From Candidatus Latescibacterota bacterium (lineage in GTDB: Bacteria > Krumholzibacteriota > Krumholzibacteriia > LZORAL124-64-63), in contig JAUSBL010000122.1 in assembly GCA_030658975.1 (NCBI GenBank), positions 1-64,000 on the forward strand: DNA of 64,000 bases, given 5' to 3'. The position numbers and the translations under genes are program-made. The notes beneath the pieces are model-generated. The model saw nothing but the letters and a program-made list of their open reading frames with translations, was not told where the DNA came from and made no database searches. Of this stretch, positions 1 to 64,000 are shown piece by piece. Every line of letters begins with the position of its first letter. Position 1 is the stretch's first letter.

Positions 1-88
1 GGAAGTTGCGCGCGTAGCCGCGCGACACGTTCACGGTCTCGCCGACGTCGCCGAGGTTGTCGATCTTCTTGATCAGGATCACGTCCAT
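1..88 (-). CDS. rplI: 50S ribosomal protein L9, N-terminal fragment
   Basis: The first 29 codons of a minus-strand gene that runs off the left edge. The start is the ATG at 88. The translation begins [19 protein letters not shown] and continues to a GYARNF segment, which is the conserved N-terminal beta-strand and loop of L9, a 23S rRNA-binding protein of the large subunit. It is the last visible member of an rpsF-rpsR-rplI ribosomal cluster. The ssb gene often found between rpsF and rpsR in other bacteria is absent. The rest of the gene is outside the window. Confidence 0.9.
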
Positions 89-179
89 GGCTTTGTCTCT
101 TTCTCGCTGCCGCTGTTCCGGCCGCCGGCGCGCCCGGGGCGCCCGGCGCGCCGACGCGGCGCGCGGCCTGCGGCGAGGC

Positions 180-434
180 CTAGCGGAAGTATTCCTTCAC
201 GAACGGGACCAGGGCGATCTGGCGCGACCGTTTCACGGCCGCGGCCAGCATGCGCTGGTGCTTCGGGCAGGTTCCCGTGTTGCGCCGCGGCGAAATCTTG
301 CCGCGCTCCGTGGTCATCTTGCGCATGAGGTCCACGTCCTTGTAATCGATCGCGACGTAGCCCTCCGTGCAGAAGAAGCACTTCTTCTTCTTCGGCGGAC
401 GCTTCTTCTTTTCCTTCACCGGTCGCTTGGCCAT
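180..434 (-). CDS. rpsR: 30S ribosomal protein S18
   Basis: 84 residues, the usual S18 length. A very basic N-terminus is followed by CFFC, the region [17 protein letters not shown], and the S18 signature around [14 protein letters not shown], ending in KEYFR. S18 binds 16S rRNA in the platform as a heterodimer with S6. The start is ATG with AAGGAG about eight bases upstream. It lies 54 bases downstream of rpsF and 91 bases upstream of rplI, in the same direction, so one transcript is likely. Confidence 0.97.
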
Positions 435-488
435 GCGTCACTCTCCTTGCTCGGGGCCGGCCCCTGGCCGGCCGCGTTGGCTGTCGTC

Positions 489-893
489 TCAGTCGTCCGC
501 CGCATCGGGCCCGGGGCTCTCGGCGGCGGCGAAGCGGGGGGAACGGGAGGTCGCCGCGGAGGCGATCCGGCGCTTCTCGGCCATGCTGACCTCGTTGCGC
601 TCCTTCCACTCCTCGTCCACGACGATGAGGTGACGCAGGATCTTGTGGTCCAGACGGAACTCGGTGTCCATCGGCGCGATGGCGTCGCCGCCGCACTGGA
701 ACCGCAGGTGCATGTAGTTCCCGCGGGTCTCGTGCTGGATCTGGTAGGCGAGCTGGCGCACGCCCCAGTGGTTGCGCTCGGTGATGGCGCCCCCGTGCTG
801 TCCGGCGAACGTCTGGACCTTCGCGACGCGGGCCTCGAGCTCGACCTCGGGCTCGTCGGCCTGCAACACGAAGATGATCTCATACTTCTTCAA
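489..893 (-). CDS. rpsF: 30S ribosomal protein S6
   Basis: I place the start at the TTG at 893, giving LKKYEIIFVLQ (read as M), because S6 proteins normally begin with this beta-strand and GAGGT lies just upstream. A longer GTG-initiated frame from 986 would add about 31 Pro/Arg-rich residues unlike S6. The 134-residue product has the ferredoxin-like S6 core (NHWGVRQLAYQI, GNYMHLRFQ) and a hydrophilic tail rich in Ala, Glu and Asp. It partners S18 on the small-subunit platform and is first in the rpsF-rpsR-rplI cluster. Confidence 0.93.
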   Translation of the reverse strand: MKKYEIIFVLQADEPEVELEARVAKVQTFAGQHGGAITERNHWGVRQLAYQIQHETRGNYMHLRFQCGGDAIAPMDTEFRLDHKILRHLIVVDEEWKERNEVSMAEKRRIASAATSRSPRFAAAESPGPDAADD

Positions 894-942
894 CGCTTGG
901 ACCTCCCCTCGGACTGACGGCCCGAAATCTTTCCGTCGGGGA

Positions 943-971
943 CCGGGAACCGGTCCGGGGCGGTGTTCCGG
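943..971 (-). promoter_or_regulatory. Hairpin in the rpsF leader, possible S6:S18 autoregulatory site
   Basis: About 50 bases upstream of rpsF the minus strand can fold as CCGGAAC pairing with GTTCCCGG with one bulged C. The loop side carries ACCG. Many bacteria autoregulate rpsF-rpsR through a hairpin with a bulged CCG bound by the S6:S18 dimer. I only see a stem in the right place, not a confident match to that motif, so this is a weak call. Confidence 0.25.
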
Positions 972-1124
972 GCAGGGTTGGATCACGCGGACTGGCCGCG
1001 CGCTGTGCTGTGGCGTCCCGTACCCGTCCTGCGGGCGGGAGCGCGTCCGGTCGCCGAAACGACCGGCCGCCCATGATAACCGCTCCCCCCCGCCAATGCA
1101 AGCCCGCGTCGCCGCGGCCGGGTC

Positions 1125-1796
1125 TCAGGCGCGGCCGCCCCGGCGGTTGTGGCGACTGGCGGCGGCCCCGACGCCCAGGTCGAGCCAGGTCAGCAGGGCG
1201 TCGCAGGCGTCCTGCACCAGTTCCTCGGAGGCGTCCCTCTGCGCCGCGGGGAAATCCGCGAGGACGTAATCCGCCCAGTCCGGCGGCGCGACGCCCGTCT
1301 CGCTGCCGTCGACGCCCAGCCGCAACCTCGGGAAACCCGTGCCGCCCAGGGCGCGCTCCAGGGAGGCGAGGCCGCGGTGTCCGCCGTCGCTGCCGCCGGC
1401 GCGCAGGCGCAGCGAACCCAAAGGGAGCGCGATGTCGTCGCACACCGCCAGCGGAGGCGGGAACGCGGGTGCGGCGTCCGGCGGGGGCGCTTCCGGCGGC
1501 GCCGGCTCCGGCTCCGGCGCGCCGGCCTCCGGGACACCCGCGGCGCACAGTTCCCAGCCCCGGGCGCGGGCCCAGACCGCGAGCGCTTCCCCGCTGCGGT
1601 TCATGAAGAGCAGCGGCTTGACCAGGACGACCTCGCCCCGCCCGATCACGCCCGCCGCCGCCGTGCAGCCGTCGCGCACGGGTCCGAAGCGCAGTCCCTC
1701 GCGGGCGGCCAGGGCCTCCACCACGCGGAAGCCCAGGTTGTGCCTGGTCCAGACGTAACGATCCCCGGGGTTTCCCAGGCCCACCACCAGTTGCAC
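1125..1796 (-). CDS. pth: Peptidyl-tRNA hydrolase
   Basis: 223 residues from a GTG at 1796, beginning MQLVVGLGNPGDRYVWTRHN. This contains the family motif GLGNPG, the Asn, and the catalytic His in TRHNLGF. Downstream are the FMNRSGEAL segment and the substrate-binding Asp region CDDIALPLGSLRLR followed by SDGGHRGL. The enzyme releases tRNA from peptidyl-tRNA drop-off products in the cytoplasm. An unusual Pro/Ala/Glu-rich insertion of about 35 residues precedes the CDD segment. It lies 100 bases downstream of rplY, a common gene pair. Confidence 0.95.
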   Translation of the reverse strand: MQLVVGLGNPGDRYVWTRHNLGFRVVEALAAREGLRFGPVRDGCTAAAGVIGRGEVVLVKPLLFMNRSGEALAVWARARGWELCAAGVPEAGAPEPEPAPPEAPPPDAAPAFPPPLAVCDDIALPLGSLRLRAGGSDGGHRGLASLERALGGTGFPRLRLGVDGSETGVAPPDWADYVLADFPAAQRDASEELVQDACDALLTWLDLGVGAAASRHNRRGGRA

Positions 1797-1896
1797 GCCC
1801 GTCTCCCCCTCGCGCGGCCGGCCGGCCGCACATGCGAACGGCGAGGCGGCCGCAGCCGCCCCGCCGTGTTCCCGCGCCGGCGCAGAGCCGGCGACG

Positions 1897-2532
1897 CTAC
1901 TTCGCGTCGTCCTTCTTCTCGGGGACGGCGGCTTCCTCTTCGACGACGGCCGCGGCCGCCTCGATGAAGGTATGGGTGTTCAGCTTGAGGATGATCTCGT
2001 CGAGATCGGTCACGATCCGGCCCTTCCCGAGGACGAGGTTCCTCACGGTCAGCTTTTCGCCGATCTTCAGCTCGGTGTAGTCGACGTCCAGGTGGTCGGG
2101 CACGTCGCGCGGCAGGCACTCGATCTCGACGGTGCGCCGCACCACGTCCACGATGGCGTCGCCCGCGCGCACCAGCTTGTTCATCTCGCCGTGGATGTTC
2201 AGGCCGACCTCGAGGGTCAGCGGGACGTTCAGCGGGATCTCCAGCAGGTCGCAGTGGTAGACCATGTCGCTCACCGGATGCTGCTGCAGGTCGCGCATCA
2301 CGGCCACGAAGGACTCGCCGGTGCCCTCGACCTTCAGGGAGAACATGAGGTTCTGACCGCCGTGCGTATCGAGGATGCGCTCGAGCTGCACGGTGTCGAA
2401 CTCCAGGCTGCTCGCCTGGTCGCGGTTGTTGCCGTAGACCACGGCGGGCGTGCGGCCGGCGGCGCGGGTCCGGCGGTTCGCGTTCTTGCCGGAGGTCGTC
2501 CGGGGATAGACGGTCATGTCGATCAGGGCCAT
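1897..2532 (-). CDS. rplY: 50S ribosomal protein L25 (Ctc/TL5 form)
   Basis: 211 residues starting MALIDMTVYPRTTSGKNANR. I prefer the ATG at 2532 over the in-frame GTG at 2550 because GGAGG sits about eight bases upstream of the former. The N-terminal 5S rRNA-binding domain (RRTRAAGRTPAVVYG) is followed by the longer C-terminal beta domain of the TL5/Ctc type, ending in an acidic/lysine tail (AVPEKKDDAK). It binds 5S rRNA in the large subunit. It sits between prs (upstream) and pth (downstream), the order prs-rplY-pth seen in many bacteria. Confidence 0.95.
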   Translation of the reverse strand: MALIDMTVYPRTTSGKNANRRTRAAGRTPAVVYGNNRDQASSLEFDTVQLERILDTHGGQNLMFSLKVEGTGESFVAVMRDLQQHPVSDMVYHCDLLEIPLNVPLTLEVGLNIHGEMNKLVRAGDAIVDVVRRTVEIECLPRDVPDHLDVDYTELKIGEKLTVRNLVLGKGRIVTDLDEIILKLNTHTFIEAAAAVVEEEAAVPEKKDDAK

Positions 2533-2641
2533 GGCAGCAGCCTCCACCAAAGGACGTGCACGGGGGGCGGCGGGCGTCCCGCCTCAAAGACCGCCAAATA
2601 AACCATTTTCCCGGCGGTTTGTCAAGGACCGGGGGCGGGCC

Positions 2642-3574
2642 TCAGACGAAGAGCTTGCTGACGGTCTTCTCCAGGTGGATCCGCTCGATGGCGTCGGCCA
2701 GCAGGCCGGAGAGGTCCAGGACCTTGACCTTCGGGCACTCGGCCTGCCGGTCGAAGGGCAGGGTGTTGCTGACCACGACTTCCGAGACGCTGGAAGCGGC
2801 CAGGCGCTCGAGGGCCTGCCCCGAGAAGATCGGGTGCGTGGCGCAGGCCGTGACCGAGGCGGCGCCGTTCTGCACGCAGACGTCGGCCGCCTGGGTGATG
2901 GTGCCCGCGGTGTCGATCATGTCGTCGAAGATGATGACGTCCATCCCGCGCACGTCGCCGATGAAGTTCATGACCACCGCCTCGTTGGGGCGCGGCCGGC
3001 GCTTGTCGATGACCGACAGCGGCGCCTCGAGGCGCTTGGCGAAGGAGCGGGCCATCTTGATGCTGCCGACGTCGGGGGCCACCACGGCGAGGTTCTCGCG
3101 CGAGCGGTCCTTGAAGTGCTCGAGCAGGACCGGCGCCGAATAGAGATGGTCCAGCGGGATGTCGAAGAAGCCCTGGATCTGGGGGGCGTGCAGGTCGATG
3201 GTCAGCACGCGGTCGGCCCCCGCGGTGGTGATCAGGTTGGCCATCAGGCGGGCCCCGATCGGCACCCGCGGCTGGTCCTTGCGGTCCTGGCGCGCGTACC
3301 CGAAGTAGGGCAGCACCGCGGTCACCCGCCGGCAGGAGGCCCGCCGCACCGCGTCGATGAGCAGCAGCAGTTCCATCATGTTCTCGGCCGGCGGCTGCGT
3401 CGGCTGGATGATGAACACGTCCGTGCCGCGGATGTTCTCCTTGATCTTGATGTTGATCTCTCCGTCGGAGAAGCGCGCGACCTCGACGCTGAGCAGGGAC
3501 TTCTCGAGATGGGCCGCGATCTGCTCCCCCATCGCGCGGTGGGCGTTGCCGCTGATCAGCACGAGTTCGTTCAT
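2642..3574 (-). CDS. prs: Ribose-phosphate pyrophosphokinase
   Basis: 310 residues, typical of bacterial PRPP synthetase. The start is ATG at 3574 (MNELVLISGNAHRAMG) with AAAGGACT upstream. Visible motifs are the FSDGEINIKIKENIRG segment, the ATP/Mg region YFGYARQDRKDQPR, and the PRPP-binding loop VIIFDDMIDTAGT. It makes 5-phosphoribosyl diphosphate for nucleotide, His, Trp and NAD synthesis. PRPP is also the donor for the decaprenyl-phosphate phosphoribosyltransferase encoded at 5861-6763. It is transcribed with rplY and pth. Confidence 0.97.
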   Translation of the reverse strand: MNELVLISGNAHRAMGEQIAAHLEKSLLSVEVARFSDGEINIKIKENIRGTDVFIIQPTQPPAENMMELLLLIDAVRRASCRRVTAVLPYFGYARQDRKDQPRVPIGARLMANLITTAGADRVLTIDLHAPQIQGFFDIPLDHLYSAPVLLEHFKDRSRENLAVVAPDVGSIKMARSFAKRLEAPLSVIDKRRPRPNEAVVMNFIGDVRGMDVIIFDDMIDTAGTITQAADVCVQNGAASVTACATHPIFSGQALERLAASSVSEVVVSNTLPFDRQAECPKVKVLDLSGLLADAIERIHLEKTVSKLFV

Positions 3575-3640
3575 GGCCGGGAGTCCTTTCGGGGGGCGGG
3601 AACGCGGGACGGACAGCCTGGGCGTCGCGGACGCGGCGCA

Positions 3641-3669
3641 AAGATAGGGCACGGGCCGGACGCGGTAAA
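3641..3669 (-). promoter_or_regulatory. Predicted sigma-70 type promoter for prs-rplY-pth
   Basis: On the minus strand TTTACC (3664-3669) and TATCTT (3641-3646) are separated by 17 bases. They lie about 65 bases upstream of the prs start codon and just downstream of tRNA-Gln. Confidence 0.5.
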
Positions 3670-3695
3670 CAGGGAATCGGCGGGGGCGGGCGGGA

Positions 3696-3770
3696 TGGCT
3701 GGGGCGGCAGGATTCGAACCTGCGAATGCAAGGACCAAAACCTTGTGTCTTACCACTTGACGACGCCCCA
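3696..3770 (-). tRNA. tRNA-Gln (TTG)
   Basis: 75 bases including an encoded CCA. The acceptor stem TGGGGCG pairs with CGCCCCA. The anticodon loop TTTTGGT gives anticodon TTG, and the T-arm holds GGTTCGAATCC. It lies 13 bases downstream of spoVG on the same strand with no promoter visible between them, so it may be processed from a longer transcript. Confidence 0.95.
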
Positions 3771-3783
3771 GCGAGACGAACCT

Positions 3784-4107
3784 CTAGAAGCTCTCCTCGA
3801 GGGCGGAGTCCTCATGGCGGCCGGAGATGATGGGCACTTCGCCCCGCTCGGCGCGCTGGAGCTCCTGCTTGTACGCGGCGATGATCAGGTTCTCCATCCA
3901 CTCGCGGGTGGACATGTTGATGGGGTGCGCGATGTCCTGGAAGGTCCCGTCCTTACGACGGCGGTTCGGCATCGCGACGAACATGCCGGTCGCGCCCTCG
4001 ATGATCTTCAGGCCGCGCACGACGAAGCTGTTGTCGAGGGTGATGCTCGCGAAGCCGCGCAGCTTCTCGTCGTCCCTCAGGGTGATCCTGATCTCCGTAA
4101 TTTCCAA
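3784..4107 (-). CDS. spoVG: SpoVG family RNA/DNA-binding regulator
   Basis: 107 residues from a TTG at 4107 (LEITEIRITLRDDEKLRGF), chosen because SpoVG begins at this strand and GAGAGG lies upstream. An ATG at 4179 would overlap nothing but adds 24 Pro-rich residues. The core matches SpoVG: ASITLDNSFVVRGLKIIEG, FVAMPNRRRKDGTFQDIAHP, INMSTREWMENLI. In other bacteria SpoVG binds nucleic acids and modulates development or virulence genes. Its place directly after ispE mirrors the conserved ispE-spoVG neighbourhood of Firmicutes. Confidence 0.93.
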   Translation of the reverse strand: MEITEIRITLRDDEKLRGFASITLDNSFVVRGLKIIEGATGMFVAMPNRRRKDGTFQDIAHPINMSTREWMENLIIAAYKQELQRAERGEVPIISGRHEDSALEESF

Positions 4108-4144
4108 GACAGCACCTCTCCGTGGTGGCTCGTCCGGCGCGGGT

Positions 4145-5092
4145 TCAGGCGCGGTCGGCGTCATCCCTGACGCGAACACCGCCAGGCCAGGGATCGACAG
4201 CCCAGGCTTGCCAGCCGGGCTGGACGACCTCCTGCCAGGCCTCGTCCCGCCGTCGTTCGTCGCCGAAAACGGCGAAGACCGCCGAACCGCTGCCGCACAT
4301 CAGGGCGACGGTCGCGCTTTCCCGCAACGACTGCACGAGTCGTTGCAGGGCGGGTTGCGTGGGCAGGACGACCTCTTCCAGACGATTCGCCCCGAACCAG
4401 GAACCCGTTGGAAAACGGGCGATTAAGGCCTCAACGGTACGGATGTTAACCTTCGGGCTGCGCAATGTCAATCCCATATTGAGTCCCGCATAGACGTCCG
4501 AAGTCCGCAACGCGATGTCCGGCTTCACGATCAGGAACTTGCCCTTGTTGATGCCCGGGAGCGGCTGCAGGTCGGTGCCGCGGCCGCGCGCCACCTGGGT
4601 TCCCCCCCTGATGAAGAAAGGCACGTCGGAGCCGAGTTCGGCCCCCATTTCCTCCAGGCTCCCGGGGGACAGACCGGTCCCGTACAGCCGGTTGCAGGCG
4701 GCCAGGACGGCGGCGGCATCGCTGCTGCCACCGCCGAGACCCGCCTCCACGGGGATGCGCTTGGTCAGTTGCAGGTCGAGTTCGCCGCCGAGGCCGCCGG
4801 TCCGGCAAAACAGCTCGGCCGCCCGCCACGCCAGGTTGAGTCGGGATGCGGGCACGCTCCCGGAGGGCTCGACCGACAGCGAGATGCGCGGCGGCCCGCC
4901 GGCGTCGCGCTCGCGCAGCGCGACGCGCACCTCGTCGCAGAGCGACACGGTCTGCAGGATCGTCTCGATCTCGTGGTAGCCGTCATCACGGCGGCGCAGG
5001 ACTTCCAGATGGAGATTGACCTTCGCCGGCGCCGTGGCGGTCACGGCGCTGCAGGGGACGGCGGCGGTGCGCCGCGGTGCGCGATCAGGCAT
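4145..5092 (-). CDS. ispE: 4-diphosphocytidyl-2-C-methyl-D-erythritol kinase
   Basis: 315 residues. This GHMP kinase phosphorylates the 2-OH of CDP-methylerythritol in the MEP isoprenoid pathway. The substrate-binding start PAKVNLHLEVLRRRDDGYHE is near residue 22 and the ATP-binding loop EAGLGGGSSDAAAVLAA near residue 120. Later segments (LQPLPGINKGKFLIVKP; LMCGSGSAVFAVF) match the third GHMP motif. The ATG at 5092 overlaps the end of the upstream gene by 8 bases. Polyprenyl phosphates made by this pathway would feed the UbiA-type enzyme upstream in the same transcript. Confidence 0.95.
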   Translation of the reverse strand: MPDRAPRRTAAVPCSAVTATAPAKVNLHLEVLRRRDDGYHEIETILQTVSLCDEVRVALRERDAGGPPRISLSVEPSGSVPASRLNLAWRAAELFCRTGGLGGELDLQLTKRIPVEAGLGGGSSDAAAVLAACNRLYGTGLSPGSLEEMGAELGSDVPFFIRGGTQVARGRGTDLQPLPGINKGKFLIVKPDIALRTSDVYAGLNMGLTLRSPKVNIRTVEALIARFPTGSWFGANRLEEVVLPTQPALQRLVQSLRESATVALMCGSGSAVFAVFGDERRRDEAWQEVVQPGWQAWAVDPWPGGVRVRDDADRA

Positions 5093-5843
5093 CGGTGACG
5101 ACCTCCCAGACGGGTTCGCGGCCGGCCGCGACGTCGTCGCCGAGGGCGTGCCAGGGTGTCCGGACCGCGCCGGTGCGGCGCCGGCCCAGCGTCGCGGCCA
5201 ACCGGGTCCAAATCGGGCTCCGTTGCGGTCTCCAGAGACGCGGCACGCCGCTGAAGCGCGCGTGCTCGTCGAGATCGCCGACCGGGGAGCGGCCGTCGGC
5301 CCACCGCCGTCCTCCCGACGACCGGGCGGCGCGCAGCAGGGGCATCGTCCCGGGATCCCAGCCGAGGCAGCGCGCCGTCAGGGCGTCCAGGGCGACCGGG
5401 TCGCGCCCCGCCAGCAATCGGTTGCGCATGACCGCGCGCCCGTCGGGCGCCGCGGCCACGGTCAGGTCCACCAGCAGCCAGGGACCGTCTTCGGCCGTCT
5501 GCAGCGCCCGGTCCAGCAGCGGCTGCGGCGCACGCACGGCCGCCGCGAGCTCGTCGGGGCCGGCTCCGGCCAGGGCGGCGAGGCAGGCGCAGGCGCCCAA
5601 CCGCGGGTGCAGGGCGCCGGCGACCGCAAGCAGGGGCCGACCCGGCGCGGGCGGAAAGGCCGCCGCGAGGGCGGCGAGCGTCCAGTTCGGCACGCCGCCG
5701 GTCGGATGGGGACCGACCGCTCGCGCGGCCGTGACGGAACGGCAACCCTCCGCGGCGACGCGGCCGGCGAGTTCCAGCGCACGCGCGGCATCGCGCGGCA
5801 GCGTCTCGGGCCGGGTCACGACCAGGGCGACGGGTGTTTCCAT
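5085..5843 (-). CDS. DUF362-like protein without a ferredoxin domain
   Basis: 252 residues from ATG 5843, with GAGGAG five bases upstream. The recognisable part is the DUF362 C-terminal motif: RLLAGRDPVALDALTARCLG, followed by PGTMPLLRAA and SPVGD. Larger DUF362 proteins carry a CxxCxxC ferredoxin-like region; none is visible here. The N-terminal half (ALVVTRPETLPRDAARALEL) resembles the start of that domain. The function of the family is unknown. The gene lies 17 bases after the UbiA gene and overlaps ispE by 8 bases, which links it to isoprenoid/envelope-lipid genes. The fold call is moderate; any biochemical role is open. Confidence 0.6.
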   Translation of the reverse strand: METPVALVVTRPETLPRDAARALELAGRVAAEGCRSVTAARAVGPHPTGGVPNWTLAALAAAFPPAPGRPLLAVAGALHPRLGACACLAALAGAGPDELAAAVRAPQPLLDRALQTAEDGPWLLVDLTVAAAPDGRAVMRNRLLAGRDPVALDALTARCLGWDPGTMPLLRAARSSGGRRWADGRSPVGDLDEHARFSGVPRLWRPQRSPIWTRLAATLGRRRTGAVRTPWHALGDDVAAGREPVWEVVTDA

Positions 5844-5860
5844 GGCGACTCCTCGCACCG

Positions 5861-6763
5861 TCAACGGTGCAGGCCGATGATCAGGCAGACGGTCGTGATC
5901 CAGCCCAGCACCGCGACCTGGATGGCCGGGTCGGTCAGCAGGATCTCGTGCGGACGGCCGCCGCGGTCGTCCTTGAACACCAGGACCAGGTAGCGGCCCA
6001 ACCCGACCGCCACGAAGGGGGTGGTGAACAGCAGCTTGTAGGTGCCGAACTGGACGACGGTTCCCGTGGCGAGCGTGTACAGGACGTAGGCCGCCAGGGT
6101 CGCCACGAAGGTGGCCACGACCAGCACGTCCAGCATCCGCCGGCCGTAGCGGCGCAGCGAGGGCCGGGCCGCGTGGTTGCTCGACGCCTCCTGGACGTAC
6201 TCGGCGCGGCGCTTCGCGAAGCCCAGGAACAGCGCCAGCAGGAAGGTGCAGAGGATCAGCCACGGCGAGAGCGGCACGGTGCCGTGCACCGGCCGCAGCA
6301 CCTCGACGCTGGCCACGGCCCGCAGGACGAAGCCCACCGCGATGCCCACCACGTCCACGATGACGATGCGCTTCAGGCCCAGGGAATACGCGAGGTTCAG
6401 CGCCGCGAACGCCGTCGCGGTGGCGCCGAAACCGCGCCCCAGCAGCCAGCTCACGGCCAGGGCGAAGATCCCCAGGCCGAAGGCCCACCGCCGCGCCGTC
6501 GCGACCGGCAGGCGGCCGGCGGCGATCGGGCGGTGCCGCTTCAGGGGGTGGCGACGGTCCTGGGGCGCATCCACGCAGTCGTTGAAGAGGTAGACGGCGC
6601 CCGAGAGCAGGCAGAACACCAGGAAACCCAGACAGGCGCGCACGACCGAAGACGGTTCGGCCGCGCTCTGCGAGAAGACCAGACCGGCGAACAGCAGCAG
6701 GTTCTTGGTCCACTGCCGCGGACGCAGGCTCGTCAGCAGCGCCGCGGCGAGGCCGGCGCTCAC
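5861..6763 (-). CDS. Decaprenyl-phosphate phosphoribosyltransferase (UbiA family)
   Basis: 300-residue polytopic membrane protein from a GTG at 6763 that overlaps the gmhA stop by four bases. The UbiA first motif appears as FNDCVDAPQDRRHPLKRHRP, then IAAGRLP, and the second conserved patch is DVVGIAVGFVLRAVAS. LALFLGFAKRRAE and ARPSLRRYGRRMLD match the subfamily that transfers phosphoribose from PRPP to decaprenyl phosphate. In actinobacteria this makes the arabinose donor precursor. Here its location beside gmhA and rfbD suggests surface-sugar synthesis. About eight or nine hydrophobic segments are visible. The exact polyprenyl chain length is inferred. Confidence 0.85.
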   Translation of the reverse strand: MSAGLAAALLTSLRPRQWTKNLLLFAGLVFSQSAAEPSSVVRACLGFLVFCLLSGAVYLFNDCVDAPQDRRHPLKRHRPIAAGRLPVATARRWAFGLGIFALAVSWLLGRGFGATATAFAALNLAYSLGLKRIVIVDVVGIAVGFVLRAVASVEVLRPVHGTVPLSPWLILCTFLLALFLGFAKRRAEYVQEASSNHAARPSLRRYGRRMLDVLVVATFVATLAAYVLYTLATGTVVQFGTYKLLFTTPFVAVGLGRYLVLVFKDDRGGRPHEILLTDPAIQVAVLGWITTVCLIIGLHR

Positions 6764-7386
6764 GGGCGGGAGCCGGCCGGCCCGGCTGCCGGGAGGTCCC
6801 GCTCCAGCAGGGAGCAGAGCAGGTGGCCCATCATCATGTGGATCTCCTGGATGCGCGGCGTGTCCTGCGACGGCGCGATCAGGGCGCCGTCGACCATCGC
6901 GCGCAGGCGTCCCCCGTCGCGGCCGAGGAAGCCGTGCACGCGCAGCCCCGCCGCGCGCGCGCGCTCGGCCGCGCGGACGCAGTTCGGAGAGTTGCCGGAG
7001 GTCGAGATCACCAGCAGCACGTCGCCGGGCCGACCCAGCCCCTCGACCTGGCGGGCGAAGACTTCCTCGAAGCCGTAGTCGTTGGCGACGGCCGTCAGGG
7101 TGGAGGTGTTGACCGTCAGCGCCAGGGCGGCGCAGGCCCGGCGCTCGCATTCGAAGCGGCCGACGAGCTCGGCCACGATGTGCTGCGCGTCGGCGGCGCT
7201 GCCGCCGTTCCCGCAGGCCAGCAGGCGCCCGCCGCCCTGCCAGGCCCGCGCGACGTCCCCGGCCAGGGCGGCGACGGCCGCGAGGTGCTCGGGGCCGAGC
7301 CGCCCGACGGCGTCGCGGTGGTCCTGCAGGGTCTGCGCGAAGATCCGCTCCACCGGCGCGTCGCGCCGATTTCCGTCATCGGTCAT
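6760..7386 (-). CDS. gmhA: Phosphoheptose isomerase (SIS domain)
   Basis: 208 residues from ATG 7386, sharing one base with the rfbD stop (TGATG). It is a SIS-domain sugar isomerase: GNGGSAADAQHIVAELVGRF near residue 60, FEEVFARQVEGLGRPGD, and ISTSGNSPNCVRA. GmhA converts sedoheptulose 7-phosphate to heptose 7-phosphate, the first step toward heptose donors for lipopolysaccharide core or other glycans. The heptose kinase, phosphatase and epimerase genes are not in this window. A TATATT at 7432-7437 inside rfbD could be an internal promoter but also simply encodes protein. Confidence 0.92.
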   Translation of the reverse strand: MTDDGNRRDAPVERIFAQTLQDHRDAVGRLGPEHLAAVAALAGDVARAWQGGGRLLACGNGGSAADAQHIVAELVGRFECERRACAALALTVNTSTLTAVANDYGFEEVFARQVEGLGRPGDVLLVISTSGNSPNCVRAAERARAAGLRVHGFLGRDGGRLRAMVDGALIAPSQDTPRIQEIHMMMGHLLCSLLERDLPAAGPAGSRP

Positions 7387-8258
7387 CACTGGGCTCCGGG
7401 TTGAAGGGGCTCGCTGCGGGCGAGCCACGCAATATAACGCCCAAGGGCCTCCTGCCAAGACGGACGGGGCCCCACCCCGACGGATTCGAGGTTCCGGCTG
7501 CGCAGGATCGAACACGCGGGCCGCCGCGCCGGTGTCGGGTAGGCCTCCGTCGCGCAGGGCCGGATCCGCTGCGGATCGGCGCCGCTGCACCTGGCGATCT
7601 CGCGCGCGAACGCGTGCCAGTTCGTCGCGCCCGCGTTGGTCGCATGGAAGATGCCGCGCCCCTTGTTCAGCAGGATCAGACGCAGGACGCGCGCCAGATC
7701 GGGCGCGTAGGTGGGGCAGCCGGTCTGGTCTTCCACGACCGTCAGCGTCGGGCGTTCCGCCAGCAGCCTGCGCACGGTCAGCACGAAATTCTTGGGGCCC
7801 GGGCCGAAGAGCCAGCTGGTGCGCACGATCCGCCAGTCGCCGCCGGCCGACTGGACCTCCTGCTCCCCCAGCGCCTTGGTGCTCCCGTAGACGCCGAGCG
7901 GCCGCAGCGGAGCGTCCTCGTAGTAGCCGTCGGGAACCTCGCCGTCGAAGACGTAATCCGTGCTGATGTACGTGAACGGCACGTTGAGCGACGTGCAGCA
8001 GCGCGCCAGCATGCGGGTGCCTTCGGCGTTCAGGGCGTGGGCGCGTTCGGGCTCGCTCTCGGCCCGGTCGACGTCCGTGTAGGCCGCGGCGTGGATGACG
8101 TGCTGCGGGGCGTGCCGCATCATCAGCTCCAGGGCCGTGCCGTGCAGGGTGAGGTCCCCGTCCGGAAGATCGACACCGACGCAGTGGCCGGCGCCGTCGT
8201 ACTCCTCCAGGATGGCGCGACCGAGCATTCCCGCAGCCCCGGTCACCAAGATCTTCAT
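7386..8258 (-). CDS. rfbD: dTDP-4-dehydrorhamnose reductase
   Basis: 290 residues. The NAD(P)-binding start MKILVTGAAGMLGRAILEEY is followed by HAAAYTDVDRAESEPERA, STDYVFDG, and the catalytic YGSTKALGE (YxxxK). Downstream WLFGPGPKNFVLTV and DQTGCPTYAPDLA are typical of RfbD. It reduces dTDP-4-dehydro-rhamnose to dTDP-rhamnose, a surface-polysaccharide precursor; rmlA, rmlB and rmlC are not in view. Its start lies in a tandem 20-base duplication next to the recX stop. It is first in the rfbD-gmhA-UbiA-DUF362-ispE-spoVG run. Confidence 0.92.
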   Translation of the reverse strand: MKILVTGAAGMLGRAILEEYDGAGHCVGVDLPDGDLTLHGTALELMMRHAPQHVIHAAAYTDVDRAESEPERAHALNAEGTRMLARCCTSLNVPFTYISTDYVFDGEVPDGYYEDAPLRPLGVYGSTKALGEQEVQSAGGDWRIVRTSWLFGPGPKNFVLTVRRLLAERPTLTVVEDQTGCPTYAPDLARVLRLILLNKGRGIFHATNAGATNWHAFAREIARCSGADPQRIRPCATEAYPTPARRPACSILRSRNLESVGVGPRPSWQEALGRYIAWLARSEPLQPGAQ

Positions 8259-8289
8259 GCAGGATCCCCGATCTTCATGCAGGTTCCCC
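8250..8289 (-). repeat. Tandem 20-base duplication spanning the rfbD start
   Basis: Positions 8250-8269 and 8270-8289 are the same 20-base unit with a single mismatch. Each copy contains ATGAAGATC on the minus strand. The upstream copy overlaps the recX stop and opens a seven-codon frame (MKIGDPA) whose TGA overlaps the real rfbD ATG. Confidence 0.85.
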
Positions 8290-8940
8290 CCCGCCGACGC
8301 CCCGCCCCGGAGCCGTCGCCCGCACGGCGTCGCCGGCCGTTCCGGGCGGGAAACCGCGGCCGATCAGGAAGCGCTGGCCCCGGGCCAGGGCCCGCGCGTC
8401 CGCCGCGCCGCGCTGGCGTCGCCACCAGGCCCGGGCGGCCGTCCGCGCCAGTTCCGCTTCGTCATCGGCCGGCAGCTGCTCGGCGGCGACGGTCCTGGCG
8501 AGCTGCGGCGGCACGCCCGACCTGGCCAGACGGTCGGCGAGCAGGCGCCGGCCGACGGGTTTGGCGCGGAGCGTGTCGCGGCACCAGGCCTCGGCGAAAC
8601 GGCGGTCCGAATGGATGCCCGTCTGCGCGAAGCGGTCCAGCACCTCGTCGACGGGACCCGGCGGGAAGTCGGCCGCGAGCAGGCGGGCCCGCAGGTCCGC
8701 CCTCGTGCGCAGCCGCCGATCGAGTTCGCGGAAGAGACGCCGGGCGATCCTCTTGCGCAGCGCCGCCTCGTGGAGCGCGGCGAGCAGCGCCGGCGGCACG
8801 ACGTCCCCGCAGGCGGGCAGGTCCGGCGGCAGCGACGACGACGCCAGCTCGAGCATCGTCCCGTCGCTCAGGGTGAGCCGAGCTTCGCTCTCGCCGCGGT
8901 CCAGGGACAGCAGTCGGATATCGGCGCCGGCGCCGTCCAT
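8275..8940 (-). CDS. recX: Regulatory protein RecX
   Basis: 221 residues, starting 3 bases after the recA stop, so the two are translationally coupled. It is Arg/Ala-rich and helical, with the RecX repeats visible as ALRKRIARRLFRELDRRLRT, DEVLDRFAQTGIHSDRRFAE and WCRDTLRAKPVGRRLLADRL. RecX binds the RecA filament and limits its extension. The N-terminal 45 residues form a beta-rich extension found in some RecX proteins. Its stop codon lies in the 20-base tandem duplication that also contains the rfbD start. Confidence 0.92.
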   Translation of the reverse strand: MDGAGADIRLLSLDRGESEARLTLSDGTMLELASSSLPPDLPACGDVVPPALLAALHEAALRKRIARRLFRELDRRLRTRADLRARLLAADFPPGPVDEVLDRFAQTGIHSDRRFAEAWCRDTLRAKPVGRRLLADRLARSGVPPQLARTVAAEQLPADDEAELARTAARAWWRRQRGAADARALARGQRFLIGRGFPPGTAGDAVRATAPGRGVGGGEPA

Positions 8941-8943
8941 GGC

Positions 8944-10071
8944 TCAGTCCGCCGGGGCGGCGCGGCGTCCGCGCGTCGACTTCGGCGTCTCGTCAGCGCC
9001 GCCGTCGGCCGCGGCCTTGGCCGCCGGCGCCGCTTCGCCGGCCGCCGGGGTCGCCGCAGCCGGAGCGGGCTTCACGCCGTAGTGGACGAGCACCTTCTGC
9101 TCGATGCGCGCGTAGAGATCGGGGTTGGCGCGCAGGAAGTCGCGCACGTTCTCCTTGCCCTGCCCGAGCCGTTCGTCGCCGTAGCTGTACCAGGCGCCCG
9201 ACTTCTGGATGATCTCGGCGGTCGTGCCCAGCTCGATCAGGTCGCCTTCCTTGGAGATGCCCTCGCCGTAGAGGATGTCGAACTCCGCCTTCTTGAACGG
9301 CGGCGCGACCTTGTTCTTGACCACCTTCACGCGCACGTGGTTGCCGACCACGTCCTCGCCCTGGGTGATGGCGCCGATGCGGCGGATGTCGAGACGCACC
9401 GAGCTGTAGAACTTCAGCGCGTTGCCGCCGGACGTGGTCTCGGGGTTGCCGAACATCACGCCGATCTTCATGCGGATCTGGTTGGTGAAGATGACCAGCG
9501 TGTGGGTCTTGCTGATCGCGCCGGTGAGCTTACGCAGGGCCTGGCTCATGAGGCGGGCCTGCAGGCCGACGTGCTGGTCGCCCATCTCGCCCTCGATCTC
9601 GGCGCGCGGCACCAGGGCGGCCACCGAGTCGATGACCACGACGTCCACGGCGCCCGAGCGCACGAGCATCTCGGTGATCTCCAGGGCCTGCTCGCCGGTG
9701 TCCGGCTGCGAGACCAGCAGGTTGTCGATGTCCACGCCGATCAGGCGGGCGTAGACCGGGTCCAGGGCGTGTTCCGCGTCGACGAAGGCCGCCACGCCGC
9801 CCTTGCGCTGGGCGTTGGCGATCGTGGTCAACGCGACGGTCGTCTTGCCGCTGCCCTCGGGGCCGAAGATCTCGACCACGCGCCCCTTGGGCAATCCGCC
9901 CACGCCGAGCGCGATGTCCAGGGCGAGGCTGCCGGTGGAGATCGGCTCGATGCCCTCGACCACCTGGTTCTCCCCGAGCAGCATGATCGACCCCTTGCCG
10001 AACTGCTTCTCGATCTGGGCCCGCGTCAACTCCAGGGCCTTGGCCTTCTCCTGCTGCCTGTCCATAGCCAT
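8944..10071 (-). CDS. recA: Recombinase RecA
   Basis: 375 residues from ATG 10071 with AAGGAG nine bases upstream. The Walker A loop GPEGSGKTT is at residues 70-78. Further motifs are [40 protein letters not shown], and the DNA-binding loops around [20 protein letters not shown]. The last about 45 residues form an Ala/Pro/Lys-rich tail ending GRRAAPAD, longer than the usual acidic RecA tail. It catalyses homologous strand exchange and co-protease activation of LexA-type repressors. I see no SOS-box-like palindrome in the 92 bases upstream. Confidence 0.98.
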
Positions 10072-10163
10072 TGCGAATCACTCCTTGGGTGTGGGACTGC
10101 GTCCGGGAGATCGTGCGGGCGGCGAGCCCGGCCGCCAGGGGGCGGTCGGTCTTCGCGACTCTA

Positions 10164-10733
10164 CTACGGCGCCGCGGCCCCCGCCAGCGGGAAAACCGCG
10201 CGCGTCGCGTGGAGGGCGCCCCCGGGCGCGAGCGTGCTCTGCACCAGGCGGATCCCGGTGACCGCGATCGTGGAGGCGCGCAGCGGCGGTGCGCGCCGCA
10301 GGGCTTCGAGTTCGCGCGGCGCCGGTGCGTCGCGGAACCGCGCGAGGGTCAGATGGGCCCGGAACGACCCTGCCGCCGCGCCGAGTCCCGGGCACCGTCG
10401 GGCCACCGCGCCGTCGACGCGCGCCGCCAGCTCTTCGAGCGCGCCGCCGCTCTCCATCTGCAAGACGAGCACCCGCGGCCGGCACCAGCCGGGGAAGGCG
10501 TCCAGACCGCCTGCGCTCATGCGCAGCGGCGGGGTCTCCCCCGCCGCCGCCGTCAGGGCCGCCTGCAGGTCATCGACCCGTTCGGACGGCCATTCGCCGA
10601 GGAAGCGCAGCGTGACGTGGAACTGCTCCGTCCTCACCCAGCCGAAGTCCCAGCGCGCCCGCCAGGCGTCCAGCAGGGGCGACACCTCCGCGCGGAAGCG
10701 CTCCCCGGGATCGACAGCCACGAACAGTCTCAC
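10164..10733 (-). CDS. thpR: RNA 2',3'-cyclic phosphodiesterase (LigT/2H family)
   Basis: 189 residues from a GTG at 10733 that overlaps the cinA stop by four bases. The two catalytic HxTx motifs of the 2H phosphoesterase superfamily are present: HVTL (His39, Thr41) and HLTL (His127, Thr129). Members hydrolyse 2',3'-cyclic phosphate ends of RNA, and older literature describes tRNA half ligation. The neighbourhood cinA-thpR-recA-recX is a common one. It is probably cotranscribed with pgpA and cinA. Confidence 0.92.
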   Translation of the reverse strand: MRLFVAVDPGERFRAEVSPLLDAWRARWDFGWVRTEQFHVTLRFLGEWPSERVDDLQAALTAAAGETPPLRMSAGGLDAFPGWCRPRVLVLQMESGGALEELAARVDGAVARRCPGLGAAAGSFRAHLTLARFRDAPAPRELEALRRAPPLRASTIAVTGIRLVQSTLAPGGALHATRAVFPLAGAAAP

Positions 10734-12004
10734 GACCAGCCGTCGACTTCCGCGTTGGCGAAGGGATCGCCGCCGTCGGCGAGGTGGCGCCGCAGGGCGT
10801 CCAGCGCCACGGCCACGGCGAGTTCGCGGTTACGGGCGCGGTGCGCGAGGAAGCGCGTGCGTCCGGCGAACGTCCCGGCCGCCGAGGCCAGCCCGATCCA
10901 GACGGTGCCCACCGGCTTGGCCTCCGAGCCTCCGCCCGGCCCGGCGACGCCGGTCACCGACAACGCGAAGTCGGCGCGGCAGCGGGCCCGGCAGCCCGCG
11001 GCCATCGCGCGGGCGCACTCCCCGCTCACGGCTCCGTGGTCCTGCAGCAGCGCCTCCGGCACGTCCAGCAGGTCCCGCTTGACGTCGTCGGCGTAGGCGA
11101 CGATCCCGCCGCGGTACGCGTCCGAAGCGCCCGGCACGTCGGTCAACGCGGCGCCGAGCAGGCCGCCGGTGCACGACTCCGCGGCGGCCACCGTCATACC
11201 GGCGCCGCGCAGCGCCGACAGGACCACGGCCGGCAGGTCGACGAACTCGCGGGCCCAGACGCGGTCGCCCAGCACCTCGTCCAGCCGCGCGGCGAGGCCG
11301 CCGGGCATCGCGTCCGCGCCGGCCGGCGCCAGCGCCTGGGCATCGACGCCCCAGCGCGTGAGCCACCACGACCAGGTGCAGCCCGGGAACTCCCGCAGCA
11401 GCGGCGCCGTCAGCCGGTCCAGGACGGGCTCGCTCAACCGCGTCGTGCGGCGCAGCAGGACGGGCCGGGCCGGGCCCAGCCGGCCGCTCTCGTCCAGCCA
11501 GGCATCCACCAGCGGCCACAGGACCCGCATCTCCGAGGGCACGCCGGGCAGCAGCACCAGCGTGCGGCCGCGCAGGTCCCCGACCATCGCCGGTGCGGAA
11601 CCCTCCGGGTTCGGAAGCGCGGCCAGGCCCGACGGCAGCATCCCCTGCTTCACCATGTTGGGGCCGTAGGGACGGCCGCGCGCCTCGCAGCGCGCGCGCA
11701 GGATGGCGGCGATGGCCTCCTCTTCCCGCAGGGGGACCTCCGCCCAGGCCGCCACCGCTTCGGCGGTCAGGTCGTCCGGGGTCGGGCCGAGCCCACCGGT
11801 CATCACGACCAGGCAGCTCGCGGGCGTGGCGTCCAGAGCCGCGGCGATGGCGGCGGCGCGGTCCGGCACGACGGTCACGCCGCCCACGGTCACGCCCCGG
11901 CGCACGAGGCGCTGCTCGATCTCGTGGGAATTGGCGTCGAGGGTGCGCCCGTTGAGCAGTTCGTCCCCGACCGCGATCAGGCGGGCCTCGATCAGACGTG
12001 TCAT
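10730..12004 (-). CDS. cinA: CinA family protein (MoCF-like domain plus NMN amidohydrolase domain)
   Basis: 424 residues from ATG 12004. A GTG at 12010 that overlaps the pgpA stop would add two residues and cannot be excluded. The N-terminal domain has AVGDELLNGRTLDANSHEIE and MTGGLGPTPDDLT, the COG1058 nucleotide-pyrophosphatase-like half. The C-terminal half carries TVAAAESCTGGLLGAALTDV, and SVTGVAGPGGGSEAKPVGTV, the nicotinamide mononucleotide deamidase signature. It recycles pyridine nucleotides and is classically linked to recA. An open frame extends upstream through pgpA to 13066, but that is not coding. Confidence 0.93.
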   Translation of the reverse strand: MTRLIEARLIAVGDELLNGRTLDANSHEIEQRLVRRGVTVGGVTVVPDRAAAIAAALDATPASCLVVMTGGLGPTPDDLTAEAVAAWAEVPLREEEAIAAILRARCEARGRPYGPNMVKQGMLPSGLAALPNPEGSAPAMVGDLRGRTLVLLPGVPSEMRVLWPLVDAWLDESGRLGPARPVLLRRTTRLSEPVLDRLTAPLLREFPGCTWSWWLTRWGVDAQALAPAGADAMPGGLAARLDEVLGDRVWAREFVDLPAVVLSALRGAGMTVAAAESCTGGLLGAALTDVPGASDAYRGGIVAYADDVKRDLLDVPEALLQDHGAVSGECARAMAAGCRARCRADFALSVTGVAGPGGGSEAKPVGTVWIGLASAAGTFAGRTRFLAHRARNRELAVAVALDALRRHLADGGDPFANAEVDGWS

Positions 12005-12006
12005 GT

Positions 12007-12459
12007 TCACCAACCCGTCACGGACAGGGTGATGCGCAGCAGCACGTGCGCGTACACGCCCGCCAGCAGATCGTCGCACATGATGCCCCAGCCGCCGGGC
12101 AGGGCTTCCAGCTTGCGGATCGGGAACGGCTTGGCGATGTCGAAGAGGCGGAACCAGGCGAAGCCGGCCAGCCAGCCGGCCCAGCCCGTGGTGATGCCGA
12201 AGTAGGTGACCAGCATGCCGGCCACCTCGTCGCAGACCACCCGGTGCGGGTCCTTGCCGTGGCGCCGCTCCATCCAGCCGGACGCCGGCACGCCCAGGGC
12301 GACGACCAGCGCGAGCAGCCCCGCCTGCGCGCCCAGCGGCACCGGCGACGCCCAGCCCCACAGCGCAGCCACGCCCAGGCTGGCGACCGTGGCGGGTGCG
12401 AAGGGAGCCAGCCCCGTCCCGAGGAACGTGGCGAAAGCGGCGATCAACAGACGCCCCAC
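12007..12459 (-). CDS. pgpA: Phosphatidylglycerophosphatase A
   Basis: 150-residue membrane protein with about four hydrophobic segments. Conserved PgpA features are ATFLGTGLAPFAPATVASLG near the N-terminus, DPHRVVCDEVAGMLVTYFG mid-protein, and FAWFRLFDIAKPFPIRKLE, with a late MCDDLLAG acid patch. It dephosphorylates phosphatidylglycerophosphate to phosphatidylglycerol in the inner membrane. It is first in pgpA-cinA-thpR, with a well-formed promoter just upstream. Confidence 0.93.
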   Translation of the reverse strand: MGRLLIAAFATFLGTGLAPFAPATVASLGVAALWGWASPVPLGAQAGLLALVVALGVPASGWMERRHGKDPHRVVCDEVAGMLVTYFGITTGWAGWLAGFAWFRLFDIAKPFPIRKLEALPGGWGIMCDDLLAGVYAHVLLRITLSVTGW

Positions 12460-12511
12460 GGCGGTGTCCTTTCAACGAAGATGCGGCAGGGCCCGCTCGG
12501 CGGGCGCGTGC

Positions 12512-12540
12512 AGGATAATCCAGGCCCGGCGGTGGGTCAA
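12512..12540 (-). promoter_or_regulatory. Predicted promoter for pgpA-cinA-thpR
   Basis: Minus-strand TTGACC (12535-12540) and TATCCT (12512-12517) are separated by 17 bases, about 55 bases upstream of pgpA. No terminator hairpin is evident in the 105-base gap after the GTPase gene. Confidence 0.55.
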
Positions 12541-12564
12541 CGCGCGGAGGTCCGGGGGTGCGGG

Positions 12565-13134
12565 TCAGCGCAGGCGGGCGAGCAGCAGGGCCAGCAGGTC
12601 GGGCAGTCCCTCGCCGGTCACAGCGACCGTGGGCAGCGACGGCCAGCCCACGGGGTTGAACAGGGCCTCGAGTTCGGCGAGCGGCAGGGCTTCGGGATCG
12701 TCGCGGTGGTTGTACTGCAGCAGGAGCGCGGCGCGGCCGCCCGCTCGCCCGGGATCCGCCAGCTCGGCGCCGAGTTCGTCCAGCAGGATGAGGTTGGCGT
12801 CCTGGCGCCAGACCCGGCTGTCGAGCGTGAAGACCACGGCGTCGGCGCCGCGCAGCAGCAGGCGGCGCTCTTCGCCGCAGGCCAGGCGGCCCGGCGTGGT
12901 CAGCAGGTGCAGGGACGGCCGCGCGGCGCCGGCGGGCACGGTGAGGTACTCGAACGCGTCGCCGGTCTTCACGGCGGATGGCAGCGCGACGACGGGAGCC
13001 GGGCAACCGAGCAGGCCGGCCCAGGCCGTCAGCGTCGCCGTCTTGCCGCTGCGCCCGGGACCGCACAGCACGGCGCGGCGGACCTCGGGCCTGCCATCGG
13101 CATCGTCGCGGTCGGCCATGGGTGTCACGCTCAC
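12565..13134 (-). CDS. MglA-like small Ras-type GTPase
   Basis: 189 residues from GTG 13134, overlapping the Roadblock stop by four bases; ATG 13119 is an alternative giving 184. The P-loop GPGRSGKT is at residues 25-32. The switch II equivalent reads TTPGR (79-83). LLRGADAVVFTLDSR follows, and LLQYNHRDDPEAL holds the G4 motif as NHRD (142-145), closely resembling the NKRDLP region of MglA. MglA has Gln after TVPG; here that position is Arg. With the adjacent Roadblock protein it forms an MglA/MglB-like switch, which in other bacteria controls polarity or motility. The target is unknown. Confidence 0.85.
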   Translation of the reverse strand: MSVTPMADRDDADGRPEVRRAVLCGPGRSGKTATLTAWAGLLGCPAPVVALPSAVKTGDAFEYLTVPAGAARPSLHLLTTPGRLACGEERRLLLRGADAVVFTLDSRVWRQDANLILLDELGAELADPGRAGGRAALLLQYNHRDDPEALPLAELEALFNPVGWPSLPTVAVTGEGLPDLLALLLARLR

Positions 13135-13556
13135 CTCGGCGACGACGCCGGGCCGGCGTCGTCGAACAGCAGCAGGACGGCCTCGCGCATGCTCGCCAGC
13201 AGGCTGCCCACCGTGCGGTGGGCCAACCCCGGCCAGAGTTCCTCGTCGCCGAAGACCATCAGCACCAGGCCGCGGGCCACGTGGGCGGCATGGACGCGGT
13301 GATCCCCGTCGAGCAGGAAAGCCGAGGCGTCGGGCGCGGCGTCGGCGCCCAGCACGCCGGCCGCGGCCAGCGCCGCCCGCAGACGGGCCACCGCGGCCTC
13401 CGGCAGCCCCCGGGGGGCTTCCCCCACGTGCAGCACGAGGCGTCCCTGCCCGTCCACGAGCGCCACGCCGCACACCCCGGTGCGCTCCAGCAGCGCGACC
13501 GCGGCCGAGTACAGCAGCGTGTAGGCGTCATCGCGGGTCCGGGTGGGGGCCGTCAC
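13131..13556 (-). CDS. Roadblock/LC7 domain protein (MglB-like)
   Basis: 141 residues from a GTG at 13556. It has the Roadblock/LC7 pattern: an N-terminal helix (AYTLLYSAAVALLERTGVCG), a strand pair ALVDGQGRLVLHVG, a central helix, then VHAAHVARGLVLMVFGDEEL and a long C-terminal helix (GSLLASMREAVLLLF). Such proteins act as dimers that regulate Ras-like GTPases, as MglB does for MglA. It is directly coupled to the GTPase gene by a four-base overlap. Position beside recR is a neighbourhood I have seen for mglB/mglA-like pairs in other phyla. Confidence 0.85.
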   Translation of the reverse strand: MTAPTRTRDDAYTLLYSAAVALLERTGVCGVALVDGQGRLVLHVGEAPRGLPEAAVARLRAALAAAGVLGADAAPDASAFLLDGDHRVHAAHVARGLVLMVFGDEELWPGLAHRTVGSLLASMREAVLLLFDDAGPASSPR

Positions 13557-13651
13557 GTCCTACCTCCGGGGACGGGAAGGGCGGCGGGTCGCCGGCGACC
13601 AGCCACGAGACCATTGCCCGAGGTATCGGCTGTGCAGGGAACGGGTTGAGG

Positions 13652-14302
13652 TCAAAAATCCCTGCGGAACTGGAAGGCCCGATGCAGGGTCGCCTCGTCG
13701 GTGTAGGCCAGCGCGCCGCCCACGGGAATGCCCGTGGCGAGGCGGCTGAGCCGCAGGTCGCGACCGCTGAACATCCGCTGGATGTAGAGGGAGGTCGCCT
13801 CGCCCTCGACGCTCGCGTCCAGGGCCAGGATCATCTCGCCGATCGCGTCCTGCTCCACGCGCGCGGCCAGTCGCGCGAACGGCAGGTCCTCGGCCCGCAC
13901 GCCGTCCAGGGGGGACAGCAGGCGGCCGAGGACGAAGTAGCGGCCGCGGTAGAAGCCGGCCTTCTCGAAGGGCAGGACGTCGACGGGCGAGGCCACCACG
14001 CAGAGCTGATGCGGCTCGCGCGAGGGGGACGTGCAGATGGCGCAGGGGTCGTCTTCGGTGATCGCGCCGCAGCGACCGCAGTGGCGGACATTCGAGCGGG
14101 CCTCGGCGAGCGCCTCGGCCAGTTCGCGGGGCGACTCGGCGCCTTCGCGCAGCAGGTCCAGGGCGATGCGGGTGGCCGACTTGCGCCCGAGGCCCGGCAG
14201 CCGGCTCAGGGCGCGGACCAGCCGCTCCAGCGAGGGGGACTGGAATTCGCCGCCTTCGCGGGCCAGGGCGGCGTGTCGGATGGCGGGCGCGGCGCGGTCC
14301 AT
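13652..14302 (-). CDS. recR: Recombination mediator protein RecR
   Basis: 216 residues. The helix-hairpin-helix region SRLPGLGRKSATRIALDLLR is followed by the C4 zinc finger CGRCGAITEDDPCAIC and the Toprim domain (LCVVASPVDVLPFEKAGFYR, ILALDASVEGEATSLYI). The C-terminus TGIPVGGALAYTDEATLHRA contains the Walker-B-like region. RecR works with RecO/RecF to load RecA at gaps. The N-terminus (MDRAAPAIRHAALAREGG) is somewhat longer than usual. The start lies 3 bases after the ybaB stop, so the two are coupled. Confidence 0.96.
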   Translation of the reverse strand: MDRAAPAIRHAALAREGGEFQSPSLERLVRALSRLPGLGRKSATRIALDLLREGAESPRELAEALAEARSNVRHCGRCGAITEDDPCAICTSPSREPHQLCVVASPVDVLPFEKAGFYRGRYFVLGRLLSPLDGVRAEDLPFARLAARVEQDAIGEMILALDASVEGEATSLYIQRMFSGRDLRLSRLATGIPVGGALAYTDEATLHRAFQFRRDF

Positions 14303-14305
14303 GCC

Positions 14306-14611
14306 CTACATCCCCGGCAGCTTCAGGCCGCCGGTCACGGCGCCCATCTCCTTCTCCACCATCTCGTCGGTCCGGCGCACCGCCTCGTTGACCGCGCTGA
14401 TGACCAGATCCTGCAGGAACTCCACGTCCTGCGGGTCGACGGTCTCGGGCCGGATGGTCAGCGAGACGAGCTGGTGGCGGCCGTTCATCACGGCGACGAC
14501 CTGGCCGCCGGCGACCTCGGCCGTGACCTCGCGCAGGGCGAGCTGCTCCTGGGTCTCCTGCATCTGCTTCTGCATCTGCTGGGCCTGCTTCATCAGGGCG
14601 CGCATGTCCAT
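14306..14611 (-). CDS. YbaB/EbfC family nucleoid-associated protein
   Basis: 101 residues with the coiled N-terminal helix MDMRALMKQAQQMQKQMQ, the strand segment GGQVVAVMNGRHQLVSLTI, and the DLVISAVNEAVRRTDEMVEK helix that ends GGLKLPGM. YbaB/EbfC dimers bind DNA as tweezers-shaped proteins. The dnaX-ybaB-recR order is one of the best conserved bacterial gene strings and supports the call. Confidence 0.95.
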   Translation of the reverse strand: MDMRALMKQAQQMQKQMQETQEQLALREVTAEVAGGQVVAVMNGRHQLVSLTIRPETVDPQDVEFLQDLVISAVNEAVRRTDEMVEKEMGAVTGGLKLPGM

Positions 14612-14648
14612 GGTGTTCCCCCCGCGCCGGCCATGCCGGGCGCCGTTG

Positions 14649-16433
14649 TCAGTCCTCGCGCTGCGCGGCGCCGCCCCGGTCGGGCGCGGTGTGCCAGCCG
14701 TCGCGATCGGCTTCGGGCACGACCTCGGCGTCGAGCCTTCTTACCAGGTTGTCCAGGGCCGCGTCGCCGCCGCAGGCGCGCTGCAGCGCCTCGTGTTCGG
14801 TGGGCGCCACGCTGCGGCGCAGTTCCTCGCGGTGCTCGCGGCGGGCCGGATCGGCGCCCGAGACCAGGTTCAGGACAATATCGCGGCCGAGCAGCTCGCG
14901 CGCGAGTTCCTGCAGGCGCGGCAGGTCTTTCTGGATCAGCTGCAGCTGGAACTGTTTTTCCACCGGGAAGCACAGCGAGATGCGCCCGTCCTCCTCGGCC
15001 GGGATGCCTTCCATGATGCAGGAGCCGAGAGCCGGCTGGCGGCCGAGCAGCGTCTCGACGAAAGCCGGCCAGCCGTCGACCGTGGTGGCGGCGGCGGCCG
15101 TCGCCGAGTCGCGGACCTGGGAAGCGCCGTGGTCCCGCGGGGCGTCCGGTTCCTGCGGCGCGCCGCGCTGTGCGACCCGGTCCCGCTGTTCCGCGCGCGC
15201 GGTCTGCACGGAGGGCGGCTTCGCGCCCGGCGCGGGGGAGCGTCCCGCGCCGGCGGCGCGCGCGGGCTGCGGACCGCCGCCTCCGGTCAGCTGGCTCCCG
15301 GTCAGGGCTTCCAGCCGGCGCACGAGATCCGACAGCACGACCCGCGACTCCAGCAGCACCAGTTCGACGAGCAGGGCCTCGAGCAGCACCCGGGGCTGCC
15401 CGCTGCGGTGGATGCGCTCGAAGCCGCGGCTGGCGCGGTCGAGCAGGGCGAGCAGGTCCTGGGGCGCGAAGTGTTCGGCCTGCCGGCGCAGGATCGCGAT
15501 CTGATCCTCGGGCAGGCTGATGCCCGCCGCGAGCGCGGGGTCGATGCGCAGCAGCAGCAGGTTGCGGAAGTTGTCGACCAGGCTGTGCGCGAAGTCGTCG
15601 AGGCTCTGCCCGCCCGCGGCCACGCTGTCGGCCAGGCGCAGCGCGCGGCCGGGATCGCGCGCCATGACCGCCTCGTTCAGCTCGATCGCCACCTCGCTGC
15701 GCACCAGGCCGAACAGGTCCACGACGGCCTGCTCGTCGATGCGCTCGGGGCTCGCGGCCAGGACCTGGTCCAGGATGCTCAGGGCGTCGCGCATGGAGCC
15801 CTCGGCCTGCGCCACGATCAGCCGCAGGGCGCCGGGCTCGAGTTGCACGCCCTCGTCGGCCGCGATCGCGGTCAGGCGCGCCGACAGCTCTTCGCGCGTC
15901 AGCAGGCGGAAATCGAAGCGCTGGCAGCGCGAGAGGATCGTGCGCGGGATCTTGGCGGGCTCGGTCGTCGCGAAGAAGAAGAAGACGCGCGCCGGCGGCT
16001 CTTCGAGGATCTTCAACAGCGCGTTGAAGGCCCCCTTCGAGAGCATGTGGACCTCGTCGATGATGAAGACCCGGCTCGCTCCGGGGCTGGGCGTGTACTG
16101 GGCCATGTCGCGCAGCTCGCGCACGTTGTCCACGCCGGTGTGGCTCGCGGCGTCGATCTCCAGGACGTCCAGCGACGAGCCGGCCGCGACCGCCGCGCAG
16201 GCCTCGCACGCGCCGCAGGGCTCGTCCTTGACGCCGCCCGTGCAGTTCAGGGCCTTGGCCAGCAGCCGCGCGACGGTGGTCTTGCCGCAGCCGCGGGGGC
16301 CGGAGAACAGGTAGGCGTGGGCGAGCTTGTCGCGCCGCAGCGCCGCGCGCAGGGTGCGCGTGACGTGCTCCTGGCCCACCATCGCATCGAAGGTTGCGGG
16401 GCGGTACTTGCGGGCCAGCGCGTGGTAGGACAT
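14649..16433 (-). CDS. dnaX: DNA polymerase III subunit gamma/tau
   Basis: 594 residues. I place the start at ATG 16433 (MSYHALARKYRPATFDAMVG) with GAAGGTG upstream; the open frame continues upstream through the SRP RNA gene but is not coding there. The clamp-loader ATPase shows GPRGCGKTTVARLLAKALNC, a Cys cluster CTGGVKDEPCGACEAC, VFIIDEVHMLSKGAFNALLK, and the sensor region TTEPAKIPRTILSRCQRFDF. A low-complexity linker precedes the tau-like C-terminus. I see no slippery A-run that would make a separate gamma. It is cotranscribed with ybaB and recR. Confidence 0.96.
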   Translation of the reverse strand: MSYHALARKYRPATFDAMVGQEHVTRTLRAALRRDKLAHAYLFSGPRGCGKTTVARLLAKALNCTGGVKDEPCGACEACAAVAAGSSLDVLEIDAASHTGVDNVRELRDMAQYTPSPGASRVFIIDEVHMLSKGAFNALLKILEEPPARVFFFFATTEPAKIPRTILSRCQRFDFRLLTREELSARLTAIAADEGVQLEPGALRLIVAQAEGSMRDALSILDQVLAASPERIDEQAVVDLFGLVRSEVAIELNEAVMARDPGRALRLADSVAAGGQSLDDFAHSLVDNFRNLLLLRIDPALAAGISLPEDQIAILRRQAEHFAPQDLLALLDRASRGFERIHRSGQPRVLLEALLVELVLLESRVVLSDLVRRLEALTGSQLTGGGGPQPARAAGAGRSPAPGAKPPSVQTARAEQRDRVAQRGAPQEPDAPRDHGASQVRDSATAAAATTVDGWPAFVETLLGRQPALGSCIMEGIPAEEDGRISLCFPVEKQFQLQLIQKDLPRLQELARELLGRDIVLNLVSGADPARREHREELRRSVAPTEHEALQRACGGDAALDNLVRRLDAEVVPEADRDGWHTAPDRGGAAQRED

Positions 16434-16469
16434 GGCACCTTCGGGGAGAAGGGTCTGTCGGGGGAAGGT

Positions 16470-16566
16470 GGGCCAGGCTGGCGGCGCACACGACAGCTTC
16501 CGCGTACCGCTGCTACTTTCCAGTCCTGACGGGGTTAGCTCACCGGCGTCGCACCGGGCCTGGCCC
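16470..16566 (-). ncRNA. ffs: Signal recognition particle RNA (small bacterial type)
   Basis: Read on the minus strand, GGGCCAGGC at the 5' end pairs exactly with GCCTGGCCC at the 3' end. The apical domain carries GTCAGGACTGGAAAGTAGCAGC in two parts: the GGAA tetraloop and the AGCAGC internal-loop strand. Relative to the usual GTCAGGTCCGGAAGG core, the differences are paired (U-A to A-U, C-G to U-A), so the stem is preserved. The RNA binds Ffh and FtsY for cotranslational targeting. A TATCTT at 16596-16601 may be its -10. An outer GGGGAAGG (about 16592) can also pair with CCTTCCCC (16461-16468). The site upstream of dnaX matches several other bacteria. Confidence 0.88.
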
Positions 16567-16619
16567 ATCGAGTCGTTCGGGGTTCCTTCCCCAGCAAGAT
16601 AACACGAACCGGGAAGAGG

Positions 16620-16695
16620 TGGTGGAGATGATCGGGTTCGAACCGACGACCCCTACGTTGCGAACGTAGTGCTCTCCCAGCTGAGCTACATCCCC
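16620..16695 (-). tRNA. tRNA-Ala (CGC)
   Basis: 76 bases with encoded CCA. The acceptor GGGGATG pairs with CATCTCC with one wobble pair. The anticodon arm CTACG-TTCGCAA-CGTAG gives anticodon CGC, reading GCG. It is last in a minus-strand tRNA run Ser-Ser-Ala upstream of the SRP RNA gene. Confidence 0.95.
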
Positions 16696-16726
16696 ACCCG
16701 TTCCTGACGTTCCTGCGCGGCGGTCA

Positions 16727-16816
16727 TGGCGGAGAGGCAGGGATTCGAACCCTGGGAACACTTGCGTGTTCAACGGTTTTCGAGACCGCCCCGTTCAACC
16801 GCTCCGGCACCTCTCC
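16727..16816 (-). tRNA. tRNA-Ser (CGA)
   Basis: 90 bases with encoded CCA and a long class II variable arm (GAACACGCAAGTGTTC). The acceptor GGAGAGG pairs with CCTCTCC and the discriminator is G. The anticodon loop CTCGAAA gives CGA, reading UCG. Confidence 0.95.
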
Positions 16817-16832
16817 GCCTCGACCGCGATCA

Positions 16833-16920
16833 TGGCGGAGAGTCAGGGATTCGAACCCTGGGTACCTTGCGGTACACACGATTTCCAGTCGTGCCGATTC
16901 GACCGCTCTCGCAACTCTCC
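16833..16920 (-). tRNA. tRNA-Ser (GGA)
   Basis: 88 bases with encoded CCA and a long variable arm (GTACCGCAAGGTAC). The acceptor GGAGAGT pairs with ACTCTCC. The anticodon arm CACGA-CTGGAAA-TCGTG gives GGA, reading UCC/UCU. It is first in the Ser-Ser-Ala run. Confidence 0.95.
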
Positions 16921-16941
16921 GCTCGATTCAATGCGGCCGGC

Positions 16942-16970
16942 AATATAGCACGGACCCGACTTGAAATCAA
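16942..16970 (-). promoter_or_regulatory. Promoter for the Ser-Ser-Ala tRNA run
   Basis: Minus-strand TTGATT (16965-16970) and TATATT (16942-16947) are 17 bases apart. They lie 22 bases upstream of the first tRNA-Ser. Confidence 0.7.
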
Positions 16971-16999
16971 CTCGCTCCGGGGCACCGGATTCCCCGTTT

Positions 17000-17503
17000 T
17001 CAGTCCTGTGCGCCGCCCCGGACGCGCAGCCGGCGGAAGAAATCCCGCAGCAGTTCCGCGCACTCGTCCTCGAGCACGCCGCCGAGGACCTCGAAGGCGA
17101 GCCGGTAGGGGTTGGCCTCCAGCAGCCGCGCGGTCGAGACCAGGGCTCCGGCCCGCGGGTCGGGCGCCCCGAAGACGATCCGCCGGGGACGCCCGAGCAG
17201 GACGGCGCCGGCGCACATCGTGCACGGTTCGAGCGTCGAGTACAGCGTGCAGTCGTCCAGCCGCCAGTCGCCCAGCGCCGTGGACGCGGCCCCGAGCGCG
17301 AGGATCTCCGCGTGGGCCGTCGGGTCCTTGAGCACTTCGACCTGGTTGCGGCCTCGCCCGAGGAGCCGGTCCCCCTGCACGACCACCGCGCCGACAGGCA
17401 CGTCCCCCGCCTCGCCGGCGGCGCGGGCCTCGGCCAGGGCGAGGCGCATCCAGCGTTCGTGGCTGCCGAAGCTGCCGGCTCCCAGATCGGCTCCCAGATT
17501 CAT
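17000..17503 (-). CDS. tadA: tRNA-specific adenosine deaminase
   Basis: 167 residues from ATG 17503; an in-frame GTG further up would run into tRNA-Arg. The zinc/catalytic deaminase motifs are HAE (His64, Glu66) and PCTMC (Cys94, Cys97), with GDVPVGAVVVQGDRLLGRGR before them. TadA converts A34 of tRNA-Arg(ACG) to inosine. Strikingly, a tRNA-Arg(ACG) gene, its substrate, lies 70 bases upstream on the same strand and a second copy lies at 22458-22534. The C-terminus FFRRLRVRGGAQD is normal for the family. Confidence 0.95.
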   Translation of the reverse strand: MNLGADLGAGSFGSHERWMRLALAEARAAGEAGDVPVGAVVVQGDRLLGRGRNQVEVLKDPTAHAEILALGAASTALGDWRLDDCTLYSTLEPCTMCAGAVLLGRPRRIVFGAPDPRAGALVSTARLLEANPYRLAFEVLGGVLEDECAELLRDFFRRLRVRGGAQD

Positions 17504-17572
17504 GTGTCGCGGTCCTCGGCGCAGCGGAAGGTCCCGGAAAGCAGCGACCCGCCGGCGGCGGGTCGCAGGAGT

Positions 17573-17649
17573 TGGCGCGCCCAGGAGGATTCGAACCCCC
17601 AACCTTCTAATCCGTAGTCAGATGCTCTATCCAATTGAGCTATGGGCGC
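17573..17649 (-). tRNA. tRNA-Arg (ACG), copy 1
   Basis: 77 bases with encoded CCA. The acceptor GCGCCCA pairs perfectly with TGGGCGC. The anticodon loop CTACGGA gives ACG, the TadA substrate. It matches the copy at 22458-22534 at 74 of 77 positions; the differences are one D-loop base and two bases before the CCA. Confidence 0.96.
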
Positions 17650-17658
17650 GACGGCGGC

Positions 17659-17687
17659 AATATACCATTCCTCCCACAACCAGGCAA
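17659..17687 (-). promoter_or_regulatory. Promoter for tRNA-Arg copy 1 (and possibly tadA)
   Basis: Minus-strand TTGCCT (17682-17687) and TATATT (17659-17664) are 17 bases apart, ten bases upstream of the tRNA. Confidence 0.65.
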
Positions 17688-17710
17688 GACGGCGCGAAGT
17701 GAGGCCAAAT

Positions 17711-17730
17711 CCTGTCAAAATCTTGACAGG
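17711..17730. repeat. Perfect inverted repeat overlapping the nik -35 element
   Basis: Arms CCTGTCAA and TTGACAGG are separated by AATC. The right arm contains the TTGACA proposed as the -35 of the nickel operon, so a protein bound here would affect transcription. It could also act as a hairpin. Confidence 0.6.
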
Positions 17731-17779
17731 TCGCGCGTCGCCTTTCATCATCGTGTTACGTACTCAATTTTCGTAATAT
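17723..17779 (+). promoter_or_regulatory. Promoter and NikR-like operator of the nickel operon
   Basis: TTGACA (17723-17728) and a poor -10, CATCAT (17746-17751), are 17 bases apart. Immediately after them is GTGTTAC-N13-GTAATAT (17753-17779). This resembles, as I remember it, the GTGTTAC/GTAACAC spaced operator reported for NikR outside enterobacteria. NikR is encoded at the end of the same operon, so nickel-dependent autorepression is the natural reading. The first gene starts 17 bases downstream. Confidence 0.65.
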
Positions 17780-17795
17780 TCAGACCGGAGCCGCC

Positions 17796-18530
17796 ATGAC
17801 GCTACCCATCGCCACCCACCGACCCGCCGGCGCGGCAGCGATCGCCGTGCTCGTGACGATCATCGCCTGCGCAACCGCCTGCGCCCACGACGTGTTCTGG
17901 TCCGCCGGCGCCGACGCCGACACGCTGCTGGAGGGGCACCTGGCCGGACACTCGCACGGCGGCGCCGCCGCCGAGCCGCTCGAGGCCGTCCGGGTCGCCT
18001 GGCTGGCGACCATCGGCGCCGACGGCGCTCGGCGCGAACCGCCGCTGCCAACCGCCGCGCCGGTGACCGTGCCGGCTGACGGCGTCGCCGACTTCGCGCT
18101 GGTGGACTGGGGCTGGTGGACCAAGACCGCCGGGGGCACGGTCAACCGTCACCCGTCGGAGGTCGCGCATCCCCTGCAGGCGTGGCGCTCGCAGGAAACG
18201 GTCAAGCATCTGCGCGGCTGGCATCCGGCCCTGACCGCGCCGCTGGGCCGGGGCCTCGAGCTGACGCCGCTGACCGATCCGCAGACGCTCTCCCGCGGCG
18301 ACAAGCTCGCCGTGCTGGTCACCCTCGACGGCAGGCCGGTGGCGGGCGCGGCGGTGGCCTACGGCGACGACACCCGCGGCGCTACCGGAAGCGACGGCCT
18401 GGTCAACGTCCGCCTGCGCGCGGCCGGGCTGCAGGTCGTGCGCGCATCGCTGCGCCGGCCCGACGCGGACCTGCCCCGCCACGAAGACGTCCGCACCGCC
18501 GTGCTCACCTTCGACCTGGTGCCCCGGTGA
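17796..18530 (+). CDS. nikK: NikK-like periplasmic DUF4198 protein
   Basis: 244 residues from ATG 17796 with CGGAG upstream. A signal peptide (hydrophobic AAAIAVLVTIIACATACA) is followed by AHDVFW, the His-rich start typical of DUF4198 proteins of nickel/cobalt ECF systems. HLAGHSHGG and other His positions could bind metal, and the C-terminal half is beta-rich with LDGRPVAGAAVAYGDDTRGA, an Ig-like pattern. In characterised loci NikK accompanies NikM/NikL/NikQ/NikO. It is first in a seven-gene operon, sharing one base with the next gene. Confidence 0.8.
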   Translation: MTLPIATHRPAGAAAIAVLVTIIACATACAHDVFWSAGADADTLLEGHLAGHSHGGAAAEPLEAVRVAWLATIGADGARREPPLPTAAPVTVPADGVADFALVDWGWWTKTAGGTVNRHPSEVAHPLQAWRSQETVKHLRGWHPALTAPLGRGLELTPLTDPQTLSRGDKLAVLVTLDGRPVAGAAVAYGDDTRGATGSDGLVNVRLRAAGLQVVRASLRRPDADLPRHEDVRTAVLTFDLVPR

Positions 18531-18964
18531 TGCGCGCCGCGTCGCTGCTGGCGGGCTTCGCGCTGTTCGCCGCGGCCGTCCCGGCGGCGGCGCACGGCCT
18601 GGACCATCGCGTCACCGGCGACCACGCGGTCGTCGTGACGCTGACGTACGACGACGGCGCCCCCTTCTCCTTCGAATCCTGCGAAGTGACGCCGCCCGCA
18701 GAGGACACGCCGTCGCAGGTGGGCCGCACCGACCGCAGCGGCCGTGTCGTGTTCCTGCCGGACCGCGCCGGCGACTGGCGGGTGCGCGTGATGGCCGAGG
18801 ACGGCCACGGCGCCGACCTCACCGTGCCGGTCGGCGCCGATCTGCTGCCGGCAGCGAGCGGGCCGGCCGGCCCGTCCCGCTTCGCCAGGCTCGTGACCGG
18901 AGTGTCGGTCCTGTTCGGCATCTTCGGCGTCGTCGCCCTCGTCATCACCAGGAGGAAACCGTGA
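18530..18964 (+). CDS. nikL: NikL-like component, signal peptide plus C-terminal membrane anchor
   Basis: 144 residues starting in the nikK stop (TGATG). The N-terminal signal sequence ends near VPAAAHGLDH. The beta-rich middle contains YDDGAPFSFESCEV and RTDRSGRVVFLPDRAGDWRV, and the C-terminal membrane helix (VTGVSVLFGIFGVVALVIT) is followed by RRKP. This N-in/periplasmic/anchored layout matches the NikL accessory subunit of ECF nickel transporters. The role (metal capture or complex assembly) is inferred from family and operon. Its TGA overlaps the next GTG by four bases with AGGAGG upstream. Confidence 0.75.
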   Translation: MRAASLLAGFALFAAAVPAAAHGLDHRVTGDHAVVVTLTYDDGAPFSFESCEVTPPAEDTPSQVGRTDRSGRVVFLPDRAGDWRVRVMAEDGHGADLTVPVGADLLPAASGPAGPSRFARLVTGVSVLFGIFGVVALVITRRKP

Positions 18965-19965
18965 TCCGCCGCGCCGCCCGCACCGCCCTGCCCCCGACGA
19001 TCCTGCTCGCCTCCTTGCTGGCGGCCGCCGGCGCGTCCGCCCACCACGGCGTCGCGTCGCTGGGCGTGGCCGGGGTCGCCGGTCCCGGCGCGCCGCTGGA
19101 GACCTCGAGTTCGCAGACGCTCCCGCGCCACGCCTGGCTGGCCTACGTCAAGATCGACCAGCCGTCGTTCGAGACCTTCACCCCGGAGCGCGACGGCGAA
19201 GGCGACCGCAGCACCTTCATGATGTTCGGGCTGGGCTACGGCGTGCGCCCCTGGTTGTCGGCCTACGCCTTCCTGCCGTTCCACGCCAAGACGGCCGAGG
19301 ACAACGCCTACAACACGGCCGGCTTCGCCGACGCGTCGGTCGCCGCCGTGCTCGGCCTGCGCTGGGACGGCCGCCTGCGCCCGGTGCCGGCGAACGAGAG
19401 CCTCGACGACCTCGAGGACCTGCACGTCACGGTGAGCGCGGGGGCGTCGCTGCCCACCGGGCAGGAGAACCTGCGCGACCGCGACGGCGCCATCGACCCC
19501 GGCCTGTCCCTGGGCTTCGGCGGACCGTCGTGGAACTGCGGCCTGACCGCGACGAAGGTGCTCGCCCCGCGCTGGACGGCCGTGGCGGAGGCGTCGGTCG
19601 TCGGCTTCACCGAACACCGGTACGCCGACGGCGCGCGCATGCGCTTCGGACGCGAGACCCGCCTGAACACGGCGCTGGTGGCGCGGGTCCTGACGCGCCC
19701 GGCAGCCAAGACCCGCCTCGACCTCAACGCCGAGGCGAACTACCTGGTCCTCGGCCGCGACGAGGCGGACGGCGTCGGCGAGGAGGCCACCGGCGGGCGC
19801 ATGCTCTACGGCGTCGGCGGCCTGCGGCTCACCCGCGGCCCCGCGAGCCTGGGCCTGGGTTGGAAGACGCCGGTCTGGACCGACCTGAACGAGGATCCCC
19901 TGCAGCAGGGCGCCGAGGGCAAGGAGAAGGGCCGGCTGATCGCGACCCTGTCCTGCCTGTTCTGA
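18961..19965 (+). CDS. Predicted outer-membrane beta-barrel in the nickel operon
   Basis: 334 residues from GTG 18961 with an ideal AGGAGG six bases upstream. A signal peptide ends near AAAGASAHHG. The mature part alternates polar and hydrophobic residues with many aromatic strand ends (LGYGVRPWLSAYAFLPFHAK, LSLGFGGPSWNCGLTATKVL) and ends in Phe (LIATLSCLF), as barrels often do. It resembles the transporter-like barrels annotated as MetA/phenol-degradation type. It lies between nikL and nikM, so a nickel entry pore is plausible but unproven. I do not know a standard nik gene with this fold. Confidence 0.65.
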   Translation: MIRRAARTALPPTILLASLLAAAGASAHHGVASLGVAGVAGPGAPLETSSSQTLPRHAWLAYVKIDQPSFETFTPERDGEGDRSTFMMFGLGYGVRPWLSAYAFLPFHAKTAEDNAYNTAGFADASVAAVLGLRWDGRLRPVPANESLDDLEDLHVTVSAGASLPTGQENLRDRDGAIDPGLSLGFGGPSWNCGLTATKVLAPRWTAVAEASVVGFTEHRYADGARMRFGRETRLNTALVARVLTRPAAKTRLDLNAEANYLVLGRDEADGVGEEATGGRMLYGVGGLRLTRGPASLGLGWKTPVWTDLNEDPLQQGAEGKEKGRLIATLSCLF

Positions 19966-19987
19966 TCTTCGACGAACCGGAGCGGCC

Positions 19988-20656
19988 GTGCACGTGCCCG
20001 ACGGATTCCTGGGACCCCAGACCTACCTGCCCGCCTACGGCGTCGCCGGCGTGATGTGGGCGGCCGGTCTGCGCCGCCTGCGCGCGCGCCTGGACGCCGC
20101 GACGCTGCCGCGCCTCGCGGTGGTCACCGCGGCGGCCTTCGTGCTGATGATGATCACGGTGCCGCTGCCGGGCGGCACGACGGTCCACGTCGCGGGCATC
20201 GGCATGCTGGCGGTGCTGTTCGGCGTCTGGAATGCGTTCCTGTCGTTGTCGCTGGTCTTCCTGCTGCAGGCGCTGCTCTTCGGGGACGGCGGCGTGACGG
20301 CGCTGCCGGTCAACGCCCTGGCGATGGGACTCGTCGGCAGCCTGGCCGCGGTCGGCGCGTACGGTCTGCTGCGGCGCTGGAGCCGCGACGCGGCGCTGTT
20401 CGCGGCGGGCTGGGCCGGCACCGTGGCCGCCGCGCTGGTCATGGCGGGCGTGCTCGGACTGCAGCCTCTGCTCTCCCGCGCGCCGGACGGGTCGCCGCTG
20501 TTCTTCCCCTTCGGCTGGCGGACCACGTTGCCGGCCGTGGTGCTGCCGCACCTGGTGGTGGGCGTGGCGGACGGCGCGCTCGCGCTGCTGGCCGGCCGCT
20601 TCCTGGCCCCGCAGACCGCGCCGCCGCCTCCCGGCCGGGGACCGGAGGCGGCGTGA
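19988..20656 (+). CDS. nikM: ECF nickel/cobalt transporter substrate-specific subunit
   Basis: 222 residues from a GTG at 19988. The diagnostic CbiM/NikM N-terminus is MHVPDGFLG, in which the free amino group, His2 and a later His coordinate the metal. GGTTVHVAGIGMLAVLFGVW supplies another conserved His, followed by SLVFLLQALLFGDGGVTALP-NALAMG, the family core. About six or seven membrane segments are visible. It is the S component of the NikMQO importer. The nickel choice rests on the neighbouring nikR; cobalt remains possible. It overlaps nikQ by four bases. Confidence 0.92.
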   Translation: MHVPDGFLGPQTYLPAYGVAGVMWAAGLRRLRARLDAATLPRLAVVTAAAFVLMMITVPLPGGTTVHVAGIGMLAVLFGVWNAFLSLSLVFLLQALLFGDGGVTALPVNALAMGLVGSLAAVGAYGLLRRWSRDAALFAAGWAGTVAAALVMAGVLGLQPLLSRAPDGSPLFFPFGWRTTLPAVVLPHLVVGVADGALALLAGRFLAPQTAPPPPGRGPEAA

Positions 20657-21210
20657 AGGACCGCGCGCTGCTGCTGCTCTACCTCGCCGCGATCGTGGCC
20701 GCGACGTTCGTGCACGATCCCGCCCGGCTCGCCGCCGCGCTGGCCGCGGTCCTGCTGCTGTCCGGCCGGCGGGCGCCGCGGGTGCTGGGGCGGGCCCTGC
20801 GCGCCGCGGCCCCCTTCGCCGCGGCGGTCTCGCTGGGCTGGCTGGCTGCATCGTGGTGGCAGGAGCGCCCGGCGGGCGCCGCGCTGCTGCGGCTGAACCT
20901 GCGCGTGCTGCTGATGACGTGCCTGACGTTCGCGCTGGCCGCCCGCATCGACCTGCAGCGGGCGCTGGGTTTCTCCCGCACGCTGCGCTTCGCGCTGGTG
21001 CTGGCCGTCAGCCAGGTGCTGACCTTCCGGCGCCTCCACGCGGACTTCCGGCTGGCCCTGCGCTGCCGCTCGCCGCGGCGCGTCTCGACGGCGACGGCGT
21101 TGCGCCACGGCGCGGCGACCGGCGCCTGGTTCCTCAGACGGGCCGAGCACGACGCCGGCGAGATCGCCCAGGCCCTGGACGCGCGGGGGTTCTTCCTTGA
21201 TCAGCGTTGA
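20653..21210 (+). CDS. nikQ: ECF transporter transmembrane subunit T
   Basis: 185 residues from a GTG at 20653 overlapping the nikM stop. Hydrophobic N-terminal helices (ALLLLYLAAIVAATFV, VLGRALRAAAPFAAAVSLGW) are followed by the CbiQ-type coupling helices. Those show LTFRRLHADFRLALRCRSPR and EIAQALDARGFF, the Ala-Arg-Gly motif that contacts the ATPase. It is shorter than many CbiQ proteins (usually 220-250). It scaffolds NikM onto the ATPase and overlaps nikO by 14 bases. Confidence 0.88.
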   Translation: MKDRALLLLYLAAIVAATFVHDPARLAAALAAVLLLSGRRAPRVLGRALRAAAPFAAAVSLGWLAASWWQERPAGAALLRLNLRVLLMTCLTFALAARIDLQRALGFSRTLRFALVLAVSQVLTFRRLHADFRLALRCRSPRRVSTATALRHGAATGAWFLRRAEHDAGEIAQALDARGFFLDQR

Positions 21211-21970
21211 ACGTCTCGGCCACGACTATGACGGCGCGGCGACCCTGAGCGGCGTCGGCTTCCGCCTCGCCGCGGGCGAGAAGGCCGTCCTGCTCGGCTG
21301 CAACGGCTGCGGGAAGTCGACGCTGCTGAAGATCCTCGCCGGGCTCGTCGCGCCGCGTTCCGGCCGCTACCTCTACGACGGCCGCCCCGTCGACGCCGCG
21401 GCCCTGCGCGACGCCGCGTTCCGCCGCCGCTTCCGCGCCGAGGTCGGCCTGCTCTTCCAGCACGCCGACGCCATGCTCTTCAACCCGACCGTCCGCGACG
21501 AGATCGCCTTCGGTCCGCGCCAGCACGGGCTCGACGATGCGGACGCCCGCGTCGCGCGCTGGTCGGCGGCCCTGGGCGTCGCCGGCCTGCTCGACCGCGC
21601 GCCGTGGACGCTCAGCGCGGGCCAGAAGCAGATGGTCTGCCTCGCCTCGCTGCTGGTGCTGGAGCCGCGGCTGCTGCTGCTGGACGAGCCCACCGCCGCG
21701 CTGGACCCGCGCTCCACCGGATGGCTGGTGGACTTCCTGCAGGACCTCGGCCAGACTCTGCTGGTGACCACGCACAACCTGTCGCTGGCGCCGGAACTGG
21801 GATCGCGCTGCCTCGTGCTGGGCGAGGACCACACGCTGCTGCACGACGGCGTCGTGGACGACCTGGCCGGCGACCTGGACCTGCTGCGCCGCGCGAACCT
21901 GGTGCACGCGCACCGCCACCGCCACGGCGGCCGCGAGCACCGCCACGACCACACCCACGACTGGGACTAG
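21197..21970 (+). CDS. nikO: ECF transporter ATPase with histidine-rich C-terminus
   Basis: 257 residues from a TTG at 21197. ABC ATPase motifs are Walker A GCNGCGKS (34-41), the Q-loop in GLLFQHADAMLF, the signature LSAGQ (139-143, rather than LSGGQ), Walker B LLLLDEP and H-loop VTTHN. The last about 25 residues are packed with His (AHRHRHGG, EHRHDHTHD), a probable nickel-binding tail. It powers NikM/NikQ import. The ORF starts inside nikQ, consistent with coupled translation. Confidence 0.92.
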   Translation: MISVERLGHDYDGAATLSGVGFRLAAGEKAVLLGCNGCGKSTLLKILAGLVAPRSGRYLYDGRPVDAAALRDAAFRRRFRAEVGLLFQHADAMLFNPTVRDEIAFGPRQHGLDDADARVARWSAALGVAGLLDRAPWTLSAGQKQMVCLASLLVLEPRLLLLDEPTAALDPRSTGWLVDFLQDLGQTLLVTTHNLSLAPELGSRCLVLGEDHTLLHDGVVDDLAGDLDLLRRANLVHAHRHRHGGREHRHDHTHDWD

Positions 21971-21974
21971 GGCC

Positions 21975-22394
21975 ATGACCGCCAGAGAGACCATCCGCTT
22001 CTCGGTTTCGCTGCCCGCGACGCTGCTGGCCGAACTGGACCGACGCATCGTCGGCCGCGGCTACGACTCCCGCTCGGAGTTCGTGCGCGACCTGATCCGC
22101 GCCCGCCTGGTGGAGGAAGCCTGGGCCGGCGCCGGCAGCGAGGTGCACGGCGTACTGACCATCATCTACGACCATCACCGTCGCGGTCTCACCGACAAGC
22201 TGCACCAGGTCCAGCACCACCGCTTCGTGCACATCCTCTGCACGCAGCACGTGCACCTCGACCACGACCACTGCCTCGAGACCATCGTGCTGCGCGGCAC
22301 GCCGGGCGAGATCGAGCGCATGGCGCTGGAGATCGGCGGCCTCAAGGGTGTGAGCTTCGCCGAACTGACGCGCACCGCCGTCGTCGACGACTGA
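21975..22394 (+). CDS. nikR: Nickel-responsive regulator NikR
   Basis: 139 residues. The N-terminal ribbon-helix-helix domain (RFSVSLPATLLAELDRRI, SRSEFVRDLIRARL) is followed by an ACT-like metal domain. The high-affinity nickel ligands known from E. coli NikR align with His81, His92, His94 and Cys100 at the same spacing (VQH, HVHLDHDHC). Nickel-loaded NikR represses nickel import. It is last in the operon, 4 bases after nikO, and a NikR-like operator lies upstream of nikK. Confidence 0.95.
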   Translation: MTARETIRFSVSLPATLLAELDRRIVGRGYDSRSEFVRDLIRARLVEEAWAGAGSEVHGVLTIIYDHHRRGLTDKLHQVQHHRFVHILCTQHVHLDHDHCLETIVLRGTPGEIERMALEIGGLKGVSFAELTRTAVVDD

Positions 22395-22420
22395 GCGCGA
22401 CGCCGCCGGGCGTACGAACG

Positions 22421-22452
22421 AAGGCCCCGCCGCTTCAGTGCGGCGGGGCCTT
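22421..22452. terminator. Terminator hairpin after the nickel operon
   Basis: A perfect 13-base stem, AAGGCCCCGCCGC with GCGGCGGGGCCTT, around a TTCAGT loop, 26 bases after nikR. It is symmetrical with A and T ends on both sides and could also stop transcription arriving from the minus-strand tRNA genes. Confidence 0.75.
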
Positions 22453-22457
22453 CGAGG

Positions 22458-22534
22458 TGGTACGCCCAGGAGGATTCGAACCCCCAACCTTCTAATCCGT
22501 AGTCAGATGCTCTATCCAGTTGAGCTATGGGCGC
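22458..22534 (-). tRNA. tRNA-Arg (ACG), copy 2
   Basis: 77 bases with encoded CCA, nearly identical to the copy at 17573-17649. Near the 3' end it has GTA-CCA where copy 1 has GCG-CCA, so its terminal acceptor pair is G-U. Copies 1 and 2 lie in the same orientation and bracket the nickel operon. Confidence 0.95.
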
Positions 22535-22547
22535 GCCAACAGGGGTC

Positions 22548-22635
<88 letters not shown>

Positions 22636-22647
22636 CGCCTGTGATCC

Positions 22648-22734
22648 TGGCGGAGGGCGGGGGATTCGAACCCCCAGGGGATCGCTCCCGGCGGTTTTCA
22701 AGACCGCTGCCTTACCAGTTAGGACTAGCCCTCC
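22648..22734 (-). tRNA. tRNA-Ser (TGA)
   Basis: 87 bases with encoded CCA and a variable arm (GGGAGCGATCCC). The anticodon arm GCGGT-CTTGAAA-ACCGC gives TGA, reading UCA. With the other three, all four serine isoacceptors expected in a bacterium are present in this window. Confidence 0.95.
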
Positions 22735-22811
22735 GGCTGCCGTGCCATCCACAAGACGTCCGGCGCCGGGGCCCGCCCCGACGGCGACGCCCTGGGGCGC
22801 CGCGGACCAGG

Positions 22812-22840
22812 ACGTTACGATCCAACCCCCTGTTTGTCAA
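22812..22840 (-). promoter_or_regulatory. Promoter for the Ser-Ser-Arg tRNA run
   Basis: Minus-strand TTGACA (22835-22840) and TAACGT (22812-22817) are 17 bases apart, about 75 bases upstream of tRNA-Ser(TGA) and just after the asmA stop. Confidence 0.55.
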
Positions 22841-22846
22841 GGAACT

Positions 22847-24334
22847 CTACCACCACGCGGCCTGGCGTCCCGACGCCCCGAGTTCCAGATTCACCACGGG
22901 TGCGGCCGTGCCTCCGGTCAGCCGCAGGCCGAGGGCGATGCGGCCGTCGTCGCCCTTCAGCAGGTCGGCGAACTGCGACATCGAGCCGAGATCGGGCCGG
23001 AAGCCGGCCGGCAACTTGACGACCAGGCCCAGGTCGAGCGGACCCGCCAGGCCGAGCCATCCCCGCCCGCGCCAGTCGGTGTCGGGTCCCTCGAGTTTCA
23101 GGTTCTCGGTCGCCAGCCGGCCATCGTGCAGCACCAGACTGCAGGTCAGGCTGCGGTAGCGGATGTCCTGCAGATCCTGGCGCTCGCCCAGGTAGGGGGC
23201 GATCCCGGTCAGCCAATCCCGCGCGTGCACGACGCCATCCCGTGCCGCGACGACGGCCTCGAGCGCGAGGTCTGCGGCCGCCGTCCCGGGCGGTCCGCCG
23301 GCGAAGCTGCCCCGGACCTCGGCGTCGGTCGTCCCTGCCACGTAGGCCGTCGCGTCCGGCGCGAGCACGCGCAGCAGTGCCGCGAGCACGACGTCCCCGC
23401 ATTTCGCCTCGAAGCTGTACTGCGGCGCGTCGCGGTCCAGATCGGCGAGGGTGAGGCGGCCGGTCACGCGGCCGTCGCCGATCCCGATCACGGCGTCGCG
23501 CACCTCGAGCCGGCCGGCCTGCAGGTCGGCCCGCGCGCGCACGGTCCAGGGGTCGGCGTTCCCGGCGAAGGTCACGGCCAGATCCGACACCTCGGCCTGT
23601 CCGGTCAGCCCAGGTGCGAGATCCCGGAACCGCAACGACGCCGGCAACGGCCACGGCCAGTCGAAGCGGCCCTCGGCGTCGACGTTCCCGCCCGCCAGAC
23701 CCGCGACGGGCGTGGCGCCCAGGACCGGACGGCGGGGCAGCGCCGCGAACAGGGTGCCCGTGTCGCACGAATCGAGGCGCCACTCCCCCTGCAGGCGTCC
23801 GGGACCCGGCCAGCCCGCCAGTTCGGCGTCGGCGGACACTTCGACCCCGTGCCAACCCGCCCGCTCCACGTTCACGCGCAGCAGGCCGGGCCCCGGAGCG
23901 ATCGTGGCCGCAGCGGCCTGCGCGACGGACGCCGCGCCGCCGTCCGCCGCGGTCCATTCCAGGCGCGGTTGAGCCAGCCGGACGTCGCGCAGGACGGCAC
24001 GCCGGCCCACCAGTTCGCGCCAGTCCGGGCGGGCGGTCACCGACTTCACGGTCAGCTTCCAGGCGGCGACCGAGGACGCGGTCACACCCAGTTCGTCGAG
24101 ATCGGCGCCGGAGCCGTGCGCCGCCACGCCGGTCAGCACGATCCGCGGCGTGGGCCACAGATCGACCCGCGCGTCGCCGACGGCCAGTTCGGCGCCCGAA
24201 CGCGCGCGCAGGTCGTCGAGCGCGGCCATGACGAAGCGGTCGACCGGCAGCAGGAAGCGCACGGCCAGCGTCAGCGCCAGCAGCAGCACCGCCACGACGA
24301 GCAGGACCGCGATCCAGCGACGCATCGGTTTCAC
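22847..24334 (-). CDS. AsmA family envelope protein
   Basis: 495 residues from a GTG at 24334 sharing four bases with the mnmA stop. An N-terminal membrane anchor ([19 protein letters not shown]) leads into [18 protein letters not shown] and the AsmA-type start of the periplasmic repeat ([20 protein letters not shown]). The long beta-rich body ends with the AsmA C-terminal pattern ([20 protein letters not shown]). AsmA-like proteins are linked to phospholipid transport and outer-membrane assembly. It is the last gene of the tonB-to-asmA run. Confidence 0.82.
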
Positions 24335-25488
24335 GGCACGACCTCCCCTTGCGCCGGACCGGTGCCGACGATGCGTCCCCCGCCGCAGACGCGATCCCCA
24401 CGGTAGAGCACCAGGAACTGGCCCGGCGCCACGCCTTCGGCCGCGCCGTCCAGCTCGACCTCGAAACGCCCGCCGTCGCGGGTCCACGCCCGCACCGGCG
24501 CGCCCGCGTGCCGGTGCCGCAGCTGCACCGTCCACGGGCCGGGATCCGGGGGACCGCGGTCCGGCACGCCGGCCAGATCCGCGAAGCCGTCGCACCGCAC
24601 GCGCGCGACCCGCAGCGCGCTGCGCGGGCCCACCACCACGCGGTTGTGCGCCTGCTCGAGCGCGACGACGTACAGGGGCTCGGCGCCGGCGACGCCCAGT
24701 CCGCGCCGCTGCCCGACGGTGTAGTGCTCCAGACCGCGGTGGCGGCCCAGGACCCGGCCGTCCCGGTGGACGATCTCGCCGCCGGCGCCGGCGCCGCGGC
24801 CCTGGAACAGGAACGAGCGGTCGTCGTCCGGCACGAAGCAGATCTCCTGGCTGTCCGGTCGGTCCGCCGCCTCGAGGCCGAGCGCGGCGGCGGCCGCGCG
24901 GACCGCGGTCTTGGTCGACCAGCCCAGCGGGAACACGCAGCGCTCCAGCACGTCGCGGTCCAGACGGTGCAGGAAGTAGGACTGGTCCTTGTCGGGATCG
25001 AGGGCGCGGTGGAGCCCGGGGCCGTCGGGGCCGGCCAGGACGCGGGCGTAGTGGCCTGTCGCCACGAAGTCGAGACCCAGCTCGTCGGCCAGATGCGTCA
25101 ACTGCGGGAAACGTACGGTGGAGTTGCAGCCCACGCAGGGATTCGGCGTGCGTCCGGCGAGGTACTCGTCCACGAAGGGTTCGATCACCCGGGCACGGAA
25201 CGACGGCTCCACGCCGCTCACCCAGTGCGGGACTCCCTGTGAAGCGGCGGCGCGGCGCGCGGCGTCGATGGCGTCCAGGGAGCAGCACGAGCGGTTGCCC
25301 TCGCCGCCGAAGGCGCCGTTGCTCGTGCAGAAGTTCTTCAGGGTGACCGCGTGGACCTCGCAGCCGAGGTGCTGCAGCAGGGCGAGGGCCACGCTGCTGT
25401 CCACGCCCCCGCTCAGGCCGAGCAGGACGCCGCCGCCGCGCGGCAGCGCGGCGCGCAGGGCGTCGGGGACGGGCAGGGGAAAACTCAT
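24331..25488 (-). CDS. mnmA: tRNA-specific 2-thiouridylase
   Basis: 385 residues. The PP-loop [10 protein letters not shown] is near residues 23-32. The catalytic cysteine pair is Cys118 in NPCVGC and Cys217 in [20 protein letters not shown] and [16 protein letters not shown] are family hallmarks, and the C-terminal beta-barrel ends with [18 protein letters not shown]. It adds sulfur to U34 of tRNAs for Lys, Glu and Gln. A cysteine-containing insert ([19 protein letters not shown]) lies after the first strand, as in one MnmA subgroup. Confidence 0.95.
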
Positions 25489-25519
25489 CGCGCTCCGGCG
25501 GGCCGGCGGGCGGACCAGG

Positions 25520-26308
25520 TCAGGAATGGGAGGGCTCCTGGAGCCCCGCGGGGACCTCGGTCTTCATCAGGTCCTGGATCACCTTGATGTTCTGGCGCGA
25601 GCGCTCGCCGATGTCGCCGTCGCGGTCGCTCTCGGCGGCGGCTTCCCACTCGCGGATGGCCTCGCGGTACATCTTCGACTCGGCGAACATGATCGCCAGG
25701 TTGTAGTGCGCCAGGGCGCTGCGGGGATTGACGGCCAGCACCGCGTTGAACTGCTCGATCGCCTCGGCGTACTGGTGCCGGCGGAAGTTCAGCGAACCGA
25801 GGTTGCAGCGGGCCTTCTCGTCGTCGGGTCTGAGCCTGATGGCGCGCTGGTAGCACTCGCGCGCCGAGGTCACCGCGTTGCGGGCGATGGCGTCGCGCCC
25901 TTCGGCCACGTCGTCCCAGACCAGGCCGGCGTTCACCAGCGGCTCGACGAACAGGCTGTCCAAGGCGGTGGCCCGCTGGAAGTAGACCAGCGCGGAATCG
26001 AGGGGGGCGTTGCGGCCGGTCGGCGAGTTCGCACCCGGTGCGGGGGCGTCCGGAGCGCTCGAGGCCTGGTAGGCCAGGTTGCCCAGCTCGTACCAGACGA
26101 TGGCGGGCGGAACCGAACCGTCGGCCAGCGCGCGGCGCAGGGCCGGCTCCTGCTGCTCGACGGGCAGTTCGCGGAACGGGGCCAGGGTCGTGTTCAACGG
26201 ATCGTCGGCGGGCTTGCCGCGGCAGCCGCCCGCGAGCAGGGCCGTGGAAGCGGCCAAAAGAACACCGTAAGTCAGGTGCCGGATTTCCGATCGGGTGCCG
26301 TGCCTCAA
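25520..26308 (-). CDS. TPR-repeat lipoprotein
   Basis: 262 residues from TTG 26308, preceded by AGGAGG at nine bases. The signal peptide ends in a lipobox LLAGGC. Tetratricopeptide repeats are visible: [39 protein letters not shown] with [28 protein letters not shown] with YNLAIMFAE, and [13 protein letters not shown]. It is probably anchored in the outer or inner membrane and acts as a protein-interaction scaffold. It sits between a barrel gene and mnmA; the substrate or partner is unknown. Confidence 0.82.
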
Positions 26309-26360
26309 GACCGATCCCCTCCTGTTGGAACGAGCGCCCGCGCCGGCGCCTCCCATGATC

Positions 26361-27605
26361 CTACCACCATCGCTCGAGACCCGCCAGCGAGACCGTCAGG
26401 CGCCAGGTACGATCGGCCAGACCGTTGTCCTGCCGCTCTCCGGTCCAGCCGTACGACAGCGCCACGTCCAGGTGCCCGCTCTGATCGCGGAACGTCAGGC
26501 CCGTACCGGCCGCGATCCTGGTCTCCAGCACGTCGGAACCGCCGACCCGGTACGGCCAGCGCTGGCGCATGACTCCCAGCCGCAGGGGCAGGTTGCGCCA
26601 GCCGCCGTGACGGCGCCACTGCTCGACGCGCTCCACGCCCGCGCTCCAGCGCCAGGCATCGACCATCTCGGCCGCCCAGGCGTCGTTGCCCTCGAAGCCG
26701 CCGAAGGGCTGGGACTCGTATTCGAACCCGGCGCGCCAGCGGCCGCGCACGGGCGTCTGGGCGCCCAGGCTCCAGGTCGCCGGCAGCCGGACTTCGTACA
26801 GCTGGGTCCGCGTGCCCGGCAGACCCAGCATGTCCCGGGTGCGGGTCATGTCCCAGCCGTGACCCGGGGTGACCGAGGCTCCGACACGCAGCTGCCGCCA
26901 CGGCGAGGCCTGGACCGACCACGTCGTCGACAAGCCGCTGATGTCGTCGGTGAGGACCTCCGAGATGGCGACGTAGGGCGAGTCGCCGGTGCCGTCCGGC
27001 GTCCCGATGTCGTCGCGCAGGCGCTCCCGGACGACGCCGCGCACCAGGTTCAGCGTCGCGCCGAACGAGAGCCGGTCGTTCACGCGGTACGCCCCGCCGA
27101 GCGGCACCTCGAACTGCGTGCCCTCGCGCACCAGCGTCTCGGTCCCGTGGAAGATCACGGGATCGCCCAGCGGGTCGGCGGGATCGGGCAACAGCGTCTC
27201 CAGCGGGGTCACCGTCGTGTACTGCGTGCCGCGCAGGGCGCGGAACCCGGCCGTGACGACGGCACGGCCGCCGTCCAGGGGCAGGCCGAGGCGCACGCTC
27301 GGCGTGGCGACGCGGCTGGAGTTGCGGCTGGACGTCGCTGTTTCGCTGGCGGTCAGCGCGGCGAAACCGCAGACCGAGATGGCGACGTGGCGCAGGCCCG
27401 GCAGCCCGGCGACGTTGTGGAACGACGGCGACAGCGTGTCGCTCTCGGCGACGCCCCAGCCGCCGCGGCCCTCGATGCGGGCGTCGCTGACGCGGAGGTC
27501 CTGGCCGATGTTCGTCTGGGCGAAGGGGCTCTGGGCCGGCGCCGCCGCGGCGCCCAGCAGCAGGCTCAGGGCGGCGACAGCCGCGACGCGCGCGCAGGCG
27601 CTCAT
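26361..27605 (-). CDS. Predicted outer-membrane beta-barrel protein
   Basis: 414 residues from ATG 27605, overlapping the upstream lipoprotein stop by four bases. A signal peptide ends near AAAAPAQSPFAQ. The mature region is rich in alternating strands (SVRLGLPLDGGRAVVTAGFR, FGATLNLVRGVVRERLRDD, TWSLGAQTPVRGRWRAGFEY) and ends in aromatic residues (LTVSLAGLERWW), as expected of a barrel. It vaguely resembles FadL/PorV-like proteins, but I cannot assign a family. Coupling to a lipoprotein and TonB-ExbBD genes upstream suggests an outer-membrane uptake or assembly role. Confidence 0.7.
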   Translation of the reverse strand: MSACARVAAVAALSLLLGAAAAPAQSPFAQTNIGQDLRVSDARIEGRGGWGVAESDTLSPSFHNVAGLPGLRHVAISVCGFAALTASETATSSRNSSRVATPSVRLGLPLDGGRAVVTAGFRALRGTQYTTVTPLETLLPDPADPLGDPVIFHGTETLVREGTQFEVPLGGAYRVNDRLSFGATLNLVRGVVRERLRDDIGTPDGTGDSPYVAISEVLTDDISGLSTTWSVQASPWRQLRVGASVTPGHGWDMTRTRDMLGLPGTRTQLYEVRLPATWSLGAQTPVRGRWRAGFEYESQPFGGFEGNDAWAAEMVDAWRWSAGVERVEQWRRHGGWRNLPLRLGVMRQRWPYRVGGSDVLETRIAAGTGLTFRDQSGHLDVALSYGWTGERQDNGLADRTWRLTVSLAGLERWW

Positions 27606-28960
27606 AACCCACCTCCGCTGAACGGCGTGAACGTGATCTCGAAGTGGGGCGGTTGCGCGGGGTGCGCCGTGCCCAGGAAGAGCATCCGGCCGAAGTAGAA
27701 GTCCGGCGTGTAGTTCCCGCTGACCCGGTACCCGCCGAAGTCCTCGCCGGCGGTCAGCAGCAGCACCGTGTCCGGCGCCAGGGCGCCGTTGAGCGCGCGC
27801 TGCATGGTGCCGGTGACGTCGAACCCGACCCAGGTCTCCTCGTCGAAAATCATCTGGCCGAGGTCGACCGCGAGGATGCCGGCCGATGTGACGGCGACCG
27901 CCTCGATCTCCTGGACCGTGACCGTGTCGCGGTCCGCCAGCAGGGACAGCGGGACTTCGTGCAGGACCAGCGACTCCACAGGGCCGAAGCTGTTCGCGTC
28001 GATGGCGAGCCGCAGGACGGCGCGGTTGATCAGGATGTCGTCCGGGAGGCCGTCGAGGTCGGGGAAGAAGTAGGGGTAGCGCCGCAGGTGCGTCTGGACC
28101 TCGAATCCGGCGGCGAGGCCGGAAGGCGGCGCCGCCAGCGCGTGGAAGGTCGAGACGTCGGCGACCGGCTCGAAAACGAACGCGGTGTCCAGTTCCGCAG
28201 CGGCGTCCCGGTACGCGACCGTCAGCACGGGGCCGACCGTCGTGCCGGCGCCCACCCGGTCGATCTCCTGGTAGCCCGACGACGTCATGTCGACGGCGGC
28301 GTAACCCACCAGTCCGGGCTGCGAGCCCGAGCCCTCCCGGATCAGCAGGCCGTTCATGCCGGCGGTCACCCACGACAGGAACTGCGCGACGGGCAGATCC
28401 AGGAACACCGAGGCGCCGGAACCCGTCTGCGAACCGATCTGCGCCTCGGTCGCCGGTTCGGGTCCGGGATAGAGGGCGGCGTCGAGCGGCGCCGCCAGCG
28501 TGTAGGTCTCGAACACCTTCTGCGGGTTCTGCGGCAACAGCGGGTGGACCTCGTCCAGCAGCGAGTCGGGAACCGCGGCGTATGCTTCGGTGCGGAACAG
28601 CCGCAGCTTCACGCTGGTGACGGTCGTCTCGTTCAGGACGGAACCCGCGGGCAGGCTGTCCGGCAGCGTGGTCACGTCGTAGCGGGCGAGGATCGACGAG
28701 GCCTCGGACCCCTGGACCCCGAAGTAGAGCAGCTCGTTGTGGTCGTAGGACCGCGATTCGTCCTTGACGGCCACTTGCCCGCTCACGGACATGGCCCCGA
28801 CGAACAGAGTCTGGGGAGTATTGAGCTGCAGCTCGCCCGGCAGGCCCGCGCCCACGGGGTTCGCCACGTCGCTCGTGCAGCCGGCCAGAACGGCGAGCAG
28901 GGCACAGGCGGCGGCAGCCGGGAGCCGCGGCTGCGGCGCCCGCGGTGTGGACTGGGACAT
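27602..28960 (-). CDS. Large exported lipoprotein of unknown function
   Basis: 452 residues from ATG 28960 with AAGGAGA upstream. The signal peptide is followed by the lipobox AVLAGC. The mature protein is beta-rich with two similar halves that each describe strand-rich modules (SVKLRLFRTEAYAAVPDSLL and RAVLRLAIDANSFGPVESLV), reminiscent of DNRLRE-type repeats in extracellular proteins. I do not recognise a catalytic motif. It is stop-start coupled with the barrel gene downstream and lies 71 bases after exbD, so the pair may form an outer-membrane complex. Confidence 0.7.
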   Translation of the reverse strand: MSQSTPRAPQPRLPAAAACALLAVLAGCTSDVANPVGAGLPGELQLNTPQTLFVGAMSVSGQVAVKDESRSYDHNELLYFGVQGSEASSILARYDVTTLPDSLPAGSVLNETTVTSVKLRLFRTEAYAAVPDSLLDEVHPLLPQNPQKVFETYTLAAPLDAALYPGPEPATEAQIGSQTGSGASVFLDLPVAQFLSWVTAGMNGLLIREGSGSQPGLVGYAAVDMTSSGYQEIDRVGAGTTVGPVLTVAYRDAAAELDTAFVFEPVADVSTFHALAAPPSGLAAGFEVQTHLRRYPYFFPDLDGLPDDILINRAVLRLAIDANSFGPVESLVLHEVPLSLLADRDTVTVQEIEAVAVTSAGILAVDLGQMIFDEETWVGFDVTGTMQRALNGALAPDTVLLLTAGEDFGGYRVSGNYTPDFYFGRMLFLGTAHPAQPPHFEITFTPFSGGGL

Positions 28961-29031
28961 GCGGTCTCCTTCGCTGGTCCGGGACGCCGGCACGGCGGGC
29001 CGGCGCATTCTAGGACGCGGGCCCGGGAGCG

Positions 29032-29460
29032 TCAAGGCGCGCTCCCGGGGACGGCGGCTTCGACGCGCGCGGACAGGCTCACGCGCGCGTAGCCGCTGTC
29101 CTTGATGAGGTCGATCAGGTGCACGACGCGCCCGTGTTGGCTGTTGGTGTCGGCGCGCAGGACGATGCGGTCGTCGCCGGACTCGGCCAGCCGCGCCCGC
29201 AGGGCCGCGACGAGCTCCGATTCGGCGATCGGCGCGCGGTCCAGGTACAGGGCCCCCTGCTCGGTCAGCGTGATCACCGACGGGCCCTCGTCGGCGGCGC
29301 GGGCGCTGGTCGAGCCCGGCAGATCGAGCTGGATGGACGGCTGCTGCTCCTTGAAGGTCGAGGTGACCATCACGAAGATCAGCATCAGGAACATGACGTC
29401 GATGAGCGAGGTCACGTTGATGATCGTGCGGCTGCTGCGGCGCTGCGGCGCGAACTGCAT
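29032..29460 (-). CDS. exbD: ExbD/TolR family energy-transducing protein
   Basis: 142 residues: short cytoplasmic N-terminus, one membrane helix (INVTSLIDVMFLMLIFVMVT) carrying the essential Asp, then a periplasmic domain with LDLPGSTSA and a TEQGALYLDRAPIAESELVA repeat typical of ExbD. It works with ExbB to use the proton gradient and power TonB. It starts 2 bases after the exbB stop. Confidence 0.93.
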   Translation of the reverse strand: MQFAPQRRSSRTIINVTSLIDVMFLMLIFVMVTSTFKEQQPSIQLDLPGSTSARAADEGPSVITLTEQGALYLDRAPIAESELVAALRARLAESGDDRIVLRADTNSQHGRVVHLIDLIKDSGYARVSLSARVEAAVPGSAP

Positions 29461-29462
29461 GG

Positions 29463-30095
29463 TCAGCTCCCGGCCCGCGCCACGCCGCGCAGGCGCCGTT
29501 CGCGCAGGGTGTCCAGGACCTGCGTGGCGTAACGTTCCAGATCGAAGATGATCGCGTCGGCGCGGCCCTGCAGCCAGTAGTAGCCCACCAGGGCGGGGAT
29601 GCCGATCATCAGACCGGCGGCCGTGGTGATCATGGCCTCGGAGATGCCGCCCGAGAGCATCGTGGCGTCGCCGAGCCCCACCGCCTTGACGTCCTCGAAG
29701 AGGCGGATCATGCCGGTGACCGTGCCCAGCAGCCCCAGCAGGGGCGCGACCGCGGCCACCACTTCCAGGATGTTGAGGTGGCGCGAGATGCGCACGGACT
29801 CCTGGCGGCCGGTCTCCTGCAGGACGTCGCGCACCACCGGCCAGTCATGGTCGGCGTGGTCGAGACCGGCGCCGACGACCGTGGCGAAGGGCCCGGGGTT
29901 GCGGGCCAGGATGGCGCGGGCCACGGCGAAGTCGTCCGCGGCGTGCAGCGTCGCGACCGCGCCGGCGACCTCCGGCAGCAGGATCCGGCTGCGCCGCAGC
30001 GCGTACAGCCGCTCGAGGAACACCGTCAGCGCGATCACGGAGCACAGGCCGAGCGGGATCATCATGACGTTGCCGGCGCGGATCAGTTCCCACAT
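29463..30095 (-). CDS. exbB: ExbB/TolQ/MotA proton-channel family protein
   Basis: 210 residues with three membrane helices: one near residues 10-30 (MIPLGLCSVIALTVFLERLY) and two in the conserved domain. VVAAVAPLLGLLGTVTGMIR and GISEAMITTAAGLMIGIPAL are the signature halves of the family. It forms the pentameric channel around ExbD and energises TonB. It lies between tonB and exbD, same strand. Confidence 0.93.
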   Translation of the reverse strand: MWELIRAGNVMMIPLGLCSVIALTVFLERLYALRRSRILLPEVAGAVATLHAADDFAVARAILARNPGPFATVVGAGLDHADHDWPVVRDVLQETGRQESVRISRHLNILEVVAAVAPLLGLLGTVTGMIRLFEDVKAVGLGDATMLSGGISEAMITTAAGLMIGIPALVGYYWLQGRADAIIFDLERYATQVLDTLRERRLRGVARAGS

Positions 30096-30143
30096 GTCCA
30101 GTCCATTCCTTCGGCGAAGTCGCGCAGGGGAGGTCCGCCGCGG

Positions 30144-31202
30144 TCAGCGGCGCGACCCGGCGGGTGGGAGTTCATCCTGCGCAGAATAATGGAGCTTCAC
30201 GGTCAAGACAAGCTCGGGGTCCGGGAAGTGCTCCGGCAGCGGTTTCAGCGGCGCCGTCGCGCGCAGGGCCGCCACGCTGGCCTGGTGCAGGGATTCGTGG
30301 CCCTGCTTGTCGACCACCTCCATGCCGCTGACGACGCCGTCGGGCTGCACCACGAGTTTGACGATCGTCCAGCCGTCGATGACGCCGAGGTGGTAGGCGT
30401 AGGGCGGGATCCAGTTGGGCAGGAAGGCCCGCTTGAACGATTCCAGCCACGGCGCGAAGTCCCACTCGACGGTGCTGAGCTGAAAGTCCCCGAACTGGAT
30501 CAGGTTCCCGGCGACGGGGCTGAAGGCGTCCTGCTCGTACTCGAAGCCGCGGTCGCCCGGATCGCCGCGGCGGTCGTCCAGCACCGACACCGCCCCGGTC
30601 ACCGGCACCTCGACGAGATCCGGAGTCGCGGGCCGCTCGCCCTCCCCCCGGCGGGGCTGCTGCGTCCGGTCGGACTCGCCGCCGCTGGCCGTGGCGCCGT
30701 CGGGCGTCGGCGGCAGATCGCGCCCCCTCTGCACCTGCTCACCCTCGGCGTCGCGGTCGCCGTCGGGCCGGCCGCCGCCGCCCTCGGGCGTCGCCAGGAC
30801 GCGCGCATCGGCGGGCTGGCCTCCCCCCGCGTCGGGCAGGATCGCCACCTGGGGGAACTCCCCGGTGCGGTCCGCGCGCGGCGACGATTCCGGCTCCCCG
30901 CCGGCGATCCGGTCCGCGGCACGGCTGTCGCGCAGCGCCAGGAAGTCGGGCACCGCCGGCGGCTCCTCGGCCTGCTGGCGCTCCGGCACGCTCGTGTACG
31001 CCGTGGGCAGCGTGACGGCGGGCAGCGCCGGGACGGCCGGCTCGGACTCCAGCACCACCTCGACGGTCTGCTCGCGGGCGGCGACCACTTCCTTTTCGCT
31101 CAGGGGGCGGAACAGGTCGAGATCCCAGGTGACGATCAGCAGCAGCACGTGCAGCGCCAGCGCGGCCAGGAAGGCCAGGAGGGTGGAGCGGCGCTCTTGC
31201 AC
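30144..31202 (-). CDS. tonB: TonB-like energy transducer
   Basis: 352 residues from a GTG at 31202. An N-terminal membrane anchor (LLAFLAALALHVLLLIVTW) is followed by a long low-complexity periplasmic linker rich in Arg, Asp, Glu, Pro and Gly. The C-terminal TonB fold (YHLGVIDGWTIVKLVVQPDG, VVDKQGHESLHQASVAALRA, FPDPELVLTVKLHYS) lies at about residues 250-340. The linker is longer than in E. coli. It should transmit ExbBD energy to outer-membrane receptors; none with a clear TonB box is in this window. It is first in a run reaching asmA. Confidence 0.85.
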   Translation of the reverse strand: MQERRSTLLAFLAALALHVLLLIVTWDLDLFRPLSEKEVVAAREQTVEVVLESEPAVPALPAVTLPTAYTSVPERQQAEEPPAVPDFLALRDSRAADRIAGGEPESSPRADRTGEFPQVAILPDAGGGQPADARVLATPEGGGGRPDGDRDAEGEQVQRGRDLPPTPDGATASGGESDRTQQPRRGEGERPATPDLVEVPVTGAVSVLDDRRGDPGDRGFEYEQDAFSPVAGNLIQFGDFQLSTVEWDFAPWLESFKRAFLPNWIPPYAYHLGVIDGWTIVKLVVQPDGVVSGMEVVDKQGHESLHQASVAALRATAPLKPLPEHFPDPELVLTVKLHYSAQDELPPAGSRR

Positions 31203-31285
31203 GGTTCTCCTTGACGTCGCCGTATGCGGTGAGGATCGTGGGTTGCAACGAAACAGACCGCGCCCATCCCGCCGAAGGGCCTACC

Positions 31286-32296
31286 ATGCACCGACCCGGT
31301 CCACAAGACAACCATCCAGAGGCAGCCGGGCGCATCGGCCTCGCGGTGGCGGCCCTGCTGCGCCGCCACCCCGAACGCTTCGAACCGGCCGTTCCGTTGA
31401 GTTCGCTCACGACCCTGCGCATCGGTGGTCCCGCGCTCGGCCTCGCCTGGCTGCGGAACAGCGAAGATGCGCGCCGGTTCCTGGAAAATGCCCGCGACGC
31501 GGAGATCCCCGCCGTCTGCCTGGGCGGCGGCAGCAACGTCCTGGCGGACGACCGCGGGTTCTGCGGGCTGGTGGGCGTCATGAGCGACGGGACCCTGGAG
31601 ATCCGCGGCGACACCGTCCGGGCGGGCGCGGGCATCTCTTTCGACGAGCTGGTCGTCGGGAGCCTGCGGGCCGGGTTGACGGGGCTCGAATTCGCTTCGG
31701 GCATCCCCGGCAGTCTGGGCGGAGCCCTGGTCGGCAACGCCGGCTGCTACGGGCACGAGATCGGCGAGTTCCTGCGCGAGGCCGTCGTGCTGAGGGAAGA
31801 CGGGCGCATCGAGACGGTCGGACCGGAGGCGTTCGCCTTCGCCTACCGTCACACCGCCTTCAAGGAACGTCGGGACCTCGTCCTGGAGGCCGTGCTGACG
31901 CTGGGGCGGGGCGACGTGGCCGCCGCCCTCGCCGAGCGCGCCGATCATCTGGCGTCGCGGCGCGCCAAGCACCCCGTCGACCTCCCCTGCGCCGGCAGCT
32001 GGTTCAAGAACCTGCCGCCCGCCGAACCGGGGGGGCGGCGGCAAGCCGCCGGGGCGCTGCTGGAGACCGTCGGGGCCAAGCGGCTGAGGATCGGCGACGC
32101 CGGCGTCTTCGCGGGCCACGCCAACATCATCGTCAATCTGGGCTGCGCCCGCAGCGACGACGTCCTGGCCCTGGCCGCGGCGATGAGGGCCGCCGTCCAG
32201 GAGAGATACGGCGTCCGTCTCGAGGCCGAAGTCCGTCACCTGGCCTGGCTTGCGGACCCCGGCCTCGCGGGGGATCCGTGGGCCTTTCGGGGTTGA
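31286..32296 (+). CDS. murB: UDP-N-acetylenolpyruvoylglucosamine reductase
   Basis: 336 residues from ATG 31286, chosen over an upstream GTG at 31211 because of GAAGGG spacing and sequence. FAD-binding segments are TTLRIGGPALGLAWLRNSED and VCLGGGSNVLADDRGF. The substrate region has LTGLEFASGIPGSLGGALVG with NAGCYGHEI, and a catalytic-type CAGSWFKNLPP follows. It reduces the enolpyruvyl group to make UDP-MurNAc for peptidoglycan. It is transcribed divergently from tonB across an 83-base gap. Other mur genes are not adjacent. Confidence 0.95.
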   Translation: MHRPGPQDNHPEAAGRIGLAVAALLRRHPERFEPAVPLSSLTTLRIGGPALGLAWLRNSEDARRFLENARDAEIPAVCLGGGSNVLADDRGFCGLVGVMSDGTLEIRGDTVRAGAGISFDELVVGSLRAGLTGLEFASGIPGSLGGALVGNAGCYGHEIGEFLREAVVLREDGRIETVGPEAFAFAYRHTAFKERRDLVLEAVLTLGRGDVAAALAERADHLASRRAKHPVDLPCAGSWFKNLPPAEPGGRRQAAGALLETVGAKRLRIGDAGVFAGHANIIVNLGCARSDDVLALAAAMRAAVQERYGVRLEAEVRHLAWLADPGLAGDPWAFRG

Positions 32297-32321
32297 CACC
32301 GGCCCGGCAAGATCCGACATT
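32293..32321 (+). promoter_or_regulatory. Possible promoter overlapping the murB stop
   Basis: TTGACA at 32293-32298 shares its TGA with the murB stop and is followed 17 bases later by a poor GACATT (32316-32321). It could drive the barrel gene that starts 42 bases further on. Confidence 0.4.
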
Positions 32322-32362
32322 CACATCCACGGGACCGCTTCGCAACGGGACAGGAGCTGACC

Positions 32363-33283
32363 ATGCATCAGAAACTGTTGGCACTCGGTTTTTGCCTGCT
32401 GGCGTTCGCCGCCGCGGGCGCCGGGGCGCAGGAACCGCCGGCCGCAGAGCCCACTTTCAACCTGCGCCATACCTCCGTCGAGGAGCAGCAGGCGGCCCAG
32501 ATCGCGGAAGAGATCCAGCAGGTCGAGTACGAACCGATCATCGACGAACGCACTCTCGAAGCTTCCGTCACGCTGGGTTTCTGGGTTCTCGACAAGACGC
32601 TCCTGCAGCACGACAACATCATCTACAAGTACACCGGCGAGGACACGTACTACGGCGACGTGGCCATCCAGGGGCAGTCGGCCTTCAACCCGCAGTTGCG
32701 GTTGAACTACAACCTCTTCCCGTGGTTCTCGCTGGAACCGGTCTTCGGCGTCTCGGTATCGGAGTACACCGCCACGGTGGGCCGCCCGCGCTCGCTCTCC
32801 AACCAGGCGATCGGCGGCGGTGACGAAGCACTCGAGGACGTCCCGGGCATCGGCGAATACGACGCCGAGAACCGCTCGATCATCACCCTGAGCACGGGCC
32901 TGAACGCCATCTTCTACCCCCACGACTACGGCAACTTCGCCAAGGGGCGCTGGCATCCCTACGTGCAGGGCGGCTTCACGCGCACCTGGCTCAGCATCAA
33001 CTCCGACTACACCGACGAAAGCGCCAGCACCTGGGATCTCAACGGCGGCGGCGGCATCAGGCTCGTCGCGGACAAGCTCATCAGCGTCCGTTTCGAGGTT
33101 CTCTTCCACCACATGACGGTGGACTTCGCGCCGCGCGAATCGTTCCGCGTCCTGGACGAGGGCGAGACCAGGATCCCCATCTTCGAGTACATCGAAGGCA
33201 CCGGCCCCCGGGTCGTGACCGATTTCGCCCAGCAGACCCTCAACACGATGAGCTGGGCCCTGGGTTTCACGGCCAACTTCTAG
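32363..33283 (+). CDS. Exported beta-barrel-like protein of unknown function
   Basis: 306 residues from ATG 32363 with CAGGAG upstream. A signal peptide ends at GAGAQEPPAA, then an acidic stretch rich in Glu and Gln (SVEEQQAAQIAEEIQQVEYE). Paired strands such as QLRLNYNLFPWFSLEPVFGV, YVQGGFTRTWLSINSDYTDE and LNGGGGIRLVADKLISVRFE follow, ending with Phe (ALGFTANF). This is the layout of small outer-membrane barrels with a periplasmic N-terminal segment. No known family is recognised. It lacks the WGxxKxxYR tail of other exported proteins in this window. Confidence 0.7.
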   Translation: MHQKLLALGFCLLAFAAAGAGAQEPPAAEPTFNLRHTSVEEQQAAQIAEEIQQVEYEPIIDERTLEASVTLGFWVLDKTLLQHDNIIYKYTGEDTYYGDVAIQGQSAFNPQLRLNYNLFPWFSLEPVFGVSVSEYTATVGRPRSLSNQAIGGGDEALEDVPGIGEYDAENRSIITLSTGLNAIFYPHDYGNFAKGRWHPYVQGGFTRTWLSINSDYTDESASTWDLNGGGGIRLVADKLISVRFEVLFHHMTVDFAPRESFRVLDEGETRIPIFEYIEGTGPRVVTDFAQQTLNTMSWALGFTANF

Positions 33284-33309
33284 TTCCCGCCGTCGACCGG
33301 CATGCGTGA

Positions 33310-33331
33310 GGGCGGCCCCCCGGGGCCGCCC
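33310..33331 (+). terminator. Terminator after the barrel gene
   Basis: The stem GGGCGGCC with GGCCGCCC is followed by TTCCCTTTCTCTCTTTG. It lies 27 bases after the gene and just before the convergent ComM/YifB gene end. Confidence 0.7.
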
Positions 33332-33356
33332 TTCCCTTTCTCTCTTTGATCGGCCG

Positions 33357-34868
33357 TCAGGCCAGCACGGCGAGTTGCTCGCGGCGGAAGGAGAGGGCCT
33401 CGACCACGTCGTCGCGGTTCGCGCGGGTCCGGCCGCCGAGCGCGGCCAGGGTGCGCGCGACGCCTGCGCAGCGCATCGACGAGCGCACGGTCATCCCCAG
33501 CGACGCGCCGGCCGTCTCGAGCAGGGCCGCCGCCGAGGCGTCCAACGAACGGCGCGCCTCCGCGAGCGACGTCGGGCGCGCGCGGGAACGACCCGCCAGG
33601 CGCGCGTGGCCCGCCTCGGCGTCCGCGACCGCCAGTTCCCAGATCCTGCCCGGATCCCCGATCACGTCGCCGCGCAGGGGATCCTCGGGTTCCTCCAGTT
33701 CGGCGAAAAGGTCGATGCGGTCGAGCAGGGGGCCCGACAGCCGGCTGCGGTGGGCCAGACGCAGCCGCTCCGAACACCGGCACTCCCGGCGCCGGCTGCC
33801 GTGCCAGCCGCAGCGGCAGGGATTCATCGCCGCGAGGAGTTGGACGTTCGCCGGCCAGAACCTGACCCCGGCGCCGCGGACGACGGCGATGCGCCCCTCC
33901 TCCAGCGGCTCGCGCAACGCGTCCAGGACCCCGGGCGAGAATTCCGACAGCTCGTCCAGGAAGAGGATGCCGTGGTGGGCCAGCGTGACCTCGCCGGGGC
34001 GCAGCGACGCGCCGCCCCCGAGCAGCCCGGCGCGGGTCGCCGTGTGGTGGGGGGACCGGAAAGGCCGCCGCAGGTCCAACTCCGGCGACGAGAGCAGCCC
34101 GGCGGCGCCATGGATCCGCGCGACCTCGAGGGCTTCCGGCGCGGCCAGAGCCGGCTGCAGCGTCCCCACCACGCGCGAGAGCTGGGTCTTGCCCGATCCC
34201 GGCGGTCCCACCAGCAACAGGTCGTGGCGCCCCGCCGCCGCCAGCACGGCCAGCCGGCGGGCGCGGGCAGGCGCATGGGCCAGGAACGCCAGCAGGGACG
34301 GGGACGGCTCCCGCCGGCACGGCGCAGGCGAGGCAGGCACAATCGTCTCGAGGCAGCCCCTGCCCGCCCGCCAGCGCACCACATCGGCCAGCGTCGATGC
34401 CGCCAGGATGGTCACCTCCGGCACCAGAGCCGCCTCCCGGGCCTGGCCGAGCGGCACCACGAACAGGCGCCGGCCCGTCGCGGCGGCCGCCGTCACGATC
34501 GCGAGCAGGCCCCTGACCGGGCGCAAGGCCCCGTCCAGGGACAACTCCCCGAGCAGCACCGCGTCGCCGCGCGCGCCGGGCTCCGCCCGCTCCGTGACGC
34601 CGCAGACGCCCACGGCGATGGCCAGGTCCACCGATGGCCCCCTCTTCTCGACATCCGCCGGCGTGAGGTTCACCACGACCCGGCCCTTGGGCCAGGCCAG
34701 GCCGCTGTTGCGCAGGGCCGACAGGACGCGCTCGCGGCTCTCGCGCACGGCGGTGGACGGCAGGCCGACGAGTTGGAAGGACGGCAGTCCCCGCCCGGCG
34801 TCCACCTCCACGACCACCTCGAAACCGTCGATGCCGTCGAGCGAGCCGCTGCAGATACGCTGGATCAT
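33357..34868 (-). CDS. comM: ComM/YifB family AAA+ ATPase (Mg-chelatase-like)
   Basis: 503 residues from ATG 34868 with GGGGAGGG upstream. The N-terminal Lon-protease-like fold segment (VEVDAGRGLPSFQLVGLPST) is followed by the ATPase core. Walker A is LLVGPPGSGKTQLSR, then FRSPHHTATRAGLLGGG, Walker B HHGILFLDELSEF, and AMNPCRCGWHG with extra Cys residues. The C-terminal helical lid has MRCAGVARTLAALGG. ComM is a hexameric helicase that extends heteroduplex DNA in natural transformation. Nothing else of competence is adjacent. Confidence 0.92.
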   Translation of the reverse strand: MIQRICSGSLDGIDGFEVVVEVDAGRGLPSFQLVGLPSTAVRESRERVLSALRNSGLAWPKGRVVVNLTPADVEKRGPSVDLAIAVGVCGVTERAEPGARGDAVLLGELSLDGALRPVRGLLAIVTAAAATGRRLFVVPLGQAREAALVPEVTILAASTLADVVRWRAGRGCLETIVPASPAPCRREPSPSLLAFLAHAPARARRLAVLAAAGRHDLLLVGPPGSGKTQLSRVVGTLQPALAAPEALEVARIHGAAGLLSSPELDLRRPFRSPHHTATRAGLLGGGASLRPGEVTLAHHGILFLDELSEFSPGVLDALREPLEEGRIAVVRGAGVRFWPANVQLLAAMNPCRCGWHGSRRRECRCSERLRLAHRSRLSGPLLDRIDLFAELEEPEDPLRGDVIGDPGRIWELAVADAEAGHARLAGRSRARPTSLAEARRSLDASAAALLETAGASLGMTVRSSMRCAGVARTLAALGGRTRANRDDVVEALSFRREQLAVLA

Positions 34869-34982
34869 CACACCCTCCCCGCCGCTCCCCCAGCGAATTG
34901 CGGGCCGTCGCACCCGCGCGGTGCGGAACCGGCGTGTCGGCCTTGCCCGGACTCCGCCTGCGGGCGCGGACGCGACGACGCT

Positions 34983-35008
34983 GCCCGCGGGGAGTGCTTC
35001 CCGCGGGC
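34983..35008. repeat. GC-rich inverted repeat, accessory hairpin
   Basis: Arms GCCCGCGGG and CCCGCGGGC surround an 8-base loop. It lies between the ComM start and the stronger hairpin at 35027-35054. It may be a second terminator stem or a leader hairpin of comM. Confidence 0.45.
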
Positions 35009-35026
35009 GACAACGGCCGACGAAAG

Positions 35027-35054
35027 AAGAGCCCGGGGTTTCCCCCGGGCTCTT
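35027..35054 (-). terminator. Terminator of the exported-protein gene pair
   Basis: A perfect 12-base stem, AAGAGCCCGGGG with CCCCGGGCTCTT and loop TTTC, is followed on the minus strand by CTTTCGTC. It is 36 bases after the stop of the gene at 35091-35798. Confidence 0.7.
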
Positions 35055-35090
35055 CCCGTCCCTGCTTCGTGGAGGGATGCGGAGCGGTTC

Positions 35091-35798
35091 CTAGCGGAAC
35101 AGCGTCTTGACCTGTCCCCAGCTGGCGTCCTCGTTGGGCGTCGGGTCATACGGGAAAATGACCTTCACGCCGAACACGTGGTGGTAGCCGGCCGGGACCG
35201 TGAAGAACGGGAACCAGGGCTCGGCGATGCCGGTGCCGGCGAAGGTCCAGTCGGTCAGCGGATAGTCCATCGCGATCAGCGTGCCCAGCTCGCTGCCGCC
35301 GTTCATGTCGCAGGTGCCGATGCCGGCGCCCGAGAACTGGCCGAAACCGAAGGGATCGTTCAGGTCCATCGTCCAGCCGTCGTCCACGGCCGCCTGCAGC
35401 AGCATCGTGCCGTCGGTGAACGTGGCGGGGACGGCGTAGTTGGCCGCCGTGCCGCTGGCGATGGCGTTCTCGTAGATCTGCAGCGTGCCGCCGTTGAACA
35501 CGTAGTTCTTCGTCTGGGCAACGCCGTTGAAGACGTACGAGTCGACGACCATCCCAGTGATGGCGACGGTGTACTGGTTGGTGGCGAAATCGACAGGGAT
35601 CGGCGTGGGCATGCTGACCGGGGGATTCGCGATCCCGTAGACGGTCATCACGGCACCGGCCTGGTCGGGGCCGGCAGCGTACGCGGCGTAGCCCTCGAAG
35701 GTGAACTCGACCTGTCCCAGAGCGGGGACAGCCGCACACAGGGCCAGAACCAGCGTCATCCCGATCATCCGGCTCCGGTTCAACTGCATTTTCATCAT
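35091..35798 (-). CDS. Exported beta-rich protein with WGxxKxxYR-type tail
   Basis: 235 residues with a signal peptide (MIGMTLVLALCAAVPALGQ) and a beta-rich body of Gly, Tyr, Phe and Asn repeats (FTFEGYAAYAAGPDQAGAVM, YVFNGGTLQIYENA). No catalytic motif is visible. It ends NEDASWGQVKTLFR, a tail shared with six other exported proteins in the window (Phe for Tyr here). It resembles the next gene upstream in overall plan (GGT-IY, late GY). It is 19 bases downstream of that gene, so they form a two-gene operon ending in the hairpin at 35027-35054. Function unknown. Confidence 0.8.
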   Translation of the reverse strand: MMKMQLNRSRMIGMTLVLALCAAVPALGQVEFTFEGYAAYAAGPDQAGAVMTVYGIANPPVSMPTPIPVDFATNQYTVAITGMVVDSYVFNGVAQTKNYVFNGGTLQIYENAIASGTAANYAVPATFTDGTMLLQAAVDDGWTMDLNDPFGFGQFSGAGIGTCDMNGGSELGTLIAMDYPLTDWTFAGTGIAEPWFPFFTVPAGYHHVFGVKVIFPYDPTPNEDASWGQVKTLFR

Positions 35799-35817
35799 GG
35801 CGCCCTCCTTCCGCTCG

Positions 35818-36513
35818 TTAACGGTACAGGTTCTTGACCTCGCCCCAAGACTTGCTCTCGGTCGGGATCGTGCCGTCGTAGTAGATGTGGCCGTCGGTCT
35901 CCATGTCGTAGCCCTCGGGGATCGTGGCGTCGTTGAGCACGGTGCCCGCCAGGGTCAGCCCGTTGGGGTTCTGGAGCTCCTGGCCCAACTCCGTGAAGTG
36001 GGTCCCGAGCTCGAACGTCAGCGTCCCGACATAGCTGCCGATGCCGGTCGTCGGGTTGTAGGTCAGCGAGAAGTTGGTGAAGACGCCGTGCAGGTAGACG
36101 TCGCCGTCGCTGAAGGTGGCCAACGCCAGCGGATCCGGCGGCGCCACGCCGTAATCCGGAATCGAATAGCCGCCGGACAGGAAGGCCTGCGCGTAGATGT
36201 CGATGGTGCCGCCGGTGTAGTAGATCCGGAAGCTGCCGTTGCCGAGATCCGCGGCGCCGCCCGACACCAGGTCGCCGATGACCCAGGTGTACTCGTAGTC
36301 GGCGGTGCTCCAGGTCAGCGGCGCGCTGATGTTGTCGACGAAGCCGACTCCCGCCAGCACGTCGCCGGCGTCGCTCGGCGGAAAGCCGACCACGCTGGGA
36401 TCGTTGTTCGATTCGAACAGATACCCGATGGTGTCCATGACATCGCTCTGGGCCGCCGCCGACCCGGCGATGCATGTCAACACCAGCACTCCCGTCACCA
36501 ACAATTTCTTCAT
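35818..36513 (-). CDS. Exported beta-rich protein with WGxxKxxYR-type tail
   Basis: 231 residues beginning MKKLLVTGVLVLTCIAGSAA, with a signal peptide cut near AAAQSDV. The mature part is strand-rich with Asp/Gly/Thr turns (GNGSFRIYYTGGTIDIYAQA, GIGSYVGTLTFELGTHFTEL). It ends ESKSWGEVKNLYR, matching the shared tail. Start ATG 36513 with GGGGGA at five bases. First of the two-gene operon with 35091-35798; the gene is less G+C-rich than its housekeeping neighbours as judged by eye. No known family is recognised. Confidence 0.8.
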   Translation of the reverse strand: MKKLLVTGVLVLTCIAGSAAAQSDVMDTIGYLFESNNDPSVVGFPPSDAGDVLAGVGFVDNISAPLTWSTADYEYTWVIGDLVSGGAADLGNGSFRIYYTGGTIDIYAQAFLSGGYSIPDYGVAPPDPLALATFSDGDVYLHGVFTNFSLTYNPTTGIGSYVGTLTFELGTHFTELGQELQNPNGLTLAGTVLNDATIPEGYDMETDGHIYYDGTIPTESKSWGEVKNLYR

Positions 36514-36854
36514 GGTGTCCCCCGATTCGTCTGCGGCCGCGTCGGCGCAACCTTGATGATGCGGACGATCCTATTGGACTGCGCTCGGTCGGAGCGAAAT
36601 TCCGGACGCCGTCCGATTTGGACGGCACCGTCGCGCCGGGGCGGTTCGAGCACTCAAGCACCGCGATTCCATGAAACCGCGACCCCTCCACTGTACAGCC
36701 GACCGCGTTCAGAATGCAATGGCGGAATAGGAAAAAAATGCGGTATTCGCTCATCCCGTGTTAACGATAGTTCAAAAATACGGAGGCCCCATCAAGGAGC
36801 CTCCGTGAAATCGGACTGGAATCGTGCGGACGGCGTCCCGGGGGCTCCCGCCGG
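36514..36854. other. 341-base intergenic region between the tail-protein pair and the histone gene
   Basis: No gene is seen. The end next to the histone gene contains its terminator (36774-36806). The rest is relatively A+T-rich near 36720-36780 and should contain the promoter of the gene at 36513, but I cannot pick convincing -35 and -10 elements. Confidence 0.5.
36774..36806 (-). terminator. Terminator of the histone gene
   Basis: On the minus strand ACGGAGGC and GCCTCCGT pair around an 11-base loop, directly followed by ATTTTTG. It is 49 bases after the histone-fold stop codon. Confidence 0.8.
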
Positions 36855-37016
36855 CTACAGATCCTGGGGGCGGACCGTCTTGCGGCCGTTGGCGATGGCG
36901 CGCTGCTCGGCCTTCTTGATCAGCTCGTTGACCTTGGCGTCGAGGGCGTCGTAGAACTCGCCGGAAACGTTGCACTGCGTGACGGCTTCCTTCGTCTTGC
37001 TCTTGCTGATGATCAT
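36855..37016 (-). CDS. Bacterial histone-fold protein
   Basis: 53 residues from ATG 37016 (MIISKSKTKEAVTQCN), with AGGAGA 13 bases upstream. The long central helix FYDALDAKVNELIKKAEQRA is followed by the histone L2 loop and short helix ANGRKTVRPQDL, the hallmark R-x-T-V-x-x-x-D pattern of archaeal and bacterial histones. It is shorter than archaeal histones (about 66), ending right after the DL of helix 3. Such proteins bind and bend or coat DNA. A leader hairpin GGGCGAC-GGC-GTCGCCC lies at about 37053-37069. It is transcribed divergently from the dipeptidase and has its own terminator. Confidence 0.8.
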   Translation of the reverse strand: MIISKSKTKEAVTQCNVSGEFYDALDAKVNELIKKAEQRAIANGRKTVRPQDL

Positions 37017-37278
37017 GTTGGCCTCGATTCTCCTGAAGGGTGAAAACTCGGGCGACGGCGTCGCCCGGCGAAGGGATCGCATCGGGCAAGGTGGGATCTT
37101 GGCGAATCCGGCCCACGGTGTCAACGGGATTCGGTCTGCGGGATTCGCCGCGCGCGCTTCCGCGCCCGCGGGCGGGACACGGCGCGATCGCGGCACACAA
37201 TGCCCTCGACAGCCGCAGGCGTCAAGGCTAAGTTTCCCCGACCTACTGCGCCACGCCACGCTCCCGCCAGGAGGAACC

Positions 37279-38664
37279 ATGACCCCGGACAGCCGGCTCG
37301 ACGCGCGCCTCGACGCCTACCTGCGCGAGCACCGCGACCGTCACGTGTCGCAGCTCTGCGACTGGCTGCGCATTCCCAGCGTCAGCTCCCAGTCCGAGCA
37401 CGATGCGGACACGCGCCGCGCGGCGGCGTTCATCGCCGACGAGTTGCGCGGACTCGGACTGCACGTCGAGGTGATCGCCACCGAGGGACACCCGCTGGTC
37501 TACGCCGAGACCGAGCAGCGGACCGACCGTCGCACCCTGCTCTTCTACGGACACTACGACGTGCAGCCGACCGACCCCCTCGACCAGTGGCTCTCCCCCC
37601 CCTTCGAACCCGCGATCCGCGACGGCATCATCTACGCGCGCGGCTCCAGCGACGACAAAGGGCAGCTCTACACCCACGTCAAGGCGCTGGAGGCCTGGCT
37701 CGCCACGGGCGCGACGTTGCCGGTGAACGTGAAGTTCATCATCGAGGGCGAGGAGGAGTGCGGCGGCCCGGCCGTCTACCGCTACGTCGAGCAGAACCCC
37801 GACCGCCTGGCCTGCGACGCGGTGGTGATCAGCGACACGAGCCTCTACGACGAGAAGACCCCGGCGATCTGCTACAGCCTGCGCGGCCTGAGCTTCATGC
37901 AGATCGACGTCACCGGCCCCCGCGCCGACCTCCACTCCGGCAGCTTCGGCGGCGTGGTGCAGAACCCCGGCAACGCCCTGGCGGCGATCGTCGCGGGCCT
38001 GAAGTCCCCGGACGGCCGCGTGCTGATCCCGGGCTTCTACGACGCCGTGCGGGAACTGGACGACGAGGAGCGCCGCGCCTTCGCTTCGCTGGGCTTCACC
38101 GACGAAGTCCTGCTGCGCGACACCGGCTCACCGGCGCCCTTCGGCGAGCGGGGCTACACCACGCTCGAGCGCATGTGGGCGCGCCCGACCTGCGACGTCA
38201 ACGGGATGTGGAGCGGCTACCAGGGCGAGGGCGCCAAGACGATCATCCCGGCGCAGGCCGGCGCCAAGGTCAGCATGCGGCTGGTCCCCGACCAGGATCC
38301 CGCAGAGATCGCCCGCCTGTTCGAGCGGCACGTCATGGCGAACGCGCCCGTGGGCGTCGATGTGAAGGTGACCTACCTGCACGGGGCATCGCCGGTGATG
38401 GTGCCGCGCGCTTCGTCGATGATGAGCGCGGGCGCCCGCGCCATGGCCCGCGGTTTCGGCCGGGAACCCGTGTTCATCCGCGAGGGCGGCTCGATCCCGA
38501 TCGTTGGGACCTTCCAGTCGTGCCTGAAGTCGCCCGTGCTGCTGCTGGGCTACGGGCTGCCGAACGACAACATCCATTCGCCCAACGAGAAGTTCCACCT
38601 CGAGAACTTCTTCAACGGCATCGCCACCACCGCGGCCCTGTTCGGCGAAGCTGCCGGGGCCTGA
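37279..38664 (+). CDS. M20 family metallo-dipeptidase
   Basis: 461 residues from ATG 37279 with a strong AGGAGG. The open frame upstream is not coding. Zinc-site segments typical of M20 are visible: FYGHYDVQP, ARGSSDDKGQLYTHVKALEA, the catalytic Glu pair in FIIEGEEECGG, and the late IHSPNEKFHLENF. The dimerisation domain has SYQP-like MWSGYQGEGAKTIIP. It should hydrolyse dipeptides or related substrates in the cytoplasm (no signal peptide is visible). It is divergent from the histone gene and has its own terminator. Confidence 0.93.
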   Translation: MTPDSRLDARLDAYLREHRDRHVSQLCDWLRIPSVSSQSEHDADTRRAAAFIADELRGLGLHVEVIATEGHPLVYAETEQRTDRRTLLFYGHYDVQPTDPLDQWLSPPFEPAIRDGIIYARGSSDDKGQLYTHVKALEAWLATGATLPVNVKFIIEGEEECGGPAVYRYVEQNPDRLACDAVVISDTSLYDEKTPAICYSLRGLSFMQIDVTGPRADLHSGSFGGVVQNPGNALAAIVAGLKSPDGRVLIPGFYDAVRELDDEERRAFASLGFTDEVLLRDTGSPAPFGERGYTTLERMWARPTCDVNGMWSGYQGEGAKTIIPAQAGAKVSMRLVPDQDPAEIARLFERHVMANAPVGVDVKVTYLHGASPVMVPRASSMMSAGARAMARGFGREPVFIREGGSIPIVGTFQSCLKSPVLLLGYGLPNDNIHSPNEKFHLENFFNGIATTAALFGEAAGA

Positions 38665-38681
38665 TCCCGCCCGCGCTGGCG

Positions 38682-38708
38682 ACGGGGCGCCCGGTTAGGG
38701 CGCCCCGT
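38682..38708 (+). terminator. Terminator of the M20 dipeptidase gene
   Basis: The perfect stem ACGGGGCGCCC with GGGCGCCCCGT around GGTTA is followed by TTTG. It is 17 bases after the stop codon, and its trailing TT runs into the next promoter. Confidence 0.8.
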
Positions 38709-38737
38709 TTGACAGTTCCCCGCCCAGCGTTTAGCTT
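38709..38737 (+). promoter_or_regulatory. Promoter for tRNA-Glu
   Basis: TTGACA (38709-38714) and TAGCTT (38732-38737) are 17 bases apart, 12 bases upstream of the tRNA 5' end. Confidence 0.7.
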
Positions 38738-38749
38738 TTCGGCCCGGAC

Positions 38750-38824
38750 GTCCCCTTCGTCTAGTGGTTAGGACACCGCCCTTTCACGGCGGCAGCACGG
38801 GTTCGAGCCCCGTAGGGGACGCCA
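38750..38824 (+). tRNA. tRNA-Glu (TTC)
   Basis: 75 bases with encoded CCA. The acceptor GTCCCCT pairs with AGGGGAC. The anticodon arm CCGCC-CTTTCAC-GGCGG gives TTC. It is the only plus-strand tRNA in the window. Confidence 0.96.
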
Positions 38825-38849
38825 ACACCCACCCGGCGGCCGGCCGCCT

Positions 38850-39290
38850 TCAGGCGCTCGCGACCAGGATCCCCCCCAGCACCACCAGCGCGGCCCCGGC
38901 GAGCAGCCTCGCCAGGTGGACGTCGCGCCACTCGGCGTAGACGACCAGGGCCAGCAGCACGACCACCAGCGTGTTCATATTGTAGAGCGGCGCCAGCTTC
39001 GACAGGGGGGCGCCGAGGCGGGTCAGGGCGAGCAGCACCAGGGCCATCCCCAGCCCCCAGCTCGCGCCCACGCCGCCGGCCAGCAGGCCCGCGCGCCACG
39101 ACGTCGCGTTGTCGGCGCGGGCGACCGCGAACACGGCCCCGACCAGGGCCACGCCCGCGCCGGTGCACAGCAGGTAGGGACCGACGCCGGCGCCGGCGCG
39201 GCCGGCCGCCTTCTGCAGGATCCCCGTCACGCCGAACAGCAGGGCCGGCAGCAGCCCGCCTACGAGAAGTCCCTTCCAGGATGGAGGCAC
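38850..39290 (-). CDS. Small EamA-type membrane transporter
   Basis: 146 residues from a GTG at 39290, selected because AAGGAAC lies upstream and the residues before it are hydrophilic. Four or five membrane segments are visible (LLVGGLLPALLFGVTGILQ, YLLCTGAGVALVGAVFAVA, LGMALVLLALTRLGAPLS, LVVVLLALVVYAEW, LLAGAALVVLGGILVA). PLYNMNTLVVVLLALVVYAE is the end of a single EamA domain. Two-domain EamA proteins have about 290 residues, so this may work as a dimer. The substrate is unknown. Confidence 0.8.
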   Translation of the reverse strand: MPPSWKGLLVGGLLPALLFGVTGILQKAAGRAGAGVGPYLLCTGAGVALVGAVFAVARADNATSWRAGLLAGGVGASWGLGMALVLLALTRLGAPLSKLAPLYNMNTLVVVLLALVVYAEWRDVHLARLLAGAALVVLGGILVASA

Positions 39291-39369
39291 GTCGTTCCTT
39301 TCCGCGCCCGGCACGACGAGGGCCGCCTCCCGGCGAGGGAAGACGGCCCCGCGGTCCATGTGCGCCGCG

Positions 39370-40005
39370 TCAGCGGTAGATGCTCTTGACGGCGCCCCAG
39401 GTCGCTTCGTCGGTGGCGACGGCCTGGCAGTTGCTCGCGTGCACGCCCAGGAGGCCGAACGTGTCGACCGCGCTGCAGACCCACGTCGCGGTCGGCGCGA
39501 AGGCGTCGTTGGTCACGGTGTCGCCGCAGCAGACGTCGACGCCGCGCGTCAGGGTGTGGTTGACCGTCGTGCAGGGCTCGGAGCCCCAGGCCGTGCCGGG
39601 GTCGATGCCCACCTGTCCGATGCAGTCGACGACCGCGCCGTTGAGCTTCAGGACGACCGCGTCGTCGCCGTTGAAGTTCACGACGCCGCCGTTGATCAGC
39701 AGGTCGGCCTGCGAGGTGATCGGCGTGCTGGCGAGCGAGTGGCCGATGACGAACACGTCGCCGTTGTGCAGGACGCCGGAGAGGGCCACCGTGGCCGCCG
39801 GCGTCACGGCGCCGTTGAAGTACAACTCGACCGTGACCTGGGCCAGGTTGACGTCGGCCTCGGTGGCGTTGTAGATCTCCAGCGCCTTGTTGTTGCTGGT
39901 GCCTTCGATGTACTCGGAGAAGTAGAGGCAGGTGGACTGCGCGGCGGCCGCGCCGGCGAGGCCGAGCAGCAGGGCGGCGGTCAGGGCGATCTTGAGCGGG
40001 CGCAT
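39370..40005 (-). CDS. Exported lamin-tail domain protein with WGxxKxxYR tail
   Basis: 211 residues from ATG 40005 with AGGAGG upstream. A signal peptide is followed by SEYIEGTSNNKALEIYNATE, the lamin-tail-domain (LTD) start, then beta strands including INGGVVNFNGDDAVVLKLNG and VDCIGQVGIDPGTAWG. Several Cys pairs are present in the second half (VCCGD, WVCSAV). It ends DEATWGAVKSIYR. It is a close relative of the next gene upstream (40232-40864). LTDs occur in surface and nuclease-associated bacterial proteins; the role here is unknown. Confidence 0.85.
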   Translation of the reverse strand: MRPLKIALTAALLLGLAGAAAAQSTCLYFSEYIEGTSNNKALEIYNATEADVNLAQVTVELYFNGAVTPAATVALSGVLHNGDVFVIGHSLASTPITSQADLLINGGVVNFNGDDAVVLKLNGAVVDCIGQVGIDPGTAWGSEPCTTVNHTLTRGVDVCCGDTVTNDAFAPTATWVCSAVDTFGLLGVHASNCQAVATDEATWGAVKSIYR

Positions 40006-40180
40006 GGTGTCGTTCCTCCTGGTCGTGTGATCGCAGGTGCATGGCAGCCGGAGGCTCGGCAGGGGCGAGCCGTCTTCGCATCGGACGCTGCCGTTCGCGT
40101 ATCGATTGTAGCAGGCCGGAATCGAAATGGCCACGGTATTCGGCCGCAGCACGTGCGGCGACGGCGCGGCCGAGAAGGAA

Positions 40181-40205
40181 GAGGGACCTGCCGGGCAGGT
40201 CCCTC
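40181..40205 (-). terminator. Terminator-like hairpin after the second LTD gene
   Basis: The long stem GAGGGACCTGCC with GGCAGGTCCCTC is followed on the minus strand by TTCCTTCTC. It is 26 bases after the stop of the gene at 40232-40864. Confidence 0.6.
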
Positions 40206-40231
40206 CGTTGGTCCGCGATCCGGGTCGTCGA

Positions 40232-40864
40232 CTAGTACAGGGCCTTCACGGCGCCCCAGGACGACGCTTCGTTCGCGACGATGCAGTTGGACGTGTGGGA
40301 GCCCAGGTAGGTCATGGTGTTCTGCGGGTAGCTGAGCCAGCCGTCCAGCGCCGGGTCGTAGAAGTCGTTCACGTTGACGTCGCCGACGCAGACGCTCGCG
40401 TCACGGACCAGGGTGTACTCGGCCGTCGTGATCGGAGCGGTGCCCCAGAACGTGCCGGGGTCATTGCCCAGCTGGCCGATCGAGTCCACGACGATGCCGT
40501 CGAGGAACAGGATCAGGACGTCGTCGCCATTGTAGAAGGTCAGGTCCGAGAAGAGATCCGACTGGGCGATGATGACGGGATCGACGCCGCTGGTGGACGG
40601 GTTGCCGATGACGAAGACGTCGCCGGAGACCAGCGTGCCCGTGAACGTGTAGTGGGCGGGGTTGATGATCGCACCGTTGTTGTAGCGATCGACCGTCACG
40701 CGGGACATGTCCAGGTCCCCGCTGGTGCCGTTGTAGATCTCGACGGCCTTGTTGTTGCTGCTGCCCTCGAGGTACTCGGAGAAGAACACCGGGGTCTGGG
40801 CGGCCGCGACGCCGGCCAGGCAGACCAGCATCAGGGTGGTCAGGACGATCTTTGACGTGCGCAT
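40232..40864 (-). CDS. Exported lamin-tail domain protein, tail lacking the final Arg
   Basis: 210 residues from ATG 40864. A signal peptide ends at GVAAAQTPVF, then the LTD core SEYLEGSSNNKAVEIYNGTS, VFVIGNPSTSGVDPVIIAQS, FYNGDDVLILFLDGIVVDSI and GQLGNDPGTFWG, aligning along its length with the gene at 39370-40005. It ends EASSWGAVKALY, so the shared tail is present but the terminal Arg is missing (stop TAG directly after Tyr). CCTCCTGG-derived AGGAGG precedes the start. The function is unknown; it is probably exported and folded outside the cytoplasm. Confidence 0.85.
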   Translation of the reverse strand: MRTSKIVLTTLMLVCLAGVAAAQTPVFFSEYLEGSSNNKAVEIYNGTSGDLDMSRVTVDRYNNGAIINPAHYTFTGTLVSGDVFVIGNPSTSGVDPVIIAQSDLFSDLTFYNGDDVLILFLDGIVVDSIGQLGNDPGTFWGTAPITTAEYTLVRDASVCVGDVNVNDFYDPALDGWLSYPQNTMTYLGSHTSNCIVANEASSWGAVKALY

Positions 40865-41016
40865 AGTTTGCTGCCTCCTGGACATGGTGGATGGCGCGGA
40901 CTCCCCCGATGGGGGACCGGCCCGCGCGTGCCGGCCGGTTTCTTCCCGCAACCTGACTCGATATCAATAATAACAGGTTCGGACAGGATTAGGACAAAAA
41001 TCTGTGGCCATCGCAC

Positions 41017-41049
41017 AAGAAAAACGAGGGCCGCCCCCGCGGGCGGCCC
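41017..41049 (-). terminator. Terminator of the third LTD gene
   Basis: The stem GGGCCGCCC with GGGCGGCCC is followed on the minus strand by TCGTTTTTCTT. It is 24 bases after the stop of the gene at 41074-41766. Confidence 0.8.
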
Positions 41050-41073
41050 TGATCGATCGGAATCGAACTCAGA

Positions 41074-41766
41074 TCAGCGGTAGATGGCCTTGATCGAGCT
41101 CCAGCTCTGGTCCTCGTTGCCGACGGCGAGGCAGTCGCCGTTGCGCGGCGAGCCGCTGTACAACGGAGCAGGCGTGCCGATGGTGAAGTCCGCAAGGTTG
41201 TCGTCGGTGTCGATCATGCCGGCGCCGTTGCGGAAGGCGGCCGTCGTGGTCGACAGGGCGCCGATCCGGGTGCCCTCGGCGCAGGTGGCGTTGGTGCCGT
41301 AAGCCAGTTTGTCCACCAGAGTGCCGGGGAGTTCCGAACCGCAGGGCAGGTTCGTGTTGACGGCGTTGAACAGCGCGACCTTGCCGGCGGTGGCGCTCAT
41401 ATTCAGCGTGCCGGTGAAGTCGTTGTAGGGCAGCGGGCCGCCGCCGGCGGACGGCGTGCCGCAGGCCACCAGGATGTAGGAGCAGGCCGGAATGCTGGTG
41501 CCCACGGGGAAGGTGAAAATGTTGCCGGACGAGCTGCCCCAGCTGCCGGTGGCCGAGCCGTACTCGATGGTCCAATTGCTGATGTCCACCGTGGCGCCGC
41601 TGGCGTTGAAGATCTCGACGTAGTCCTGGTTGAAAGTCGGGCCGGCAGAGCCCGAACCGCCGCCGCCGTAGGCCTGGCTGATGCGCACGTCGGGCGAGAC
41701 GGCGAGGGCCGGCACGGCCAGCACGACAAGGGAGAGGACGAGCAGATTCGTGAGCATCCGATTCAT
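41074..41766 (-). CDS. Exported lamin-tail domain protein with WSxIKxIYR tail
   Basis: 230 residues from ATG 41766 with AGGAGG upstream. After the signal peptide (VVLAVPALAVSPDV) the LTD begins RISQAYGGGGSGSAGPTFNQ then DYVEIFNASGATVDISNWTI, the classic LTD pattern of many bacterial surface proteins. SYILVACGTPSAGGG and GKVALFNAVNTNLPCGSELP complete the fold. It ends NEDQSWSSIKAIYR: Ser replaces the Gly of the tail. More distant from the two LTD proteins downstream. Role unknown. Confidence 0.85.
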   Translation of the reverse strand: MNRMLTNLLVLSLVVLAVPALAVSPDVRISQAYGGGGSGSAGPTFNQDYVEIFNASGATVDISNWTIEYGSATGSWGSSSGNIFTFPVGTSIPACSYILVACGTPSAGGGPLPYNDFTGTLNMSATAGKVALFNAVNTNLPCGSELPGTLVDKLAYGTNATCAEGTRIGALSTTTAAFRNGAGMIDTDDNLADFTIGTPAPLYSGSPRNGDCLAVGNEDQSWSSIKAIYR

Positions 41767-41981
41767 GGGGCGCCTCCTGGGCGTTTGCGGTGAAATGGAC
41801 GGGTGAGAACGATTCCCACGACCCATCCCATGGTACTTCCCCTTTGATGTGACCAATTGTACCGCGATTTTCGCCTTATGGAAAGTTAAAATTCGATTAA
41901 TCCGTGCAATATTCCACACGGGAAAACCAACTTAGACGAATTCCCGTAGGCATTTTCAGCCGCGATGATATCTTGCCCGCC

Positions 41982-42860
41982 ATGAAGCACGACAATGGGC
42001 AACGGACGGGAATCGCCTACGGGCTGGCCGCCTACGGCTGGTGGGGTTTCGTGCCACTCTATTTCAAGGCGGTTTCCCACGTCCCTCCCCTGGAGGTCCT
42101 GGCGCACCGGGTGCTCTGGTCCCTGGCCCTGCTGGCATCGCTGCTGGCGGTGCGCGGACGCATTCCCTTGTTGGGGAAACTGTTGCGTGATCGGCGCACC
42201 CTGGCGGTGTTGGGACTGACCACCCTGCTGATCGCCGCGAACTGGCTGGTGTTCATCTGGGCGGTGGCCAACGACCGCGTCCTGCAGGCCAGCTTCGGCT
42301 ATTTCATCACCCCCCTGCTGAACGTGTTGCTGGGCGTGATCGTCCTGCGGGAGCGCCTGCGCCGCCTCCAGGTCGCGGCGGTGCTGCTGGCCGGCCTCGG
42401 GGTTCTGTGGCTGTCGGTGCGTCTGGGCGGCCTGCCTGTGGTCTCGCTGGCCCTGGCCGGCACGTTCAGTCTCTACGGGCTGCTGCGCAAGCTGGTCCGC
42501 CCCGACGGGACGCTGGGCCTGGCCGCGGAAACGCTGCTGCTGGCGCCGGCGGCCCTGGCCTGGCTCGTGGTGCGCGAGCGCAGCGGGGGCTCGGCCTTCC
42601 TGCACGGCGGCGCCGGCACCGCGTCGCTGCTGGCCGCCGGCGGGATCGTGACCGCCCTGCCCCTGATCTGGTTCGCCGAGTCGGCGCGGCGACTGCGCTA
42701 CGCCACGGTCGGCTTCCTGCAATACCTCTCCCCGACCCTGCAATTCCTGCTGGCGGTCGTCCTGTTTCACGAACCGTTCACCGGCACCCACGCCGTCGCT
42801 TTCGGGCTCATTTGGACCGCTTTGGGTCTCTATTCATGGGATGCGCTCCGCCACGGCTGA
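41982..42860 (+). CDS. rarD: RarD-type EamA transporter
   Basis: 292 residues from ATG 41982; no clear ribosome-binding site. Ten membrane segments are predicted by eye. RarD-family features are AYGLAAYGWWGFVPLYFKAV near the N-terminus, HRVLWSLALLASLLA, FGYFITPLLNVLLGVIVLRE, and YATVGFLQYLSPTLQFLLAV-VLFHEPF late. Family members are inner-membrane exporters of unknown or amino-acid-like substrates. It is divergent from the LTD gene across a 215-base A+T-richer gap. Confidence 0.92.
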   Translation: MKHDNGQRTGIAYGLAAYGWWGFVPLYFKAVSHVPPLEVLAHRVLWSLALLASLLAVRGRIPLLGKLLRDRRTLAVLGLTTLLIAANWLVFIWAVANDRVLQASFGYFITPLLNVLLGVIVLRERLRRLQVAAVLLAGLGVLWLSVRLGGLPVVSLALAGTFSLYGLLRKLVRPDGTLGLAAETLLLAPAALAWLVVRERSGGSAFLHGGAGTASLLAAGGIVTALPLIWFAESARRLRYATVGFLQYLSPTLQFLLAVVLFHEPFTGTHAVAFGLIWTALGLYSWDALRHG

Positions 42861-42878
42861 CCCCGACCGACCCTCATC

Positions 42879-42919
42879 GTCAACAAACGTTGACTAATTT
42901 CTGGAACTCCCTGTATTTC
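42879..42919 (+). promoter_or_regulatory. Inverted repeat and possible promoter upstream of the haem-type tail protein
   Basis: GTCAAC-AAAC-GTTGAC (42879-42894) is a perfect inverted repeat overlapping a TTGACT -35 candidate (42890-42895). TATTTC at 42914-42919 could be the -10 with 18-base spacing. It may be an operator for the gene at 42968. Confidence 0.4.
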
Positions 42920-42967
42920 GGTATGATTATCGCAGGGCCCCTGGCACCCACACACCTGGAGGTCGAC

Positions 42968-43333
42968 ATGCGACGTTCGATTCTGCTTCCCTGCCTGGCC
43001 CTGACCCTGCTGTCCGTGACCGACGCCGGCGCCACCAGCGGCCGCAAGAACGCCTGGCTCAACGCCTACCCCGACGCCTGCACGACGCTGCGCAGCGCCG
43101 CCAGCGCCTGCACGCTCTGCCATTTTCCCAGCGGGTCCCCGGACAACGACAACGTGAACAGCTACGGCGCCGACTACACCACCAACTGGGCGAACTACGG
43201 CGCGATGGACTCCGACGACGACACCGTGAGCAACGCCCAGGAGATCCTCGACTGCACCGACCCCAGTGACCCCGCGTCCCTCGTCCCGAACGAGGTCGAC
43301 AGCTGGGGCGCCGTCAAGACCCTCTACCGGTGA
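42968..43333 (+). CDS. Small exported CxxCH (monohaem type) protein with WGxxKxxYR tail
   Basis: 121 residues from ATG 42968 with GGAGG upstream. A signal peptide (ILLPCLALTLLSVTDAGA) is followed by one haem-binding motif, CTLCH, then NVNSYGADY and an acidic, calcium-binding-like DSDDDTVSNAQEILD loop of the thrombospondin type 3 kind. It ends NEVDSWGAVKTLYR, the shared tail. The layout (signal, CxxCH, N-Y-G, DSD-D loop, tail) repeats in the gene at 51815-52225. A periplasmic or surface redox role is inferred only from the CxxCH. Confidence 0.8.
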   Translation: MRRSILLPCLALTLLSVTDAGATSGRKNAWLNAYPDACTTLRSAASACTLCHFPSGSPDNDNVNSYGADYTTNWANYGAMDSDDDTVSNAQEILDCTDPSDPASLVPNEVDSWGAVKTLYR

Positions 43334-43339
43334 TTGCCC

Positions 43340-43363
43340 GGGGGAGGGCCGGCGCCCTCCCCC
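43340..43363 (+). terminator. Hairpin after the haem-type tail-protein gene
   Basis: A perfect 10-base stem, GGGGGAGGGC with GCCCTCCCCC, around CGGC, 6 bases after the stop codon. It has no T-run after it, so termination is uncertain. Confidence 0.5.
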
Positions 43364-43442
43364 ACTCCCCCCCACACTCGCCTCGCCGTCGTCCGGGTCC
43401 ACGCCGCCGCCCTTTGGGAGTTGGCCGTCGCGGGTTCGTCTG

Positions 43443-43451
43443 TGCTATAGT
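43443..43451 (+). promoter_or_regulatory. Extended -10 element for the S1-domain gene
   Basis: TGCTATAGT is an extended -10 about 65 bases upstream of the start codon. No matching -35 at normal spacing is clear (TTGGCC lies 19 bases upstream). Confidence 0.5.
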
Positions 43452-43513
43452 TCCCGGGTCACCCTCGCGGCGCCCCGCCGCCGATCGACCCGCAAACCAC
43501 CAGGAAGACCAGC

Positions 43514-44611
43514 ATGACCGACGACCTCCAGCACGACGACGCCCCCGAGAACGGCGAAGACTTCGCCCGCCTGTTCGCCGAGAGCGAGCAGCGGACCCAC
43601 GACCAGACCCCCGAACCGAAGACCGGTGAGCAGGTCACTGGCAAGCTCGTCCAGATCGGCGACGAGGAGTGCTTCGTCGACTACGGCGGACGCAGCGAGC
43701 TGCCCATCAGCACCGTCGACCTGCAGGACGCCGAGGGCCAGCTCAGGTTCGCCGTCGGCGATGACATCACGGCCTACGTGGTCGGCAAGGGGGCCGAGCA
43801 GCGCCTCGCGCTGAAGCAGAAGGCCCAGGGCAAGGACACCCGCTTCCTCGAGGACGCGCTGCAGAGCGGCGTGCCCTTGACCGGTGCGGTGAAGGAGACC
43901 AACAAGGGCGGCTTCGTGATCGACCTCGGCGGCCACCGCGCCTTCTGCCCCATCTCCCAGATCGACGACCAGTTCGTCAACGACCCGCCGTCGTGGGTGG
44001 GGCGCAGCCTCGAGTTCCGCGTCATCGAGTTCGCCGACGGCGGCCGCCGGCTGGTGGTCTCGCGGCGGGCTCTGCTGCAGGAGGAGAAGGCGCGCCGCGG
44101 CAAGGAGACGCGCAAGACACTCGCCGTCGGCGACGTGCGCGACGGCAAGGTCGTCCGGCTGATGCCCTACGGCGCCTTCATCGACATCGGCGGCGTCGAG
44201 GGGCTGGTCCACGTCTCGGAGATCAGCCACCACCGCATCGCCGATCCCACCGAGGTCCTGCAGGAGGGTCAGACGGTCACCGTCAAGGTCACCGACCTGC
44301 AACACGTCGGCGAGGGCAAGACCGAGCGGGTCAGCCTGTCCATCAAGGCGCTCGCGGGCGATCCCTGGCAGGGCGTCGAGGCGCAGCTGAAGCTGGGCGA
44401 ATGGGTCACCGGCGTGGTGACCGGCATGGCGGACTTCGGCGCCTTCGTGGAGCTGCTGCCGGGCGTGCGCGGGCTGGTGCACGTGTCCGCGCTGTCGCAG
44501 GAGCGGGTGAGCCACCCGAGCGACGTCGTGCGCGAGGGCCAGGAAGTGCAGGTGCGCATCGTGGAGGTCGACGTGCAGCGCAAGCGGATCTCGCTGTCGC
44601 TGGTCGGCTGA
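43514..44611 (+). CDS. S1 RNA-binding domain protein (ribosomal protein S1-like)
   Basis: 365 residues with an acidic N-terminus (DDLQHDDAPENGEDFARLFA) and four S1 domains. These start near residues 37, 116, 202 and 285; the last two are the most typical (GKVVRLMPYGAFIDIGGVEG-LVHVSEIS; GVVTGMADFGAFVELLPGVR-GLVHVSALS). E. coli S1 has six domains. This shorter form is like the S1-related proteins of several non-proteobacterial phyla and may act in translation initiation or RNA binding. It is monocistronic with tandem terminators behind. Confidence 0.88.
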   Translation: MTDDLQHDDAPENGEDFARLFAESEQRTHDQTPEPKTGEQVTGKLVQIGDEECFVDYGGRSELPISTVDLQDAEGQLRFAVGDDITAYVVGKGAEQRLALKQKAQGKDTRFLEDALQSGVPLTGAVKETNKGGFVIDLGGHRAFCPISQIDDQFVNDPPSWVGRSLEFRVIEFADGGRRLVVSRRALLQEEKARRGKETRKTLAVGDVRDGKVVRLMPYGAFIDIGGVEGLVHVSEISHHRIADPTEVLQEGQTVTVKVTDLQHVGEGKTERVSLSIKALAGDPWQGVEAQLKLGEWVTGVVTGMADFGAFVELLPGVRGLVHVSALSQERVSHPSDVVREGQEVQVRIVEVDVQRKRISLSLVG

Positions 44612-44640
44612 CCGGTCCGCCGCGAGGACGGTTCGAACAG

Positions 44641-44666
44641 GGGGACGGCCTGGGCCGTCCCCTTTT
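44641..44666 (+). terminator. First terminator of the S1-domain gene
   Basis: The stem GGGGACGGCC with GGCCGTCCCC around TG is followed by TTTTC, 30 bases after the S1-gene stop. A near-identical second hairpin follows 17 bases later. Confidence 0.85.
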
Positions 44667-44679
44667 CTGCGCAGATGAA

Positions 44680-44705
44680 GGGGACGGCCTAGGCCGTCCC
44701 CTTTT
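44680..44705 (+). terminator. Second, near-identical terminator that encodes the end of the desulfurase gene
   Basis: GGGGACGGCC-TA-GGCCGTCCCC followed by TTTTC differs from the first hairpin by one base. On the minus strand the same DNA encodes the last five residues (EKGTA) and TAG stop of the cysteine desulfurase. Confidence 0.8.
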
Positions 44706-45855
44706 CCGTGCGGATGGCGACGATCGCGTCGGCCAGCCGGTCGACGGCGTAGTCGACTTCCGCTTCCGTCGTGCCGCGGCCCAGGCTCAACCGGATGGAA
44801 CTGCGGGCGCGCTCGGGGTCCAGGCCGAGCGCGAGCAGCGCCGCCGGGGGTTTCCCTTCGCCGCTGGTGCAGGCCGCGCCGGCCGAGAAGGCCAGCGTCG
44901 GAACGGCGCGCATCAGCGCGCCGGCGGGCACCCCGGGGACCAGCAGGTTCAGACAGCCGGGCAACCGCGCGCCGGCGTCGCCGTTCAGGACGAGGTCGCC
45001 GATCCGGTCGGCCAGTCGCGCGTACAGGCGGGCGCCCAGCCGGCGCAACCTCACGGCGTCCTCGTCGCGCCGCGTTCGCGCCAGGCGGCAGGCCACGCCC
45101 ATCCCCACCATGGCCGGCACGTTCAGCGTCCCGGCGCGCAGACCGCGCTCCTGGCCGCCGCCGGTCAGCTGCGGTCTGAGGTCCACCCGGGGATCGCCGG
45201 AACGCACGATCAGGGCGCCGGCCCCTTTCGGGCCGTACATCTTGTGGGATGAAACCGAGAGCAGTCCGATGCCGTCGGCGCGGAAGTCGAGCGGCACCTT
45301 GCCGGCGGCCTGGGCGGCGTCGACGTGGCAGACGACGTCCCGCTCCCGGCACACGGCGGCGATCTGCGGCCAGGGTTGCAGGGTCCCCAGCTCGTTCTGG
45401 GCGGCGTTGATCGTGACCAGCCGCGTGTCCGCGGTCAGGGCGGCGCCGATCGCGTCGGCGCGGACCAGCCCGTCCGGCCCGCAGGGCACGCGCACGACCT
45501 GCCAGCCGCGCGTCGCGAGGTCGTCGAGGGTGCGGTCGACCGAGGAGTGCTCGAGGGTGGTGGAGACGATGCGCCCCGGCTGCGGCCACAGGTCCGCCGT
45601 GCCGCGCAGCGCGAGGTTGTTGGACTCGGTGGCGCCGCTGGTGAAGATCACCTCGCGCGGTTCGCAGCCCACCAGCGCGGCGACCTCCTCACGCGCGCGG
45701 TCGGCCAGCGCGTTGGCCGACCAGCCGAAGGCGTGCGTCCCGCTCGAGGCGTTGCCGAAGTGGTCCCGCAGGGCGTCGACCATGGCGTCCAGGACCGCGG
45801 GGTCCACGGGCGTGGCCGCCAGGTGATCCAGGTAGACGGGTGTCCTGACCGGCAT
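44689..45855 (-). CDS. Cysteine desulfurase (NifS/IscS class V aminotransferase)
   Basis: 388 residues from ATG 45855, with GGGAG upstream; an ATG at 45867 overlapping the nadA stop is an alternative adding four residues. PLP-enzyme features are YLDHLAATPVDPAVLDAM, FTSGATESNNLALRG, the His and Asp sites VDAAQAAGKVPLDF, the PLP lysine in SSHKMYGPKGAGAL, and the catalytic Cys in AACTSGEG. It supplies sulfur for iron-sulfur clusters. Coupling to nadA, whose product needs a 4Fe-4S cluster, parallels nifS-like genes beside nad genes in other bacteria. The last residues lie in a convergent terminator. Confidence 0.92.
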   Translation of the reverse strand: MPVRTPVYLDHLAATPVDPAVLDAMVDALRDHFGNASSGTHAFGWSANALADRAREEVAALVGCEPREVIFTSGATESNNLALRGTADLWPQPGRIVSTTLEHSSVDRTLDDLATRGWQVVRVPCGPDGLVRADAIGAALTADTRLVTINAAQNELGTLQPWPQIAAVCRERDVVCHVDAAQAAGKVPLDFRADGIGLLSVSSHKMYGPKGAGALIVRSGDPRVDLRPQLTGGGQERGLRAGTLNVPAMVGMGVACRLARTRRDEDAVRLRRLGARLYARLADRIGDLVLNGDAGARLPGCLNLLVPGVPAGALMRAVPTLAFSAGAACTSGEGKPPAALLALGLDPERARSSIRLSLGRGTTEAEVDYAVDRLADAIVAIRTEKGTA

Positions 45856-45866
45856 CACGGCTCCCA

Positions 45867-46823
45867 TCAGCCCAGGGCGAGCATGCGTTCGATGGGCCGC
45901 AGCGCCGCGACCCGCAGGTCCTCGGGCACCACGATCTCGGGCGCGCGATCCCGCAGGCACAGGTAGAGTTTCTCCAGCGTGTTGAGCTTCATGTAGGGGC
46001 ACTCGTTGCAGTTGCAGGACTCGTCGGCACCCGGCACGGTCCAGAAGGTCTTGCCGGGATTCTCGCGGCGCATCCGGTGCAGGATCCCCGGCTCGGTCAG
46101 GACGATGACGTCGGAAGCCGCGGATTCGCGGGCGAAGCGCAGCAGGGCGGTCGTCGAGCCGATGCGGTGGGCGTGCTGGAGCAGGGCCTCGGTGCATTCG
46201 GGGTGGGCCAGGACCGCGGCCCCGGGATGCAGGGCCTTCAACTCGACGAGGCGGCGCTCGCTGAACTGCTCGTGAACCTCGCAGCTGCCGGGCCACAGCA
46301 CCAGCTCGCGGTCGAGCTGCTTGGCGACCCAGGCGCCCAGGTGGCGGTCCGGCGCGAAGACGACCGGGCGGTCCCGGGGGATCGAGTCGACCACGCGCAC
46401 GGCGTTGCTGCTGGTGCAGATGATGTCGCTCATCGCCTTGGTCGCGGCGGAGCAGTTGATGTAGCTCACCACGGCGTGACCGGGGTGCCGCGCCAGGAAG
46501 GCGGCGAACTCGTCCGGGGGGCACCCGTCGGCCAGGCTGCAGCCAGCCGCGAGGTCCGGCAGCAGGACCTGGCGCGTCGGATTGAGGATCTTGGCGGTCT
46601 CGGCCATGAAGTGCACGCCGGCAAACACGATCACCTCGGCGTCGGTGCGGGCCGCCTCCTGGCTGAGTTGCAGGCTGTCGCCGACGAAATCGGCCAGGTC
46701 CTGGATCTCCCCGTCCTGATAGTAGTGGGCTAGGATGACGGCGTTCAGACCGCGGCGCAGCTCCCCGATCGCCTCGATGAGTTCCCGGCCGGTCGGGGCC
46801 GGCGGCGTGACGGGTGGGTGCAT
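45867..46823 (-). CDS. nadA: Quinolinate synthase A
   Basis: 318 residues from ATG 46823 with AGGAGG upstream. Condenses iminoaspartate with dihydroxyacetone phosphate to quinolinate in NAD synthesis. The three structural repeats are seen in [40 protein letters not shown] and [20 protein letters not shown]. Three cluster-ligating Cys are in the INCS, HPECTEA and [20 protein letters not shown] areas. It shares its stop with the desulfurase region. No nadB or nadC is in the window. Confidence 0.95.
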
Positions 46824-46900
46824 GGCTGGGGATCCCTCCTGGTGGCGTTCCGGGTCACACGGCCATAGTCGCCGCGGGCGCCCGGCGGGGCAAGTCCTTA

Positions 46901-46929
46901 TGGACAACCCCCTCCCGGATGCTTAATAT
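46901..46929 (+). promoter_or_regulatory. Promoter for the propeller lipoprotein gene
   Basis: TGGACA (46901-46906) and TAATAT (46924-46929) are 17 bases apart, about 90 bases upstream of the start codon. Confidence 0.55.
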
Positions 46930-47017
46930 TCATGAGCCTGCGGGCCGCCGGCGACCGGATCGCGGCGGCGCGGCCGGCATCCGTCACCCCACATCAGCCT
47001 CGAGGGACCGAAGCGAC

Positions 47018-48175
47018 ATGACACAAGGAACTTCGAGCGATCGTCGCGGCGCCGCGGCGCCCCGGTCGCCGGCGGCTTTCCGCGTCCTGGTCGCGCTGGC
47101 CGTGCTGTCGCTGGCGAGCCTGGCGTTCATCGGCTGCGGCGAGGACGACCCGCCGACCGTCACCCAGCTGCCCTTCCCGGAGCCGACCCCCTCCTTCCGG
47201 CTGATGTCGGTCTGGGGGACGGGCCCGCAGGACGTGTTCGTCGTCGGCCAGCCGGGCGTCATCCTCCATTACGACGGCGACTGGACGCTCGCCACGGTGC
47301 CGGACACGACCCTCACCGCGGTGTGGGGCACCTCCTCCACCGACGTCTACGCCTGCGGGCACCGAGGCGCGATCTGGCACTACGACGGCTCCGGCTGGAG
47401 CCGCCAGGCCAGCGGCACCGGGCGGGACCTCTTCGACATCGGCCGCGGACCCTACGGCGAGATCTACGCCGTCGGCAAGCAGGGCACCGTCCTGCGGCGC
47501 AGCGGCGCCGGCTGGACGCCGGAGGAGAACCGGGCTTACCGCTACGCGGTGACCGGCGTGCCCATCGACACGCTCATCTTCAACCTGGAGTGGAACACCG
47601 TCACGCGCATCACGCCGTACGCCATCGGCGGCGACCGCGCCAACGTGATCATGGAGAACGCGCAGGAGGGCTTTGACCACCGCTGGCTCTGGGGGAATTT
47701 CGAGGACCCCCTGTACAACCTGATCAGCGCGGCCTGCGCCAGCGACGTGCTCCTGGACAACTACATGGCCAGCGATTCGGGCAAGCTCTTCTACCTCTCG
47801 GAGAACCTGGACGGGGCCAGGGAGTGGAAACTGCTGCGCCGGCCCAACGGCATCCAGGCCTTCCCCTCGACCTATCCCGAGGGCATCTCCGGGCTCTGGC
47901 TCGACGTCGCCGCCGGCACCCTCTACCTCACGACGCCCTACGGCAAGGTGTCCACGATCTCGCGCAACGGCGCCCTGTCGAGCACCGTCCTGTCCGCCAG
48001 CGGCTGGTTCACGGACATCTGGGGCTCCTCGGGCACGGACATCTTCGTCACCGGCTACAACGGCGTCCTCTACCACTTCGACGGCAACAACTGGACCCTC
48101 ATGACCGTACCCGTACCGCAGAACGCGGGCAAGGCCCTGCCCCCGGCCGAGGGATCCGGCAGGTCCGTATTCTGA
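47018..48175 (+). CDS. Lipoprotein with WG-type beta-propeller repeats
   Basis: 385 residues from ATG 47018. The signal peptide has a lipobox LAFIGCGEDD. Repeats of the form xxxWGTxxxDVxxxG are visible: MSVWGTGPQDVFVVGQPGVI, TAVWGTSSTDVYACGHRGAI, a degenerate DIGRGPYGEIYAVGKQGTVL, and TDIWGSSGTDIFVTGYNGVL, each followed by a short YDGxxW strand. This is like the BNR-type propellers common in myxobacterial surface proteins. It is probably anchored at the cell surface. Function unknown. It does not end with the tail seen in other exported proteins (ends GSGRSVF). Confidence 0.75.
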   Translation: MTQGTSSDRRGAAAPRSPAAFRVLVALAVLSLASLAFIGCGEDDPPTVTQLPFPEPTPSFRLMSVWGTGPQDVFVVGQPGVILHYDGDWTLATVPDTTLTAVWGTSSTDVYACGHRGAIWHYDGSGWSRQASGTGRDLFDIGRGPYGEIYAVGKQGTVLRRSGAGWTPEENRAYRYAVTGVPIDTLIFNLEWNTVTRITPYAIGGDRANVIMENAQEGFDHRWLWGNFEDPLYNLISAACASDVLLDNYMASDSGKLFYLSENLDGAREWKLLRRPNGIQAFPSTYPEGISGLWLDVAAGTLYLTTPYGKVSTISRNGALSSTVLSASGWFTDIWGSSGTDIFVTGYNGVLYHFDGNNWTLMTVPVPQNAGKALPPAEGSGRSVF

Positions 48176-48246
48176 TCCGCCATCAACCAGCGCCCGGCCG
48201 CCCGCGGGCGGCCGGGCCGCCCCCGACCCGATCCAGGAGGTAACCC

Positions 48247-50166
48247 ATGTACCGGACGGCCCGCCGGCTGACGGCGCTCGTCGCGTTCGCGCTCGCCCTG
48301 ATCGCCCTCGCCGTGCCTGCGACGGCCTACGAGCCCGACCCCGCGACTCCGCGCAGCGAGATCCCCCAGCAGTACCAGTGGCGATACGACCACGTCTTCC
48401 CGTCGGTCGAAGCCTGGGAGCAGGAGCTGGCGGCCGTCGAGGCGCTGGTGCCGACGCTCGGCGAGTTCGAGGGGCACCTCGGCGAGTCCGCCGACAGCCT
48501 CTACGGCGCCCTGAAGCAGACCGAGGACCTGGTGCAGCGGCTCTACAAGCTGTACGCCTACACCCAGCTGCGGCTGGACCCCGAGCTGTCCAACGCCGGG
48601 AACCAGCAGATGCAGGGCAAGATCGGTTTCCTGTTCCAGGAGTTCGGCAGCGTCGTCTCCTACATGGAGCCCGAGATTCTCGAGATGGACCAGTCGGTCA
48701 TCAACGGCTACATCGCCGCGAAACCCGAGCTGAAGATCTACCAGTACTACTTCGACAACATGTACCGCATGAAGCAGTACTCCCTGAGCAAGGCCGAGGA
48801 GCGCGTCCTGTCCATGGCGGGCCAGGTCCGCGGCGCTTCGGCCGAGGTGAGCGAGAAGCTGCGCGACATCGATTTGAAGTTCCCGCCGGTCGTCCGCGAG
48901 GACGGCTCGATGGAGCCGCTGACGCTCGCCGGCTGGGGCCGGGCCCGCTCGAGCGCGTCCTACAACGTGCGCCGCCAGGCCACCGACGCCTTCTTCACGA
49001 CCTTCCGCCAGTACGAGAACACGCTGGCGGCGACCCTCGACGGCGTCGTGAAGTCGCACCTGCTGACCAAGGAACTGCGCGGCTACGACAGCTGCCTCGA
49101 GGCGGCGCTCAAGGGCGACAACATCAGCACCGCCACCTACCGGATGCTGATCGACACGATCAACGCCAACCTCGCGCGCACCATGCACCGCTACGTGGAA
49201 CTGCGCCGCAAGGTCATGGGCATCGAGGGGCCGCTGACCTTCCCGAACCTCTACAACCCCATGCTCGAGGACGTCGAGGTCGCCTACACCTACGAGCAGG
49301 GACGCGACCTGATCCTCAAGGGCCTCGCCCCCATGGGCAAGGAGTACGTCGGCCTGCTGGCCCAGGGCACCGACCCCGCCAACGGCTGGATCGACGTCTT
49401 CCCGAACCAGGCCAAGCGCACCGGCGCCTACAGCACCGGCATCGTCGCCCGCGACATCCACCCCTTCGTGCTGCACAACTTCGACAACTCGCTCGACGCG
49501 GTGTTCACCACGGCCCACGAGTACGGCCACGCGCTGCACTCCTACTACTCCAGCAAGTACCAGCCGCCCGTGTACTCCGATTACACGACCTTCCTGGCCG
49601 AGGTCGCCTCGACCTGCAACGAGGAAGTGCTGCTGAGCTACATGCTGAAGCAGGAGAAGGACCCCGAGCGCATCCTGATGCTGCTGAACGAGCGCCTCGA
49701 GAAGATCCGCCTGACCGTCTTCCGCCAGACCCTCTTCGCCGAGTTCGAGCTGCGCTACCACGAGTACGCCGAGGGCGACGAGACGCTGACCGCCGACTAC
49801 CTCAACGGCCTCTACAAGGAGCTGATCCAGAAGTACTACGGCCCCAACTACCAGATGGGTCCCGACGACGAGGTGGAGTGGGCCTTCATCCCCCACTTCA
49901 ACTACAACTTCTACGTCTTCTCCTACGCGACCGGCCTGACCAGCGGCATCTCCCTGGCCCAGCAGATCATGGCCAAGGGCGAGCCCGCCGCCACGCGCTA
50001 CATCAACGGCATGCTCAAGGGCGGCTCCAGCGCCCCGCCGCTGACGCTGCTGAAGAACGCGGGCGTGGACCTCGAGACACCGGCGCCGATCCTGACGATG
50101 CTCGACCTCTTCGAGAAGACCATCGCCGACTTCGACGCCCTCTGGACGAAGACCTACGCGCAGTAG
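48247..50166 (+). CDS. pepF: Exported oligoendopeptidase F (M3B family)
   Basis: 639 residues from ATG 48247 with CAGGAGG upstream. The zinc site is HEYGH at residues 424-428 with the third ligand Glu452 in FLAEVAST. The region PSVEAWEQELAAVEALVPTL and the late FVFSYATGLTSG-like segment (FYVFSYATGLTSGISLAQQI) match PepF. The first 28 residues are a clear signal sequence (LTALVAFALALIALAVPATAYE), unlike the usual cytoplasmic PepF, so it should act in the periplasm or outside. It follows a lipoprotein gene by 71 bases and ends in a strong hairpin. Confidence 0.92.
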   Translation: MYRTARRLTALVAFALALIALAVPATAYEPDPATPRSEIPQQYQWRYDHVFPSVEAWEQELAAVEALVPTLGEFEGHLGESADSLYGALKQTEDLVQRLYKLYAYTQLRLDPELSNAGNQQMQGKIGFLFQEFGSVVSYMEPEILEMDQSVINGYIAAKPELKIYQYYFDNMYRMKQYSLSKAEERVLSMAGQVRGASAEVSEKLRDIDLKFPPVVREDGSMEPLTLAGWGRARSSASYNVRRQATDAFFTTFRQYENTLAATLDGVVKSHLLTKELRGYDSCLEAALKGDNISTATYRMLIDTINANLARTMHRYVELRRKVMGIEGPLTFPNLYNPMLEDVEVAYTYEQGRDLILKGLAPMGKEYVGLLAQGTDPANGWIDVFPNQAKRTGAYSTGIVARDIHPFVLHNFDNSLDAVFTTAHEYGHALHSYYSSKYQPPVYSDYTTFLAEVASTCNEEVLLSYMLKQEKDPERILMLLNERLEKIRLTVFRQTLFAEFELRYHEYAEGDETLTADYLNGLYKELIQKYYGPNYQMGPDDEVEWAFIPHFNYNFYVFSYATGLTSGISLAQQIMAKGEPAATRYINGMLKGGSSAPPLTLLKNAGVDLETPAPILTMLDLFEKTIADFDALWTKTYAQ

Positions 50167-50193
50167 GCCGCCGTCACCTTCGACGCAAGCAGC

Positions 50194-50220
50194 AAGGGCC
50201 CCGCCGGCGGCGGGGCCCTT
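50194..50220. terminator. Terminator hairpin between pepF and tRNA-Lys
   Basis: The stem AAGGGCCCCGCC with GGCGGGGCCCTT around GGC, 28 bases after the pepF stop. It is symmetrical, so it may also end transcripts from the minus-strand tRNA-Lys. Confidence 0.7.
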
Positions 50221-50245
50221 GTCGTTGCGGCGCTGGTGCGCGGGA

Positions 50246-50321
50246 TGGTAGGCCGCCCTGGACTCGAACCAGGTACCACCTGATTAAAAGTCAGGTGCTC
50301 TGCCAGATGAGCTAGCGGCCC
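50246..50321 (-). tRNA. tRNA-Lys (TTT)
   Basis: 76 bases with encoded CCA. The acceptor GGGCCGC pairs with GCGGCCT, with a G-U closing pair. The anticodon arm CCTGA-CTTTTAA-TCAGG gives TTT. Confidence 0.95.
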
Positions 50322-50362
50322 GTCGGGAAGCGGGCGGGCGGCGCGCAGGCCGCCCCGCCCGG

Positions 50363-50391
50363 AAGATAGCGGAACCCCGCAGGGGTGTCAA
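50363..50391 (-). promoter_or_regulatory. Promoter for tRNA-Lys
   Basis: Minus-strand TTGACA (50386-50391) and TATCTT (50363-50368) are exactly 17 bases apart, in the gap after the purA stop. Confidence 0.75.
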
Positions 50392-50404
50392 AGCAGGGCC
50401 GCGG

Positions 50405-51715
<1,311 letters not shown>

Positions 51716-51758
51716 GTCACCCGTCCTCGCCCGGGCCGGCGGCACGCGCCGGACCCGC

Positions 51759-51783
51759 AAAAAAAAACGAGCCTCGAGGTTCG
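51759..51783 (-). terminator. Terminator of the second haem-type tail-protein gene
   Basis: On the minus strand CGAACCTCGAGGCTCG, imperfectly self-complementary, is followed by nine T residues (complement of the A-run 51759-51767). It is 31 bases after the stop at 51815. Confidence 0.6.
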
Positions 51784-51814
51784 AGACCGTCGTCATGGCA
51801 CATCGAGCCCCGGC

Positions 51815-52225
51815 CTAGCGGCCGGTGAACATGGCCTTCAGTTCGCCCCAGGTGGACGCATCGATGGTGCTCGCCGAGCAGTCGCCGGCAGCGCCGGGAT
51901 TGCTGGACTCCTGCGTCACGCTGCCGTCCGGCTGGCCGTTGCCGTCGACATCGCCGAGCTCGGCGCCGTTGGTGCACCCGTCCCCGTCGGAATCAAGACT
52001 CGCAAGATATCTGTTCCACACCGAACCATTGTCGAGAAAAGCCCTACCGAAGTCGTTCAGGGAGGCGTTGGCGGCGGTGGGCGTGCCCGTGAGGTGGCAG
52101 TTCAGGCACGCGAACGGCACGCTCAGGGGCAGGACAGCCTGGAGCGCTTCGGTCGCCGAGGCGGCCGAGACGCACAGGATCACCAAAACGGCAGCGATGG
52201 AGCCGATCGTCAGCCTTCGGTCCAT
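51815..52225 (-). CDS. Small exported CxxCH (monohaem type) protein with WGxLKxMF tail
   Basis: 136 residues from ATG 52225 with AGGGGAGG upstream. A signal peptide (IGSIAAVLVILCVSAASA) is followed by CLNCH, SLNDFGRAF, then a calcium-binding-like DSDGDGCTNGAELGDVDGNG loop. It ends ASTWGELKAMFTGR: the shared tail in a variant form with a TGR extension. The architecture matches the gene at 42968-43333, so the two are probable paralogues. Whether haem is attached depends on a maturation system not in this window. Confidence 0.8.
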   Translation of the reverse strand: MDRRLTIGSIAAVLVILCVSAASATEALQAVLPLSVPFACLNCHLTGTPTAANASLNDFGRAFLDNGSVWNRYLASLDSDGDGCTNGAELGDVDGNGQPDGSVTQESSNPGAAGDCSASTIDASTWGELKAMFTGR

Positions 52226-52310
52226 GAGCCTCCCCTCTGATACCATGATAACACCCTGCCGTAACTCCTGTCAACGCTTTGCCCGGCGTACGGTTCCCGC
52301 CCGTCCCGGT

Positions 52311-52895
52311 TCACTCCCGGGCGGCCAGCACCGCCCCGAACCAGGCCAGGATCTCGTCGCGCCCCAGGGCCCCGGCCGCCGAAGTCGGGATGAACGGGGT
52401 GGCGGGGTCGAGTTCCAGGGTCGTCGCGATGTCCTGATACCTCTCTGGCAGCTTGGTTTTGCCCAGCTTGTCGATCTTGGTGACGGCGATCGCGAACGGC
52501 ACGGCCGCCTCGCGCAGCCAGGCCGTCATGCGGCGGTCCTCCTCGGTGGGACGGTGCCGGACGTCCAGCAGCAGCAGGACGGCCAGCGGCCGGTCCCCGG
52601 CGAACAGGTAGGCCCGCATCAGGCGCAGCCACTCGTCCCGGAGGTCCTTGCCGACCCGGGCGAAGCCGTAGCCGGGCAGGTCCACCAGGTAGTAGGTGTC
52701 TTCGACCAGGAAGTAGTTCAGTAAACGGGTTTTTCCGGGTTTGCCGCTGATCTTGGCCATGGCCTTGCGGGCCAGGACGTGGTTGATCAGGGACGATTTC
52801 CCGCAGTTGCTCCGCCCGACGAAGGCGAATTCCGGCAGGACCCGCTCGGGACGCAGGGCCAGGTTGGGGGCGCTGGTGATGAATTCCACGCGCAC
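52311..52895 (-). CDS. engB: Ribosome biogenesis GTPase YsxC/EngB
   Basis: 194 residues from a GTG at 52895. P-loop FVGRSNCGKSSLINHVL, then GKPGKTRLLNYFLV, DLPGYGFARVGKDLRDEWL, and TKIDKLGKTKLPERYQDIAT, the G4 motif. The C-terminus FIPTSAAGALGRDEILAW is the G5 region. It is essential for 50S assembly in most bacteria. It follows lon by 18 bases on the same strand, a common neighbourhood. Confidence 0.95.
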   Translation of the reverse strand: MRVEFITSAPNLALRPERVLPEFAFVGRSNCGKSSLINHVLARKAMAKISGKPGKTRLLNYFLVEDTYYLVDLPGYGFARVGKDLRDEWLRLMRAYLFAGDRPLAVLLLLDVRHRPTEEDRRMTAWLREAAVPFAIAVTKIDKLGKTKLPERYQDIATTLELDPATPFIPTSAAGALGRDEILAWFGAVLAARE

Positions 52896-52913
52896 GACGC
52901 ACCCCCCGCGGTT

Positions 52914-55325
<2,412 letters not shown>

Positions 55326-55417
55326 GTCTCTCCTGGTCGCTGGTGCGGGACGCGGCGGCGGCGGGCGGAGCGGCGCGCGGCAGCCTGCGCCGCCCCCCGG
55401 GTCGGGACTCCGGGCGG

Positions 55418-56686
55418 TCAGGCGCCCTTGGCGTCGGCGTCGGCGTCCGTTTCGTGGCCGAGGATCTCCGCGTCGGCCGAACCGTCGACCACCTCGCGCG
55501 AGATCACCACCTGGCGGACGTTGTCCATGTTCGGGACGTTGTACATGACGTCGCGCATGACCGCCTCCATGATGGAGCGCAGGCCGCGGGCGCCGGTCTT
55601 GCGGGTGATGGCGCGGTCGGCGATGGCCTCGATGGCGTCGTCGGTGACCACCAGCTCCACGTCCTCCATGGACATCAGCTTCTGGTACTGCTTGACCAGG
55701 GCGTTGCGCGGCTCGCGCAGGATGCGGATCATCGCCTCGCGATCGAGGTCCTGCAGGGAGGTCACCACCGGCAGGCGGCCGACCAGCTCGGGGATGAGGC
55801 CGTACTTGACGAGGTCCTCCGGCTCGACCCGGGCCAGGATCTCGTCGCCGGTGGCCTTGAGGTCGCGGTTCTCGGCGCGCTCGAAGCCGAGCACGTTCTG
55901 CCCGATGCGGCGCTTGACGATGTCGGAGAGGCCCTGGAAGGCGCCGCCGCAGACGAACAGGATGTTGCGCGTGTTGATCTCGATGTACTTCTGCTGCGGG
56001 TGCTTCCGCCCGCCCTGCGGCGGCACGTTGGCCACCGTGCCCTCGAGGATCTTCAGCAGCGCCTGCTGGACGCCCTCGCCGGAGACGTCGCGGGTGATCG
56101 ACGGGTTGCTGCTCTTGCGCGTGATCTTGTCGATCTCGTCGATGTAGATGATGCCCTGCTCGGCGGCCTGGGCGTTGTAGTCCGCCGCCTGCAGCAGCCG
56201 CACCAGGATGTTCTCCACGTCCTCGCCCACGTAGCCGGCCTCGGTCAGCGTGGTGGCGTCGGCGATGGCGAAGGGCACGTTGAGGAAGCGGGCCAGCGTC
56301 TGGGCCAGCAGGGTCTTGCCGGTGCCCGTGTTGCCGATCAGCAGGATGTTGCTCTTGTCGACCTCGACGTCGTCGCCGATGCGCCGCTGGTTGATGCGCT
56401 TGTAGTGGTTGTAGACCGCCACGGCGAGGCTGATCTTGGCGTCGTCCTGGCGGATGACGTACTCGTCGAGGTGCGCCTTGATGTCGTGGGGCTTGGCGTG
56501 GGTCTGCGCGGCTTCCGGGGCGTCGTCGAGCAGCTCTCCCTCGAGGATGTCGTTGCACAGCTTGATGCACTCGCTGCAGATGTAGACGTTGGCCGGGCCG
56601 GCGACGAGCTTCGCCACTTCGTCCTGGCCGCGGGCGCAGAACGAGCACTTGATCATCTGTGGCGAACCGGTCTGGCGACGCTTCAT
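55418..56686 (-). CDS. clpX: ClpX ATPase subunit
   Basis: 422 residues from ATG 56686. The zinc-binding domain has CSFC (Cys14, Cys17) and CSEC (Cys37, Cys40). Walker A GNTGTGKT is at 118-125, pore loop GYVG at 151-154, Walker B IIYIDEID at 179-186. The N-terminus [11 protein letters not shown] is a short extension. It unfolds substrates for ClpP. The clpP-clpX-lon order is conserved across bacteria. Confidence 0.97.
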
Positions 56687-56724
56687 GGTGCCTCCTGCGC
56701 GCGTGTCCCGCGGGCCGTCGGTCC

Positions 56725-57321
56725 TCAGTCCTTGACGATCTCGGCGCGCTTCTCGATCACCTTGTCGACCAGGCCGTAGGCGCGGGCCTCGCCGGCGGAC
56801 ATGAAGAAGTCGCGGTCGCTGTCGCGGGTGATCCGCTCGACGGTCTGCCCGGTGTGCTTGGACATCAGGCCGTACAGGAGCTCCTTCATGTAGAGGATCT
56901 CCTTCGCGTAGATCTCGATCATGCTGGCCTGGCCCTGGCTGCCGCCCAGGGGCTGGTGGATCATCATGCGCGAGTTGACCAGCGCGGAGCGCTTGCCCGC
57001 CGCGCCGGCGGCCAGCAGCACGGCGCCCATGCTGGCGGCCTGGCCCATGCAGATGGTGGCCACGTCATTGGAAATGTACTGCATCGTGTCGTAGATCGCC
57101 AAACCGGCGGAGATGCTGCCGCCGGGGCTGTTGATGTACAGGAAGATGTCGCGGTCGGGATCCTCCGCCTGCAGGAACAGCAGCTGGGCGATGATCACGT
57201 TGGCGACGTTGTCGTCGATCGCCGTGCCCAGGAAGATGATCCGGTCCTTGAGCAGCCGCGAGTAGATGTCGTAGGAGCGCTCGCCCTGGCTGGTCTGTTC
57301 CACGACGTAGGGGATCAGCAT
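56725..57321 (-). CDS. clpP: ATP-dependent Clp protease proteolytic subunit
   Basis: 198 residues. The catalytic triad is Ser97 (GQAASMGA), His122 ([10 protein letters not shown]) and Asp171 (DSDRDFFMS). It forms the double heptamer that degrades ClpX-delivered proteins. It starts 48 bases after the trigger factor stop and is followed by clpX 38 bases later. Confidence 0.97.
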
Positions 57322-57369
57322 CTCGGTTCCTCCGTAAGGGTTCCGTCCACCCCGGCCGCGGCGGCCGGC

Positions 57370-58671
57370 TCAGTCCTGGCTGTACTCGGCCCGCGAGCGC
57401 AGGAAGTCGAACGCCTTCTGCTCCGCGAGGTCCTGCCCGATCCGCTCGTCCTCGTGGTGCTGCCTGACGTAGGCCAGGTAGTCGTCGGCCGGGAAGCCGT
57501 TCTCGGCGGCGATGGCGGCGATCCGCGCCTCGACCTCCTGCGGCGTCACCTTGATTTCCTCCTGGCGGCGGATCGCCTCGAGGATCAGCATCGCCTTGAG
57601 CGAGCGCTCGGCCCAGACGCGGCCGGACTCGCGGTAGCGCTGTTCGTCCTGCTCGTCGACCGGGCGCCCGAGGTACGCGCTGCGCTGCTTCATCTCGTTG
57701 ACGCCGGCGGTGAGGTACTCCTCGACCAGGCTCGGCGGCGGCTCGACGGGGTTGCGCTCGATCAGCAGATCGACGATGCGCTCGCGTTCGAGCTGCTCCG
57801 CGCGCCGGGTCTCCCCCGCCAGCAGTTCGTCGCGCAGGGCCAGCCGCAGTTCGAGCAGGGTCTGCCCCTCCTTCACCGCGGCGGCGAAGGCGTCGTCGAG
57901 GTCGGGCAGGCGGCGGGCCTGGACGTCCTTGACCGTCACCAGGTAGGAGACCGTCCGGCCGCGCACGCGCTCGTTGCCGTAGTCCCCGGGGTAGGTGACC
58001 GTCACGCGGCGCTCGTCCCCGGCCGCGGCGCCGGTGAGTTCGGCGTCGAACTCCGCGAAGTTGCCCTCGGCGCCGAGCTCGAACACGTAGTCCCGGACCG
58101 GACCGGCGGGCTCGGGCTCCCCATCCGTGGTTTCCGGGACGATGTCGGTCTTCAGGCGATCGCCGGGCGCGGCGGTGCGGTCGACGTGCTCCCAGAGGGC
58201 GCGGCCCTCGCGCAGCCCCTCGAGGGCCTCGTCGACGGCGCCGTCGGCCAGCTTGACTTCGCTGCGGACCAGCGGCAGCTCGAGGTAGTCGCGGGCGACG
58301 ACGTCGGGCCGCACCTCGACGCTCAGCTCCATCAGGACGGGGCCCTGCTCCTCGAGCTTGAGGTCGGTGAGTTCGGGGTCGGCGACCGGCACCAGCTTGT
58401 GCTCCAGCACGGCGGCCCGGTAGGCCCGCGGCAGCACCTGCTCGACGGTCTCCATGCGGACCTCGCCGCCGAGGTCCTTCTCGACCATGGCCAGCGGCAC
58501 CTTGCCCTTGCGGAAGCCCGGGCGGGCGTGGCCGCGGCGGGCGGCGCCCAGGTTGCGGGCGTACTCGCCGTCGAACCAGGCGCGGTCGATCGACACGCCG
58601 ATGACGCGCTTCCAGGTCTCGGGAGCCTGCACCGAAAGGGTGAACGGGCTCTGGGCGGTGTCGGTGGTCAT
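57370..58671 (-). CDS. tig: Trigger factor
   Basis: 433 residues. The ribosome-binding domain contains ARPGFRKGKVPLAMVEKDLG, the family signature. A PPIase-like middle (TVTYPGDYGNERVRGRTVSY) and a long C-terminal chaperone region (LRDELLAGETRRAEQLERER, PPSLVEEYLTAGVNEMKQ) follow. It binds nascent chains at the exit tunnel. First of the tig-clpP-clpX-lon-engB run. Confidence 0.95.
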   Translation of the reverse strand: MTTDTAQSPFTLSVQAPETWKRVIGVSIDRAWFDGEYARNLGAARRGHARPGFRKGKVPLAMVEKDLGGEVRMETVEQVLPRAYRAAVLEHKLVPVADPELTDLKLEEQGPVLMELSVEVRPDVVARDYLELPLVRSEVKLADGAVDEALEGLREGRALWEHVDRTAAPGDRLKTDIVPETTDGEPEPAGPVRDYVFELGAEGNFAEFDAELTGAAAGDERRVTVTYPGDYGNERVRGRTVSYLVTVKDVQARRLPDLDDAFAAAVKEGQTLLELRLALRDELLAGETRRAEQLERERIVDLLIERNPVEPPPSLVEEYLTAGVNEMKQRSAYLGRPVDEQDEQRYRESGRVWAERSLKAMLILEAIRRQEEIKVTPQEVEARIAAIAAENGFPADDYLAYVRQHHEDERIGQDLAEQKAFDFLRSRAEYSQD

Positions 58672-58726
58672 GTCGGTCGTCCTTCGGTCGGGGCGCGGGG
58701 CCTGCGCGGCCGCACACGCGCGTCAC

Positions 58727-58809
58727 TGGTGCGAGAGGGGGGACTCGAACCCCCACGGTTTCCCACAGGAACCTAAATCCTGCGCGTCTGCCAGTTCCGC
58801 CACTCTCGC
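58727..58809 (-). tRNA. tRNA-Leu (TAG)
   Basis: 83 bases with encoded CCA and a class II variable arm (TGTGGGAAACCG). The acceptor GCGAGAG pairs with CTCTCGC. The anticodon arm CAGGA-TTTAGGT-TCCTG gives TAG, reading CUA. It lies upstream of trigger factor on the same strand with its own promoter. Confidence 0.95.
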
Positions 58810-58894
58810 CAGAACCAGGTACGACAAGCCCCGGCCGGGTCGCCGCCTGCAGGCCGTCGAGCCAGGGTTTGGAAGCTATTGCAGGATCGGGGCC

Positions 58895-58923
58895 AATATA
58901 GCCCGGCCCCGGAAGGGGGTCAA
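58895..58923 (-). promoter_or_regulatory. Promoter for tRNA-Leu
   Basis: Minus-strand TTGACC (58918-58923) and TATATT (58895-58900) are 17 bases apart, about 90 bases upstream of the tRNA. Confidence 0.65.
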
Positions 58924-58950
58924 GGCGTCCGGCGCGCCGGCGACCGGCTG

Positions 58951-60321
58951 CTACTTGATCTTTCGATAGATCGTGCGCGAGGCGATGCCCAGGATCCTGG
59001 CGGCCGTTTCCTTGTCGCCGCCCGTGGTCTCCAGGGTCGCCCGGATCAGCTCGATCTCGGCGTCGTGCAGCGTGGTGCCGACGGGGAAGGTGACCGTCTC
59101 GGTGACCCGCTTGCCGGCGCGGACGGCCTGGGGCAGCACGTCGACGTCGATGAGGCCGCCCTTGGACAGGACCACCGCCCGCTCGACGCAGTTCTCCAGC
59201 TCGCGCACGTTGCCGGGCCAGGAGTAGCGCTGCAGGGCGTCCAGGGCCGCGCGCGTGAAGCCGTCGATCTTCTTGCCGTTCTTCTCGCCGGCGATCTTCA
59301 GGAAGAAGCCGGCCAGCAGCACGACGTCCCCGGTGCGGGCGCGCAGCGGCGGCAGGTCGATGTTGATGACGTTCAGCCGGTAGTAGAGGTCCTCGCGGAA
59401 CAGGCCGCGCGCGACGAGACCCTCGAGGTCGGCGTTGGTCGCAGCGACCAGGCGCACGTCCACCACGATGGGATCGTTGCTGCCGAGCCGCTCGAACGTC
59501 GCGTCCTGCAGCACGCGCAGCAGCTTGATCTGGACGGACATGGGCAGCTCGCCGACCTCGTCCAGGAACAGGGTGCCGCCGTGCGCCGCCTCGAAGCGGC
59601 CCCGGCGGCGGCCCGTGGCCCCGGTGAAGGCGCCCTTCTCGTAGCCGAAGAGCTCCGACTCGAGCAGGGTCTCGGGGATGGCGGCGCAGCTGACCTTGAT
59701 CAGCGGGCGTCCCGCGCGGTCGCCCCAGCGGTGCAGGGCGGCGGCGACGACTTCCTTGCCCGTGCCGCTCTCGCCGGTCAGCAGGACCGTGGCCTTGCTC
59801 GGGGCCACCTGGCGCACGGTGTCCAGGACCCTCCGCATGACCTCGCTCATCCCCACGATGTCGCCGCGGCCGGTGTCCTCGGAGAGCATGCGCCGCAGCT
59901 CGCGGTTCTCGGCGATGAGCTGCTGCTTCTCGAGCGCCTTGCGCACGACGTTCAGGGTGAGCGAGGCCGTGAAGGGCTTCTCGATGAAATCGTAGGCGCC
60001 CATCCGCATGGCCTCGACCGCGGTCTCGATGGTGCCGTGCCCGGTGACGATGACGACCTCGGTGGCCGGCGCGATGATCTTGACCGCCTTGAGCAGGTCC
60101 ACGCCGTTCAGGCGCGGCATCATCAGGTCGGTCAGGATCAGCGGCACCGGTTCCTGGCGCAGGATCTCGAGCGCCTCCTCGCCATTGCCGGCGGTCAGCG
60201 TGCGGTACCCGTTGCGCCCGAGCAGGCGGCCGAGCGCCTGGCAGAGCTCGGGCTCGTCATCCACGACCAGAATGGTAGCCGTTTCCGGGGCGGCGGGTGT
60301 GAGCTGGACGCTGTCGATCAT
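58951..60321 (-). CDS. Sigma-54-dependent response regulator (NtrC family)
   Basis: 456 residues from ATG 60321. The receiver domain has Asp65 as the phosphorylation site (LILTDLMMPR) and FIEKPF. The AAA+ domain has GESGTGKE (183-190) and the sigma-54 contact loop GAFTGA (230-235). The C-terminal Fis-type HTH is GGDKETAARILGIASRTIYR. No histidine kinase gene is adjacent. An inverted repeat (60359-60388) lies upstream. Target genes are unknown. Confidence 0.93.
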   Translation of the reverse strand: MIDSVQLTPAAPETATILVVDDEPELCQALGRLLGRNGYRTLTAGNGEEALEILRQEPVPLILTDLMMPRLNGVDLLKAVKIIAPATEVVIVTGHGTIETAVEAMRMGAYDFIEKPFTASLTLNVVRKALEKQQLIAENRELRRMLSEDTGRGDIVGMSEVMRRVLDTVRQVAPSKATVLLTGESGTGKEVVAAALHRWGDRAGRPLIKVSCAAIPETLLESELFGYEKGAFTGATGRRRGRFEAAHGGTLFLDEVGELPMSVQIKLLRVLQDATFERLGSNDPIVVDVRLVAATNADLEGLVARGLFREDLYYRLNVINIDLPPLRARTGDVVLLAGFFLKIAGEKNGKKIDGFTRAALDALQRYSWPGNVRELENCVERAVVLSKGGLIDVDVLPQAVRAGKRVTETVTFPVGTTLHDAEIELIRATLETTGGDKETAARILGIASRTIYRKIK

Positions 60322-60358
60322 GATGGGTGCTCCCGGCCGGAGTGGCTGCGATGGCCAC

Positions 60359-60388
60359 GACAGTTTGTCGTCAATCGGACAAACTGTC
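60359..60388. repeat. Perfect 11-base inverted repeat upstream of the sigma-54 regulator
   Basis: Arms GACAGTTTGTC and GACAAACTGTC are separated by eight bases. On the minus strand the upstream arm directly overlaps TTGACA (60385-60390). It may be an operator or a terminator for the gene at 60424-61740, which ends 36 bases away. No T-run follows it. Confidence 0.55.
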
Positions 60389-60423
60389 AAGAGCTATGGA
60401 CGATATGTCCGCCGACGGGAGGA

Positions 60424-61740
60424 CTAAGCCTGCAACCCGAAGATACGCGAAAAGATACCTCTTTGGCGGGCAGCCTGCTCCAACCCCGCGCGGTACTCCG
60501 GGGCGGCCACGGCGATCAGCGCCCGCGCCCGCTCGGCCAGGTCCCGGCCGTGCAGATGGGCCACCCCGTGCTCCGTCACGACGTAGTGCACGTCGGCCCG
60601 CGTGGTCACCACGCCCGCCCCTTCGCTCAGCACCGGGACGATGCGCGACACGGCGCCGCCGCGGGCGGTCGCCGGCAGGGCCGTGATCGGCTTGCCGCCG
60701 CGGCTCATCGCGGCGCCCCGCATGAAGTCGACCTGGCCGCCGAAGCCGGAATAGATCTGCGAGCCGCGCGAGTCGGAGCAGACCTGGCCGGTGAGGTCGA
60801 TCTGCAGGGCCGAGTTGATGGCGACCATGCGGTCGTTGCGCGCGATGTTGAAGGGGTTGTTGACGTAGTCGGTCGGGTGCAGCTCGATCAGCGCGTTGTC
60901 GTGGACGTGGTCGTACAGGCGGCGGGTGCCGAGCACGAAGCCCGCGACGACCTTGCCGGGGTGGAAGGTCTTGCGCTCGCCGGTGACGATGCCCCCGTCG
61001 ATGAGGTCGAGCAGCCCGTCGGAGAACATCTCGGAGTGGACGCCCAGGTCCCGCTTGCCCCGCAGGCAGTGCAGCACCGCCGCCGACAGCCCGCCGATGC
61101 CCATCTGCAGGCAGTCGCCGTCCTCGACGAGACCCGCCACATGGCTGCCGATGCTCTCCTGCACGGCGTCCATCGGGATGGTCGGGAACACGTCGAGCGG
61201 GCGGTCGACCTCGACGCAGAGCTCGAGCTTCGAGACGTGGATGAAGCTGTCGCCGAGGGTGCGCGGCATCTGGCGGTTCACCTCGGCCACGATGCGGCCG
61301 GCGGCCAGGGCGGCGGGCTTGGTGATGCCCACCTCGATGCCGAAGCTGCAGAAGCCGTGCTCGTCCGGCGGCGAGACCTGCACCAGCGCGACGTCGGGAC
61401 GGTGGAGGCCGCGCAGCAGGTCGGGCACCTCGTGCAGGTGCACCGGGATGTAGCCGGCGCGGCCGCAGTTGACGGCCTCGCGCACGTTCGGGCCCACGAA
61501 CATGGCCGTGCAGCGGAAGCTGTCCTGCATGCCGGGCTGGGCGTAGCGGGCCTCCCCCGCCGTCAGGATGTGCAGGATCTCGACGTCGCGCAGCTCGCCC
61601 GCGCGGGCCACGAGCGCCTCGACCAGCGCGTGCGGCACGGCGCAGCCCGCTCCCAGGTAGACGCGCTGCCCCGAGGCGATCGCTGACACGGCGCTGGCGG
61701 CGTCGGTCCTTTTGCGGCGGTACTGCTCCATCCAGTTCAC
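60424..61740 (-). CDS. Acetyl-CoA hydrolase/transferase family protein
   Basis: 438 residues from a GTG at 61740 overlapping the ald stop by four bases. Family regions are YLGAGCAVPHALVEALVARA, DEHGFCSFGIEV, a MGIGGLSAAV loop, HSEMFSDGLLDLIDGGIVTG with the likely catalytic Glu, and SEGAGVVTTRADVHYVVTEHG split across the C-terminal domain. It resembles 4-hydroxybutyrate CoA-transferase or acetyl-CoA hydrolase; the acyl substrate cannot be told from the sequence. Its coupling to alanine dehydrogenase is worth noting. Confidence 0.88.
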   Translation of the reverse strand: MNWMEQYRRKRTDAASAVSAIASGQRVYLGAGCAVPHALVEALVARAGELRDVEILHILTAGEARYAQPGMQDSFRCTAMFVGPNVREAVNCGRAGYIPVHLHEVPDLLRGLHRPDVALVQVSPPDEHGFCSFGIEVGITKPAALAAGRIVAEVNRQMPRTLGDSFIHVSKLELCVEVDRPLDVFPTIPMDAVQESIGSHVAGLVEDGDCLQMGIGGLSAAVLHCLRGKRDLGVHSEMFSDGLLDLIDGGIVTGERKTFHPGKVVAGFVLGTRRLYDHVHDNALIELHPTDYVNNPFNIARNDRMVAINSALQIDLTGQVCSDSRGSQIYSGFGGQVDFMRGAAMSRGGKPITALPATARGGAVSRIVPVLSEGAGVVTTRADVHYVVTEHGVAHLHGRDLAERARALIAVAAPEYRAGLEQAARQRGIFSRIFGLQA

Positions 61741-62858
61741 GGCTTCCCTCCGGTTTGGCGACCCTCGAGGGGCAGCCCGTGCGCCCCCGCCACGCGCGGG
61801 TCGACGACCCGGCCGTCGATCAGGCCGACTCCCCGCGCCAGCGCGGGATCAGCCGCCATGGCCGCCGGCAGGCCGCCGGCGGCGATGAGCGCGACGGTGC
61901 CCAGCAGGGCGTTGCCCAGGGCGTAGGTCGCGGTGCGCGCCACCAGGCTCGGCGTGTTGGGGGCGCAGAAGTGGGTCACGCCGTCCACGACGTAGACGGG
62001 ATCGCTCAGACGCGTGGGCCGGCTCGCGGCGAAGCAGCCGCCCTGGTCGATCGCCAGGTCGATCACGACGCTGCCGTCGCGGACGCGGTCCTCGAGCTGG
62101 CGGTCGACGAGCACCGGAGCGCGGCCGCCGGGCGAGCGCACGGCGCCGACGACCACGTCGGCGTAGCGCAGCACCTTGGCGAGCGTGTACTCGTTGGCGG
62201 GGTAGGTGGTGACCCGGCCTTCGAAACGCCAGTGCAGGTCGTGCAGCAGGTCCAGGTCGACGTCGAGCAGGGTCACGCGGGCCCCGCAGCCCAGCAACGC
62301 GCGCGCGGCGTTGCGCCCCGCGATGCCGCCGCCGAGCACGACCGCCTCGGCCGGCGGCACCCCGGCCAGCCCGCCCAGCAGGATCCCGCTGCCCCCGTGG
62401 TCGGACTGCAGGTAGCGGGCGGCCAGCTGCGGCACGATGCGGCCGGCGATGCGTGACATGCTGGCCAGCACGGGCGTCGTACCGTCGTCGCGGGTGATCG
62501 CCGCGGTGTCAACCGCGCTGCAGCCGCCGCGGCGCAGCGCGCCCAGCAGGCCGGGCTCGCAGGCGGGCAGCATCAGGAATCCCAGGAGCGTCTGGCCCTC
62601 GGACAGCCAGGCCGCTTCGGCCGCCGTCGGCGCCTGCACCTTCAGCAGCAGGCCGGCGCGCCGGTACACCTCTTCGGTGTCGCCGGCGATGCGCCCCCCC
62701 ACCTTGCGGTAGTCCTCGTCGGTGAAGCCGCTGCCGAGGCCGGCGTCGCGCTCCACGAGCACGTCGTGGCCCTGGCGCGCCAGGGTCAGGGCCGCGGCCG
62801 GCGCCAGGCCGACGCGCTTCTCGTCCGGGGCCAGTTCCCGGGGCACGCCGATGATCAT
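61737..62858 (-). CDS. ald: Alanine dehydrogenase
   Basis: 373 residues beginning MIIGVPRELAPDEKRVGLAP. The substrate-side Lys/His region is LLLKVQAPTAAEAAWL and the NAD-binding loop VVLGGGIAGRNAARALLGCG. GGVTHFCAPN-like DGVTHFCAPNTPSLVARTAT matches the family. It interconverts alanine and pyruvate plus ammonia with NAD. The downstream CoA hydrolase/transferase is coupled by a GTGA overlap. The C-terminal 20 residues are more divergent. Confidence 0.93.
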   Translation of the reverse strand: MIIGVPRELAPDEKRVGLAPAAALTLARQGHDVLVERDAGLGSGFTDEDYRKVGGRIAGDTEEVYRRAGLLLKVQAPTAAEAAWLSEGQTLLGFLMLPACEPGLLGALRRGGCSAVDTAAITRDDGTTPVLASMSRIAGRIVPQLAARYLQSDHGGSGILLGGLAGVPPAEAVVLGGGIAGRNAARALLGCGARVTLLDVDLDLLHDLHWRFEGRVTTYPANEYTLAKVLRYADVVVGAVRSPGGRAPVLVDRQLEDRVRDGSVVIDLAIDQGGCFAASRPTRLSDPVYVVDGVTHFCAPNTPSLVARTATYALGNALLGTVALIAAGGLPAAMAADPALARGVGLIDGRVVDPRVAGAHGLPLEGRQTGGKP

Positions 62859-62932
62859 CGTCCCGCCTTTCGCGACGACGCCGCCCCCCGCAGAGCCGGG
62901 GGCGGCGCCGTGAGATCCGCCCGCGACGCCGG

Positions 62933-64000
<1,068 letters not shown>

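Follow-up and report, generated by a model that had tools for sequence, protein, structure and literature searches.

We show that positions 36855–37016 of the window, the stretch of 64,000 nucleotides analysed here, hold a genuine gene for a bacterial histone, present as one copy in a 3.2 Mb assembly that is ~92% complete. Read on the minus strand, it encodes a product of 53 residues (MIISKSKTKEAVTQCNVSGEFYDALDAKVNELIKKAEQRAIANGRKTVRPQDL*), which is a new branch of an already known protein family and not a new kind of protein. The best explanation of our data, to which we assign a probability of about 85%, is that the product belongs to the face-to-face (FtF) alpha3 histones, small proteins that pack DNA irrespective of its sequence, and works beside HU and YbaB. 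A preliminary description of this DNA had placed a histone-fold protein at these coordinates, correctly as it turns out; it gave no strand, and the plus-strand reading yields no protein of interest.

Table 1. Positions of the histone gene, its flanking elements and context genes in the window, and landmarks within the protein.
Feature	Position	Strand	Description
Histone gene	36855..37016	minus (37016 to 36855)	53 codons, FtF-type alpha3 histone
Counterpart of ancestral start	37017..37025	minus	GAGGCCAAC, now GAG-GCC-AAC; relatives ATG-GCC-GAC (Met-Ala-Asp)
Leader hairpin	37049..37067	minus	CGGGCGACG-C-CGTCGCCCG; 9-bp arms; genus-specific
Promoter-like element	37196..37225	minus	TTGACGCCTGCGGCTGTCGAGGGCATTGTG; -35 TTGAC, 17-nt spacer, -10-like CATTGT
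Intrinsic terminator	36780..36806	minus	ACGGAGGCTCC-TTGAT-GGGGCCTCCGT then ATTTTT; 11-bp stem and T run
YifB/ComM-like Mg-chelatase-domain ATPase	33357..34913	minus	Conserved downstream neighbour across the family; context, outside the mechanism
YbaB/EbfC nucleoid protein	14306..14611	minus	PF02575, E=1e-31; context
Helices (AlphaFold monomer)	residues 5-11; 19-42; ~50-52		alpha1; alpha2; short alpha3
RxTxxxxD motif	R45-T47-D52
FtF tetramer residues	R39 and N43

A spurious short ORF or a pseudogene remnant could be suspected from the mere 53 codons, the many long chance ORFs of this GC-rich genome and the disappearance of the ancestral start codon. We give that reading practically no chance, as it is refuted by conservation: the protein is 98–100% identical in three other genomes of the window's genus, the gene differs from that at locus L003 by five synonymous changes and one amino-acid change (dN/dS ~0.05 within the genus, a value that rests on this single amino-acid change), and homologues occur in 48 of the 80 genomes of the window's phylum (relatives labelled Candidatus Krumholzibacteriota). 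The gene also carries its own promoter element and terminator, which likewise speaks against a chance ORF.

The protein had been called very short, which our comparison does not bear out. Relatives have 56 residues, begin Met-Ala-Asp-(Met/Leu)-Ile-Ile behind a strong ribosome-binding site, and exceed the window's protein by only three residues. Within the window's genus ATG-GCC-GAC has become GAG-GCC-AAC or GAG-GCC-GCC, so translation begins at the former fourth codon, a start that locus L020 has lost too. The length of 53 residues thus reflects the loss of three residues with the ancestral start and not a peculiar protein; at the other end, alpha3 histones normally terminate at the same point. 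The GAGG of the former start, 5 nt ahead of the present ATG, may serve as ribosome-binding site. In the relatives L004–L028 a conserved GGGAGGA(T/C)CCC precedes the start codon, with the ribosome-binding site between GGG and CCC and a possible tiny hairpin. Longer forms were rejected: the conserved promoter element sits downstream of the start codon that a 141-residue form would need, no ribosome-binding site precedes the ATG at codon -22 that would give 75 residues, and relatives begin at Met-Ala-Asp, just three codons upstream.

The histone fold proposed in the preliminary description is borne out by sequence searches and by structural comparison. Among solved structures the archaeal FtF histone HTkC was the top match (E=4e-8, phmmer), followed by HBb and HLp, and a profile built from 28 relatives retrieved HTkC at E=5e-18. 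Structure prediction, which had been suggested for the dimer, was made for the monomer and gave a confident AlphaFold model (pLDDT 90.6) with two helices and one final turn in the histone arrangement. Foldseek aligned this model to HTkC with a TM score of 0.92 (rmsd 1.0 Å, 46% identity), to HLp with 0.90–0.91 and to HBb with 0.85–0.90, nucleosomal histones ranking after these three with much lower scores; HTkC therefore ranks first in phmmer, profile and Foldseek searches alike. Histone models of Pfam and NCBIfam matched only below their cut-offs (DUF1931, the best Pfam model, E=5e-4; PF00808, E=0.02; NF043032, E=0.03).

Sequence and modelling together support a place in the FtF subclass of alpha3 histones, with archaeal HTkC a nearer relative than HBb of Bdellovibrio. 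The residues that define the FtF profile are K16, R48, N52, R54, T56 and D61, with R48 paired to the C-terminal carboxyl group of the opposing dimer (PMC11390915). They correspond to K7, R39, N43, R45, T47 and D52 of the window's protein, where all six are present; R39, N43, R45, T47, D52 and L53 are invariant across the 28 relatives, and the chain stops straight after D52, at L53, with which the short alpha3 ends. The protein is a singlet histone fold in which alpha2 is shortened and alpha3 has only 3–4 residues, and its nearest solved relative is itself an FtF histone. Our filing under FtF follows from the presence of every defining feature tested, phylogenetic grouping excepted: in a tree of 51 sequences over 56 columns long branches meet, and groupings have no resolution at that length. 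Hallmarks of other classes are absent. The alpha3 of ~10 residues that gives nucleosomal archaeal histones their four-helix-bundle interface is missing, as the chain ends after RPQDL; the two fused folds of DUF1931 pseudodimers do not fit 53 residues that cover model positions 20–53 only; and there is no N-terminal domain that could hold the ZZ zinc finger of ZZ histones. The window's protein also has no basic N-terminal tail of the sort that bacterial FtF histones often carry.

A bacterial dimer histone of the HBb type would also be an alpha3 histone, bacterial and tailless, with a common RKTxxxxD motif and a fold close to the model by TM score. This reading is quite improbable, given that HBb scores clearly lower than HTkC (21 versus 36 bits with phmmer, 33 versus 68 with the profile) and that R48 and N52, described as absent from bacterial dimers, both have counterparts here, which are invariant.

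For the preferred FtF histone, the tetramer and the wrapping of DNA are predicted by analogy with HTkC and HLp. Two chains would pair in a head-to-tail handshake dimer across their alpha2 helices, and R39, N43, R45 and the C-terminus of the truncated alpha3 would join two such dimers into a ring. Its positively charged rim may be wrapped by about 60 bp of DNA, as proposed for HLp, with candidate contacts at S6, K7, K9 and loop L2 (T47, R49). The HLp tetramer residues R49, N53 and R55 map onto R39, N43 and R45. The five HLp residues that contribute most DNA-binding energy are R59, K21, K15, S14 and K17; four of the five are present here (R49, K7, S6, K9), the fifth being T13 in the window's protein and K in most relatives.

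The gene would be expressed as a stand-alone unit, from a dedicated promoter to its own terminator. A terminator had been claimed and is indeed present, and nearly every relative in the family has one at the same place. Upstream lies a promoter-like element of the pattern TTGAC-N9-TGTCGAG-NNN-ATTGTG (TTGACA-N17-GATTGTG), overlapped by an imperfect inverted repeat, CTTGACg...cTGTCGAG (CTTGACAG-N6-CTGTCGAG), whose second arm reads CCTGCCAAG in one subclade. Seven genomes, drawn from five genera, each have their sole exact match at the histone locus, the few other matches having three mismatches each, and none is expected by chance in the window. A promoter pattern scanner with a stricter -10 box made no call at the element. 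Since the motif was spotted by eye in an alignment of these same loci, the evidence for it is conservation and not consensus; it resembles a promoter of the sigma-70 type (TTGACA, 17-nt spacer, GATTGT), and the single exact site per genome suggests a single-target regulator or autoregulation. The leader hairpin of the preliminary description exists as well, yet it is confined to the genus, and the whole leader does not fold convincingly better than shuffled sequences (z -1.7). We rejected a regulatory RNA in the leader on these two grounds and for want of an Rfam match.

The palindrome also bears on a second alternative, a local regulator or partner with a histone fold, like eukaryotic TAFs, that perhaps acts on its own promoter and is not a global DNA organiser. 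Three HU genes and YbaB are already present, ~40% of the phylum has no detectable copy, and the inverted repeat within the histone promoter is a single site, all of which would suit such a role. We nevertheless consider it unlikely: the residues for DNA contact are conserved, there is no fused partner gene nor, given the terminator, a co-transcribed one, the tested FtF relative binds DNA without sequence specificity, and nothing ties the palindrome to the histone.

Our data instead favour the DNA-packing histone as an accessory chromatin protein that would act alongside HU and YbaB. Two DNA-packing proteins had been said to coexist; YbaB is indeed encoded in the window, but the count was understated, as three HU/IHF-family genes are encoded in the genome as well. 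At least two such genes were found in 57 of 58 genomes searched. This coexistence argues that the histone is probably an accessory and not the sole DNA organiser, and does not imply a leading role in chromatin. Codon usage and gene anatomy lend modest support to high expression: the codon adaptation relative to ribosomal protein genes is 0.83 (ribosomal range 0.62–0.85), a value reached by 3% of simulations of the same protein with the codon usage of the window's genes and exceeded by YbaB, a non-ribosomal gene of the window.

Within the phylum the histone occurs in nearly all genomes of the family to which the window belongs, where it is maintained as a separately transcribed single-copy gene. 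Two other families have it in every genome and a third in most, with few or none elsewhere. A scan of genomes from 84,980 species, which needs short exact peptides and so would miss distant bacterial relatives, found 27 close bacterial loci, most of them under the label Candidatus Krumholzibacteriota or Krumholzibacteriia, followed by archaeal matches in Halegenticoccus (58–60% identity), a DPANN archaeon (53%) and Lokiarchaeota (38–42%). Relatives on haloarchaeal plasmids are ~52–54% identical. A plasmid origin was rejected, all 78 plasmid matches lying below 60% identity and being, among the matches listed, haloarchaeal; so was a phage origin, since 50,697 phage records gave no match and IMG/VR gave two distant ones. 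Archaeal transfer could not be argued from phylogeny with a tree of such poor resolution. A viral-collection contig (L107, IMGVR_UViG_3300009506_000024) encodes at 3001–3165 a histone 49% identical to that of the window. In one related family (L099, L101, L102, L103) we observed a second, divergent histone that ends in HDF plus a few residues, with a basic Lys/Ala-rich stretch in frame ahead of it, and in two further families the main copy has basic tails. Loci L002 and L003 come from public MAGs titled Gemmatimonas and Fibrobacter, yet their 98–100% identical histones and near-identical flanks match the window's genus, and these records are likely mislabelled.

A conserved neighbourhood of a divergent M20 peptidase, the histone, the YifB/ComM-like ATPase and an outer-membrane barrel protein recurs throughout the family and speaks for vertical descent at this level. 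The gene had been placed amid genes for exported proteins; this holds downstream, where two secreted-looking proteins follow, and not upstream, where the neighbour is the divergent M20 peptidase. Six secreted-looking proteins of the window have a common C-terminus, W[GS].[VI]K.[LI][YF]R before the stop codon (for example SWGEVKNLYR or DSWGAVKTLYR), at 35091, 35818, 39370, 40232 and 41074 on the minus strand and 43333 on the plus strand. Three of the six contain Lamin Tail Domains, the same ends recur on neighbouring proteins in L002 and L003, and the reversed window has none; the motif resembles a tag for sorting or processing at the C-terminus.

A broader and tentative proposal, which we regard as possible though doubtful, is that Krumholzibacteriota keep by vertical descent an FtF lineage closest to archaeal histones, in a mixed HU-plus-histone chromatin where a single-target regulator, perhaps the histone, would set histone dose through one dedicated palindromic promoter that occurs at no other site of the genome.

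Detailed studies exist of only two bacterial histones, HBb and HLp (PMC12701072). Our study adds a phylum for which the literature searched holds no mention of histones, although supplementary tables were outside the reach of that search and may list them. HTkC of Thermococcus kodakarensis (PDB 9F2C; PMC11390915) has the same fold, VSxEFYDAL start of alpha2, GRKT loop and truncated alpha3; it is archaeal, has a few extra residues between alpha1 and alpha2 and carries E at the usual FtF N52 (AEGRKT versus ANGRKT). Haloarchaeal FtF-like histones (for example Halegenticoccus soli L029/L030 and plasmid matches H1–H20), annotated as DUF1931 or DNA-binding protein, resemble the window's protein in their MADLIV start, NVSGEFYDALD and NGRKTVQPRDL end, and their 52–60% identity over the whole protein bears on archaeal transfer versus an older origin; they differ in being archaeal, in the four copies of the Halegenticoccus genome and in having no such promoter element as the window's histone. 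DUF1931 pseudodimers of the Aquifex AQ_328 type, whose model came just under the cut-off, comprise two fused histone folds (138 model positions) and not a singlet. HBb/Bd0055 of Bdellovibrio (PDB 8FVX, 8CMP, 9EZZ; PMC10627809, PMC11317129) has the alpha3 histone fold in common, at 34–35% identity, but lacks the R48/N52 tetramer residues and bends DNA as a dimer. HLp of Leptospira perolatii (PDB 9QT0–9QT2; PMC12701072) is bacterial, with the same tetramer residues, RD clamp and short alpha3, at 37% identity and with an N-terminal extension. In contrast to HLp, the detailed FtF case, which comes from bacteria without HU, the tailless FtF histone described here stands beside three HU/IHF genes and would make it possible to study how the two kinds of protein divide one bacterial chromosome between them.
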